The notes under the pieces are model-generated. The model saw only the letters and a list, made by a program, of their open reading frames with translations. It was not told where the DNA came from and searched no databases. DNA of 64,000 nucleotides, taken from contig NC_057923.1 in the NCBI RefSeq assembly GCF_018873765.1, positions 60,258,593-60,322,592 on the forward strand, read 5' to 3'. This DNA is from Telopea speciosissima (taxonomy: Eukaryota > Streptophyta > Magnoliopsida > Proteales > Proteaceae). Shown here piece after piece: positions 1 to 64,000 of this stretch. Position 1 is the stretch's first letter. Each line of letters starts with the position of its first letter. The translations under genes were made by a program, and so were the position numbers.

Positions 1-3000
1 TTGATCTACATTTCTACAAGTGTGGAGATTGGTACCCGCCATTTAATTGATCTAAGGGTTTTTCATTGGACACAAATCAACTAACCTCCTGATGAATTAT
101 TCTTTCTGGATCATGATCTCAAGGATCAGTTTATATCAATAATACAACAGTAACAATAGAGAGTGGATCCACAGCAGATCATCTGATCCTATTTTTGGTA
201 TTAGGAGACACATTCCTAGTCTAGATCTGGGACAGCTGTGACCAATCTGATATCAATCATTGAGACCATCAGCTGGAGTTACTGTCAAACTGTTTCTGAT
301 GATCCATTCTGACCAATAGATCCAACTATTGAGCAGAGGTTATGGTCAGATAGTTCTCTTGAGAACTAAGATCAATGAATGGGTTAGCATACTCTTAGAG
401 AAGAGAGAAGATCCAATTCCAATCATTGATCTGCTTTACTGGTCCCATTGTATCTCAATATTTTCTAAAGAATGTGCTGCTGCCAACACTCAATTTTATT
501 TTATTAGGGGGGGGGAGGGGGGAGCTGTGAAACACAGCACTCCCAGGTAGATGGGAAAAGGTTAGAGGTCTGAGATCCTGACCTAAGTATCCCCTGATTG
601 GTTTCTTTTGATTGTCAGTAGTGGGGCCACGATGAACAGAAGGAAGAAGTACCTTGGTTAGAAGTGGATTCACTTTCCTCTCGAGTTCATCAAGAGCATC
701 ATTCAGTTCTGACAGCAAACCAACCAACTCTGGAGCGGAACTGTAAGCATGTAATAGGTTAGATAATAGAAGCATCACTCTAACACTTGGAACTCCCATG
801 ATATGTTGAATTTTGGCACACATATCATATGAGACCGAATATTTCTACTCAAAATAATCAAGAAAAAAGTTGTATTTGAAAGCAAAGATGATAATCTTTG
901 CCACATGTTTAGATGTATAATTAGCTTTCAGACCTAATATATCTAAATCAATTTTATACATCCTTATTTCAAAATCATTAAGCATGTAAGTTTTTCGGGC
1001 TCCGCAGCAACATAATTCATGTAAAGAAGGGCTAAAGTAAAAAAAAAAATTTAAATGAATAATAGATTTTATTAAAAAGAGAAAATAACAAAAATCAGCA
1101 AAGCAGCAGCCCAAAAGCCTCCCACCCCACCCCCAAACCCATAAAAAAAAATACACACACGGGGAAAAGAATCTGAAAGAGAAGTCTGAAATCCATTCAA
1201 ATTCACTGGACTATGATGAAAGACATAAGCAGTACCGTTTCCAAAAGCAACTGTCTTCCAATAGCAACAGAACATTCAGTTTTAGTAAACAGCCCACCAG
1301 CTTAGAACGAAACCACTACCAAGTCCCAATTCCCAACTCATCCATCATAACATCATGGAATCATAGTTTTCAAGCATTCCTTTGCCTATCTAAATCGAAA
1401 AAAGGAACAAAAAGGAGTGCCACTTCACTGGATCCTCTCCCTAGACAACTACTTAACATCCATCCAGTTGACCTTGGAGATCCACTAAAGACAAAGGGGG
1501 GATATTCTCTAAGTATCTAATGACAAGAGTTGTTTTTAATCACACCATACACTTGAACCAGAACAAACTAGATAAACCTAAAATTCACCTGGCTCTGTAT
1601 AACTACTGAGATCTGGTCACTCATACATATAGAATGCATGTGTTGGATACATATATGATAAAATCCTACAATGAGTTCACTGCTATATATATCAAAAGAA
1701 TTTCCATGTCTTCTCCAGTAACAAAATCAGTTTAAATATTCAAAACAGCAAAAGAAAAACACTCACCTATAAACAACATCCATTTGTTCCTCTCTTGACA
1801 AAGCATTAATGTCTTTTTTGACCTCCTCGTAAGCTGTCCCAGTGTCATCTTCAGCTTCTTTATTTGCACGAGGCTTTGCCGAGGACCTCCCTTTAAACAA
1901 AATATCCTGCGCAAGGAAGGAAAGTGATATTTCATCTATTTATATCAAATCTATCCCCCCCCCCCCCCAGCTCCTCTTACAAGTGAATTGAAGGGCCCCT
2001 AGGATTTTAGAGAGCAAGAGTCGTGATAAATTTGCCATACTTCTGATCGCTCAGCTGGGGAGAACTCCCCCAACCCCCCCCCCCCACCCCCCAAACCAAA
2101 AAAAAAGGAGAAAAAACAGCACCAAGCTACATACAAGTAAATTGGTGATATGAAATTCTCACCTCTAACACTTTTGGTTCTGCATCAGAATCACTCTCAT
2201 CCTGCTCAGCATCTTCAAGGCCAAAATCTTCCATTGAAAGAGATTTAGCCTTCTCTTTCTGCAATCTCAAAACCTCTGCTTCTTCCTCCGCAGGGAGGTC
2301 CTCATCACTTGATTGTAGCTTTAAATATCAATAAAAAAAATGCATCATAATTCAACTTTTTTTTTTTTTTAATATTGCTTCTTTCAATTATTCGGTTCAA
2401 CATGCGTATGTAAATCATGGGTTTAATCATTTTTAAAGGTAAAATGTAAAATTCTGTATGGAAACTACAATTTAGTGGTCTCTATACATTTAATGGATGC
2501 AAAAGGAAACAAAATCCCTTTGCCATTTTAAAAAGGTAAAGACTATCAAATACTTACCTCATAATCAGCATTATCTGCATTATAGTACAGGTCCTTCCAC
2601 CTACCCCATACAGCCTTCTTTTCATCCTCATCTTCAACATCATCATGCAGTTCATCCTCAACTCCACCAATCCTTTGCCGTAAAAACCTTTGCTGCCTTG
2701 CAACTAGCAATGTAATTGCAATTAATTACTAATTAAGTAATTAGTCAACATAGGAACATAGATTCAATGCAAATCAAATTTCAATTAAAAAAATTATCAA
2801 ACTAAGACACTAGTGCTTCTGATGAGCTAACAGTTATAATTTAAGTCTAAACAATTCATAAATAAACATCCAGCAAACCGTCAACAATGTATTCTCAATT
2901 ACGCCGCATCCAAATAGCCATAGCTCTCAAATAAACATAGAAGATAATATCAAACTGCGCAGCATGATATTTAGTTAATGGATTTGGTAATCCGGTGATT

Positions 3001-5435
3001 AGGATGGACATGTTTGCAAAGAAATAGTAGCAAAATAAAGAAGGATGCAGCAGGTCAGGTTCACCAGAGACTTCCACAGGGAGTTACATCCAAAGTTTAT
3101 GCAAAAAAACTTCAAGGAAGCTGGCGTTTTCAATGAGAGCATAGCTTTCAAGGCAAGAAAGGGGGTTTTGCACCATATCTGATATTGACCAATGACATAG
3201 AGATGAGTTACTCACACTGTTTTTCCTTCTCCTTTCACTAACATAGTTCGAGATCTCGCCGAGTTTCTCGGTTTTTGGAAAAGCTGAGACGATACTGCCT
3301 GCGAGTCTCTAAAGTACAATATCTTGGCGAGATCTCGGATCTCGGTTTGGATCTCGGTTTCGACCCATTTTTTAACCCACCTACCACTTAAATACCTCAC
3401 CTAACTCGACAGAACTCGACATATCTCGGCGAGATCTCGGGTTGACCCAAAGTTGAGGCTTCGAGTTGGAAAAAAAAAATGCACCAACTTGGCGAGATCT
3501 CGACTCGTCTCGGTTTTTCCAAGAGCCAAGTTGGTACCGAGACCCGAGTTTTAGTACCTTGTTCACTAAGAATAAGGTCTTTGAGTTGATTGCTACAAAC
3601 CTCTTGAACGTTCAGTATATAGGACCCCCAGGTTATGAAGGGACTTGAATTTTATTTGCAGTGGAATGAATCCCACATTAGAAGTCTCAGACAATATGGT
3701 TCAAGAGAAAAAAACAAACAAATAACGAAAGTCATAAATTAGAACAGCTACCAATAGACACATGCAGCCAAAACAAACACACAATCTTCACTCGCTAATT
3801 GTTAATAATACCAATTGATCAGGCCGACTACACAATGCTCAAAAGTGTAATTATCGTTTGACCCAATCAAGAGACAATGTCACATGTTTTCTTCTGTGAC
3901 GAAGCTGGGGTCCCAACTAATATATTTCACAAATCCAACTTATTTCACTCTTGAAAATATATCTGAAATTTGTTTTAACAAGACAGGTTGGATACAATAC
4001 ATCTCCCCACATGCCATTAATTCAAATGCATGTGATGCTAGCATAAAAGGGTGGCCCAAACTAAGAAAATTTTAGGAACAGGAACAATGGATTGAATTTC
4101 AGGGTTGCTTGCTATCCTCCCAATTCAAATGTGTAAATGAATGTTGTGGGCATATGTAACAGCTCCTACATATTGTAGTTAATACCTCATAAGGACCATC
4201 ATCATTTCTTTAAAGTCAACAGATGCCCAAATCAAAGCATTCTCAAAAAAGTTGAAATAATTAGTAACTAACTAAATGAGGTCATCGGAAGGTTCCATGT
4301 AGCCGACCCCATTTAGTGGGACAAGGCCGAGTTGTTGTTGTTAATTGACATTTGAAAACAATAATGGTTCAGTGTGGGCATCCCAAATTTTGGCCTGGTT
4401 CTGAATAGTTCGATTTACCCAAGAGAGTAGACTCATACCATTACAATAGCAGCACGGAAAAAGTTAAGAGGATTCAAATGCTCTAGTCCATGATTTGCTC
4501 TCATCCATATATATAATCATTTGACCATTGCACACAATTGAATCAAAATAAATTTAGCAAATGCATACTACAAACGTAACAAGTATCATGTGCCATTCTC
4601 CTCACTTTTTGCTGCAAGGCCAGTAAGTTGTGTATCATCATCATCATCATCATCATTATCCTGCATACAGTACAAAGGTAAGAACACCAGAACAAGACTT
4701 TACCACTTACAAACACAATGTCACCAGCTCTTCTAATAAGAACGAAATCTTCTAAATATTGGGAGAATATACAAAGTTTACAACCTAACATATCTATGTC
4801 TTCTATTATCCTAGTACATAAAATGGCCTGAGAAACCAGAGAAGTAAGAAGGTGCAACTACACTATCACCAACAGCATTACAAATTTTAGCCAAGGCGTC
4901 GACACATCAATTAGATTCTATTTGCCACTTTTTCCGAGGACCCAAGGCTCAAATTTGTCAAATTCAAATCAGAAAATAGATATCCGTCAGTCATGATTAA
5001 CTACCTAACCCACAAGTTGCTGATTAAAGGAGTAGCTTATGGTAAGTAGTACAACAAGTTTATCGCAACTAGAATTCAGAAAAAGATAGCAACAAACCTC
5101 AAAATCAAAGACAGGCTGCTCGTCATCATCATCAGATGCTCCAAAATCCTCATCCACACCCACGTCCAGCGGAACTACATCCCTCTGCTTATGAACTGCA
5201 ATAATACGACACCAATGGAGTGGGGAAAAAACTTTCACGAATATTGAATTAAAAAAGGGAGGGGGAGGGGGAGAAATCAAAGTTGACAGAAACAATCGAG
5301 ATATACAAGGCAGTGAACAATGGAATTACATGCATCAACTTCGTCATCCATATCTTCCTCCGGGAAATACTCATCTCGAGTTTTCTCTTTAGGATTTTTG
5401 ATGTCTTTCTTCTGCCGCTTCGGTCCCTTACCCAT
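1..5435 (-). CDS. SAS10: SAS10/UTP3 (Sas10/C1D family) ribosome-biogenesis protein, 3' end outside the window
   Basis: Seven minus-strand exons can be joined in frame through GT-AG introns: 5330-5435, 5098-5195, 4606-4660, 2558-2703, 2163-2318, 1767-1906 and 653-740. The start is the ATG at 5433-5435, giving MGKGPKRQKKDIKNPKEKT. The product is a very acidic N-terminal region with Asp-rich runs, then AAKIARQQRFLRQRIGG, then VVYSSAPELVGLLSELNDAL, which opens the Sas10/Utp3/C1D domain. Known family members act in the nucleolus in the small-subunit processome (U3 snoRNP) during 18S rRNA maturation. The rest of the Sas10/C1D domain and the basic C-terminal domain are not found in 1-652, so the remaining exons should lie to the left of the window. 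Intron 3 (2704-4605) carries an hAT-like element and a retroelement tail. Exon order, phases and sequence all agree; the missing 3' end is the main limit. Confidence 0.9.
3242..3561. mobile_element. hAT-like miniature element rich in GAGATCTCG, in SAS10 intron 3
   Basis: A 320 bp insertion is flanked by the 8-bp direct repeat TTCACTAA (3234-3241 and 3562-3569), the TSD length of the hAT superfamily. It begins CATAGTTCGAGATCTCG and ends GAGTTTTAGTACCTTG. The interior repeats the palindrome GAGATCTCG several times. The same terminus (cccgagttttag.accttg) recurs at 34742-34761. It has no coding capacity. Confidence 0.65.
4276..4342 (+). repeat. 3' tail of a plant SINE or RTE-type LINE
   Basis: The stretch carries gccgaccccatttagtggg followed by a (TTG)n tail, a 3' end shared by many plant SINE/RTE-type retroposons. 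The same tail occurs inverted at 26330-26385. Only the 3' end is preserved. It lies inside SAS10 intron 3. Confidence 0.55.
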
Positions 5436-5623
5436 TACTAACAAGCTTGTAAATAGCAGATTACAGAGCTGCGCAGCAGCGTGCTTCGAAGCGCAAGAGA
5501 GAAGAGATTGGGAGGAGTATTTTGTACTAATAAGTGACTAGAGATTAGAAGCAGTTGACATTTGATTAATTCGTGTAACTATTCTCCCTAGTTTCTTCTG
5601 TTTCCTGTTAAACCCTGCACGAT

Positions 5624-5631
5624 AAACCCTA
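5624..5631 (+). promoter_or_regulatory. telo-box (AAACCCTA) upstream of SAS10
   Basis: AAACCCTA lies about 190 bp upstream of the SAS10 start codon. Telo-boxes are common in promoters of plant ribosomal-protein and ribosome-biogenesis genes, which fits SAS10. The motif is short, so a chance match is possible. The rest of 5436-5743 is 5' flank with no other gene. Confidence 0.45.
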
Positions 5632-6284
5632 GCCAGACAGCGAATGAAGTAGCGGGCCAACTTCTTCAGTTCTATGCGTGTTGCTGCGCGCAGAAAAATA
5701 CAAGGGAGGCGAGAATTTACCGCTCCGCCCCCGTGAATTCAAAAAATTCCTTCCTCTTTTTTTTTTGTTGGGAAATTTACGAAACACCTCTCGAAACTCG
5801 GATCACCCCTGAAATTTGAAAATACTCAGATCACCCCCTGGAATAGAGCCCAATACTCAGATTCAACCCTACTGTTAGTGGTCCACTGTTAAACGATGAA
5901 GTCAGCCATTTAAATAATTTTTAAAACCCTAAACTATCCTTGTGCAATGTAAAATTACAATATTACCCTTGCTGAGAAAACCACCCCCCCCCCCAAAATC
6001 TAATGTTATCTTCTTCCTTCTTCACTCTCTTCCCAAAAAACCTGCAACTCCAAAAGTGAACTTCGCCGGACTGAAGAAAGACAAAGAATTTGAAAAATGG
6101 GTTGCCGAGACTGCCGAGATTGCCTTGACTCACGCCCTTATTGAAGCACCCTTATTCAAGCACCCTTCGTTCTTCGTTCTTCACTCTCTTCCTAATTTCT
6201 GACAGAGACGCTGCTCGGCCAAGAAGAGGAAAGTTACATCCGTGCAAGAGTAAATCGAAGGTAAATCTTGAACCATTGCCTTCA

Positions 6285-6996
6285 ATACGGCATACGCCGG
6301 ATCCAATTTTCAGCAAGCCACTTGACCTTGTCCGGACACTACTAGCAGTACCCAATCTTGTACTGCGAAGTGTGGCTCCACGTCTTCTTGCATAAACAAT
6401 CCATCAGTGCATGGAAATACCCATTTTGAAGATAAAAAAGGTGATCTATGTTTTCGTACACCTGAATGTCCACGTCCAAGTAAACCATCTTGCTATACTC
6501 CACGAACTACACAATCAAAACCATAAAAAAGTGGTCAAAATTTGAAACAGAAAAATTAAGAAGAAATCCAAAATAATGAGATAAAATATTGAATGCGGGT
6601 ACTTTGCAGATACGGAGTTTGGAGTAGTTGATGACGTAATAAGCCATGGCGAATTGAGTTTGATTCTCAGGTGGATACTCAGATTAAGTTGCAGGTCACG
6701 AGGAAGAAGGAGAAGTAAAATATTGCGCATAAAGCCAATAACTGCCTGAAAATCCAAAATCCGGTATACCGTTTTGTCTAAAAAATTGAACAATTATTGG
6801 CTTGGAGTCCCCCTAAACGGCTATTAGTTGTGAAAATATGCTAGCGAAACGGTATACCGGATCCAAATTCGGTATACCGTTTCGTCACATCTATGGGTTT
6901 TTGTGAAACGGTATACTGGATCCAATCCGGCATATGCCGTATTGCTCTCTGTAATTTCACAACTGAAATTTTTTTAAAACGGTATACCGGATTTGG
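6285..6996. repeat. Dispersed CGGTATACCG / CGGATCC palindromic motif array
   Basis: The motif gaaacggtataccggatcc and its variants occur in both orientations near 6285, 6760, 6850, 6875, 6905, 6925 and 6978, on both sides of the galactinol synthase fragment. This is seen directly; the function is unknown. It may be a subterminal repeat of the element. Confidence 0.6.
6301..6680 (-). pseudogene. Captured galactinol synthase fragment (two exon pieces with intron)
   Basis: Read on the minus strand, 6680 to about 6606 gives EYPPENQTQFAMAYYVINYS then KLRI. After an intron-like gap, 6507 to 6301 gives FVEYSKMVYLDVDIQVYENI, then DHLFYLQNGYFHALMDCLCK, then KTWSHTSQYKIGYC, two stop codons, and CPDKVKW. 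This follows galactinol synthase (GolS, GT8 family), which makes galactinol from UDP-galactose and myo-inositol. The DGD motif expected at YLDGDIQV is DVD here, and the two Gln codons after GYC have become stops. It is a non-functional piece inside the transposon, not a host gene. Confidence 0.85.
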
Positions 6997-8184
6997 ACGA
7001 GGGTTTGCTCTCCAGTTCTTGCTGGGTCTGCGATTAGCAGAAGCGCAGTTTCCTAGAGAGTGAGGCTGCCCTCTTGTGAGGGGAAGCGTGCTCCATCTTC
7101 AGATCTGTAGCAGGTTTCCGCTTCTGTGATCAAGGTTTGATGGTGTGTGTTTCGTTCTTTGGCGATCATTCTTTTGCAGGTTTGAGGTTTTTTTTTTCCC
7201 TTTAATTTGAGGACGGTTTTTGGCATTTTTGTGATGTCGTTTTAATTTCCTTATATGTCTGAGTTAGTTTTTTTTGTTGCATTTCTGGGATTGAAATTAA
7301 CAGAAGTTGTACAAAATTCTGATTTTATGGCTTTCGGCACCCCGTATGTGTTAGATCTGATTGAATTGATTTATTTTCAGTTGTTTTTTCATTGGAGTTG
7401 AGCTTTGATGGCTCATTTTTTTTTTTCTTTCGATAAAGAGCTTTGATGGCTCATTGGAGTTGAGCAAAGCAGAGGCAGAGGTGGCGGTGCTAGGGCAAAG
7501 CAGAGGCGGCGGTGGCGGACTTGCAAGGAAAGGGGTAGGGTATTTTAGGTTGAAGATGAAGGAAGGGTGGCATTGTAAATTTATTCTAATGATTTATAAC
7601 AAGGTTAAAATAGTCATTTTACACCAATAACTAACAACAGACTAACACCGTTAGTATAGAGGGGGTGATCTGAGTATTTTCAAATTTCAGGGGGTGATCT
7701 AAGTTTCGACCCATTTTCAGGGGTGTTTTGTAAATTTCCCTTCTTTTTTTTTATAAGTAAATTCCTTCCTCTTTGATGCTCATCGGCCTCGCATTGGCGC
7801 AGGCCACACTGCCAAGTAGAGAACCCTCTCCTAATCATCTGGAGTTTTATTTGTCTCAAGTTCTCACCTCCCAGCTCAGAGGTTTGTTTTAGCTTGATGT
7901 ATTTAATTTCATTTCTGAATCCTCTTAGGGCGCGTTTGGTAACAATCTCGAGAATTGTTTTTCAAGCCCGGGAGTGTCTTGGGACCAGAAAAATGGAATC
8001 TAATGTTTGGTAAAATTGATTCTAATTTTCACTCCCAAGAATGAACCGGGTACCAAAGCTGGTCTGGAGATTGGTTTGGAGAAACATGGGTAACCATGTT
8101 TCTCAATCCCAAGATCAATTTTAGGGCAACCTGGTCTGTGAAATCCCGATAAAATATTTAAGCTTCACTACGATTGAAAAAATG

Positions 8185-8360
8185 AAGGCTGCTGCACTAG
8201 GGAAAAAAATAGTTCAGCCGCAAGGAGGAAGGCCGCTGCACTAGGGAAAAATACAGTTCAATAGCAAGGAGGAAGAGCATCTCCAGTTCAGCCGCAAGGA
8301 GGAAGGCCACTGCACTAGGGAAAAATACAGTTCAACCGCAAGGAAGAAGAGCATCTTAGG
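8185..8360 (+). repeat. Short tandem repeats inside the Harbinger element
   Basis: The phrase ggctgctgcactagggaaaa with cagttcaaccgcaaggagga recurs three times, near 8188, 8232 and 8305. A second tandem pair of about 53 bp (ttttgtgcacctgaatgtct and variants) lies at 9208-9315. Both are non-coding. Confidence 0.6.
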
Positions 8361-9736
8361 TATTCTTCTTCTTCTTCGTTCTTCTTCTGCTTCTACTTCT
8401 TCTTTTATAAATTCGTTTTTGCCCTTCATTATTATTTTTAGATTTGTATTTTCCCTTTTTTTAGTAGCCCTGCGTTTCAACTCCCCTGGCAGGTAGCCCT
8501 TGTTTTCCCACGATTTTCTGTAGCTCTGTATCAATGGATCTTTGTGTGTGTATGAGTTTTGTTTGTTTAGCCCTTGGTTTACATTTTTTTGTTGTGAAAT
8601 TTTGGAGCTGTAAACTATAAAATAGTTCTTTGAAGTCTCAAACCGAACCATCATACCCATTATTTAACGGCTTTAGATCTCAAGTTTGGATTTCAGAACA
8701 ATTTTGTAATGCTATTACCTCTGTTTGTTGTGAAATCACTTTTCAGAACCTATTATCTTTGTTTGGATTACCCCACTTCTGTATTGCAACTTTGGTTTAT
8801 AAAAATAGAAAATATTAGCCTGTACAGAGATATATTTATCTTAGAAAAAAGATGGACCCCATTAATTTAAGGTTCAGGTCTATCTTGGCCCTTGATGGCC
8901 CTGGTAGTCAAAATGGAAACCCACCTCATAGCTGTAACTTGTGAGAAGATATTAAAATTCTGCTTTTGTTTAACTTAAAAATAATTGAAATAATCTTCTG
9001 GAAGATTCAGCATTTATCATTTATGTCACGTGAAAGCAGAGAAAAAGCAAGGAAGGGAAGGGGGGGGAGGGGAAGGAAAGAAGGGGACAATAATTCAATA
9101 TTCAATTTGATAATTTCAAATTCCGTACACTTCCATTAAAAAAAAAAAGGGGGTAGAAATATACAATATGAGAAAGTATTGATAATAATGAAACATGGAA
9201 GTCAAGTTTTGTGCACCTGAATGTCTTGTATTGCACAGTATGGTCTGTAATTTCACAAGTTTTGTGCACATGAATGTCTTATATTGCACAGTATGCTCTA
9301 TAATTTCACACTTTTCAAGTTTGAATAAACTCTGTTTCTTCCTCCATGACATTAGATTATTATCTCAGCCAATAAAAGCCACTTGTCAAAACCAAAAAAG
9401 AAGTTATATGCATTCCTGAATTGCATTATCAAGCAGCATAATATATTCCTCAATTCTTCGCTAGTTTTGTTACAATGTTTTGTATCCCAAGTTTTCAGCC
9501 AGGGGACCAACTTACATTCAGTAAGGGCAATGGCTATACCTCCCAAGTGCATTGTTGGTTTTCTTTCAAACTATACTACTTGATTCTTCTAAGTGAACTG
9601 ATCCAAATCAAATGCTGAGTATTGAAAAGAAGGAGGGGGAGTTTGTAAGGCAAGTGATGTTTATGGGTTTGGAGTAGTTTTATTGGAGCTTTTGAGTGAA
9701 AGGAGATGTGAAGAAGGGTTAGTTGTTGAGTGAGCA

Positions 9737-10965
9737 TTGTCCTTGATTAGGGCTATAAGACTTGCTAACCAAGAATATAGGATGGAACGGCATGTATTCG
9801 TTAACCTATGTAGTCTAATGGTTAATAGAGGTTGGTTGAATGATACTCAGTATATTAGGGTAGATGAACAGATAGCAATGTTCTTGTTCACAGTAGGAAA
9901 GGGAGCAAGTAATAGAGATGTGCAAGAGAGATTTCAGCATTCTGGTGAAACAATTAGCCGAATCTTCAACATGGTATTGCTAGCTATGCGTAAATTAGCT
10001 AAAGAAAGAATCAGGCCACCAAGATTCAATCGAATCCCTATTGAGATTGAAGCAAACCCAAAATACTATCCGTATTTCAAGGTAACCAAAATTGAATGTT
10101 TCAATTACATATTCAACTATGTATATTTGCTTACTTAGCTAAATTAATAATGATTTATGTCTATAGGATTGCATTGGTACCATCGATGGCACTCATATCC
10201 ATGCTATTGTACTAATGGAAGATCAAACACGATATCGAAATCGAAAAGGAATTACAACACAAAATGTCATGTGTGCTTGTTCTTTTGACATGCGCTTCAC
10301 ATTTGTGAATGTTGGTTGGGAAGGTAGTGCCAATGATTGTCGGGTCTTTGAATCAGCAAGAAGTAATCCAAGTTTTAACTTCCCTCATCCACCTCTAGGT
10401 GACTATTTATACAGTTAAAAGGTAAATAGAATATTTTGATGCATATTATATATCACTTTAATTGTAATTTTGTTTGGTAGGCAAATATTACGTTGTAGAC
10501 TCTGGTTATGCGAATCAAACAGGATATTTGACACCGTTCAGAGGTGAGAGATATCATCTTCCAGATTATAGAGGTGCGGGAAGAACTCCAAGAACAGCTA
10601 GAGAATTGTTCAACTACAGGCATTCCTCTTTGAGGAATGTCATTGAACGTACATTTGGAGTTCTCAAAAACAAATTCTTGCTTTTAAGACAGATGCATCA
10701 TTTTTTTGTGAAGACCCAAGGAAACATTGTCATTGCATGTTGTGGTTTGCATAACTACATTAGAGATGAACAAAAATTAGATAAAGATTTTTCCAAACTT
10801 GGTGGAGATGAAGCTGAACCAGATCCTGATGAGTTAAACCCACCTCCTGAAGAGTATAATGGATCCTCATCATTGAGTCAAAGGGAACAAGCCAGACAGA
10901 TGAACGATATTAGGAACCGACTTACAAACGTGTTGGCTAGAAAACACCGGCTTGCTCCAATTTAA
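9737..10965 (+). CDS. PIF/Harbinger (HARBI1/ALP1-like) DDE transposase, 5' end unclear
   Basis: Three exons join cleanly: 9737-10081, 10167-10398 and 10481-10965, with GT-AG introns of 85 and 82 bp. Together they give about 353 residues. The order is an N-terminal helical domain (ERFQHSGETISRIFN), then DCIGTIDGTH with the first catalytic Asp, GSANDCRVF with the second Asp, GKYYVVDSGY, TPFRGERYHL, and NVIERTFGVLKNKF with the catalytic Glu, so the DDE triad is intact. No ATG opens the first exon: a stop (TGA 9731-9733) lies just upstream and the frame begins at a TTG. The true start is either in an unseen upstream exon or lost. Inside the genome such proteins excise and insert their element at TTA sites. 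Confidence 0.85.
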
Positions 10966-11708
10966 GTGGTTGTTATTTAATTACTATCATTAATGGACAC
11001 AGTCTGTAATATTTGAAATTCAGTTGACTTTGATTTCTAATCTTTATGATGTAATATTTTAATTATTAGGAGACTAGTGATATAAAACTTTAAATTTTTG
11101 TTACTGTTTTATTAAGGAGTCAAATGGATATTGATGAAATTGGTGATGTAAAATATATTGACATTTATATAAATATGGGCAATAGTATTAAATTAGGAGA
11201 CTGACTGGTGAGGAAAAACATAGTGGCATTTATGTAAATAATGAAAATAGTTTTAAATTTCTATCCCAGACCATGTTTTACCAAACACCATTTGGTTTAG
11301 GAATGATCCCGAGAACAATTTAAGAACAGGTTTACCAAACGCCCAACAGTAGGACAAAAATGATCTTTCAAAGAAGAAACAGAAAAAGATCATTTTATCG
11401 AAGAAAGCCGTTCTCAGAACGGAATCGTTACCAAACGCGCACTTACACTAATAAGGAGATCATTTTGTTTTCAAATATAATTTTTTTTTTTGGGGATAAA
11501 AATGGAATTTAGTGAATAAAAGAGCCATGTGAATAGCCTATGTTATTGGCTAAAATTGGCCCCATTTTATAGGCAACCGAAGCATTTGTATGACAGGTAA
11601 TTGAAGTGAATAATTATTTTCCATCGCCCGTGAAGCACTTCAGATGTTACTCATCAATATCACAAATCCTGCAATACCCTTTTGTCTCCCTTTTTGCACT
11701 TCTCATGT

Positions 11709-11908
11709 GGATTATTATCCTCTCCAATTCCTAAAGTGTGGCAGTACGACAGTGCTAGGTGGAGATGTCGACACCTGGCAGCTGCCACATCCAACGGTCC
11801 GAGCTCATTGATATGGACAGTTGGATGCGGCAACTGCTAGGTGTCAACATCTTCATTTAGCACTGCCACACTGCCACACTTTAAGGAATTGGAGAGGATA
11901 ATTTTCCC
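11709..11908. mobile_element. Mutator-like foldback MITE
   Basis: A 200 bp palindromic element has terminal inverted repeats of about 80 bp (attatcctctccaattcc, aaagtgtggcagt, cagtgcta). It is flanked by the direct repeat CTTCTCATGT (11699-11708 and 11909-11918), a 9-10 bp TSD typical of Mutator-like elements. It has no coding capacity. Confidence 0.8.
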
Positions 11909-12068
11909 TTCTCATGTAGTCATTGTTCAAGTTTCTCCACATGTTAACTGTTTGTTCCATTTAGAGTTCCTTTGTCCTTGTATAGAATAGGATTCTATTT
12001 CAATTATTTGTTAAGATTGATAATATGTTCACAAATTATCTTGGAGTCCTTTGTCTACTTCCGCTAGT

Positions 12069-12442
12069 TGTTAACGTGTATATTGAAGATAAGGGTGGAT
12101 CGGGTCTATGACCGGGCCACCAAGATTCGCTAGTGATAAGACTTCCCTAATTTTCTCCCATATCTAAGATATTCTACCAAATATGTTTCCTGATTTGATC
12201 ACCAAGATTGTTGGTGATACCCTAAAATATCCTATTATACTTACCTCCTGTAATTGTGCATTCACCCTCTATATATTTGGGTGCCAATTGATGTAAGATT
12301 CATTCGATCATAATGAAATATATGATTGTGTAGGCCTTGGATCCGTGGACGTAGGGCTTATGGCATGAACCACGTAAAACTTGTGTTCTTCTTCTTCCTT
12401 TACTCTCTTCCATTGTTTATGTTTAATATCATAAACTAAACA
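12069..12442 (+). repeat. Left (5') LTR of the small LTR element
   Basis: This 374-bp direct repeat is nearly identical to 13428-13801. It contains a TATATATTTGGG stretch and an AATGAAATA region that may serve as promoter or processing signals; this is inferred only. Confidence 0.9.
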
Positions 12443-13427
12443 TGACATCAACTTAAAGGTTCGATCCTCTTCGATCTTTGTCTTCCACTTGCTGCTGCTG
12501 GTTTCCCGTCTTGATCGCGCTATTCTGCCTGAGGTTGTAATCACAGGCCTCTACCTTTGCAATCGCCGTTGTCTGCATCGCAGCGTTATCACCGCTACAA
12601 TTGTCCACAAATCATCCTTACCTGAATACCCCAATCAGTCCCACCGCAAATCCCAATCCCAATTTCCCTTCCCTATTTAATACAATTATTCCTTTTTTAA
12701 TCCCCCACCCATGTTCATCGTTTTTTTTTTTTTTTTCCTATCTTTTAGTTTGCTCAACCCATCTACCCATTCTTCTCCTTTTCCTTTTTTTTTTTTCTTT
12801 TCACATATATGTATCATATCTTTTTTCTCTAAAATCCCTCCCACTGAAACCGCCCATCCCTCCCAAATTGACTTTCATTTTTTTTCTTTTCCCCCCCCTA
12901 AATTCCCTGTAATCCCAGCCTAAAATCCCTCCAACATCGCAACTATCTCTCTCTCTCGGCTACCCAACCCAACTTTTGAAACGGGCTTTACCTTTTTCCT
13001 TTTTTTTATTTCTCTTCCATTCTGTTTTTTTGTTTTTTAACTTTTTCCCATCTCACTCGTACCCATATTCCAAACTCATTGATGTGCTACTGTAGCACTC
13101 CTAACCATATCTTCTTCTCTTTGGTTCCCATTTGGGCCACAAAACAAAACTTATTCACTTTATCCCTCTCTTTCTATTTTGTTCCTGCCATCCTTGAGTC
13201 GTGCCTTGAGTTGAGGTCCCTTATTGGGGCGTGCCTCAGGTTGAGGGCTTCATCATGGCCTCCAAACACGTTGGTTCTATGCAATGCTGATGTTCCTCAT
13301 CAGCTCTGTGCAACGCTGGTTCAATGCAAAATTGTCAACACCGCACCAAGCATGTTGTTGTTTCACGTTTTGAAGTTTTTCGGGTCAAGCTCACTGAGGA
13401 CGATCCCCAGCTTCGCTTGCGGGGGGA

Positions 13428-13801
13428 TGTTAACGTGTATATTGAAGATAAGGGTGGACCGGGTCTATGACCGGGCCACCAAGATTCGCTGGTGATAAGG
13501 CTTCCCTAATTATCTCCCATATCTAAGATATTCTACCAAATATGTTTCCTGATTTGATCACCAAGATTGTTGGTGATACCCTAAAATATCCTATTATACT
13601 TACCTCCTGTAATTGTGCATTCACCCTCTATATATTTGGGTGCCAATTGATGTAAGATTCATTCGATCATAATGAAATACATGGCTGTGTAGGCCTTGGA
13701 TCCGTGGACGTAGGGCTTATGGCCTGAACCACGTAAAACTTGTGTTCTTCTTCTTCCTTTACTCTCTTCCATTGTTTATGTTTAATATCATAAACTTAAC
13801 A
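13428..13801 (+). repeat. Right (3') LTR of the small LTR element
   Basis: This is the second 374-bp copy, directly preceded by a G-rich polypurine tract and followed by the TSD CTAGT. Confidence 0.9.
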
Positions 13802-14229
13802 CTAGTCGCACCTCAGATTTCGGCTGAATGAAGATAGACAACAAAGGAAGGGTCCTATCATTTAGTGAAAAACAGAAAGGAGCAGATTTGAAGGCAATGG
13901 TAATTATTTGTTTCATGTTTCAATCTGATACAGGTGAAGCAGTTCTGAGTGGTTGCACTAATTTACGAAATATTTTGGAAGTAGACATGACTTTTTTTAG
14001 GGTTGTCACGAGAAGAAGCACAAAAGAAACCATATATTGCTTTCATGGGAGTTTCTATATATCTTTAAGGAGGTACTTCTGAATCTTCTCAGGTCATGAC
14101 CATTTTGAATTGTTCCTTATGGATTATACAATGTTATAGATGAATCAAAATGTTTTTAGGAAAGTCAAGTGACTCTATCTCCAGTTGCATTGATTAATGA
14201 ATTAATAGGGGAAAACCTATAAAAAAGGA

Positions 14230-14325
14230 TGTACCCAGACACCCAGTGCACGCGAGGTTTGGGGAGGGTCATACTGTACGCAGCCTTACCCCTGCTTTCG
14301 CAGAGAAACTGTTTCCAGAGTAGGG
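14230..14325 (+). mobile_element. Au-SINE-like fragment
   Basis: The stretch contains gaggtttggggagggtcat, actgtacgcagccttacccc and tgctttcgcagagaaactg, which resemble the conserved core of the plant Au SINE family. The (TTG)n tail is not seen, so the copy is partial. It lies between exon remnants of the AGPase pseudogene. Confidence 0.65.
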
Positions 14326-14560
14326 GAAAACCTACGAAGTATCTAAATCAAAACTACTCAGTACTTCATCAAAATCCATTCATTTTTGGGTTTATTAGAC
14401 CAGATGATGGCTTGCCCTAGAAATAAGATCTAGAAAGTAAACTCCAGCACAAGCAAGAAGTACTACTGCATCATTGTTGGCTCAGATGATGTTTTCTTAC
14501 AGCAAATGACTTTGGATCTGAGATAATCATCACAACAACAGTATACTATAAGGGTGTTCA

Positions 14561-15190
14561 AGCTAACATGGCGTATGCAACCACAACATAGAGAGGTAGA
14601 GGAAGGATACAACCTTCTCATTTGCAAATAGTAAAGATAGGAATAAAAAAAAAAAAGAAATCACAGATCAGAGTGGTGGAGGGTGTCCACAACTCATGGA
14701 GGAGGTTGGATTAATCTCCCTGAGCATTCAAATACGAATTGTAAAATAGGGTTTTTTAGTTGCACTCTCCAAGGCACGCAAAGTTGCCAAGAACCTCCTC
14801 AAAATGTGAGGGTAGGGTCTATTTAAAGACTTAAAAGGTTTCCTCGGCCTAATGACGACGACAATGTGGAGGATTCAATCCAACCCTATAATCGTTGATC
14901 TTGGGTGAGGATTGAGCTCTTGGTCAATCCAAAATGAAGGAGTAACATGGTAAATCATGTACAAGGGCCTTCTTGGGGCTAAAAATGAACCTAGATAGGT
15001 TCTAGGTTCCCAAGGGTTGCCCACAACATGCTGTGGTGGCAAAATCAACGAAAAAAAAAGAATCCAAAATTCTGAAAATACCCAACATTCGGCAATCAAT
15101 ATGCTCTAGTTGCCTGATGCATGAAACTCGACGTTGAATGTTCCGCAAAGAGGATGCATTCGACGTTGATTTAAGAGTACTCAACGTCGA
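14561..15190. other. Unassigned repeat-like intergenic sequence
   Basis: No gene is seen. The motif cgacgttga and its complement recur between 15129 and 15400 (for example gcattcgacgttgatt and gcgttcgacgttgact), suggesting remains of an unidentified repeat that also extends to the right of the LINE tail at 15207. Confidence 0.3.
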
Positions 15191-15206
15191 ACATGGCCTA
15201 GTGTAT

Positions 15207-15332
15207 TGTTTGTATGACAGACTGGCTACATTCCACGTAGTGGCTTCAGCATCTTTGTGGGACTGAAGCTGCTGGTTGTACACACCCCTTTGTTCAATAA
15301 ATTTTTCATTTACCAAAAAAAAAAAAAAAAAA
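15207..15332 (+). mobile_element. 5'-truncated L1-type LINE tail with poly(A) and TSD
   Basis: About 110 bp ending in caataaatttttcatttacc plus 18 or more A residues is flanked by the 16-bp direct repeat ACATGGCCTAGTGTAT (15191-15206 and 15333-15348). A long TSD with a poly(A) tail shows target-primed reverse transcription. The insert is only the 3' end of a LINE and is non-coding. Confidence 0.85.
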
Positions 15333-16205
15333 ACATGGCCTAGTGTATGTTGATATCCAGCCCTAAGAAACTCAACTTAAATCTGAAATGCGTTCGACGT
15401 TGACTCAAGCTTGTACAACGTGGACTCATCCATTTTGGTGTCAAACCTCAAATGTTACCATGAGGTGTTTTAGACCTGATTGGCTTGACCCACCCAGGTT
15501 TACCCAAAAACTCAAACACACATATCTTGGCCTCCAAAAATCCAAATCATGTTTGCATAATCCAGAATAAAATTGATCCAATTAGAACATATATCCAATT
15601 AATAATAAAAAAATTAAGTAAACTAATGATCTTGAGTGTTCTTGAAGATTCGATAGGTCCCAAAAAACAAAAAAAAAAGCTAAGATAACCAAGAAACATG
15701 AATTAAGAGCGAATTGTTTTTGTCAGGGGACGAATATTAAGGTTACACAAGTTAGGGATGTAAACAGATAGTCAAAATTCTGAATTGAATTCACATATGT
15801 ATCCATTTATATGTCTAAATGTACTAATGGGAGTGGATGTGGAGATTCCTCTCACCACTGGTGTAGGAATCTCGGTCTGCTTTTAAAAGAAAAAGTTACT
15901 GGATACGGTTTGGGGCCTCTCGGTGCGGGTCTGGGTTTGATACCTTTTCCTGCTCTCCACGTGATACATTTCGTCAAACCGTCTAAATCGGATTTTAGAA
16001 ACAGTGTCGCACTGCTTGTCTGCTTTCCCTCTTCTTCCGCGCTAGAGCTTTGGTCCAATCTCCGAATTTTCCAGACTTGACGACACACACACAGTCTATT
16101 CTCCTTCTTCCTATCGCACCAGAAGACAAAATTTATCAATTTGACCACTAGAACATCCTCTGCCTCACTCTTTCTAGGGTTCCTTTCTATACTCTCTTTC
16201 TTCCT

Positions 16206-16212
16206 TATATAA
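16206..16212 (+). promoter_or_regulatory. TATA box of the RHF1A-type gene
   Basis: TATATAA lies 83 bp upstream of the start codon, followed by a pyrimidine-rich leader. The stretch 15349-16205 upstream shows no other gene. Confidence 0.6.
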
Positions 16213-16294
16213 GCAGAGGGTTCTGTCCGTTCTCGTTTCAGCAACCTCTACCTTCGATCAATTTTCCTTTGATTCAGTTGAGTTTTGTTAATTA

Positions 16295-18908
16295 ATGGAG
16301 GGTTTCACTTCATCAGTCGAGAATCCGATTGTGTTGACGCCAATGCCTCCAGTCGCCGATCCAGATGCATGTGAAGACGTCTGTAGCATTTGCTTGGAGC
16401 CTTTCTCTTCTGATGATCCTGCCACTGTATGATCTTCAATGCTTCTAATTTTCGTTCTTTTCTTGCTTAGTCTTTTGTTCTTCATTGATTTGTTCTTGTT
16501 TTGTGTTACGGAATTCCTTAAAAATGTCGATTTTTGATGGGCGGCTTTGGCCGTGGAAAAAGCTTTTCTTTCGATTTTTATATTTTATATTTTTTATCTT
16601 TTCTTTGTTTGGGTTGGGGGCTTGAATCAGTGGTTTACTGTGATATTTGTGCTTAATCTTGTTCTTTACCAAGTGAAGTTTTTGAATGCTGTAATTTCTT
16701 GTTCTCTCCCCAATAGCCCCCTCCCACCCTCACCCCAAAAAAAAAAAACCCAGAAAAGGTGTTAACGAATGCTGAAAATTAAAGATATTGTCAGGATAGT
16801 TTAGATGGTTGTCTGATCGCTCTTGCTAACATTTTGATATGCTTGCTTCTCAGATTACCAATTGCAGACACGAGTATCATCTTCAGTGTATCCTTGAATG
16901 GTAGGCTTAATAAACATGTTCTAATTTAGTCCATGGGCTTTGTGTCTGATGTCACATATTACAAGTTCTCTATGACTCTTCCTTTACTGAACATACAGTT
17001 TTGCTCCAGGTCTCAAAGAAGCAAAGAGTGCCCAATATGCTGGCAATCGCTTGTCTTGAAGGACCCTGCCAGGTGGATGCCTTTCTTTACAAAAAGACAT
17101 TTCTTTAACGTGCAATGCTATATTTTTTATCCTTTTGCACAAAGTTCCTCACACGATTCAAGATCCGCAGGGACTTGGCTTTCTGAAAAAACTGGAGTTA
17201 ATTAATGTGCTCATCATATTTGTATCATTGTTTTCTTTCTGATTCTCTATTGTTTTCCACTTATGTATTTATTTATTTGTTCATTTGCTTTCTATGTATA
17301 GTCAGGAGCTTCTTGCAGCAGTGGAAATTGAAAGGAATTCAAGATCATGGCATAGATTGTCCAATACTCACCTTCCCCCTGAAGACTATCAATTCAGCCA
17401 TGTGAGTTATTGGGTTTTGATGGATAAAGAAGTTCTTCAAATTATATTACTTATATTTTATTCTCAAATTGATGATTGTATCTTCAGGATGCTCCCTACA
17501 CAGATGATTCAGATTTTCATGAGCGAATTATGCAGCATCTAGCTGCTGATGCCCTTGGCAGGCGACATTTTAGTAGGAGGGGGAGGCGCAGAACCTCTGG
17601 CATGGATCCATCCCAAATCTTTGTTTTTGCCTCTCCTGAAAATGAATCTGATGTTCAGGATACATACATAACTGCATCAACAGAACCTCAAAATATGTTA
17701 TCTCCTCATGCTTCTCCAGAAAGTATCCAACCTTCTGCCATCAATGCTCGGGCACCATCCTCTCCAGTTTCTTCTTATGTACATATGAGCTCTGACACTT
17801 CAGACCATAGGTACAGTACTCAGACCTGGGTATTGTCAGTTTGCCCTTCGTTAATTATTTTAAATTTAGTACAATCAACCACTTCAATTTGTTCCACATA
17901 CTATTTATTCTTCAAGAAAGATTTTTTTTTGGATGTAACTTCACATTTTCTTCCAATTTTTGCTCATCATATTTACATCTGATGCAAAGATACTCGTGAA
18001 TATGCAAATAGGTGCAGAGTTTGGTAAGTATTCCAATTTATTTAGACAAACCAATGTGTTCTAACAAACTTCTGTAGTTTGATTGTGATAGCTCCCATAT
18101 TATTACAGTTTCCATGGCTGTTACATCCATATGACTTAATTTCAAAACTTTGTCCTTATTTCTTGTAGCACTTGACTCATATTTCATTCTTGTCTACTTA
18201 TTATCTGCTAGATAGAACCTGTGATTGTGCCCTTTTAGAAGTTGCGTTTGACATGATAGTGCATTGATATCCCATTTTTTGTTGGTATTTTATTCTTTTT
18301 GCCAAATTCATTATCTTAATTATCCTTTAATTGTTTTCAGTGTTCTTTCTAGAGAGACACCACCCAGCAGTCCCCAAAGCTCTCGCTCATCTGAGTTGCT
18401 CTCCTTCTCAGAATCACTTAAATCTAGATTTACTGCTGCGTCTGCCAAGTAAGTAAATTGGAACTTGACTCTTCTTCAGAGTTAACGTTCTGTTTTATAT
18501 TTTCAGTTGATATTTGTGTCTTCACATGTTAGATATAAAGAATCAATCTCGAGAAGTACCAGAGGTTTCCGGGAGAAGCTATTGGCACGGAACAATTCAG
18601 TTAAGGAGCTGAGCAGGGAAGTTCAGCGTGAGGTGAGTGCTAGTATTGCTGGTGTTGCTCGCATTATGGAGCGTCTCGATCCTATATCAAAGCGTGCAGG
18701 AGGTTCAGCACCTCCTTCCAGATCTAGTGAAGGGACCTCAAGTTTTTCTTACGAAGGGAAGGGTGTGCAAGAAAACCCAATTGTTCAGTCCCAAAATAAA
18801 AATGATGTGGAAATTGTTGATGGCACAGATTCCAATGCACCTTTCCATGTCATGGGAAGCCTTTCTTCTGTTCCAGGTCGTTTGAAATTTCCTCAAGCAC
18901 AGGTCTAA
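16295..18908 (+). CDS. RHF1A: RING-H2 E3 ubiquitin ligase, RHF1A type
   Basis: Seven exons join in frame: 16295-16426, 16854-16900, 17010-17072, 17302-17401, 17488-17810, 18341-18448 and 18533-18908, giving 382 residues. The RING-H2 domain spans residues 30-70 with ligands C30, C33, C48, H50, H53, C56, C67 and C70. It is followed by SQELLAAVE and the conserved C-terminal block KYKESISRSTRGFREKLLAR, NNSVKELS, SASIAGVARIMERLD. This layout and length match RHF1A, which in Arabidopsis acts with RHF2A in gametogenesis by promoting degradation of the cell-cycle inhibitor ICK4/KRP6. Between the two blocks is a Ser/Pro-rich, likely disordered region. The stop at 18906 may be bypassed: the sequence before it is CAG/GTCTAA and a good acceptor at 21049 would add a phase-0 exon coding DKSDAVETGV. 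All introns shown are GT-AG. Confidence 0.93.
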
Positions 18909-21900
18909 AACACTTCCCTTTTGGAATTTGTATTATTGATTAGCTTATCGTTGTTGGTTTCTTCTTTTTCTTTCCCTCGTACTCTTTAATGATCTCAATT
19001 GAAAACCTCGGAGTTCTCTTATGGGAACCAGGTTCCAACGAATAATGTAATACTGATTTAAGAAGTAAAACAGTACCAAAACAGAATCGAAGACAGAACA
19101 AAAATTCCAGCAATTGGAAAAAAACATGCAGAAGAAGCAAATCATATTATCAGATCAGGTGAAAACCCTGGTTGGGATCACCTTTTAGAGAGGGGAATCT
19201 TTTCTGAAAGTTTCAAATTGATCCAATGTGTAGATCTTGATTTATGAGGTATTCCTAGTGACAGTAGGATAGGGGCAAATCTGTCAAACTACGAGTCTGA
19301 TCAAAGAACAGATTACAGATTTAGTTTATCCAGCAGAACACCAGTAAACAGTGTTAATTTCAGATAAAACAAACCAGCAGAATGGATCAATCGATTTCAG
19401 GTTCAAGGCCTCTAGATGCCATCCTACTTGGAATAGGATTATGTCAAACATTTCACAGAATCTGAAACTGATTACAGATTATGAAAGCAGATAATGTCGA
19501 CAGAATAAAACTGTCAGGTTGATAGCAAGCAGATAATCTGAAATCAGAATCAAGATCAGCAATATAAAACTCCCAAAATCAAGCAATCCTAGTATGAGTA
19601 GGACTGCTTAAATTAGCCAACAGATTCTTGAATGGAAGACAGATTTTGATAGCAGGCAATCTCAATTGATGATTGCAGAAAACAGAATGTGAATAAGGTC
19701 AGAAATTCACCTCTGAATCAGCAATGCTAATGGTGATTGGAATGAAGAATCGCAGAGATCAAAGATGAACAGAATTGCAGAAATAAACAGTAGATCAGTA
19801 CGTTAGAGAAGATTAAAGAGAGAGCAATGCACCCGGGCTTCCCATTGCAAGCCTTGATCAAACACAAGGGAACCTCCATGCATGGAAGAAGAGCAACAAC
19901 AGCTTTCAAAATCAAAATCAGAGCCTATTGTCCAGTCAAGTTAGAGTTTGACTAGGAAACCCCCTAACCGACTCCTATTACAACTCAACAATCCTTTTTT
20001 AAAGTCTAAGTGGCCTTTAAAAAGGATGTGGACCCAAATTTTATTTAAAGATAAGAAATAAATTATTTAACTTAAATTGAATCAAAACAAACCACCGGTT
20101 CTACTGGGTCAAACTTAAAACACTTTAAATATTAGAGAACTAACTTAAAAACAGGAAATAAAAGAACTAAACATAACTGGGACAGTCTAGGCTTGGCCCC
20201 TCTTGGGTCTCCTGCAGTAGGTCATCAATTCTACATCAGCAACCTATACCCAGAACCCATTCATCATCACCCTTAGTAATTGCCACGCGGCAGTTTGTCT
20301 TTGCGTGAATTTGTTGGTCAAGTTGTGCATATCTTCATTCATCAATGGTCAAAATTTCAGTCATCTCATACTCCCATTTGTTTTAAACAGAATTTGGCTA
20401 TCTAGGAAATTGTTTAACATGACATAAATAGGAATCATTGAAAAACCAAAAGGAAAAGCGTATACATGTTGGGCCATACAGTAGACATAGGGTGCCAAAT
20501 TTGACTGGTGACTTGTCAAAAGGGTCATAAATCTATACAATGTCAGCCTGCAAATCATTAGTCCATGTGGTTGTAAAGTGGCATGCATGATGGAAAGGGT
20601 TCCTATTACATGCATGAAAGAACTTTTTCCCTTTTCTGATCATCTCGAAACAATCCTGATTTGCACATTTGTACTAATCTGGTATGGGACTACTCTTAAA
20701 CCTTAACGCGATAGTACAAATCATAGAACATTACACTACAAGCATATCAATCCATATTGGGGTATTATATTCTAAGCCATGTTTAACTCCTCCTAACACT
20801 GATTACACCAATCGTATTTCATTTCCTCTGTTGATGTGGAGATCTGCTCTGACACTTGGTTCTTTTTTAATGATTTTCGATTATATTTGGTTCATCTATC
20901 TGTCTATGTTCTAACCTGCTAATATAGAACAAATGCCATAGAACAAGAGAAGGCAAAGACTTGAATATCTGATATATAGGAACTTAGCTCCCTGTTTGTG
21001 CTACTCATTGTTGCATGCTGAATTGCTGATCCTCCAGTATCTTCTACAGGACAAATCTGATGCCGTGGAGACGGGAGTGTGAGCATCATGTTATTAGGTA
21101 TAGGGCCATACAAGAAGTAAATCAAGCCCTCTATATTCGTAGAGGTGATTGATCCGTTGTCCTGGATATATAATTTAGGTAGAGTTAAGTTCTAATTTTA
21201 CTGCTACTGATGTTTTCTTCAAGCAATGTGAGGAGATATATGCCTCTCCAACGTAGAAGGAATCCTGCTCCCCTTGCTTCTGTTAGTGGATTCTATATTT
21301 CAAAAGAACTGGTTAAATGCATCGTTTTCCTTCTGTTTCTTCTTACATACTGTATTTCTGTTTATATTTTCCTATCCCAAACTTGTTGCTGTGGAATCAA
21401 TGGATATACTGGGAATCATAATATTATGGCTGGCCATACCAAACATCGGTCAGAGCGACTTACAATTCTTTTACACCACAGCAGTGGTACAGTATGAGCA
21501 CCCAGTCGGCCAGTACTAGTGATGCTATGACATACCCTTTTTTTGTTTGGATGAAAAGCTTAATTTTGGAGCATACAGGGAAGATCTCATTACTGGAATT
21601 CAGGGAGAAGGATAGAAGATAGAATGGTAGTTTTAATCGAGCAGCTTTGCGCCTTTGTTCACTTTTGGACTTCAGAACTGTTTTATCTTGTCTGCAACTT
21701 TAAATAGAATGTGGCTCCTAGTTTCTTCCAATGTTTTGTATTGAATCACTGACTGGGGACCATGGGCACTTTTTTTAGGGCCTAAATGGTCGGAACCTGA
21801 TCTGATTGCCCTTTAGTACAGTGTGGTCAGTTGATGGGTTGCAGAAGGATCGCCCCTTGTATTTGGGTTGTATTGTTGAAGTGTTTTTCTGTGCTGAAAC

Positions 21901-22414
21901 TCGTTTAGTACAGTGTGAGTTTCCTGGTTTTATCAGACTTGGGTTGGATTTCCTGCCGTATGGTGTTCAGCTTTAAATACTCAGCAAGTCTGAATTTTGA
22001 AAATGACATCGCCGGCGGAGCTTGTGTAAAGTTCGGGATCGGCTGCCATACATAAACCACAAAAATCACTTAAGCTCAGGCATTCATCTGCCCAGAGTCC
22101 CCAGACTGTCACATTATCAAAATGTAAAATTTTAGGATCGTCCGTCTCTGGTGGTTGACAGACTCGACACCTGCTATAGGTTTGTTTAGATATGTTTGAT
22201 CACAGCTATTAAAGAGTTTCCCTTCGTCCATGGTGAAAAGAGAACCTCTTAATCCACGGGATCTGACCCTTGGGTTGGACTGATAATGGGTATTTCAAAC
22301 TCTTGTAAACAGAGGATGGGTGCTATTGATGATATGCATAATTCGACGAATCTAATCATAGCGCCAAGTCATATTGGATTAAAAGATTCTATCTTCACCT
22401 TGGGGGAGCAAAAT
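18909..22414 (+). other. 3' region of the RHF1A-type gene, probably a long intron plus 3' UTR, with repeat-like insert
   Basis: The first part (about 19020-20235) has no ORF of note and looks like an inserted repeat, perhaps an LTR fragment in reverse orientation; I could not find its ends. At 21050-21082 a possible last coding exon follows a pyrimidine-rich acceptor (cttctacag). The stretch 21530-21980 has the look of transcribed 3' UTR. A sequence near 22190-22250 (tttgatcac, then catggtgaaaagagaacc) resembles 24970-25033, to the right of the LINE. Confidence 0.35.
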
Positions 22415-22431
22415 CTTTCTTCTTGTTTATC

Positions 22432-24941
22432 TTTTTTTTTCTTGTAAGAAGAATATTTATTAAAATGTGACAAGTACATGGCATTCGAGTTACAACAATC
22501 AAACAGCCATGGAGTGGAAATGGGCCAAGATGTCCTACATGTTAAGGACACAACCCTCCTAGTTAGGGAGTTAACCACGCTGTTATTCTCCCTGGGAATG
22601 TGATGGAAGGAACAAGACAGAAAGAAGGAAGTGAGATACTGGATATCTTTCATAATGTTAACAAGGGATATGTGATCTACTGCTTGCTACTGAGAAAGAT
22701 AGGATATCACTCCCTTGCTATCAGATTCCAGCATTAACTAATCAACTCCATCTTCAATGGCCTGCAGCATTGCTGACCGAATTGAAATAGCCTCTCCTTG
22801 TAGCACCGAGGTAAAGTGTTGGGGCTTATATACTACTGCAATTGGGTTGCCTTGAGAGTTTCGGATTACAAACCCAATACCTCCTTTTCCTTTGACCTGA
22901 GATACATCTGACTTAAGCTTGAACCAATGCTGGGGAGGGGTGGACCCTGGGGGGATCCTCTCTAACTCAGGCCTGCACCGAGAATCATATTGGGTCTGGG
23001 ATTGAGAGAGAGTTTGATTTTGCCGTGACACTTATAAACTCTCTGAAGTTGGATTCAGCTTTCTGAATGACTTGCAAAGGCGTCCAATTTTGTCCCCCCC
23101 AAATACCAGTTCATTTCGCGCCAGCCAAATATTCCAACAAATAAAAGATGCATGGCTAGAGACTTCCTTCCCTATAGCTTTACCAGATTTAATCAACTGG
23201 TCCCAAGAGTCTATCATTTGCGATAAATGTGAGACTGAAGATGGTGGAGTGTAAGACAGGCATGACCCAAACCACACTGCCTTAGCAAACGAACACTCCA
23301 ATAGAATGTGATCGATCGACTCCACTTGCTGACCACATCTTGGGCAGTGGGGATCTATAGGAATTTGCCGCCTTATGAGGCCTTCTGCTGTTGCTAGCCC
23401 TCCCGCGCAAGCACGCCACAAGAAATTTTTAATCTTGGGTAATGTCTGGCAGTTCCAAATGGTCTTCCACACAGTACTAGGAATGCTTCTATTGCTGCTA
23501 TGGGATGAAGAATCCACTTTGGTTTCCACCTTCTTGGCCTCTTCAAGATTCGACAGATGGTGGTACCCAGATTTAACAGAGTACACTCCATTCCCCGTTG
23601 CCCCCCACGTCAGGAAGTCTGGTTTGTCGAAAAGGCTCAGCTGGATATTCTTAATTGCCATTGCATCTTCTGGGTGAAATAAGGCATCAATCATTTCGGT
23701 TTTCCAGACCATGTTCTCTTTATCAATGAGTTCCTCCACATACATTCCAACATGCAACGAGAAGTGAGGATACTTTAGCTTGAAGTTAAAGGATGAAGGC
23801 AGCCATTGATCTTCCCATATCTTGACCTTAGATCCTGACCCAATTATCCAAAGCAACCTAGATTTGAGGACTTTCAATCCCTCTAGAATACTTCTCCAGG
23901 CCCACGATGGATTGGAGCCAACTTTTGCATGAAGGATGCCTGACAGAGGGTAATAGAGTTGCTTAAACAAAGTAGCCCAGTGAGAATTTGGTTCTTTCCA
24001 TAGCTTCCATGCCAATTTGCCAAGTAGCGCTAAGTTGTGTCGCTTAGGATCCCGAAAGCCCAACCCTCCAGTCTCCTTTGATTTGCACATCCTTTCCCAA
24101 GAAATCCAACTAATGTGATTCCCCTCTTTGTCTCCTCCCCAATAGAAGTGAGTGGCTGCTCTTTTGATTTTGTCATGGTGTGTTGAGGGTAACTTAAAGT
24201 GCGACCCCGCATAGTTATTCATGGGGAGAGCCACAGATTTAAGGAGTATTTCCTTACCTGCTGGGGATAGTAGTCTTTGCTTCCACCCTTGGATTTTTTT
24301 GGTTGTGCGGTCATTGATCTCCCTAAAGAGATTCAATTTTGCTGCTCCTAAATTGAGAGGGCAATCCAAGGTACTTTTTAGGAGCTGACCCATATGGGAT
24401 CTGCAAGATCCTCGAGAACCACCGTTGGAACTTTGGAATTGTATTGGGGGAGAAGGTGATTGATGACTTTTTGAGATTAATTCGTTGGCCACTGGCATTA
24501 CAATAGTTCTCCAAACATGCCTTCGGATTATGTATTTCCTGTACAGAAACTTCCGAGAATAGAATACTATCATTGGCAAAAAGCAAATGGGTGATTGGGG
24601 AAGATCGATTTCTCACCTTCATGCCTTTAATGAGGCCCTGTTGCTTCAGCTTGTGACAGAAGAGCACTCAGTGCTTGAGAACATAAAACAAAGATTGCTG
24701 GAGAGAGGGGGTCTCCCTGCCAAATGCCCCATGCCCCTGGAAGGATTGGAAGGATTGATCGTTCCTCGCTCAGGTCCATTGACCAACATATTGTAAGTGA
24801 CAGATGTGATGCAAGACATAACCAAGCTAACCCATCTTCTACAAAATCCAAATCGAAGGAGAACTGCTTCAATGAATGACCACTCCAAGCGATCATATGC
24901 CTTTTGCATATCAAGTTTCAGAGCAAGGAACCTTTTACCCC
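22432..24941 (-). mobile_element. 5'-truncated L1-type LINE with reverse transcriptase and RNase H remnants
   Basis: The element is bounded by a 17-bp direct repeat with one mismatch (CTTTCTTCTTGTTTATC at 22415-22431 and CTTTCTCCTTGTTTATC at 24942-24958). Its 3' end is the poly(T) at 22432 in plus orientation. On the minus strand the order is reverse transcriptase (ALKLDMQKAYDRLEW, then GDPLSPAIF, then HLLFANDSILF), thumb and linker, the zf-RVT region and an RNase H remnant (KGGIGFVIRNSQGNPIAVV). The 5' half (endonuclease) is missing because of truncation on insertion. Confidence 0.9.
23032..24579 (-). pseudogene. LINE reverse-transcriptase C-terminal part with zf-RVT domain
   Basis: This is the longest open stretch of the LINE, 515 codons. 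It includes INDRTTKKIQGWKQRLLSPA (RT thumb region), YWGGDKEGNHISWISWERMC, SGYHHL, then the zf-RVT block VWKTIWNCQTLPKIKNFLWR followed by CPRCGQQVESIDHILLECSF. Frameshifts separate it from the RT core at 24646-25000 and from the RNase H part at 22738-23031, so no full protein can be made. The RT active site reads FAND where FADD is usual, which would remove one metal-binding Asp. Confidence 0.88.
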
Positions 24942-25354
24942 CTTTCTCCTTGTTTATCTGCTGAGAATTTGTTCGATCATGATTATTAGACTGGGTTTCC
25001 TTTAACCCACGGTGAAGAGAGAACCATAGAAAGCAGGAGTTGATGATAACATGCACTATTTTCCTAGATTTCAATCACCGATGAGTAGATTCTCTCTTTC
25101 TCTTGGAAAACTTTTTCTTAGTTTATTTGTTGACAATCTGTTCAATCATAGCTGTGCTGCCTTTCTGTCCGGCTTTTCATTTCTGCTCTCTCTCCGTATG
25201 CTGATCCTCTCACGTTCTTATTTATTTTGTCATGATCTTTCGAATTATTTTTGATATACTTCGTGCCCCAAAATTTAGGGTCACTATAATACTTTAATAC
25301 ATCATGATATAATTTTTTTAATTTATTTTTATCAATGATATGCTATAATTACAA

Positions 25355-25505
25355 TATGGAGAAATGTTCTCTTGGAGGAAGTTTACCTCGTGCTCAGACG
25401 CATGAGGGGCAAAATGATCACCTTGCCCCCATGAAAGGCGGTAATGGTCAATTGATGCTACCGTGTGCACTTCCTTTGGCTTTGCACGCACAGATACCTA
25501 GTTCC
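25355..25505. mobile_element. Diverged member of the GTTCTCTGTGCC foldback family
   Basis: It starts with gagaaatgttctc and ends with cacagaactc, with an inner ggggcaaaatgatcacc. It resembles the better-preserved members at 48716-48854, 34937-35102 and 32545-32690. The TSD is not visible. Confidence 0.4.
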
Positions 25506-26329
25506 CCACAGAACTCTTGCCCTTACGATAAATTATAAAAAATCTTAACAATTGGGACTTTGAAGGGTATTTCTAACCCTAACCTAGCCTATGATTTTTT
25601 AGGTTACTTTTGTCCTTTGATATATTCCAATAACTAGAATGTCTTCAGTAAGGGCTACTAATTGAAATAGGGTATCTATTATGGGTTCTACGAAAATATA
25701 AAAAGGGAAATAGTTTTTTGTTAGAGACTCTCATGTGTGTATCTCTCTCCTCCTAAAAACAAGAGGGTAGAGATCTCTTTTCATATGGGGAGGAGAGAGA
25801 TAGAATCATGGGACTGCTAGTGTTACCCACACTCCCGGACAGATTCTTTTTCCCACAAAAAAAAATGAGGTAGTGGTTTTTCTGAAAGGTTTTAAATAAG
25901 CAAGCAACCTCATTTGATGTCAATGACAATTCGAAACTAGGAATATAGACAGAGATTGAGATTAATTTTTCTATGAAAGTTCACAGTATAGTGAATAGTT
26001 GCACCAGTGTTGGCTTATTAGAAAGAGAAATGGAGAGAAATTCTTTGAAATTGAGTATAGACTGTCTAATTTGATTAAGAAGCAACATGATATAAGTAGA
26101 TAAAAGTGTTAGGTAACTCAAAATCACAGTGATTTATAGCTTTGAGGGGATCTTGATTAGGATTACATTTATACAATTATTATTTTCATTTTGGTTTTTG
26201 ATAATTTCACTCGGACGAACTTTTTGTTTTTTATTTTTTATTCTCAAACTAAAACAATATGGCTCATGATTCATGATATATTTCATTTGAATCTGTACTA
26301 CAAAAGAAAATTTTTAAGGATGTTATTTT

Positions 26330-26385
26330 ATGGGATTCAACTCAGCCTTATTCCAAATAAATGGGATCGGCTATATGATTCCTTT
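26330..26385 (-). repeat. Inverted copy of the SINE/RTE-type 3' tail
   Basis: The stretch caactcagccttattcc with aaataaatgggatcggct is the complement of the tail at 4276-4342. It probably continues to about 26770 as a degraded non-LTR element, since 26690-26740 resembles other such remnants. Confidence 0.5.
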
Positions 26386-27076
26386 TTTCTCCATTCACCT
26401 CCATTCAAAACCATACTTGTTATTAATCCTAAGTTATGCATGTTTTTCTTCATTTTTCTTATAGTCATTTAGTCAAACTTTTGGCTCTGTTAATTCCTTC
26501 AATATGAATCAAATCACTTTTCCGTACTTGAGTATTCAAAGGCCTTTGTAACACATGTTCACGCCACAACAAATGACTTTTCTCATGATGTATTATATAT
26601 ATATTTTTTTTGATGAGCATGATGTATAATATATTGGAACTACTCTTAAATTAACTCTAATTTGTTAACTCATAATTTCATATTTTTTAGTTTTACCATC
26701 CATCCATCTCAACATCCTCATTTTAAACTATGCTAAATTTGAAATGTTCCACTCATTTCTAGATATGTAAACAGATCGAAAATGAATCAGATATAGCAGT
26801 ATCCACATTCCCATCCGATTAGCTTTGGAAAGGATTTAGATAGTTTCCAGATAACGATTTTTCAAATATAGGTTTTCCCTAAACGAATACGAACATGAAT
26901 CAAATATAAATTTTTGACTACTCCATTACATCCTTAGCCATCTCCGTTGAACAAAAAACTGAATAAAACGAAAACTCCACTAGGGTTGATGTTGAAAACC
27001 AAAGTCACCATCCACTAGGGTTGATATTAGAGCGTCCTATTTAAAATTACATAGATAACCACATGGATTTCTAAAA

Positions 27077-27444
27077 GGGTAAATTATATGTCACCCCCTG
27101 ATTTTCAAATGAAACTCAAATCACTCCCTAGTTTTTGAAAAAACTCAAATCCCCCCCCCCCTCTACAGTAACAGTGTTAGTCTGCTGTTAGTTATTGATG
27201 TGAAAGGACCATTTTACCCTTGTATTAAAATATTAAAATTAAATTTACAATACACTGCTAAAGGGTAGTTTAGGGGTTTAAATTACTTTAACTAGGTGAC
27301 ATCATCATTTAACGACATAAAACTAACATTAGGGACTAATTTGTCATATTGAGGTCTAAACCAGGGATGATTTAAGTTTTTTTAACAAACCAAAGAGTGA
27401 TCTAAGTTTCGTTTAAAAATCAGGAGGTGAGGTGTAATTTAACC
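27077..27444. mobile_element. Mutator-like MITE with perfect 9-bp TSD
   Basis: The element begins GGGTAAATTATATGTCACCC and the reverse complement of its right end is GGTTAAATTACACCTCACC. It is flanked by the identical 9-mer TTTCTAAAA (27068-27076 and 27445-27453). Sub-terminal text (ctgattttcaa, agtaacagtgttagt) matches the larger element at 5770-7740, so the two belong to one group. Confidence 0.85.
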
Positions 27445-27708
27445 TTTCTAAAATATTCGATTTTTGAAATCCAAATTCTCATTGTTTCATCAATCCAACA
27501 TTGCGATTGCCAAAATTAACCCAATTCGTTTTCTAACAACCGATGAATCACAAGACCATGAGACAAAGTAAAGCTGTTATTGCAACGTGTGGGATTGCAA
27601 TTCCTCTGCTTCAGACACGGATCTGGGCTCTATGTATTATAGCTGCTTAGCTTAGCTTAGCTAGAACCTTCCTTCCCTTCTCTCTATTAATACAGAGTTA
27701 CAGTCCGC

Positions 27709-27787
27709 TGCATGCGAACCAATGGCCACGTAAACGCATTCAGCAGACAGGTGGGTTCCTGTCATAGCCCACTTTCTCTTATAAATA
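27709..27787 (+). promoter_or_regulatory. Seed/ABA-type promoter of the dehydrogenase gene (RY motif, ACGT element, TATA box)
   Basis: The stretch contains the RY-type motif TGCATG (27709-27714), CCACGTAA with an ACGT core (27726-27733) and TATAAATA (27780-27787). RY and ABRE-like elements together are typical of late seed and ABA-responsive genes, which fits the known expression of this dehydrogenase family. The sites are seen; their use is inferred. Confidence 0.5.
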
Positions 27788-27827
27788 AACCGATGATCGA
27801 TGATCCACTACCATTAGAGTAGCCTTG

Positions 27828-28970
27828 ATGCTTTGCTGTTCGGTTTCTGTTTTCAAACTTAATCTTATAAGGCAGTTCAGTTGCTCGACATATTCCTTGC
27901 CAAAACGATTTCCCATCACCGGCGACTCTTCGAAATCCAACAAATTTTTAATTTTTGGAAGAATGGCGTCCGGTGGCCAGAAGTTCCCACCTCAGAAGCA
28001 AGAAAGGCAACCAGGCAAAGAACATGTCATGGACCCCAACCCCCAGGCTACCAGCCATGAATACAAGCCTGCCAATAAGCTCCTCGTAATGAATTAATCA
28101 ATCAATCAATCAATCTATCTATGCTTTCATGTTGATGTTTGATCAATTTATCTTTTTTGGGAATTTAATGGAAATCTGATCTCTCTTAGTTATTTCTTCA
28201 TACATTTGCAGGGCAAGGTGGCGTTGGTGACGGGTGGGGATTCAGGGATAGGAAGGGCAGTGTGCCACTGCTTCTCACTGGAAGGTGCGACTGTGGCTTT
28301 CACATACGTGAAAGGTCAAGAGGACAAGGATACCCAAGACACCCTGCAAATGATCAAACAAGCCAAGACCCAAGAAGCCAAAGACCCCATGGCCATCCCC
28401 ACCGACCTCGGATTCGACGAGAATTGCAAGCGCGTTGTTGAAGAAGTGATCAAGGCTTATGGAAGGATCGACATCTTGGTCAACAACGCTGCAGAACAGT
28501 ACAAGGCAGAGTCGGTGGAGGATATAAACGAAGAGAGATTGGAGAGGGTGTTTAGGACAAACATCTTCTCTTACTTTTTCATGGTCAGGCATTCTCTCAA
28601 ACACATGAAGGAAGGTAGCTGCATCATCTGTACCACTTCCGTGAATGCTTACAAAGGAAACGCTAAGCTGCTGGATTATACAGCGACCAAGGGCGCAAAC
28701 GTGGCCTTCATAAGGGGTTTGGCTCTGCATCTGGCGAGCAAGAGAATCCGTGTGAATGGAGTGGCTCCTGGACCTATCTGGACGCCTTTGATACCAGCTT
28801 CGTTCAGTGAGGAGGAGTGTACTAAGTTTGGATCGGAGACACCGTTGGGGAGGGCTGGGCAGCCACATGAGGTGGCGCCGTCCTTCGTATTCCTTGCTTC
28901 TAATGCGGATTCGTCTTACATCACGGGTCAGGTCCTCCATCCCAACGGTGGGATGATTGTCAATGCTTGA
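27828..28970 (+). CDS. Glucose/ribitol dehydrogenase-type SDR (NADPH-dependent aldehyde reductase), probably plastid-targeted
   Basis: Two exons (27828-28085 and 28212-28970, intron 126 bp) give 338 residues. The first about 45 residues are rich in Ser, Lys and Arg with few acidic residues, like a transit peptide; an inner Met (MASGGQ, ATG 27963) is an alternative start. Then follow the typical PPQKQERQPGKEHVMDPNPQ block, TGGDSGIG for cofactor binding (residues 93-100), NNAAEQ (177-182), Ser229 in TTSVNAYKG, and the catalytic Tyr242 and Lys246 in YTATK. PGPIWTPLIP and GRAGQPHEVA are also conserved. The family includes Arabidopsis At1g54870 (chloroplast aldehyde reductase) and the seed glucose and ribitol dehydrogenase homologues; proposed roles are detoxification of reactive carbonyls and desiccation response. 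The gene is intact and converges on TT8. Confidence 0.93.
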
Positions 28971-29832
28971 TGATGAGGATGATCATGATCAGGATTTTGT
29001 ATTTTGGGGTTGTTTTTTGGAGTCTATAATTTTCCTTGTGAATGTTTAAAAAAAAAAGGAGTATTGAAGATCATGTGATAATAGTAAGAAGTAACAACTC
29101 TTATTCTTGTTCATTGTCATCAACGAGCCTTCAGTACTAGTGGAGTTTTGGCTTCAGGTGTTTGCAACTGTTAACTCTTTGGTGTTCTTTTCATGTTTCT
29201 CTGTAGAACTTCAGATACCATTGTTATGGGGATCATAACAAGGCGGTCATTGCGCGTCTCATTGTGTCTCAGTATTGTCTCAGTATTACGGTCTTACAAC
29301 TGGACAATAGAGGAGGATCTACACCCTTGTTAAGAAGGTAGTGACCACGAATTGACTTAATTAATGGTGTGTCCTCTGGAGGGATCTGTAAGTTTTTTGG
29401 CAGTATTCTTGACTGAGCGACACATGGAGAGTTCTCTGCGGTGAGTTTGGGGCCACGTGTATGACAGCCAAAATTATGCGTTAGTATCTTGAGGGCAGGA
29501 TTTTCACCTTTCAAGGGGTGGGTGGTTATTTTGCCCCCATGGTGTCTAAGTCGTGGCCTGCAGCATTTTCATAATATATGGGAGAAAAAATGGTATTTGA
29601 TCGTGTGTAAGTAGACATAAGGTTGTGTGAAATGATCCTATTTTGTCATGGTAAGCAGAAATATCTCTAAGGGTATGGTGGTAATTTGATATGATCTTAT
29701 GTCAGTGTAGGGGCTGTACATTGCACACGACCAAGATAACAGATAGCGTCCTCTAGAGAATAAAATTACAGTCAATTTATAGCGAAAAATTTTATTGAAA
29801 TAATCGTATAACTTTAAAAAAGAATTTTGGGC

Positions 29833-29860
29833 CTTTATCAAAAAAAAAAAAAAAAAAAAA
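29833..29860 (+). mobile_element. Ultra-short retroposon remnant: TTTATC plus poly(A), with TSD
   Basis: The sequence AAGAATTTTGGGCC occurs at 29819-29832 and again at 29861-29874, separated only by TTTATC and about 22 A residues. This is the signature of a LINE-type insertion truncated to almost nothing but its tail. The TSD edge is ambiguous within the A run. Confidence 0.65.
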
Positions 29861-30294
29861 AAGAATTTTGGGCCACGTATAGACCCGTCAGTTCATCAAG
29901 GCCTTGCCAATAACAAGATAACAAGCACGATGGATCGATTTTTCTAGGGCCTCGAAGCTTATGATTTCTCGAACTCTGTATGACAACGTTTCTGTTTTAA
30001 AATACTGTTTCTGATCCGAAAATAGTTTTTTGTGTTTTTGTGACTTTAGAGTTATTCTATTAACAATTGTTGTACGATAAAAACTGGGCCACTAAGAAAA
30101 AAAAAAATATATAAAGATTTATATATTAAATAAATAAAATCTTCCGATATCTTTGACATCCTGATGGCTTCATCTTACATTGATGAAAATGTTTTTGTTT
30201 TTTTTTTCTTTTGGAAATAATTAACTAATTCAGAAAGATGGAGTAAAATTTATATTAACTAATGAATAAAGATCTTATGTATGATTATATACGT

Positions 30295-30505
30295 ATACGA
30301 TCATATCTTCAACCGTTGGATGGGGAAGAGAGGGGGATGTGTAATGGCACTTCTACCCCATCTCCATCCAACAAATGAAGGCATGAATATATGTACACGT
30401 CTATGTCTTCAACCGTTGAATAGGAGGAGAGGGGGATGTGTAATGATACTTCTACTGCTATCTCCAACCAACAATTGAAGGCATGAGTGTGTACATACAT
30501 GGCTG
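30295..30505 (+). repeat. Two-copy tandem duplication, unit about 107 bp
   Basis: Both copies contain tcttcaaccgttgga or its variant, gagagggggatgtgtaatg, acttctac and aattgaaggcatga or its variant. The copies differ at many positions. They are non-coding. Confidence 0.75.
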
Positions 30506-31127
30506 TCCATAAAAATGGATCCTTAAATAGTTATTTATGCCTTCTTACCAAAAAAAATTAAAAATTATTTATACCTTTTTATATGAGAGTATGATTGTAT
30601 TATATAATTGTATGTGGTATCTTTCTATGAAATCGTTTAACAACCATATAACTGTTTAATAAATGGTTCAATTTGATTTGGTTTGGTTTCATTATATGAT
30701 ACCAAGCCTATTTCTCATTGTACAATCTAGTCTAGATGTATAAAATGGGATAGCGTTCACTGAAAAACATTGTGGCCCTTGCACCAACACGAAGGCCAAT
30801 GAGAGAATGCGTAAAAACATCAACATGGATGGAATTTTCACCTTTCATGGATGGTGGGATGGTCATTTCACGTCCCTGTGGTTAAGCTTAGGGGTCACAC
30901 AACCAAACAATTTCTATTTTTGGGCTCATAATTGTTTTTTGAAATTATTTCCAAGAAATAAACAGATAATAGCAACAGAAGCCTCGAGTTTACATATACC
31001 TCACAAGGACAAATTAGTATATTATTACACAGAAATCAGCCATTAGTAATAAGTGGACGACCACTTTCCGTTAAAAAAATGGTCGATTTTTCTCTACAAA
31101 TTTTTTTTAAAGAAAAAAATAAAATCA

Positions 31128-34100
31128 CTAATCGATGCTGCTTGTTCTACTTTGGGCTATGATTTGGTGTATGGTCCTTTTGACTTCCACAATACTCGGT
31201 TTTCTTCCACTGCTGTGATCCTTCACCTGAGTAAAGCAAGTAAAGAAACAAGCGCCGTTGATTATCAAAAATACCAATCAGACCATTAACATCAACCGCT
31301 TATCAAGGATTAACGATCATGATTTCCTGGACAATGATCATCAGATGATCTTGTCCATTAAGTTATGACCGTATAAAGTGAATCTAACGTAATTAAAGAA
31401 TGGATGGTCAGGATTCATAGTTCATACCTTAGCCCGTAACTCGGCATTGAAGATGCCATTAGTTGAGGAGGATTGAACGGCCGTGATCTCAAACCGCAGC
31501 TCCCGAAGTATCTGCATGATATCGAGTAGTAAACCTTCCCTGTACGTGCACTGAAGTTCCAACAGTGCATCAGCCTCGATGATGGACACCTGTACGGTGG
31601 TGCCAACTATGGGCACGGGGTCCACCACTTTCGTCTTCGTACCTCCCGCGGTTTCCACGATTCTCAGTTTCTTCTTATCGGATACGGGCAACCCACGGGT
31701 CCGATCCTGCACCGCCGTAACACCACTGCTCCCAGGTCCACTTCGCTGTTGCTGATCCTTGGATCCACCACTCTTCTGAGGGTCCCCACCCCTGGAAGAC
31801 CGTTGATCAACCTCCATCTGACGGTTACGAGACTCAAGATCCTGGATCCTACGGCGCAGCTGCTTGACGTACTCAATGGTGTCGCCTAGTATGGAAGCCT
31901 TGTCCATCTTGGTGACGAAGGGGACAAGGGAGCGTAGAATGATGAAACGCTCGTTGAGCTTCTCACGGCGGCGGCGTTCGGCGAGGACATGGTTGGCGCT
32001 GAGCTCGTCTTGGGGTGTCCCTTTACGGAAGCGTGTCGCCGTGTCGGCATCTCGGGAAGATTTCGGGGAGTTTTCGTCTCGGTATTTGATGTGGAGGAAG
32101 GGTACACTGAAGAGAATGTATTTGAGGAGCCATTGTGAGGTGCCTTCCAAAGGAAGGTGAAGCAGGTGATCGTTGCGGCTGTTCCACTTGGAGAAGGCTG
32201 ACTGCTGTGAGTATCCGAATGCCATGTAAGATTCGGACCACCGGGTCGGGTTCTGTTGTAGTATGGTGGATACTGTTTGGGAGTAGTGAGTGTCCTCTTG
32301 CGTCAATTCTTCCATTTGAGGGGTCACTACACAAATAAAAAGCAACATATATATGAAGTTAATAACCACAACAGTACCTTACCAGCCAAAAATTGCAATT
32401 CTTATATCAATTATCCCTCTTTCATCTTTGATCATATGAGTCTTGCATTTTCGCAATGTGGGGCCTTCTACTGGACGATATGGGCCCTATACTAACTCAA
32501 TGTCAAGTTCAGAACACCTCCTCTTGGATGGAGGAATCTGACATGTTTTTTGTGCCGGGGGCATAGACTACGCCCAGATACCTGGAGGGGGCCACAATAA
32601 TCAACCACCCTGCCCTTTAGTGGCAAAGTCATGTGTCTGGGCATAACCTGGGCCGACACAGAGAACATGAACCCTAATAATATATATCCTTTTAATTACA
32701 TAAAGACCCCTCTAAACACTCTTAGTAACAATATGAAGTGCCATTTATGATTTTTGAAAAGGACATATCATCACGAAACCATGGTCAAGGAAACCTTCTC
32801 CCTAAAATAGAAAGAGTGTCATAGAAAGTCAAGACTTGCGACATTTCATGTCACATTTATTCGGTTAACGTAACGTAGCCGTTGTTAGATCCAAAGCACC
32901 GCCGTTTAAGTTAAAATCCCTTTGATTTACGCACTTAAACCTATAGGTTAGTGGCGGCTCATTAATTTTAGGGGTTAAACGCGATGTACATGCACCACGT
33001 GTTAAGATTCATTTATGATAATTGTTTATTTCTTTACGAAAGTCAAATTAATAGGAGTAATGTTGATAATAAAAAAGGACTATTGAAATTAATGAATAAT
33101 TAATACGTTAACTAATAATCTTATAAAAAATTGGATTTTTTCAGACAAGATAAGATTTTTTTAAGGGTAGATAGGGAGTAGTAAACTATAAATCCCAACG
33201 TTTTTCTGTTTTTTCGTCAACGAACGCACAGTTACTGTTCTTAAATTGCCTGTTCTGGCTTTTTGTTGATTTGGTGAAAAGCTATGGGAGGAGTAGGTTT
33301 GAATATTTGATGCAACGGATCTCTTTGCGGGACCCACAAGTTGACGTGTGTAAGCAGAAACATTCGACAAAGAGACAAAGGTAAAACGATTGCGGAGTGG
33401 TTCACCCGATTTTTGTCTATGAGGAAAAAACATGGCATGCTTTGTAATAATACCTATCAAATTTATGTATTGTCATAAATACCCTTAAGCTAAATGATCT
33501 CACCTGATGAGGTAAAAAGATTGGTACATTGCCCTTGTTCAGATTCCTTTATACTCTTCCTCCCTCACTTAATAAATAGTGGGATCTATACTAATATTTT
33601 TTCCTCCTATTTTGATCATGTGGACCAACATGGATGATATTATTTTGAAACCCATCATTGCTTGTGGTGTGCAGATTCATTTTAACAACGTCTGTGTAAG
33701 AGACTCTCTTCCCCCACCAATAGTAGGGATTCATTTTCCCACTCATGGATTTAAGTATTGGGATCATGTAAGAAGAACTTGATCGAAACCTATTGAAACC
33801 ACCGAGTCAACGCGATTTCAAAGGTTTTCAAGACAAGTTGAAGGGTGATTTTAAAAAATTCAGGGTTTTGACCAGAACTCGATGGTTTCAACATGTTTTG
33901 ACCATATTTTGGTAGTTTCGACCTGAATATTTATATAAGTGTCACTTATCCCCCTATCGAAACTTGAGAAAACCTGGCTGGAAACTAGGACAGACATTTA
34001 TATATGCCAGAATCTAAGCCAGACACTTATTTATGCCTAAAATCATTCAAGTAAATGTTTTTATATTGGTATTTCATTTTCTTAAGATATTATTCATAGA

Positions 34101-37100
34101 TAAGCAAATACTTCATATTTGAATCTAATAAAAATAATTAAAAAATCAAATTCTAAAAGAATAAAAAGTCAACCTCTAGTTCAATAAAAAAAATTGAATT
34201 TTCGATAGTAGGTGAAAATTTCAATTTTTTAATGCTAGGGTTTTTTCTCAAATATAAAAACTTCATAAATCTTAATATAGTAAAATATTATTAAAAACAA
34301 AAAGTGCACTATAATATTCATTTGTTTTGATGTCTAAAAATTATTTTAATTTAGAGCGATTTTAAAGAGTATTTGCGCACACCAAATTAAATTTGACCAA
34401 AACATAACACCTTCATTATAAATCAAACTTAAGCAATCTTGGATTTGTTTGTATTGAAAGAGTTATGTTTCGGTCAAACCTTATTCGATACCATCTCTAA
34501 GAACAACCAAACTTGGATCAAAACCACAAGTAGTATTTTTAGTGTTCTCTATGTGAAATGAATGCATGAAATGGGTTTAAAATGTAAAAAATAAGTAAAA
34601 CTACAAGAATCAGAGGAAAATAATAACTTCTGGGCCTCGAAACCAAGGTTCAAGTTAGCTTAAAGAAAGTCCCAAGTTTCAACCGAGATATGGTCGAAAT
34701 CGAGACAAACTTTGTTTCTAGCTAGTCGAAACCTAGTCGCAACCCGAGTTTTAGAACCTTGACTAGGATCGGATTGGCTAAGGTCAATACCAATACTAGA
34801 TTGATGGTAAGAAAGTGGGGGAAATTAGTAAAAAACAAAATTGTATCAAAATTTTGATGGGGTAAAAGCATCTAATTTGGTTGGATACCATTTATCTATA
34901 AAGGTATCAACATTGACATCTGCGATGACTAAAATTGGGGAAAAATGTTCTTTGCACTGGGGGCGTAGGATGCCCCCAGATACATGGGGTGGGCAAAATG
35001 ATCGGTCCACCCCCCTAAATGATCAAAATGACGTGTCCATCCCACTTCATGTTTTTGGGCACAGCCTGCATCCCGTGCACTCCCAGATAGAGAACATCGC
35101 CCCATAAAAAATTGATATGATACTCGTGAACTAAATCCTTGTTCCCATGCCCTATCACATAATTAATACTCTCTCAACTCCTAAACATATGGGCAGAGTA
35201 TATTGATTGTTAAGAAAAAAAAAAAAGATTTTTTTAATGAAAAATAGTGACAAAACTGACCGATCTATGTTGATATTGGCCAATCCAGATCTGAATCGGC
35301 CGATACCGATCCCCAGATATCTCAATCCGTGCCCCTACGTAAACCGTGGGTGACACAATTCACTACGCAAAGAAAAGGGTTCTTATCGCGCTCTTCTCGC
35401 TATGAACGCTACTGACTACTGAGTACTGATTTCTTACCAGAAAGTCAAACATTTACATTGACTCCCATATCTAACTTCCAAGGTCTTCGCTTCACTTTTG
35501 GACGCTTAGATTGTACTAGGATTCTCTAGAATCCGACGACCCAGGTTGGTCTCGACTTCGAAAAAAGGACAAACTAAAGAAAGTGCCACATTCACGTGGA
35601 GCAATCTCTATCATTAACCATCAGTGGATGATCTAGAACCGTCCCTATTGCCTAAGTGTGAGCAACTCATGAAAGAGTTAAAGTTTATGAGGTGAAATGA
35701 CTCTTTTAGGGACTAAAAACCAAACAAGTAAATAACGTACCCGAGGGTGGTGGTTGACTTTGGAGAGCGTTGAGCGTATCCGGCAAGGGTGGCCACCTCC
35801 GTGTCGACTCGGCCTTAAACGAGTCAGCCCGGCGTTGATGATGATCTGGTTGGATTCCGCCTCCGCCGCCGCCAGCCATCATGTGGAGGTCCGAGTCCAA
35901 GTTGTTGGAGGCATCGTCGGGTGATCCGAGTCGAATATCTTCGGACATCTCTAACTGCATCAACTCGCTGGGCTCCGCCGCAACTTGAGCTGCTGGGGCT
36001 AATGCTGCTACTCCTAAGCCCTGATTGATTGGCTCACACAGTCGGATTTGTTGATGCGTAGATGCATTTGCATTTGGTGGTGGACTATTACGACTCGTAT
36101 CGGCTTCTGAGTCGGACTCAGCAACTTCTTCTTCTTCTTCTTCTTCCTCCTCCTCCTCCTCCTCCTCCTCCTCATCCACGTCTTCTATGTCGTCATCTCC
36201 TTGATTTGTATTAGCCGGTGGCTCTTCCTCCTGTGCCGAGTACATGGCAGGGAGTGGTGGAGAATGGAAACGAGGCCGGTCCGAGGAGCTGACCGGGTTC
36301 GAAGTAGAGTGCTCAGAGAGAGCGGGTTTTGGGTTATGGTGATGATGATGATGATGATGGTGTTGATTTTGCTGGTCTAGGAAGAAGCTTTTCGCACGTT
36401 GGATGAATCCCAAATCCTCTTGTACCTGCATTCATATCCAGATTTAGTTCGACTTGATGACTAGCTTTTAAGGTTGACTTCTACACAAGTTCCAATACTG
36501 AGCTTCCATTTAAAGAATCATTCATAAATGTTCTCACCCTTTCTGTGGTTCCAAATTCTACAATGCCATCCATGAGAGGAATGCAAACCACAGTCTGCAA
36601 CATTAAACAGATTCTCTCTTAAACCAAAATTCAAATTGAATAACAAATCACATTACACCCAATATTCATTTTTCAGAGAAAAAAAAATCTAACCTGTATA
36701 CGAGCACTCTGATTTGTGAAGCAGCAATAAAAGGGAACATAGTTAGTTCAATTGGAAAACTTCGAAAACATTAAGAAGAAGAACGAATGAATTGAGTTCT
36801 CAGTTAATGGTACCTTGGCAAGAATAGCCCTTGAAAAGGACTTACTATCGGCCTCATTTGCACCAGTTAGCCATACATGTTGTTGTCTTGCAAATGCCTT
36901 TCCTGGTAACCTACACAGCTTGCTTTTGTTAGAATGTTATGTTAGGGTTTAGGGTTTAAGCACAAGGTTGCTTAAAACAATACACCTTGCATATCAAGTT
37001 TTGGAATAAACATGTTGCTGCCTCCGGCTAGTATTTAACACCTTGCATATCAAGTTTTGGAATAAACAGGTTGCTGCCTCTAACTAGTATTTATAGGAAA

Positions 37101-37404
37101 GACTAGAATTTTAGGGTAGATGGATTCTTTCCAATGGGCCCACTACAGCCTGCTGGGTCCTTATTCTACTAGATTTATATTAGAACAAATAAAAAGATTA
37201 TATATAATATACCCAACAGGTTAATGCATGCTTGAAGTTAATACTTACAAAAGGTTTATGGAGAGAATAGATACTTAATTGAAGTAAATCCAAGAGGAAT
37301 GTTATAAGTTGTTACTAACATCTTATATTAGTAAGATCAGACTTGTAAGATTAGAAATTTGAGTAGGTAGTTTTCCATCACTAGAAAACTGATTGAAGCT
37401 TTAA

Positions 37405-37436
<32 letters not shown>

Positions 37437-38635
37437 ATAGTGACCACCACTTTAAGGGAAGAACCCATGAGAGTAAAAAATTTAGTGAGCCAAGTTCTGT
37501 CCTTAAGTTTTCAACAGTGAACTCAAGAATCTATTCCTTGTTAACACCATTAAATGCTTTCCCAAAACTTGACAGTAAAAAGGTTGAGACAATAGACCAT
37601 CATTGGTTTCTCACAGTAATACAGTGAACTCTTACCAAGAAGAGAAAGCATCAAATTTCTCACCTAACCCTTTTGATTCATAGTACAACATTCACTAATT
37701 CTAGTCATGGAAACCACAAAACTCAATTGCCAGCTTTTCTAAAAAGCACATTATCAAGAAAACTGATTCACAGGCCATTTATTGATTTTGAATATAAATT
37801 TGATTTCTACTTGTCAATGTTGATACAATTAATCTTGAGCATATCAATGTATTCGATCACTTTCATATTTTGAGCTGGAACTTGTGACAAGTTCTCACAT
37901 GGAGGGAGAGAGAGAGAGAGAGAGGGGAATCTTGAATTGAAGTTGGTGCTTCATAATTAACTTTCTCCACTGTCCATTAGAAGAATATTTAGAAACACAG
38001 AGAAGAGGAAGAGATGACTGGTGGGTATGGGTATGGAATAGTACATGAATGTATCTCCAGTAAAAAAAATATATTGAAATGCTAAAGAAGGCAAGTAGGT
38101 AATATGAAACCAAAGAATTAAATTACTAATGAAGCAAATTAAGTAAAATAGTTGGACAGACTTACCCCACTCCTGGTGGAAAAGAGAAGGAAACACACAT
38201 AAGATAGAACCACTCGGATTCCGTCAAGTCCTCCGGCGATAAAGAGGCACAAGGCCGGCGAGCAGGTTGGTTTGTCTCACCAGCAGATAATGATTCATAC
38301 AACTCTCTAAGTTGTTCACTCCTTTGAAGTGATGCTTCTTCAGCACTCACTTCCATCGGTTGCACTGTCTTCCTTGTCTTGATTGGACCATTGTAATACC
38401 CATCTCCCCATACTAAAATCCTGCACATCAAGAAACCATAAAATTAACAAAAAATTTACAAATTAGACAAAATAGAATTATGGGTTTTCTTTTTTCTTTT
38501 TCTTGAATTCTATGTGATGAACTCAACTCACCCTTGTTGTGGGCAGACTTGCCAGAAGAGACTATAAGTCCACTGAACCGCTTGCACAGCCGACTGCAAC
38601 ATTTGTTGCAGTCGGTTACCAGGCAAAGTTGCCAT
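31128..38635 (-). CDS. TT8: TT8/AN1-type bHLH transcription factor (flavonoid regulator), complete
   Basis: Eight minus-strand exons join in frame: 38532-38635, 38166-38420, 36814-36910, 36694-36708 (15 nt), 36538-36594, 35741-36425, 31428-32326 and 31128-31226, giving 736 residues. The start ATG is 38633-38635 ([20 protein letters not shown]) and the stop is at 31128-31130. The N-terminal MYB-interaction region includes [33 protein letters not shown] and [20 protein letters not shown]. Exon 6 has a His run and a long Glu run, then [20 protein letters not shown]. The bHLH lies at about residues 514-563 ([18 protein letters not shown], with His, Glu and Arg for E-box/G-box contact), followed by an ACT-like C-terminal domain. 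In the subgroup IIIf family the protein joins R2R3-MYB and WD40 (TTG1) partners in the nucleus to drive anthocyanin and proanthocyanidin genes. Intron 6 (3.4 kb) is swollen by transposons. No break is seen. Confidence 0.95.
32545..32690. mobile_element. GTTCTCTGTGCC-family foldback MITE in TT8 intron 6
   Basis: Left ttttgtgccgggggc and right gccgacacagagaacatg are inverted, with an inner gcccagatacctgg facing tgtctgggcataacc. It is the same family as 48716-48854. Confidence 0.6.
33780..34761. mobile_element. Degraded repeat with hAT-like terminus in TT8 intron 6
   Basis: The right end reads cccgagttttagaaccttg, matching the right end of the hAT-like element at 3242-3561. The stretch gaaacctagtcgcaa near 34730 and the many gaaac motifs in 33785-33960 fit a foldback-like arrangement. 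The left border and TSD are unclear, so this may be two pieces. Confidence 0.4.
34937..35102. mobile_element. GTTCTCTGTGCC-family foldback MITE in TT8 intron 6
   Basis: Left gggaaaaatgttctttgcac with gggggcgtagg and right cccgtgcactcccag with agagaacatcgcccc are inverted. The middle has gggcaaaatgatcgg, shared with other members. A TSD is not clear. Confidence 0.6.
37405..37431. repeat. (AG)n microsatellite in TT8 intron 2
   Basis: About 13 AG units. A second AG tract lies at 37906-37923 in the same intron. Confidence 0.9.
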
Positions 38636-39069
38636 TGCCTTTTTTTTTGGTTTATTTGTAAAAAAGAAAGAAAGAAAAGAAGTAAAAACTTCAAAGATTT
38701 TTCTTCTTATTCCATATAAAGCTTCAACTGAAGGGAATTGGATTAGTTTCAGAAAAACCTACCCAAGTGAAGCAGGTAGGTAATTGACCCAATAAGAGAA
38801 GAATTAATTTTTCGGTGAGAAGAAAACTGATCGGAAAGATTAAAGAGTTAGAGAATAAGAAAGAAAGATTGTTCTTTTTCTCCAGACTTGCAGGTGAGGT
38901 AGTTAATAAAGTTAGAGAACTTTGAGGGTTCGGAGAAGCCCGAGAAATAGATATGATTGCATGATTGTTCGTGCTGTGAATTGGGGGAAGAGAGGAAAGG
39001 AAGAAAGAGAGAGAGAAAGAGTAGTTAGGGGTTTGTGTGAGAAGGGTGTGGGTTTTGACTGGTCGTTCT

Positions 39070-39105
39070 ACCGGACGGTTCTCACTTGTCTTTTTAAGCC
39101 ACGTG
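39070..39105 (-). promoter_or_regulatory. G-box and MYB-type site upstream of TT8
   Basis: CACGTG lies at 39100-39105 and, on the minus strand, AACCGTCC at 39073-39080, about 440-470 bp upstream of the TT8 start codon. bHLH proteins of this group bind G-boxes and MYB partners bind AACCG-like sites. In Arabidopsis TT8 is known to activate its own promoter within a MYB-bHLH-WD40 complex, so this pair could serve autoregulation; that is inference. The leader between 38636 and 39069 has no other gene. Confidence 0.45.
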
Positions 39106-39250
39106 ACGGATGAATCGTTGGTTGTGCACGCTCGTTAAGACTGTTAGAAGAGAAGCCTATCGGTTGAAAATTTTATATTTGTTAGGTGGCACGGCACGGA
39201 TCGATGACCATATGTTAGACAAGAATAAGACAAAGATGGGTAGAAATTCA

Positions 39251-39822
39251 ATTCAGATCCTCTACGGAGCAGCTGACCCTAGCGGCTTGTGCGGGTGCAG
39301 ACTGGGTCGTGTGCGCAATGATCACCTTACCACTACTCGGGCAAGGCGTTTGGGCAGGGGTAAGGCGATCTTTGCACGTGCGACTTAGTTTGGCCGCTCA
39401 GGCCGCTACAAGCAGCGCACAATAGAGGATCTGGATCTATAGAAATCCATCCAACAAGGATTGGGAGGATCCAGATCTTCTACGGCACGGGCTGCCTATC
39501 CTACCGTGTTGCACAGACACAAGGCGGCATTCATTGACCGCCTTACCCTTGCTTGAGTGGAGGTAAGGCAGTCATTATATGCGGCCCTGTGTTTGCACAA
39601 CACAGGTAGGACAGGACAAGGCAGCGCACCGTAGATGATTTGTGTTAAGATCGAGATCCTCTATGTCCAGGCAGCCGTGGTGTACGACCTCACACACGTT
39701 AGGCATGGACCCCACCTGGGCAAGGTGTCGGGCAGGGGGTGGGGCGATCATTTTGCCCCTGCCTGTGTGAGGCTGCACGCTGGCCGTTCAGCTGCCCGAA
39801 CAGTAGAGGATTTAAATCCAAC
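39251..39822. mobile_element. Cluster of three related foldback elements upstream of TT8
   Basis: Three palindromic units follow each other: 39251-39439, about 39465-39640 and about 39655-39822. All begin or end with variants of gatcctctacgg or ccgtagaggatc and contain ggcaaggcg or ggtaaggc-like text with gatcatt. The first is flanked by TAGAAATTCA and TAGAAATCCA, a probable 9-10 bp TSD. They lie 0.6-1.2 kb upstream of the TT8 start codon. Confidence 0.65.
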
Positions 39823-40790
39823 AAGGCAGAAACAGGAAGGAGAGAGAGAGAGTGTGTGTGTGAGTGTGAAAGACCAATGCTTACCCGTTAAGTTATATAG
39901 TAAAGGCTAGGGTGGAAGTAGCAGCCTTGGTTTCCACTAAAATGTGATCAGAATTATTAATTACGAATTTATTGTAAGGATAGGTTTTTTTATTTTTATA
40001 TCTTTTGGTAATAAATTGTAAGGATGGTTAATTAACGAATTACCACTACCTCTGTCCTGTGTACGTGAGAAAGTATCTCACGTGGGACACGCTAGGACGG
40101 GAGGACATTGACGATTGGATGTGAATAAATGAGCAATAAATTTTGCAATCAATCGATCGGATTGGACTGGTTTTGGTTCAATTTCATTGGTTTCAATGTG
40201 AGAATGGGATTCGACTCCTCTTTAGGGAGCCCAACGCCCAGGGGGCATCCAAGGGCTAGGCTGTGTCGCACACATTTTGATGCGCACCCAATCAGCCATC
40301 GGGATGTGTACTGCATAGCCCAACGGCTGGATGGTTCAAAACTGATGCATTCTTATTGGATCATGTTTTTTTTTAGCAATTCGGTTATGGTTTTGGGTTC
40401 GACTTACCATGTAAATATATTCATAAGTATGAAATAAAAAACATGTTTTTTTTATGAAGTTTGGGATGGTATTGGTTTTTTATTGGGTTATATTGGTTTG
40501 AGTTCGGTTTTGATCCAGTTTTCTAAGATCGGTTTAGTGTCTTATTGATTTTGATACGATCTGGTTTGGATTCATTGTCGCAAAACCCCAACCTGAAACT
40601 TGATCCAATAAGCTCAAATTGGTTTTGATTCGGACCAGTTTTGATCGATTCAGTTCAATTTCAGCGGTTCGGTCCAACCTTTAACACCCCTCAAGGTGTC
40701 AAACAATTTGTAACTTTACATTTTTACCCTTTAGTATGACCCCAATGTAATAGTGTCATCTCACAGTGTACTCGAAAAATGTGTCATACT
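39823..40790. other. Intergenic sequence, no gene seen
   Basis: It contains a short palindromic part at 40070-40095 (gagaaagtatctcacgtggg) and pyrimidine-poor sequence rich in ggttttg/gttcggtt (40440-40690). No ORF resembles a known protein. Confidence 0.4.
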
Positions 40791-41095
40791 GATATGTCAC
40801 TTGTGAATTATTTTTGAAAATCCTTTTATATCCCTATCTTAAAGAACTTTTGAGAGTAAGAAATTGGACATTTAAAAAAAGATGTCAAGTTTTAAATATA
40901 CCTATCGAGGTATTTTCAAACACTCCTTCAAAAAAAAAATCTAACATAGTGATATGTCACCTTCAAATTATTTTTGAAAAACATTTTATACTCCTATCTT
41001 AAAGGACTTTTGAGAATAAGAAAATAGACAGTTAAAAAAAGATGTCAAGTTCTAAATACACCTATAGAGGTGTTATTGACACTCCTTAAAAACAA
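40791..41095 (+). repeat. Tandem duplication, period 160 bp
   Basis: gatatgtcac starts at 40791 and again at 40951. Both units contain aattatttttgaaaa, tatcttaaag, acttttgaga and aaaaaaagatgtcaagtt in the same order. They are non-coding. Confidence 0.85.
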
Positions 41096-41225
41096 TAAAT
41101 TTTTTTTACCTTACTTTAAATTATTTGAGTCTATTTGCATTTAAAATTGGAAGATGAATAGAAACATTAAAACTTTTACTTGAAAATCTGTGTTTAAGAT
41201 GAGTAATTATCACCTCTAATTTGCT

Positions 41226-41370
41226 GTCCGTTACAATTTCTTCTAATTCCTCACATAGGGGTGGAAATGTCCACCTTACCTTACCCTACCTTGGACAGTG
41301 TGTTCGAACAAGGGGTAGGATAATCATTTCCGTTACTATGTGAAGAATTGGAGGGACATAATTGTCGTAT
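41226..41370. mobile_element. Foldback MITE sharing its core with 49738-49910
   Basis: Left tgtccgttacaatttcttct with aattcctcacatag and right tatgtgaagaattgg with gggacataattgtcg are inverted. The core acagtgtgttcgaacaaggg is found again at 49825, so the two are related. Confidence 0.6.
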
Positions 41371-41831
41371 TCTAATATTTATTCCTTCTACCAAAATAAT
41401 TTATAATATTTAGTCCTAGGGAGAATGTCTAGTTATATTAGTCGGGTTGGCTTTCTATCATGATGGAACTAGCATATGGTAAGATGTAAGGCCTAGACCA
41501 TATACGCTGTATCCAAATAGAGGGATGGAAATTTATCATAAAACAACAATACTTTGTTCGTACACGATGTCATCTCATTCCACAAGAAAGATAAAGTCTT
41601 ATCACTCTGAACTTGGATATTTCCAACAAGAAATCAAAGGGGTTACGCTTTTTCTCCTTTTGTAACCTTTGGTGAGCCAGAGCCACCCATCATGAGCAAG
41701 AATGGAAGGTGGTTTCAGCCACCGAAAACAGTTCAACAAGAACATTAAAATTCCAAGTTCCCTTCCCTATTTCAGACGTACATGTGCTTTCTTTTTTTTT
41801 TCTTTGGTACAAGTACATGTGCATTCTTTTT

Positions 41832-42014
41832 GGATCCAGCTCCTCTCCAGCGCACTTGTGAGCCGGACTGTGTCCAGTGCACATCGTGCACCTGGGGGGC
41901 TTCGATCCACACCATCACATGCATCCCGATGTAGTGACATGTGGATCGAGGCTTCCCCAGCCAGACGATGTGCGCTGGCCAGACATCGTCCCGTGCGGGA
42001 GAGGAGCTCAATCC
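41832..42014. mobile_element. Mutator-like MITE with perfect 9-bp TSD
   Basis: Inverted ends ggatccagctcctctcc and ggagaggagctcaatcc are flanked by identical ATTCTTTTT (41823-41831 and 42015-42023). The inner part also folds (atccacaccatcacatgc against gtagtgacatgtggatcg). Confidence 0.85.
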
Positions 42015-42270
42015 ATTCTTTTTACCTTATATACTATTTTATAAGGTAATTTATAAGGAACCCTCGTTACATTAAAATTATGTAAATAGTAATATGTTGA
42101 CTATAAAGGATGAGGCTAGCTACCTTAAAACCTTATTCACATGGTTAAGGATACACACCGGTTTGGTATGACTCCTATGATCGGTGGTCCAATAATTTGA
42201 CCTTAATCTCTGAATGGTTTGGTCCACAACATGGAGCTAGTACATAAATATAAAAAAAAGGGAGAGCAAA

Positions 42271-42402
42271 TGCTGCTTGGTCGCATGACTCTGTGCTAGT
42301 GTGAAGACCAATGGGAGCACATATCCAATCATACAACACGGGGGGTACGTGGTTATTTCGCCACCCCTTATGTCTAGCATAGGAGTGTGTGACCAAGCAT
42401 CA
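42271..42402. mobile_element. Foldback MITE-like element
   Basis: Left tgctgcttggtcgcatgact and right agtgtgtgaccaagcatcat are inverted over about 30 bp with mismatches. The TSD is unclear. Confidence 0.5.
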
Positions 42403-43433
42403 TTCTTATTCCCATAAAAGAAGGGAAACATAGGAGTTTTCCTAAATCTCATGTTAAGGTTGTTTTTTTTTTTTTGGGGGTGGGGTGGGGAGGAATCTCA
42501 TGTTAAGTTTAAGTCTATACATAGCTGGCTAAGTAGCAAAAAAGCTTTGAAACTCATTGGAAAAATGAAACTAATTGAAAAGAAATAGGAGGCTAAATTA
42601 CAAGAAAAAAACACGTTAATACATGCGAGAATGTATGATTGAATATGAGTCTAAAACTTGATGCATGGTAATCTAGATCATTCCCTAGATATCTAACAAT
42701 TAAAATTATCATAATACCCTTCCACAAATAATAGTTTGGATTGTACATAATTTCAAATAGAATGAGGCATCCAAGAAAACTTTTACTTTAAAAATCAAAT
42801 TAATTATACAACCATTGGACCAGGAGGTCCATGTAATTTTCTCCGCTAATTCAAGGAAATTTGTAGACAGTCTAAACGTATTAGTCTAATGACCCATTAA
42901 GATTCTTTACGTCTTTCTTTACTTCTGGACCAAGTTTTCCTTCACTCACTGTCCTTCACTCACTGTGAAGAGAGCTGTTAAGAGAGAATCTTTTAATTCC
43001 ATGGTAATTGGTGGTTGGCTGAGACACGTGGAATTATGTCAAGGGCATTTTGGACTTCATACAAAAGGGAGTAGAAGGAATAATGACACTCCAATTGCTA
43101 AATTCTCTTCACTCATACTGAAGAAAAAATTTCACCATCACTATTTACCCATTTCAATGTTTCATTTTTTTACTATTGAAACTACAAATGAAAATGGGTA
43201 GTCAAAAACCTGGATTCACTTCGAAGTGATATTCGTTTATTCGGATAGTCGGATATCGAATGAGAATTCAAATATTTAATATATCTGGATGATAATCGGA
43301 TATTGATGTATTCGCTTCGATAAAATCAATTCGATTATAACTTAATATTATCTATAATTATTTAAGAACTTGGGTAATATATGTATTATATTGGAAAAAA
43401 AAACAAAAAAAAACTGGGTATGCTAGTGGTATA

Positions 43434-43551
43434 TTGTAAGCTAGCACCCCATGCGTCTATCTCTCCCTACCTCCCTTTGAGGGGTAAGACAATCATTACC
43501 GGGGGGGGGGGGAGAGAGAGAGAGATAGATACATAAGGTGCTAGCTTACAA
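43434..43551. mobile_element. Foldback MITE-like element
   Basis: Left ttgtaagctagcacc with gtctatctctcc and right gagagatagata with ggtgctagcttacaa are inverted over about 35 bp. A G11 run and an AG run lie inside. Confidence 0.6.
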
Positions 43552-43674
43552 AAATACAAGATAAGTAGATTTCAAACTTGTTTTACATTTACTACTTTCA
43601 ATTTTAAAAAGATTTAAAATAATACTGCCGAAGAATGTATATATTTAACAACTATAAAAAAGAAAAGAAAAAAC

Positions 43675-45550
43675 TTCTTAGATCCACTAGATAAGAACAA
43701 AAATGACAAGATAAGTAGGTTTCAAATTTGTTTTATATTCATTATTTTCTATTTTAAAAATATTTACTTAATCTCCAAAGTTGATTAGTACTCATGCCAC
43801 ACAAGAATAAAATAAAAACAAACTTTCAAAATTACCCCAACCTCATTTAACTGTTTTAAAAGTCGTAAAATCCAATGAAAGTACACCTTAATTGTAAAGG
43901 TAGAAATCAAAGTTCCTATTACCTCCTTAAAAAAAGAAAGAAAGAAAAAAAGCAATAGCATCGAGTCGAAAGGGAAATACACCTTAATTGTTGGAATAAA
44001 AAACAATTGACAAAAGGGAAATTATCAACACCACCCCTTGACGTTTGCCTATATTTTAAAGTATACCCACTAGCTACCATAATATCAACCGCCTCCCCTG
44101 CTTTACCAAACTAATTAGACAGAGGCCCCTTGCCGTTAGTTACGATCTGTTAAGTGGTGATGTCAATAGCTTACTATTTTTTAAAAAAACAATTCTACCC
44201 TTCTTAGTGGGTGAAGTACCTAATCTATCGTTTCAATTAAAACACACACAAACCCTCCTTCTTCATCACACTCGGCCGACGACCTTGGAGAACATCCACT
44301 GCAACCTACCGTCTTCTGAAGAAGAGACCTACTTTGGTGCCGGTGTAAACAGTATTCTGGTTACTGTGTTATATTTTCGTTGATGATGTTGTTTTATATT
44401 TAGGGTTTTCAGTTTTGTCCAGATTCAGTTAGTAGGATTCTGGTTTGGAATTTATCAATTCTTACTTAGCATGAACTATGCATCTCTTCTTGTTACTCAA
44501 TTGGGATTACTCTGACATCTTGAGTTGGGCCTATTCGCTTGGATTTTCTTGTTTTCAGATTCTCAGAGTTTGGTTGAGTTCAATGTCGATGGGTTTGGAG
44601 CAATCTCTTTTCAATTTCTCTTTTCTTTTGGTCCATCTGTTTTTATGGTACACTTTCCCTTTACAGTTCTGCTTTTATTTTCCATCTTTTTAAACTTAAG
44701 GTGCCTTCAGTTTGCCGAAACTGGTTAGTTTTTTGTATGGCTAATTTCCAGTAGTTGGATGTTCCTCATTTTTGGTATCACGCCTTCGTCTTTGGATTTT
44801 TTTTCATGCATTCGAGCTGGTTCATTGGATGATTCTGATGATTTGGCCTGTTTTTAATGGGGACAAAAGGTTTCAGTTTTTATCTTTTTTGCAAACCAAA
44901 CATTCCATTTGGTCTCTTCTGTTCTTTTGCAAATTATAACTTCAATTGGGGATTGCGTTGCACTTTTATGTTTTAGTGTGAAGGGTATTTTGGTCAAAGG
45001 AATTTTAGAAGTTGAACATCGTTCAAAAATGGGTAATGGTTGATATTATGATAGTTAGTGGATATGTTTTAAAATATAGGCAAACATAAGGGTGGCGTTG
45101 ATAATTTTTCAATTATTACCAAAAAAACAAAATAATAGAAACATATTAAAAAAAACAAAATCAAAAACAAAAAGAGGATGGTTCACCAACCATCTTCAGG
45201 TTCACAAACCCCTCTTCGGGTATTAGTATGTTCCAAAATACCCTCCCACTCGGTAAAAAAAAAAATCAAAACCAAACCAAAACAAAACAAAACAAGAAAC
45301 AAGAGAGAAAAACAATAAAAAAAAAAAAACAAGTCGAGAAAGTTGTGCTCTTTTCCCTCCTATTTTCCCATCGTGATTTAGAATAGATTTTTGGGGCAGT
45401 TTTGAAAGTTTGTTTTTATTTTATACTTGCATGGCATGAGTAGTAACCAACTTTGGGGATTGAGTAAATCTTTTCAAAATGAAAAATCTGGATGTAAAAC
45501 ATATTTGAAACCTACTTATTTTGTAATTTCTGTTTTTATCTAATAGATCC
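43675..45550. repeat. Outer inverted repeat (arms about 170 bp) enclosing a Mutator-like element
   Basis: Sequence at 43675-43845 (ttcttagatccactagata, aagtaggtttcaaatttgt, gtactcatgccac, aaaaacaaactttcaaaa) is matched on the opposite strand at 45385-45550. A partial direct copy of the left arm also lies at 43555-43660. The arms enclose the element at 44016-45110. Confidence 0.75.
44016..45110. mobile_element. Non-autonomous element with about 75-bp terminal inverted repeats
   Basis: Left gggaaattatcaacaccacc and cctatattttaaagtata match, inverted, the right end near 45035-45110 (aaaatataggcaaac and gcgttgataatttttc). The interior (44230-45000) has a pyrimidine-rich and then T-rich composition like a plant 5' UTR plus intron, possibly a captured host fragment, but I recognise no gene. 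The end text resembles the elements at 5770 and 27077. No clear TSD. Confidence 0.65.
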
Positions 45551-45872
45551 AAGAAATTATCCCTTAAAAAAATTGTCGCAGAATGTATATATTGCACACC
45601 AATTAGTGTTAGACAACTGTCAATAATAATTCCAGTTGAATACATTAATTAATAAGACAAAGGTAACGAAGATTGAAATAAATGGGCCTTCGGGGCCATC
45701 AAACAAAGATGTTTCTTCTTTTTGCTCCTATATGTGCCTCCAAGAAAAGAATCAGGAGGAAGACAGCCGCATGTTGGACCGCTAATTGGTTTGAGGAATT
45801 AGAACCTGAAGACAATGGTGATGATAGGACCAAGACAGGACACACAGAGTTTGAATGCATCTGTTCAAATTA

Positions 45873-46006
45873 GGGCCGTGTTTGGTATGTATTTTCAGAA
45901 TAGATTTTGGGTTGGGTTTAGAATGCATTTTGAAACAAGAAAATAGAATAGTTGGGTTTCAAAATGTAATCTAAACCCAAAATCTATTCTGAGACTGCAC
46001 GCGAGC
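45873..46006. mobile_element. Tourist-like MITE (PIF/Harbinger type)
   Basis: It begins GGGCCGTGTTTGGTATG next to TTA (45870-45872) and ends just before another TTA (46007-46009). Inside, cagaatagattttgggttg and aacccaaaatctattctg form a strong hairpin. The start resembles that of the Harbinger element at 7928. Confidence 0.7.
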
Positions 46007-46712
46007 TTAGATGCCTCATTTTTACCATTTTCAGCAAAAATACCGAAGAATATATGAAAATAAAGATGTTGGCAAGTGGCATCTTAATACAAGCATGTGA
46101 AATGGAATACTGGAAGTCTGGAACTGTTTCTCTAGTTGTGTGCTTAATCATTTTGGAGAAGGGAACATTAAACTCTGTTTCTGTTCCCAAGTCGCCATTC
46201 GTTGCATTGAAGACTTGAAGTGCATTTCTGTCTCTCTCTCTCGCTCTCGTTTTCTCGTTCGTTCCTGTAGTAGTCTCTGAAAATAAAAACATTTGGGTTG
46301 GGCTTGGGCATCGGATTAGATAACTGATGGGCTACTAATACTTTGGCCCATACAAAGCAGTATATATGGTCCACCTGAAGTTACCTTGTTCCACCAACTT
46401 TCTCTTGCTTTAGTCTATCTGAAAACAAGTCTTGCACTAGCCCAAATCCAGGCCTGAATCCCATGGAGTGGATTGTGCATTTAGCTTACGAACATTTCTT
46501 TACCCTTCCTATCCTAAACATGTAAGTGTATTTGGGCCCGTCCATGCTGGATAAGATATGGACTCAAGACATCTAATGTGCTTATCGGCCCACTTTGTAA
46601 TAACTTTTTTTTTTTTTTTTTTTTCTGGGTTTGGGCTAGATGTATATAGTCAAGGTATAATTGACCCATATAACTTCGACATATATATACACGTGTATAT
46701 AGATATGTTAAC

Positions 46713-46951
46713 CATAGTTGGAAAACCAGGTTTTCTAATTCGACTCATCTTTCATAAAATCCTGGTGATTCGGTCTTGTCATGACTCGAGTAAAAAATAA
46801 CGAGTCTTATTTGATTTGGATGATTTATGATCGAGTCTTGTCATTTTTTTTTTTATCTTGACCTAGTCTACATGATTCTTGACCAGGTTCTCCAAAAATT
46901 TGACTTGACTCAAACAACTTGTCCCAATCAAAACCTGATTTTCCAACTATG
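46713..46951. mobile_element. hAT-like MITE
   Basis: The ends CATAGTTGGAAAACCAGG and CCTGATTTTCCAACTATG are inverted repeats of about 20 bp. The flanking 8-mers are ATGTTAAC (46705-46712) and ATTTTAAC (46952-46959), one mismatch. The interior repeats gagtc-like motifs. Confidence 0.75.
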
Positions 46952-47865
46952 ATTTTAACTAGAGTAACAAACGTATCTAATCCTCATACCATATTAAACA
47001 TAAAAATAAACTAAAACCTTAAGCAGGAAACGTACATCATGAACCAGACAACACAACTCAGTTTGGGTCTATGACTTTAGGACAGTTTTCTTCCACCCAC
47101 GGTGAATGGAATTTCATTCATCGTGTTGGATGGGCAGGGGAGGGCATCGCAATCAAAGATGTTATGGAAAAATACTGAAACTCTATAGAGATTTGTGAAC
47201 CCAAGAATGGTATGTAGGTGAAGCGTATTTAGGAAATGTAAGGATAAAATAGAATGTTGGAAGGGAACAAGAAGATGCATGTCTGTCAAAATCAGGGACA
47301 TGACATGTTTGACGATTTAACTCTGAAAGAAGAGTTGTGCGTGTGTGTGTATTAACTAGAGTAGATGAAGTAATCTTGTTACGGCATTAGTTTCCACCGG
47401 AGGTGATTTTCATCATCAGCTTGTCTCTCTCACAACGTGGTTTACCACTCATCCTCAAACACAAGGGCCTGCAACCACTTATTGATTTGTGAAAATCTAA
47501 TGGTGGTCGGCCTTACCTGTAAACAAGGCATAGTAGTATGGCCTGCACTTTGGTTGGGCTTGGCCACGCTACTATGAAGAAAACTAAAAATGACCCAGAA
47601 TTGAACTTGATTAGGTCTGAGTCTTGCCCCCTCTATAATGCGAATCAATTTCTCGTGAATGAGGACAGAGTTCATCTCATTCCCATCTCTGAGATAATTC
47701 TGCATTTCTATTTTTCTAAGTCGCAAGCTTGATAAGCCTTCTCTTGTCTGATTTTTCTTTATTTTTATTATAACTTGTTATTTTATTTGGAATTCTAGAA
47801 ATAGTTATGTGTTCTCTATAATTAAGCCCCATCCACTCAGTGTGTTGCGGAGGATTGAACTTTAG

Positions 47866-48402
47866 ATGAAGGACCACAATATTGCTCCCCCCTCTATTAA
47901 TTCGAATATGGTGTTATCCACTAATAAGGTTATGCATGCTCTTCCTAGGATTCATTTACCTACTTTAGATTTTCCTGTTTTGTTACGCACGGGGCTTGAT
48001 TCCACAGACATAGGCTGTTCTGGATGGACTTTTGGCATTTTGTTAGATGGTAAATTCGTTTTGTTGACTACAAGTTGGATTAAAATCAATCATGAACTGG
48101 AAGCTGAGCTGTTTGCTATTCTCAACGGCCTTGATTCGGCTAAATCGAGAGGTTTGAAGCTGAAAGAAGTTTGGTGCTCCAATACGGCGCTACCTGGACT
48201 TCTTCCAACTCCATCCCGTTTTCCTAGACCTTTTGAAGTGTTGAAATATGTTTTGAAGATTTCGGATCGATCCAAAGACATTTTGTTTAAACCTTTGATG
48301 GATCCCCTTCTCTTAACTTGGTTTAGATCCTTACCACAACATACTACTACTACTAATGTACCCTGTGTCTTTGAAAACTGTAATAATTTGCCATCTTATT
48401 AA
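47866..48402 (+). pseudogene. Isolated RNase H-like ORF, probably the 3' end of a LINE
   Basis: A single uninterrupted frame of 178 codons starts at an ATG. Residues about 48-105 read GCSGWTFGILLDGKFVLLTT, then ELEAELFAILNGLDSAKSRG, then LKEVWCSN, which follows the RNase H domain found at the C-terminus of plant non-LTR retrotransposons (the ExE and W.S blocks). The usual second Asp in EVWSDS is replaced by Asn, and the last His/Asp region is not clear, so activity is doubtful. No reverse transcriptase is seen upstream. An AATAAAA-like signal follows at 48426. It could be a truncated LINE or a small domesticated gene; the first is more likely. Confidence 0.5.
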
Positions 48403-48715
48403 TATATGTTTTTCTTGTTCTCATAATAAAAAACATCTAAAATAAAAGAAGGCTTTGTATTCCTTCTAGTAGTCATATATTGCACTTGTTTACTGGGCCA
48501 CATTGGATCACACTCGAGTTGTGCTCAATCAACAAAAGAAGTGAACTCACAAAAATTCACACTAAAGCACATGAAACAATAGTAAATTCAATGAAAGAGT
48601 GTTTGAGACAACCAAAACAAAACAAAACAAAAAAAAAAAAAAAAAAAGGAGGGGGAGGAAGGAAACACTAAGAACACCTTTAAAAGTGTCCAGAACATCC
48701 TCTATTTTTTTTTTA

Positions 48716-48854
48716 GGGAGAATGTTCTCTGTGCCGGGGGCGCAGGTTGCACCTAGACACATGGGGATGGGCGCAATGACCACCCTGACACCCCTGCATG
48801 GTAGGCCCATGTGTCTAGGCGCAGCTTGCGTTGCGGCACAGAGAACATGAGCCC
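48716..48854. mobile_element. GTTCTCTGTGCC-family foldback MITE, best-preserved copy
   Basis: Left gggagaatgttctctgtgcc and right ggcacagagaacatgagccc are inverted, with further pairing of cctagacacatgggg and cccatgtgtctaggcg. It is flanked by identical TTTTTTTTA (48707-48715 and 48855-48863), a 9-bp TSD, pointing to the Mutator-like group, though the TSD is of low complexity. Confidence 0.75.
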
Positions 48855-49737
48855 TTTTTTTTAATAGGTGTGAAACCCAAACACCCTTTAGACATACCTA
48901 TTCAAAAGAGGCGACTCTTGATCTATTAGAGATTAAATTGAGAACTAGCCACTGTGGATATCCAATGAAATTTGGATGACACATAACGCAAACTTGTTGA
49001 CGACATCGATGCATCGGCCAACCCACATCCGACATTGGTGAAACTTCATTACACATTGGACAATATATAAAACATATCATAAAACCTAACTCCGAGAAGT
49101 CTCTGTTCAACATATAGAGATAAATCACTATTATCGGCAACCCTTCGACAAAACAACACCCAATATCGGTAAATCCTTATCCGATGTCAGCCACAAATTT
49201 TTAATCTTAAATATTTTTTTGGACTACCCCTCCCCCCTCCCCATTTCTTGTGGGATAAGGTGAGACTTGAACCAAGATCGAATCACTTACATGAATGGTT
49301 ATGTGATGAAATCTATGAAAGATATTTATGGAAGCAAAAAAGACATATGTCATCACCTAACCATACATGTAATGTACGCGCATAAGTAGGTGATTCGGTC
49401 TCACTTGATCCTTGGTCTATAAGTACTATCATTAAGAAGAGATTTTATCATCAGGACAAAAGTGGCACCTAGGAAGGTGCTCTCCATGTAAGTGGACCTG
49501 AATATTTTTGTCATTAAGTAATGGGTGGGGAGGACAGTGATTGTCAAACTGGAGGTGTGAGACCCTTATTCTCACTTCTTCCTAATTAAACCAACTTACA
49601 AGTTACATTCCTCACCCCTGGCATGATTGCTTTAGGAGTTTTGGTTTCTATATATACACATCCCCTCACCAAAAGAAGAGAAAAAAAGAGTGTCCCTGGT
49701 TCCCGGTGAAAGTACTACTCTTGTACGTTATCTATTA

Positions 49738-49910
49738 TTATCATCTCCATTTATCTGCCTCTCCATTTCCTTTGTTTTATCTAATAAGGGGAGAGTGGAT
49801 CTCACCCAGGCAGTGTGTTCGAACAAGGGGTAGGGTGATCATTTCTGCCCCTCCTATGAGATGAAATGAAAGAAATGAAGGGACAGATAAATGGAGACGA
49901 TAAAGATCCA
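49738..49910. mobile_element. Foldback MITE
   Basis: Left tatcatctccatttatctg with tccatttcctttg and right aaagaaatgaagggacag with ataaatggagacgata are inverted. The flanks share atctatt. The core ggcagtgtgttcgaacaagg is also in 41226-41370. Confidence 0.6.
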
Positions 49911-50342
49911 TCTATTGCTAGTGTTTCTCAACAACTCTTATCCTACTAGATCAGATCATCTAGTGTTATAGTACTTCTAATGAGGAAAAATACTAACCTA
50001 ATTGATGATACTAACCTCATAAAATAATGACTGCCTCATAAAGTAATGACTGATCCACATGTGGCTTTGGCAAATCACTTACTATAATAGTTGATTTCTT
50101 AATTATTTTCCACATGGTAAGACCTAATTTTTCTTTTTTAAGTGGCCTCGTCGTCTGTTTTATTTATTTATTTATAGTTTTGCTATGAGCAATTTCAAAT
50201 TTTTTTTGAAATATATATTCTTTAAAGTGAAGTCTTGGCTTTTATGTGTTATTGCATCTGTATTGCACTATTTTGGGATTTGCATCTGTATTGCACTATT
50301 TTGGCTTTTATGTGACCTCTAATGTTACTCTCTCTCACATAC

Positions 50343-50343
<1 letters not shown>

Positions 50344-50392
<49 letters not shown>
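50344..50392. repeat. Compound (AT)n(AG)n microsatellite
   Basis: About 11 AT units pass directly into about 14 AG units. Confidence 0.9.
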
Positions 50393-50393
<1 letters not shown>

Positions 50394-50793
50394 AAGTAGT
50401 GGAGTCTCCACTTTTAAAAGAGAGGCTCATTTGATAGCTTCAGGGGCTATGCATTTGGGAATTTCCGAATTTGATGATTCTCTCCACCTCTTGTACTTCT
50501 TTGTCCTTTGAGTGGAGGATTTGTTTCCTCTGTTTTAAATAAAAGTTTTCTGTCTTTCTTGTTGATTAAAAAAAATCTCCACTTTTTTTGGGGGTAAATT
50601 CTCCTCTTACTTTGTCTTTATTAGCTTTCTTACACTTTGTACTTTTTATGTACCTTGTTCTCCTTCTCTTTCTTTTTTTTTTAATTGAAAGCAAAAGTTT
50701 TGGTGAAGGCTTTACTCGCAAATCTACCATTATCATTATTCCCTCGTACATTAGAGGTCAAAAATGATGTTCATGGATGAATGAAATTTTGGT

Positions 50794-50933
50794 TTTCTGC
50801 TACAAGGTTAGCAGTCAAGGAAATGAAATCTTACAGAGTATTTTAGAAAATACTAAAACCTAGGAAGGTATTTATGAACCCAAAGGGGAAGTGAATTATT
50901 CTATTTCCTTGGCTTCTAGCCTTGTAGCAGAAA
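50794..50933. mobile_element. Foldback MITE-like element
   Basis: Left tttctgctacaaggttagca and right gcttctagccttgtagcaga are inverted, as are the adjoining caaggaaat and atttccttg, giving about 30 bp of inverted repeat. Confidence 0.65.
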
Positions 50934-51214
50934 CATTCCTGCTATGGGCATAGCAGTAAAAAAATTTTCCGTCATCGGCCATGGCTTAAGGAAAATTGAA
51001 TCTTCAATTAAATCTAGAGAGGTAGAGAGAGACTACACCCAACATCCACCCCAATGGAAGATTAATTAAAATTCTCTCACTAAAACGTACGGTGCACACT
51101 CAACATCTGTCATATTTATTGACATAAATGCCCTTATCTTGCACAAGTGACCATACATGCAGCGTGCACATAAATGCAAGTGAGACGGACTCCAAACAAC
51201 ATGTGTTCCATGAT

Positions 51215-52163
51215 TTTGTTTTTGACTTTGGTTGATGGAAAGAAAGAAGTAATTAGAAAGCTAAGCCAATTTCTTAATGATACTTTAGAAAAGAGGGTTT
51301 TCTTTGGAGGTGAGTCTTGGTTTAATGAAAACCCACTCCATTAACCTAGAAGGCGGAGATTTTATTGCACTAATGGCATAGAATAATCTTTCAATTAAAC
51401 CCAGAATATAAGGCATGATTGAAGTTGAACTCATGGCATAAGCAACACTATACTACCTAATTTTAAAAAATTTCCCATCTTAGCCAAAAGAATTTTTTTA
51501 ATTTAAAGTTTATTGGCTAATAATCTATTGATCAGCAATACAAAATGGAATTCTTTTGCACAACAGTAATCCGTCAATCTTTATTTTCCATTACTCTTGC
51601 CCCCTATTTACGAATGTTAAAAAATTTCTTGCAACTTGTAATTTTGTATCCAAAATACTCCAAAACGTGAGTCCCTCACCGTTAATTGATGGTGGTGATG
51701 ATAGAAGATGGTCTCAGAGTAGTCCCTAGGGTTTTAAAACTCGAGATAAGCTCGAATTTTTAAGGAAAAACAAAATTTAATTGACTCTGACTAGTCTAAT
51801 GATCGATCCAGATCCTAATTCTACCCTTTAAAACCCTTTTAGTTGCTATGATTTCCATTTTTCCTTCAACCAACCACCTATGATCGTAGTTTTAGTACAT
51901 GGTATCGATGATTAGTAAAATCGATACATATCGCCCATATATCGGGTGATACGAAACCGATACTTAGAACCATGCCTATGATGGTTCATGTTTGGTTCAT
52001 TTTACGGTTTTACCTTCCCCAAAATAGAGAACTATTAGAAGTGGAATCATCGTAGGATGGATCGATATCCTTAGCTGTCTTATTTGAAATTCTTCCTCGA
52101 AATCTTTTCGAAAAGGATTTCTTTGTTCAGGTACTGCCGTCCGTACAACTTCCCAAATGTAGT
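51215..52163 (+). repeat. Duplicated segment, copy A, left part
   Basis: Many blocks match 63203-63690 in the same order: gaaagaaagaagtaattag, aagctaagccaatttctta, atgatactttagaaaag, ttcaccgttaattg-like text near 51678, agaagatgg, ccttagctgtcttatttga and tgccgtccgtacaact. Copy A has about 330 bp (51338-51668) absent from copy B. The 90-bp insert at 51885-51974 also lies here. The Gypsy element interrupts it at 52163. Confidence 0.85.
51885..51974. mobile_element. 90-bp hAT-like insert
   Basis: It is flanked by identical 8-mers CCTATGAT (51877-51884 and 51975-51982). It begins CGTAGTTTTAGTACATGG and the reverse complement of its end is CATGGTTCTAAGTATCGG, and it contains repeated atcgata motifs. 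Size and TSD fit a miniature hAT-like element related to 3242-3561. Confidence 0.55.
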
Positions 52164-53091
52164 TGTTGCGTGTGGAAATCTCCGATGCTTGGTTCGCCCA
52201 CGGATGAGCCTGCAAAGACCAAGTGATGAGCACAAGAGAGCCGGTGTGGCTCCTGCCTAGGACTCTCCGATGCTAAAGTTCGATCACCAGTGCAACAGCG
52301 TAACTGCTAGTAAAAGTGAGATGATGAATGGTGCTCCATACATGGGTATTTATAGAGTGAGGATGAGATGAGGCGGTTGGGAGAGTCCTTCTTTTGGAAG
52401 GCTCTCTCGCGTAGAGCGGAGTGGAGAGCTATTTTCGGGGTCGGGCTCTTATTAAGGTAAGAGTCCATGTAAATTGTGATTTCATATTGCGCTGGGATCG
52501 TGGCTCGATCCTTATCCCGTGATTCTCGGGATGTGCTGACGTGGCCCCGCGATCCCCGGTGGGGCGCTATGGTAGCCTCTGTGGAGGAGGGCTCGGCCTC
52601 GGAGGTCGGCCTGGTAGATCGGTCTTAGCAGTCACCTCGGCCTGGGAGGTCGGCCTGTTAGGTCGGTCTCGGCAATCAGCTCGGCCTAGGATGTCCTATG
52701 TATGCTCGGTCAGGAGTTTATGGCTGACTTGTGTGAGCTCGGCCTCGGCTTTAGTGCTTGGTCTCGGCCTCGGCTTCAATGCTCGGCCTCGGCTTCAGTG
52801 CTCGGCCTCGGCCTCAGTCTCAGTGCTCGGCCTTGGCCCCGGCTGACTTGTGTGAGCTCGACCTCGGCCTCGGCTTCAGTGCTCGGCCTCAGCCTCAGTC
52901 TCAGTGCTTGGCCTCGGCCCCAGCTGACTTGTGTGAGCTCGGCCTCGGCCTCGGCTTCAGTGCTCGGCCTCGGTCTCGCCTTCAATGCTTGGCCTCGACC
53001 TCGGTCTCAGTGCTCGGCCTCGGCCTCGGATTCAGTTCCAGTACGTTTTCGTGGTAGCTTTTGGTTGGTTGGGGGATTTTATGACACATCA
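52164..53091 (-). repeat. 3' LTR of the Gypsy element (left in the window)
   Basis: It contains an array at about 52590-53035 of short units such as gctcggcctcggcttcagt. The corresponding array in the other LTR (57600-58020) has a different number and order of units, so the 14-bp length difference hides larger rearrangement. Confidence 0.9.
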
Positions 53092-53589
53092 CAGGCCCCC
53101 CCACTCATCAAGGCTCGGCTAGTCCTTGATGAGTGTCACCTTTCGGTCCGCTTAACGGTTCTGTTCCGAGGCTAAGTCCGAGCTCTTTTCCTTCGACGAT
53201 TTGACGTTGTACTGTCTATCAGTTGGGGTGTCTGTGCCACAGTACTCGGCGTAATGATGATGTTCGGGATTTTGAATCGTCTTTTGATTTGGATCATTGA
53301 ATCACGCTGAACTCTTCCTCTTCTATTTTTTTTTTTTTTTTGGTATGTACCGGGTCGAGCTGCCTCTCTATGTACTGTGCCGAGCAATCGGCTCTTTAAT
53401 CAATGACAGTTTCGTTTCTCAAAATTTGTCTAACTGTTTTAGCTCGACAATTTTAGCCTTCTTTTCCTTGTGTATGTTGTTCCATTTGATGTTGTGGCCG
53501 AGCAACCTCCATAGCCGAGCGTAATGCCTTAGCTTAGTTTTAGACTTTGTTCAGCTCGGCCATGGGGAGAGTTTGCTCTTGTTGGTTCA

Positions 53590-54065
53590 GACCTCGGCCA
53601 GTCTTTGTGGGCTGGTCTTATGACTTGATTGCCGATCTATGAGGGTCGATCTTTGAGGTCGGCCAGGTCTATAAGGACCGATCTTACGACTTGGTTGTCG
53701 ACCTATGAGGGTCGGTCTTAGAGGTCAGCCAGGTCTATGAGGACCGATCTTATGACTTGGTTGCCGACCTATGAGAGTCGATCTTTGAGGTCGGCCAGGT
53801 CTATGAGGACATATCTTACGACTTGGTTGCTGGCCTATGAGGGTCGATCTTTGAGGACGGCCAGGTCTATGAGGACCGGTCTTACGACTTGGTTGCCGAT
53901 GACTTGGTTGTCGTCAGTCCTTTGAGTGTCAGTCTTTGAGGTCGGCCAGGTCTATGAGGACCGGTCTTACGACTTGGTTGCCGATGACTTGGTTGTTGTC
54001 CGTCCTATGAGTGTCGGTCTTTGAGGTCGGCCAGGTCTATGAGGACCGGTCTTACGACTTGGTCC
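53590..54065. repeat. Tandem repeats inside the Gypsy element, unit 66-86 bp
   Basis: The phrase ggccaggtctatgaggaccg recurs about every 66 bp, then every 83-86 bp (near 53659, 53725, 53791, 53859, 53945 and 54028), with tcttacgacttggttgccga between. It lies between the protease and the 3' LTR, where such elements often have satellite-like repeats. Confidence 0.8.
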
Positions 54066-54327
54066 GCCCGACGTGTTGCAAGTGCGCTAAGCAAGTAGAG
54101 AAAAGACTTTATTTCATTGAATCAAGAATGTCGAGGCCGAAGCCGAATACATAAATGCTTGTCATGAGCTGTGCCGAGCAGAATACTTAACAAAATTACT
54201 GGAAATTTTTTTTCAAATTTTCTGAGTTCCAAGGCCTCGGTACCGTCTTTGTTGGGTCTTCGTCACTAAGGGAGAACGGGATGAGGTCTTCCACAGGCCT
54301 TTCACGCCTTTTGGTGAGCTCATCCTG

Positions 54328-56752
54328 CTAGTCTTCAGGGAGGTGCTCAACGCACACAGCCATTCCTCGGACATTTCCTTTGTTTTGCTTTACAAAGGTG
54401 GCGTAGCACTCTTGAGCTCTCTTTTTATCACCTCGGATTTCTCCGATGCCGTTCTCTGTGGGGAATTTCATCTTCAAGTGTATTGGCGAGATGATAGCTT
54501 GGAGGGTGGTGACCGATGGGCGACCAAGTATGGCATTGAAGGCCACCACCGACCGTACCACCATGAACTTGACTTGGATCGTCGCTTGGTATGGAGCTTG
54601 CCCGAACGTGACCAGGAGGTCTATTGACCCCTTGATCGTGGCAGCGGCCCTCGAGAATCCATGGAGTGAGGTGGCTTCTGGTTTGAGCGCCTCGTCCCCG
54701 AAGCCGAACTGTCGATACACGTCCAGTGACATAAGATCCACGGATGCTCCTGTATCGATCAATACCCGTTGAACGGGTCTCCTCGCTATTTCTACCTGTA
54801 CCACCAATGCATCATCATGAGGTAAACTTATACCTTCGAGGTCGGCCTCAGAGAAGGAGATCGTCGCCTTCGGCCTTTTGCTCGGCATCTCCGCGACTCC
54901 GACGAATCGTGCATTCGCCTTGGCTTTTCGGGTGGATTCATGTTCGGGCCCTCTGAGGATGGTGTATATGGGAGCTCCTTTCTCATTGCTCGGCCCGGAT
55001 CCGTCATCCTTCTTTTTGGCTCAGACCTTGTCCTTGTCGCGCTCGGTCCTCCGGCTCTCAGACCTCGGCTCGGGGATCATGGTCTTCGGGTCATCGACTT
55101 TCATGTTCTTCTCGGCTCCCCTTGATGTATCGCTTCAAGTGCCCAGCTCTGATCAGCTCTTCGATTTCTCGTTTCAGCTGGTAGCACTCCTCGATGTCAT
55201 GGCCTTCGTCCTTGTGGAATAGGTAGTACTTGTTGGGGTTTTAGGATGACCCGGTTTGCATCGATCGAGGTCGGCGTATATACCCGTCATCTTGAATTTA
55301 CATCAAAATTTCCTTCCGCGACCTGTTTAAGGGAGTGTACTCGGGACTCTGAGCTCAGTCTGAGCTCTCAGCTCTGGGATCAGTCTTGGTCCGCTTTTGA
55401 TCCCTTCGGTCATCGGTCGCTGACCTTTTATTCTCTCCCTTGTTTTCATTTCCCTTGCGTGCTTGGATAACGTCTTCCATGTTCGCAAACTCGTTACACC
55501 TGTTGAGGAGCTCGATCATACTTTTGGTCGGCTTTCGAGCCAAGTCCTTGATCAGGGCTTCATGTGTAAGTCCATTGCTCATTGCGGTGTGAGCTGTGGC
55601 CCCATCCAGGTCTCTAACATCCAGGGATTCTTTATTGAACAGGGAGACGTACGATCGGATCGACTCGTTCGACCTCTGTTTCACGCTGAGGAGGTTCACC
55701 GTTGTCTTCTTATGCTTCATGCTACTTTGGAAACGCATGACGAAGGCTCGGCAAAGTTGGGCAAAGCTTGTAATAGAGTTCGGCGGTAGCCATGAGAACT
55801 AAGAAGTTGTTGCACCCTTTAGGGACGAGGGGAAAGCTCGACAAGAAACAATCTCAGTCCCATCGTACATGGTCATCATTGCGTTAAAGTAGTTGATGTG
55901 GTCGGTCGGGTCGGTAGTCCCATCATACCGGTCAAAGGGAGGTGGTTTGAACCCTACTGGAAGCGGTGCTGTCATGATCTCAGGCGGATAGGGGTGACTC
56001 CCGACCAGTGAGTAGGCATCCTGAGTTGCTTGTTTCTTAAGCCCTTCAACTTGCTCGGTCAGCTCCCTTTGCTTTTTCTCCATTTCAGACTCTGGAGCTC
56101 GGCCATTTTGTTCCTCAGCTCGGATGGGGTCTTACGCTTTTTCCTGCTGAAGTCGGCCGTTATGGTTGGCCAGCTCATCCTGATGAGGTCGGCCAACCTG
56201 AGCCTCTCGCTCGTGTTGACGAGGCCGGCCATTATGGTCGGCTCGGCCAACATCACTTCTCCTAGTGCGCCCGTCATCTCTGTGGTCAGACTCATGTGGG
56301 CTCCTTTGTCCATCTCTCCGGCGAAGTGGGCTTCGTCGCCGAGGGCTATGGCGAGAATCCTCTTCTTCCCTTGTAGCACGTCGCACTCGGGGCTCTTCAC
56401 ATCGGTCTTGGTGTCTCCTCGGTCCTTCACCATCACCAAGTCGTCCAGAAAAGATCAATCTCCGCGTAGCTGACCCTGCTGGCTCGATGGCCTTTGCGGC
56501 CCTCGGGCTTCGACGATGTCCTCGCTCATCTCGTCGATTACTCCCACTTAGTCGTGGAGGTGGCGTTCTTCGGCCTCGGGGATGGGATGACGTGGCTCGG
56601 CTAAGCTCGGCCCTCTGTCGATCATCGTGATGTCGTGGATCTTCTATTTCATGCGCGGGTGCCCGCGGGGGCGCGACCAGTGGCTGACCCATTAGCCCGC
56701 CCTGAGCCATTTGGGTCATGAAGGTGCGCAACATCTCGTTAGTTTGAAGCAT
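54328..56752 (-). pseudogene. Gag-protease remnant of the Gypsy element
   Basis: On the minus strand 56752-55355 is one gag frame broken by at least two stops. It runs through a charged Arg-rich stretch, PPFDRYDGTTDPTDHINYFN, then FVMRFQSSMKHKKTTVNLLS and RSYVSLFNKESL. A gag C-terminal motif follows at about 55250-55140 (YYLFHKDEGHDIEECYQLKR). The protease at 54888-54328 has RVLIDTGASVDLMSLDVYRQ with the catalytic DTGA and, further on, AILGRPSVTTLQA. Frames shift between gag and protease. It cannot make a complete polyprotein. Confidence 0.85.
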
Positions 56753-57164
56753 CTACAATTGCAAATCCATGACCTGTCGATTATTCGCCGGCCCTTCAGG
56801 ATCCAAACTCTTTGGCAAAAGTGGTGACGGCGGCAAGTTCAGCCCATTCGGCTTTGCCTGAGTTTGGTCTACCGCCGCCGCGTCCAATACACTTCCCCAT
56901 TGCCCCCGTTCACTGGTGGAGTGGGATTGACAGCGGTACTCGCAATGTCCGAAGCACCTCCCCCTCGTGGGGGTCTTCCTGCCGCCCCTTGCCGCGACGT
57001 CTTCGGGTGTGGCGATTGTCTCGCCTGCCTATTAGGTTGCAACTCATCTCCTCGAGAGGTTGAGCCATGTTGACCTGATTTCGTGTGCACCATTGTTGCT
57101 GCTCTTGAGGTTGGTAGAAATGACAACGACTTGTTGATGTCGTTCCCACAGACAGCGCCAAATC

Positions 57165-58078
57165 TGTTGCGTGTGGAAATCTTCGATGCTTGGTTCGCCC
57201 ACGGATGAGCCTGCAAAGACCAAGTGATGAGCACAAGAGAGCCGGTGTGGCTCCTGCCTAGGACTCTCCGATGCTAAAGTTAGATCACCAGTGCAACAGC
57301 GTAACTACTAGTAAAAGTGAGATGATGAATGGTGCTCCATACCTGGGTATTTATAGAGTGAGGATGAGATGAGGTGGTTGGGAGAGTCCTAGTATGGTAG
57401 GAGTCCTTCTTTTGGAAAGCTCTCTCGCGTAGAGCGGAGTGGAGAGCTATTTTCGGGGTCGGGCTCTTATTAAGGTAAGAGTCCATGTAAATTGTGATTT
57501 CGTATTGCGCTGGGATCGTGGCTCGATCCTTATCCCGTGATTCTCGGGATGTGCTGACGTGGCCCCGTGATCCCCGGTGGGGTGCTATAGTAGCCTCTGT
57601 GGAGGAGGGCTCGGCCTCGGAGGTCGGCCTAGGAGGTCGGCCTGGTAGATCGGTTTTGGTAGTCACCTCGGCCTAGGATGTCTTGTGTATGCTCGATCAG
57701 GAGTTTATGACTGACTTGTGTGAGCTCGGCCTCAGCCCCGGCAGACTTGTGTGAGCTCGGCCTCGGCCTCGGCTTCAGTGCTCGGCCTCGGCTTTAGTGC
57801 TCGGTCTCGGCCTCGGCTTCAATGCTCGGCCTCGGCTTCAGTGCTCGACCTCGCCCTCAGTCTCAGTGCTCGGCCTCGGCCCCGACTGACTTGTGTGAGT
57901 TCGGCCTCGGCCTCGGCTTCAGTGCTCGGCCTCGAATTTAGTGCTCGATCTCGGCCTCGGCCTCGCCTTCAGTGCTCGGCCTCAGCCTCGGTCTCAGTGC
58001 TCGGCCTCGGCCTCGGATTCAGTTCCAGTACGTTTACGTGGTAGCTTTTGGTTGGTTGGGGGATTTTATGACACATCA
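57165..58078 (-). repeat. 5' LTR of the Gypsy element (right in the window)
   Basis: Same start and end as the left LTR. Near 57390 it has a short extra stretch (gtcctagtatggtaggagtc) absent from the left LTR. Confidence 0.9.
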
Positions 58079-58545
58079 ATAGTATTTTTTTGTTCTTCAT
58101 TGTCAGCGGTTACTTTACTCTCTCTCTTACATAGATGTAAGAAAGTCAAGGAAAAGTTTAAATTTTGTCTCATTCTATTGGAAGAGAGTTTCCGTGTGAG
58201 GAGGAATTAGCACCAAAGTGTTTTTAAAAAAATATTAAGAAAAAGAACACTACTTGATCGTGTGCCTAACGTGACGATCACGCCAAGACACACAAACAGC
58301 ATTGCCTGTCTGAAAATTTCAAGTGCCTAAGACAGTTTTTGTGTCTATGCGTGATTGCCACGCAAGGCACACGATCAAGTAGTGTTTTATTCCCCAAAAA
58401 TATCAGATGGAATTCATATTTTCAAAATTAAGTCAGAGAATAATAAAACAAAATTATGTAAAAAGGAAATTGTACATTATCGGCGTAGCAATGTCGGCTC
58501 ATGTTTTCCCTATTTTATTTTAGGAGAAAAGAAAATTTTCTGGTA
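58079..58545 (+). repeat. Duplicated segment, copy A, right part
   Basis: It continues the match to copy B (63692-64000): gttcttcattgtc, aaaagtttaaattttgtctc, gaaattgtacattatcgg, gtagcaatgtcggctcat and gttttccctattttatttta. It carries a miniature element at 58248-58384 that copy B lacks. Confidence 0.85.
58248..58384. mobile_element. Foldback MITE beginning CACTAC
   Basis: The ends CACTACTTGATCGTGTGCC and GGCACACGATCAAGTAGTG are perfect inverted repeats of 19 bp, extended with mismatches to about 50 bp. CACTA-type elements start this way, but the expected 3-bp TSD does not match (gaa, ttt). It is absent from copy B, so it inserted into copy A or was lost from B. Confidence 0.7.
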
Positions 58546-60203
58546 GCATGGCTCCTGTGCTTAGACATTGACCACATAAAATTACCACCTTACGTTATAA
58601 AATCAAAAGTCTCATTTATGTTGATGCTTCTATGTGCACTCTCATTGGCCCTGTGTTAATGTGGCCCTGTGTTAATGTAAGGGTCATGCGACCACATAGT
58701 GATTTCTTGCACTTTATTTTATGTAGTTCATCATTAAGAAAAGGGTCAATGTTTATTGCTAATAGTTGAGGTTATGCGGGCAGGCCACACACCCAATCAA
58801 TGCCCCATTTCGCTTCAATCAATAAGGAGGTAGAGAGATCATTTCATGGGAGAGGAGATAGAAAGAGAGGAGCCGGCGCTAGAGGAGGGTATACTCCCAC
58901 AAGTAGTATTTGATTGAGTCTCGAAAATTTAAACTTATACAAACCATGTATTGCTTATCCAATGGTCAAAATTATTACATCATCATTTTATATGGTAAAC
59001 TTCCCAAATCCAGACCATTCAAATTAGTTTTTCCATCAAAATAACAAAGCAGTATAACTTGAAATTGAGAGTAATTATTAGAAGATCACAACTTGTCAAT
59101 TAAGAAAATGGAAAGATCCACTTGAGGATGAAGATCTTCATTTTTGGGTACCTAACTTTAAGCCTGAAACTTTTTTTTAAAAATCAAATTGGTTAAATGA
59201 TCATTAGTATCTTTTCCAACTGAAATTTCACTGAAACTTCTTCATCAATTTTTTTTAGGGTTAGTGGGAGAGGGAAACAGATTATACTATCAATTTTCCA
59301 GTGGACCGATTGTACAAATGGAAAGTCTTCTAGAGAAAATTATTATAACCATCACTTCACATTTTTAAATGCTGACTCCACAGAGACACTTGGTGTGAGT
59401 AGATTACCAAAAAGAGAAAAAGAAATAATAAAAAAGGGACAAAAAAAAACAATTAGTGCCATTTTGCTATATTTACATGTAAACGGATAAAATATTCGAT
59501 TCGTATCCGTTTCCGTATCAGTTTAGCACTATCCGAATCCATCCGATAGCTAATCAGATACGGATACGGATATAGCACTATCCGAGCCGAATTCGATCCG
59601 TTTACAGTCCTACTAATGGGTCCAGAGGCCTAGACTAGGGTAGGCTTTAAGGCCCAATAGCCCAACAACAAAGGTGGTTGGCTGCTCCACACAATATATG
59701 ATGGATAATTAATTTGGGGAGTTAGGTTAACTTCCCACCTGCATATCATATCACCCAATCATCATAGAGAGCTTGAAATTTAGTTGAAAGTGATATTCCC
59801 ACTCTTTTTATTCATGCGGTATGGAGCTTGGACTAGAGTCTTCTTATCAACCCCTCTTCCTCCTCCTCCTCCTCCTCCTCCTCCTCCCATGTCTCCATCA
59901 CTCTCTCATTTTTCTAATTAGTTGTTCCACTTTTTATTCATCTTTTTCAATCTCTATATGTGTTGTTTCATTATCTACAAAATAAAATTTAGGACGAAGT
60001 TTTCCTCCACTCATAGAGGACGGTTCACCCATCATCCTAGGGTTCATAAACCCTCCTAGAGTTTTAGTATGTTTCAAAATACCATCCCGATACTCATTCC
60101 CATCCTCTCCCGCCTGTCATGAATAAAATCCCATTCACTGTGGGTCGAGGGACACTCGGTCCTAAAATTTTATGATCACTATCATTTCTTCTTACTCGTT
60201 TAG

Positions 60204-60261
<58 letters not shown>

Positions 60262-63202
60262 AATCACCTTTAAAATTTGTAAGAACATGGGCAGGTACTA
60301 TGAACCATTTCATTAGTTGGACTGGGAGTATACTACCGGTGCATTTATGCCAATATATAGGGAAAAGATGGGATTCAATTGAATTTGAATTTTAGAGTTC
60401 AAACCAATCCAAAATGCTAACTTCACAGATTCTAAGTCTTTCAATTACATCTCATAAATTAAATTTTTTTTCTTCTATTCCTCTTATTTTATGGGTTTCT
60501 TGATGGCCAAGATATCCTATATGACAAGTATTCTCTAAAGTATTAGTAGTCCCTTAAGGTTCACTTAATTTGTTTACCTAAAAAAAAAATAAAATTTCCA
60601 CTTGATTTAATGTGAAAATTTTTCTTTAAAATAAAGCTTTAGTTGTTATAAATTTATTTCATAGTTTTCTTCTTTTTTTTTTTTTTTTTTTTGGGTGCAG
60701 GTTACGGGTAGACGGAAGAGCTATATGACAAGGAAGCATAATTGGCATAAAAGATTAAGAAAAAAAGTAACCCACCTATAAATGATAACGGAGAAGTGCC
60801 CATGGCATCGCAGACAAATTGACTAAGGTACGATTATTTTTGTTGGTATTAGTAGTAGTACTACAAGAAAAAATATATATTTTTTGGGTAAAGAGCATAA
60901 CAAAATGGACCGAGTTTTTCTTAAGATACAATGAAGGAGGAAATCTTTAGCCGATGATAATCATTGTGCTTGGATGGGTATCTAGGAACAATGAAGGGCA
61001 TTTTGGATATTCTACATATAGGGGGAGGAGAGTAATGATGACCTTAGATTCATGGGTGAACCTTTCACCTTGAGTGAAGGAAAACCTTCCCCAAACAAAA
61101 TTCTAAGCATAAGTTTTCTCAATAATTAAGATAAAGATACTACACCGATATAGTTCTAGTCGATTCAGCTAAAAGATCTTAAATTAAGATGTAGCTCACT
61201 CATGTGCCACAAAACAAAGATTAGCTTTAGATCAAGCAAGGAGTAGCATACATGAGGAAGATGATTCAAGCCTCAATCAAAGTTTTGTTTGTAGTAGTAT
61301 ATGCTAATTAGTGATTATTCATTCACTTTGTTGGTTTTGGGTGTTTTGAGTTATGAATCCGGAACAATATCTTAGTTAGCAATTTAGGAGTTGTTTCGAC
61401 AGATTCCACAGTCCAATGGCTAATGTATTCAAGTAAGGATATGCTTTTTTATTAATAGGAAATCATTGAAATTTGTATAAATATCTAAGAATAAGGAGAG
61501 GGTTTCTCACGTTGCTAGTGGAGAGGAATCTACACACCACATCAATGGCAGTGCGAAACCAATATCGTCCACCTGGCCCCACATGGTGATAGTAAGATAA
61601 TTAAAAAAAAAATCATGTACGAGGAAACTAGAATCATTGGGTTGTGGAACACTTTTTATCCCTAAGAATAATAACGCATAGGCCTTTATTTATAGAATTG
61701 GACCCTTTTTTTCTGGGTGGGGGGGGGGGAATATTTATTGAGTTTCACTGGGCAAAAACTGTTTTACAATGCGTAACAAATCCTCAAGAAAGACTCTCAA
61801 AAGCTCTAAGGAAGGTTGCTCAAAGCCTAATTTACAATACTATAGGCAAGTAAATTTCATGCTCTAGAAACAAAAGAGAATAAATAAGAAATAAAATATT
61901 TCTTTCAACAGCTTTATATCTTTGATGATGCTAAGGATTTTAAACATTGCTGATGAGTATCATCTTCCAAACAATAGGTCAAGGCCTGACAATCCAAATG
62001 AAATACAATACTTTGAATTCCAATATATATTAATGCCAAAGATTCACTTACAATTGTTGAAACTGGGCATAGGTGATATGAAACAACAAATACTATATCC
62101 ATCTGATTATCCAAAATAATTAATGAAAACTAGTCCCAGAGCTTTTGGGAGTAGAAGAGAAAGTTGCATCTAAAAAGACAAGGCGGCAATCTTGATTCCT
62201 GAGGCATATGGCTAGGAGAGACAAGGTGGCAATCCTGAGGCAAAAGGTCAGGAGAAGGAGGTGATTTGCTTATACCCTGATTTGATGGGGTGTTATAGAT
62301 TTGTGACAATATATACCTCATCCATATTTCGATTTGTCATAGAAATCCAATTTCTGAAAGGGGGAAAGTCACTCTGCACAACCTTGCATTTCATTATTTC
62401 AATATCTTTCATACACAAGATGAGTATTAGCTACGGAAATCGAACATTGTCGCTAATTACCATCTTTTGTGATGGAATTTGTTTATGTCCCCAATAACAA
62501 TATTTTTGGGGACAAAAATATCTATCCCTTAAAATTCTTTTAGGGCGTAAAAAAAGTCCGTCGCTAATAATATTATTCCCATCAGAATTTTTTTCCATTA
62601 TTAATAATTTGCATATATAAAAAATTCTTTGATATATCTTTTGTTGATGGTTTTTTTTTTTTCCCCACCGTTAAGAGTCAATTTTTTTTGTACCAATATG
62701 GAAAAAAAAATAATTTTACATGGTTACTCGCTCTTGATTATGCATGAACTTTTATCCCAAATCATCACTCTTCATAGAAAGGGCAACTTTGGTGAGTGGA
62801 ATGTCACAACCCTCATAGGCTCATGGGCCAGTCTCACTACGCCCATGGACTTGAAAACGTTAAGCTAAACAAAGATCATTATCTAAAACTTTCAACCATT
62901 AAATAGGAAGTCTAGATATTTGTAGAGAAACCTCTAAATGTTAGAAGGTTATAAAGAACACTTGTATATACTAAAAGAGTGTAAGAATCTCATTTGGCCA
63001 AGTCACCAAGCAAGCAAACCACTAAGTCTTGTACTCAAAGTTCTAATGCAATAAAACATTCATTCTTCCAAACTCTCTTAGTGTTCACTCAAGCTCTCTT
63101 TGTAAGTCCCTCAAGGAGTGTAGCAACACTGAGTTAGTGCTCTTTTTGTGGTTCCGGACAACTTGTATTCCACCATTTGTTTTTTTTTTTAATTTTTTTT
63201 TT
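58546..63202. other. Intergenic AT-rich stretch without a recognised gene
   Basis: It contains a foldback element at about 59477-59607 (gtaaacgga and tccgtttac ends with gatacggatacgg inside), a (CTC)n tract at 59858-59886, the (AT)n tract at 60207-60258 and a small two-copy repeat at 62180-62250 (caaggcggcaatcttg and caaggtggcaatcctg). The stretch 62803-63175 has LTR-like composition, but I could not define its ends. Confidence 0.4.
60207..60258. repeat. (AT)n microsatellite
   Basis: About 26 uninterrupted AT units. Confidence 0.95.
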
Positions 63203-63479
63203 TTGATTTTGGTCGTTGAAAAGAAAGAAGCGATTAGAAAGCTAAGTCAATTTCTTAATGATACTTTAGAAAAGGGGATTTGAATTGAGGTTAGCCTTGG
63301 TTTAAAGAAAACCCACTCACTTAAGGGGAGCTCTTCACCGTTAATTGGCCGCGGTGGTGGTGGTGGTGATAGAAGATGATCACTTTCCCTCCAAGGGGGA
63401 AAGACAGACACACTACCTATTCTATTCTATTCTATTCCTGTTTAAAATCATTTTGGTGGTACACCGACCGACATTCCCT

Positions 63480-63531
<52 letters not shown>

Positions 63532-64000
63532 GTACGGTAAGGTAAGAGCGCTAAAACTAAGATAAGCAGTGAAATCATTATAAGATGGATCTCCTCCTTA
63601 GCCGTCTTATTTGAAATTTTGCTTCCATTCTCTAAATCTTTTTGAAAAAGATGTCTTTGTTTTCAGGTACTACTACATTCCGTACAACATCTAAATTTAG
63701 TAATTTTCAGTTCTTCACTCTCAACGGATGCTTTGATCCCTTTCCCCTCTCTCTCTCTCTCTTATGTACATGGAAAAAGTTTAAATTTCGTCTCATTTTA
63801 TTGGGAGAGGGTTCCCCACACGGTGTGGGTTGGAATTTGCACGCCATCGATAAGTGATAAGAATTTTGAAAAATTATTATCCATATATAAGGTTCATATT
63901 TTCAGAAGTAAATTTACGTGAGAAGGAAATTGTACATTGTCGGTATAGCAATGTCGGATCATATTTTCCCTAATTTATTTTAAGGGAAAAGAATGATGCC
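63203..64000 (+). repeat. Duplicated segment, copy B (continues past the window)
   Basis: It matches 51215-52163 and 58079-58545 in the same order and orientation. It has its own (AG)n tract at 63485-63528 and a (GGT)n stretch near 63352. It shows the unoccupied target of the Gypsy element (aaatttagtaattttcagtt near 63692). No coding region is recognised in either copy. Confidence 0.85.

What the first reader, a model, noticed from the sequence alone, without database searches (positions are those of the whole stretch)
5770..7740. Mutator-like transposon that captured a galactinol synthase gene fragment
Long terminal inverted repeats enclose two exon pieces and an intron of a galactinol synthase gene in reverse orientation. 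This is the Pack-MULE pattern of gene-fragment capture. The fragment has lost the DGD motif and gained two stops, so it is old or unconstrained. An antisense transcript across it could in principle affect the parent gene.
Basis: partly seen in the sequence, partly recalled or inferred. Interest (0 to 1): 0.7.

Follow-up and report, generated by a model that had tools for sequence, protein, structure and literature searches.

The report
Transposon carrying galactinol synthase gene piece
This is a short plant jumping element of the Mutator kind that carries a copied piece of a sugar-metabolism gene, spread to at least five places in the genome and is now decaying; elements of this kind are well known, and this one is a clearly traced, somewhat elaborate example.

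Summary
Confirmed and extended. Window 5770-7740 is one Mutator-like element with long terminal inverted repeats (TIRs) enclosing two exon pieces and an intron of galactinol synthase (GolS) on the minus strand. Four more full-length copies, all with the GolS piece and 3.4-4.8% apart pairwise, lie elsewhere in the genome, so TIRs and fragment move as a unit. Its MULE relatives mostly have 9-bp target duplications; the window copy's own is weak (7/9, in a T-run).

The element is a mosaic: left arm of one MULE subfamily, the GolS piece, a GGTATACCG array, and the right arm of a second subfamily that carries DNA from upstream of a glycolipid-transfer-protein gene.

Closest relatives found are three tandem GolS genes, 85-90% identical; none looks like the direct donor.

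Corrections: both stops and the DVD change are private to this copy; the genes read DAD, not DGD. Differences from the genes are mostly synonymous, while differences among copies look neutral, so the donor was a working gene, perhaps since lost. A MULE with other TIRs captured GolS separately. Antisense effects are untested. New member of a known kind (Pack-MULE).

The parts
5770..5839 (+). left terminal inverted repeat (10 bp shorter than the right arm)
   Evidence: homologous to the ends of the relatives
5770..6198 (+). left arm shared with MULE subfamily A (non-carriers such as L018-L031; matched length 322-429 bp)
   Evidence: left arm of carrier C6 95.7-97.0% to L019, L024, L029
6309..6678 (-). 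captured galactinol synthase fragment (whole; the window's own BLAST match is 6317-6678, the other copies extend it to the position of 6309)
6318..6506 (-). GolS downstream exon piece (FVEYSKMVYLDVDIQVYENIDHLF...CPDKVKW); DVD codon at 6471-6473, two TAG stops at 6339-6344
6507..6602 (-). retained GolS intron (GT and AG still present)
6603..6677 (-). GolS upstream exon piece (YPPENQTQFAMAYYVINYSKLRICK)
6740..6997 (.). GGTATACCG inverted/direct repeat array, shared with subfamily A and, at lower identity, with a >4-kb family that encodes a SWIM-finger ORF
7000..7740 (+). right arm shared with MULE subfamily B (L013, L014, L015; parts in L049-L051)
7178..7416 (+). second captured piece: DNA matching about 0.6-0.9 kb upstream of the presumed start codon of a glycolipid-transfer-protein gene (L048:4720-4988), 80% identical
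7660..7740 (-). right terminal inverted repeat
5761..5769 (.). left flank, possible 9-bp target duplication (TTTTTTGTT)
   Evidence: 7 of 9 against 7741-7749
7741..7749 (.). right flank, possible 9-bp target duplication (TTCTTTTTT)

Best explanation
A non-autonomous Mutator-like element (Pack-MULE). Shown: long TIRs, 9-bp target duplications in the family, five dispersed full-length copies, and pieces similar to two unlinked host genes between the TIRs. Inferred: a subfamily-A MULE acquired, at DNA level (the intron is kept), a 370-bp internal piece of a GolS gene (end of one exon, intron, start of the next) within or beside its GGTATACCG array. It was joined to the right half of a subfamily-B MULE that already carried DNA from upstream of a glycolipid-transfer-protein gene. 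The chimera was then mobilised, presumably in trans by a MuDR-type transposase, in a short burst to at least five sites. Since then the copies decay neutrally with methylation-type C to T changes. Any effect on GolS genes by antisense RNA or small RNA is unproven.
For: TIR pairing. Flanking 9 bp match 9/9 in 12 of 24 elements and 8/9 in 6 more; among 552 swapped pairs 3 reach 9/9 and 18 reach 8/9. Five full-length carriers, pairwise 3.38-4.78% different, forming a near-star. Intron retained. Modules traced to subfamily A and B relatives. Second piece and its gene (PF08718, E 7.3e-35 for joined exons). Exon differences of the copies from their majority are 6 synonymous, 23 non-synonymous, 6 stop, close to the make-up of all possible single changes, 137:606:49. 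C to T makes 126 of 206 differences from the majority, touching 7.6% of CG, 4.4% of CHG and 1.4% of CHH cytosines. A >4-kb family that shares the array has a SWIM-finger ORF and a Transposase_32 ORF.
Against: The window copy's own target duplication is weak (7/9, T-run), and two of the other four carriers have none to speak of (L009 5/9, L010 2/9). A 16-bp direct repeat (5744-5759 and 7759-7774) just outside the TIRs is unexplained. Inside the carriers only matches of up to 16 bp to the TIR were seen away from the ends, so the A/B fusion is inferred from arm similarity only. No autonomous partner with these TIRs was found: the 4-kb pieces of the SWIM-finger family gave no TIR hit. No direct donor of the GolS piece was found, and the DNA search meant for it did not complete.
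Confidence: 0.93

Rival explanations
1. Ordinary GolS pseudogene with unrelated inverted repeats around it by chance.
For: Two stops and missing ends are typical of pseudogenes.
Against: The piece is internal to the gene, keeps its intron, ends inside the element and recurs with the same TIRs and borders at five places.
Confidence: 0.02
2. Selected Pack-MULE gene: before the burst the GolS piece was conserved by selection inside the element, giving a short protein or regulatory RNA.
For: Exon changes that separate the copies from the three GolS genes are 9 synonymous to 2 non-synonymous; on the fragment side they are 5:1, 4:1, 4:1 or 7:2 by four different outgroups. No closer living donor was found. 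The intron's GT remains in four of five copies (C3b has lost it) and its AG in all five, and in 1 of 5 copies (C3a) the joined reading frame stays open.
Against: A working donor gene that was later lost gives the same pattern. Among the copies there is no constraint (6 synonymous, 23 non-synonymous, 6 stop). The piece has only an internal Met and covers about a fifth of the enzyme's Pfam profile.
Confidence: 0.08
3. Antisense or siRNA regulator of the GolS genes: transcription from a TIR across the minus-strand fragment makes RNA complementary to GolS messages.
For: Each of the five copies shares 36-64 exact 21-mers and 24-55 exact 24-mers, longest 36-72 nt, with each of two GolS genes tested (the third gene was not tested). 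Review PMC13317346 (passages read) reports that elements with captured sequence act as siRNA reservoirs for donor genes in maize.
Against: No expression data here. Differences among the copies look neutral, so no maintained function is visible.
Confidence: 0.1

Closest known systems
Pack-MULEs (Jiang et al. 2004, not read; seen as cited in PMC8903248 and PMC13317346)
   Same: Non-autonomous MULE with long TIRs and 9-bp target duplications carrying host gene fragments, introns included, from more than one locus, amplified to several copies.
   Different: Nothing of principle. Here the GolS piece is internal to the gene, and an element with other TIRs captured GolS separately.
Pack-TYPE fusion elements ('AB' groups, PMC8903248, section 9 read)
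   Same: Left arm from one subfamily, right arm from another, new DNA in the interior.
   Different: No internal TIR copy was found, and the GolS piece lies inside the A-derived part rather than at the A/B border, so simple fusion does not account for the GolS capture itself.
Pack-mutator-like elements of sacred lotus (PMC4053705, passage read: 1,447 elements)
   Same: Shows that this class is abundant in another plant, a basal eudicot.
   Different: Different genome; galactinol synthase does not appear in the two passages seen.

Membership tests
Mutator-like element (MULE) | long terminal inverted repeats | tested here: met
   70- and 81-nt arms; about 82 nt in relatives
Mutator-like element (MULE) | 9-bp target-site duplication (length recalled) | tested here: met
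   met for the family: 12 of 24 perfect, 6 of 24 with one mismatch, 6 of 24 worse; the window copy itself 7 of 9, alone inconclusive
Mutator-like element (MULE) | mobilised by a MuDR-type transposase | tested here: inconclusive
   a >4-kb family sharing the repeat array has a SWIM-finger ORF and a Transposase_32 ORF; no shared TIR seen in the pieces held
Pack-MULE | host gene fragment enclosed by the TIRs and ending inside them | tested here: met
   for GolS; for the glycolipid-transfer-protein upstream piece
Pack-MULE | no transposase of its own (non-autonomous) | tested here: met
   none of the 13 open frames of 150 aa or more in the window lies within 5770-7740; shorter frames were not searched for transposase
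Pack-MULE | related genes elsewhere in the genome | tested here: met
   three tandem GolS genes at C4:65.50-65.52 Mb; these are relatives, the direct donor was not found
Pack-MULE | transposed as a unit | tested here: met
   five full-length copies on contigs 1, 3, 3, 6 and 8
functional galactinol synthase | complete GT8 domain, open frame | tested here: not met
   profile positions 96-144 of 253 only; in-frame stops in 4 of 5 copies

The most novel reading that the evidence does not exclude
The five transposon copies preserve a piece of a galactinol synthase gene that no longer exists in this genome: the piece separated from the tandem GolS genes long before the burst, gathered mostly synonymous changes while its donor was a working gene, and was captured and amplified before the donor disappeared. 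The alternative, that the piece was itself under selection inside the element before the burst, would be more novel but fits less simply.
Probability: 0.35. Interest if true: 0.5.

Novelty: new member of a known kind. Interest (0 to 1): 0.32.

Why it matters
It is a well traceable case of gene-fragment capture: acceptor subfamilies, relatives of the donor, the captured piece with its intron, and five daughter copies are in one genome, so the order of the steps can be read. The change from constrained to unconstrained evolution marks when the piece left a working gene. GolS, a stress-related sugar gene (recalled), was captured at least twice by MULEs with different TIRs, which makes the siRNA/antisense question testable in this plant.

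Tried and rejected
Rejected: chance inverted repeats or ordinary pseudogene (four other copies with matching borders). Rejected: 'old' element (copies 3.4-4.8% apart). Rejected: loss of the DxD motif (DVD here, DAD in the contig-4 genes; both Asp kept). Considered and left open: retroposition of the element, suggested by the 16-bp direct repeat and T runs outside the TIRs; family-wide 9-bp target duplications make ordinary MULE insertion far more likely. Considered: simple fusion of neighbouring insertions as the source of the GolS piece; no internal TIR copy, and the piece lies inside the A-derived part. Considered: direct donor = a contig-4 gene. Against it: copy-to-gene differences at silent sites (third positions 0.187, intron 0.223 on average) far exceed those among copies (0.036, 0.032). 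But only 11 exon changes carry the constraint argument, the polarity of single sites differs between outgroups, and deeper nodes of the tree have support of only 48-51. The species is not established: assembly size and 11 large contigs recalled Telopea speciosissima; two paper searches gave no confirmation. Paper searches: Pack-MULE + galactinol synthase, 0 papers; galactinol synthase + transposon + gene fragment, 2 listings, neither about this by title, not read.

Full report
OBSERVATION. Window 5770-7740 (1,971 bp) begins GGGAAATTTACGAAACACC and ends with a near complement of it; the arms pair at 81% over 81 columns, with a 34-bp perfect stretch. Minus-strand frames contain YPPENQTQFAMAYYVINYSKLRICK (6603-6677) and FVEYSKMVYLDVDIQVYENIDHLF...GYC**CPDKVKW (6318-6506), with a 96-bp intron between them. 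The stop-free part of the second piece matches Pfam Glyco_transf_8 at E 3.3e-07; the first piece, 27 aa, has no hit. A peptide mixed from the other copies finds only weak matches among solved structures (a galactosyltransferase and glycogenins, best E 0.02).

OTHER COPIES. The genome that holds the window (823 Mb, 1,287 contigs) has four more full-length copies, on contigs 1, 3 (two) and 6, each with the same GolS piece; the search scored 40 of 2,589 candidates, so more copies may exist. Pairwise differences are 3.38-4.78% (66-93 changes) and the fragment tree is near-star-like: a short burst. Of 206 differences from the five-copy majority (184 private to one copy, 22 shared with another), 126 are C to T (strands folded), at 7.6% of CG, 4.4% of CHG and 1.4% of CHH cytosines, as expected of methylated transposon copies.

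TARGET DUPLICATIONS. For 24 elements the 9 flanking bases match 9/9 in 12, 8/9 in 6 and fewer in 6. Among 552 swapped flank pairs, 3 reach 9/9, 21 reach 8/9 or more and 74 reach 7/9 or more. Of the five carriers one has 9/9 (L011), one 8/9 (L012), the window 7/9, L009 5/9 and L010 2/9. One search mapped 29 loci; five (L014, L023, L034, L036, L037), whose right end was not clear, were left out of the count, and five ends were shifted by 1-3 bases to the expected TIR end. Several duplications are runs of A or T and say little. The window copy lies in a T-run, and a 16-bp direct repeat flanks it at 10 and 18 bp distance (none of 2,000 single-base shuffles reaches this); that repeat is unexplained.

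MOSAIC. Mapping the contig-6 carrier on 16 relatives: positions 1-368 are 95.7-97.0% identical to L019 and L024, and 1-328 96.6% to L029 (subfamily A; 1-425 match L018 and L028 at 87-90%); 536-905 is GolS; about 967-1264 is an array of GGTATACCG repeats found in A elements and, at lower identity, in a >4-kb family L053-L058 whose L054 member has a SWIM zinc-finger ORF and a Transposase_32 ORF; 1266-2009 is 84-89% identical to L013-L015 (subfamily B; in L014 up to 1964), with parts in L049-L051 at 91-95%. In the window, 7178-7416 is 80% identical to L048:4720-4988. That DNA lies upstream of an ATG that opens MEGTVFTPSLEGMKHVKSEDGELLTKPFLDVCKF. Exons about 6 kb further downstream give PF08718 glycolipid transfer protein, E 7.3e-35 when joined. 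The first exon itself had no Pfam hit; its assignment to the same gene is inference, helped by recall. B elements L013-L015 carry a longer stretch of the same upstream DNA in two pieces. Inside the carriers only TIR matches of up to 16 bp were seen away from the ends.

GOLS RELATIVES. Three GolS genes lie in tandem at C4:65.502, 65.509 and 65.521 Mb, with a first-exon piece between the last two; none was seen in the 7.5 kb before or 5 kb after (L062, L063). A search with the protein of one of them, 41 of 41 candidates scored, gives nine GolS places besides the five carriers, plus weaker hits of 41-49% identity over about 40 aa. Compared at DNA level with the fragment, the array genes are closest (10.5-14.8% different); C8:63.138, C8:12.022, C3:7.287 and C5:9.012 Mb are farther, and so is C6:56.968 Mb. 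Three of the nine are broken: C5:9.012 and C6:56.968 Mb share an insertion of about 176 nt in the exon, and C8:6.955 Mb is a second MULE capture (below).

SELECTION. The majority of the five copies differs from all three array genes at 11 exon sites, 9 synonymous and 2 non-synonymous (codon positions 0, 2, 9), and at 14 of 85 intron sites. Against two array genes the count was 0, 2, 10 (p 0.0005 against one third at position 3). Differences of the copies from their majority, shared ones counted once per copy, are 6 synonymous, 23 non-synonymous and 6 stop, positions 15, 12 and 8; the contrast between the two sets has Fisher p 0.0004, computed on the 2:10 count. Polarised by four outgroups separately, the fragment side has 5:1, 4:1, 4:1 or 7:2 synonymous to non-synonymous; the array side 2:1, 4:1, 5:1 or 2:0; the outgroups disagree on single sites. 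Silent differences between copies and array genes average 0.187 (third positions) and 0.223 (intron), against 0.036 and 0.032 among copies and 0.098 and 0.085 among array genes. So, by inference, the piece's lineage had left that of the array long before the burst, was constrained for most of that time, and has been free since. The array genes do not look like the direct donor; a lost or unassembled GolS gene is the simplest donor. Counts are small, the deeper nodes are weakly supported (48-51), and a direct DNA search for the donor did not complete.

Both stops (CAG CAG to TAG TAG) and the DVD change are private to the window copy among the five. The array and the other four copies have DAD, and the two aspartates stay. 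In-frame stops lie in 4 of 5 copies when the exons are read joined; C3a alone is open.

A SECOND CAPTURE. At about C8:6.9544-6.9554 Mb a 916-bp element with different TIRs (only about 24 terminal bases align well to the window family) and flanks that match 7 of 9 by eye carries GolS exon 1 joined to a later exon part, with about 380 bp missing between. Thus MULEs with two kinds of TIR captured GolS DNA separately.

REGULATION. Every carrier shares exact stretches of 36-72 nt with each of two array genes, long enough for 21-24-nt RNAs to act in trans. No RNA data exist here. The element lies about 335 bp from the presumed ATG of a minus-strand gene (MGKGPKRQKKDIKNPKEKT...) that resembles SAS10/UTP3 (recalled; two short pieces gave no Pfam hit).

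KNOWN KIND. The structural Pack-MULE features tested are met at family level; mobilisation by a given transposase was not settled. PMC8903248 (passages and section 9 read) describes Pack-TYPE elements made of two related elements (AB), with newly gained DNA inside, and elements with DNA from several loci. [quoted passage not shown] PMC13317346 (passages) reviews capture and siRNA effects. The finding is therefore a new member of a known kind.

Searches were added on re-checking: they closed a gap (C6:56.968 Mb had not been compared with the fragment) and tested the polarity with each outgroup.

Noticed in passing
L069 (G000:C8:6952500-6957500), about 1941-2856: A second, independent MULE with other TIRs that carries a different galactinol synthase piece: exon 1 joined to a later exon part with about 380 bp missing, and a stop.
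   Followed up: partly
window 5744-5759 and 7759-7774: A 16-bp perfect direct repeat (AAATTCCTTCCTCTTT) flanks the element just outside its TIRs, longer than a MULE target duplication and not adjacent to the ends.
   Followed up: partly
window 27111-27385: A short element of about 275 bp with ends related to the same MULE family, a possible miniature relative.
   Followed up: no
L053-L058: A family longer than 4 kb, about 91-96% identical in the long alignments, with a SWIM zinc-finger ORF and a Transposase_32 ORF (tested in L054), that shares the GGTATACCG array; a candidate for an autonomous partner.
   Followed up: partly
L065 (G000:C5:9011600-9012600) and L070 (G000:C6:56967700-56968900): Two galactinol synthase pseudogenes that share an insertion of about 176 nt in the exon and read DVD at the DxD motif; L070 has weak TIR-like matches nearby (best E 0.003), so these may be a further captured copy.
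   Followed up: partly
window 9734-10965: Frames that look like a PIF/Harbinger-type transposase (recalled resemblance, no search run).
   Followed up: no
window about 1-5435, minus strand: Gene resembling SAS10/UTP3 (recalled) whose presumed start codon lies about 335 bp from the element, so the insertion is in its upstream region.
   Followed up: no
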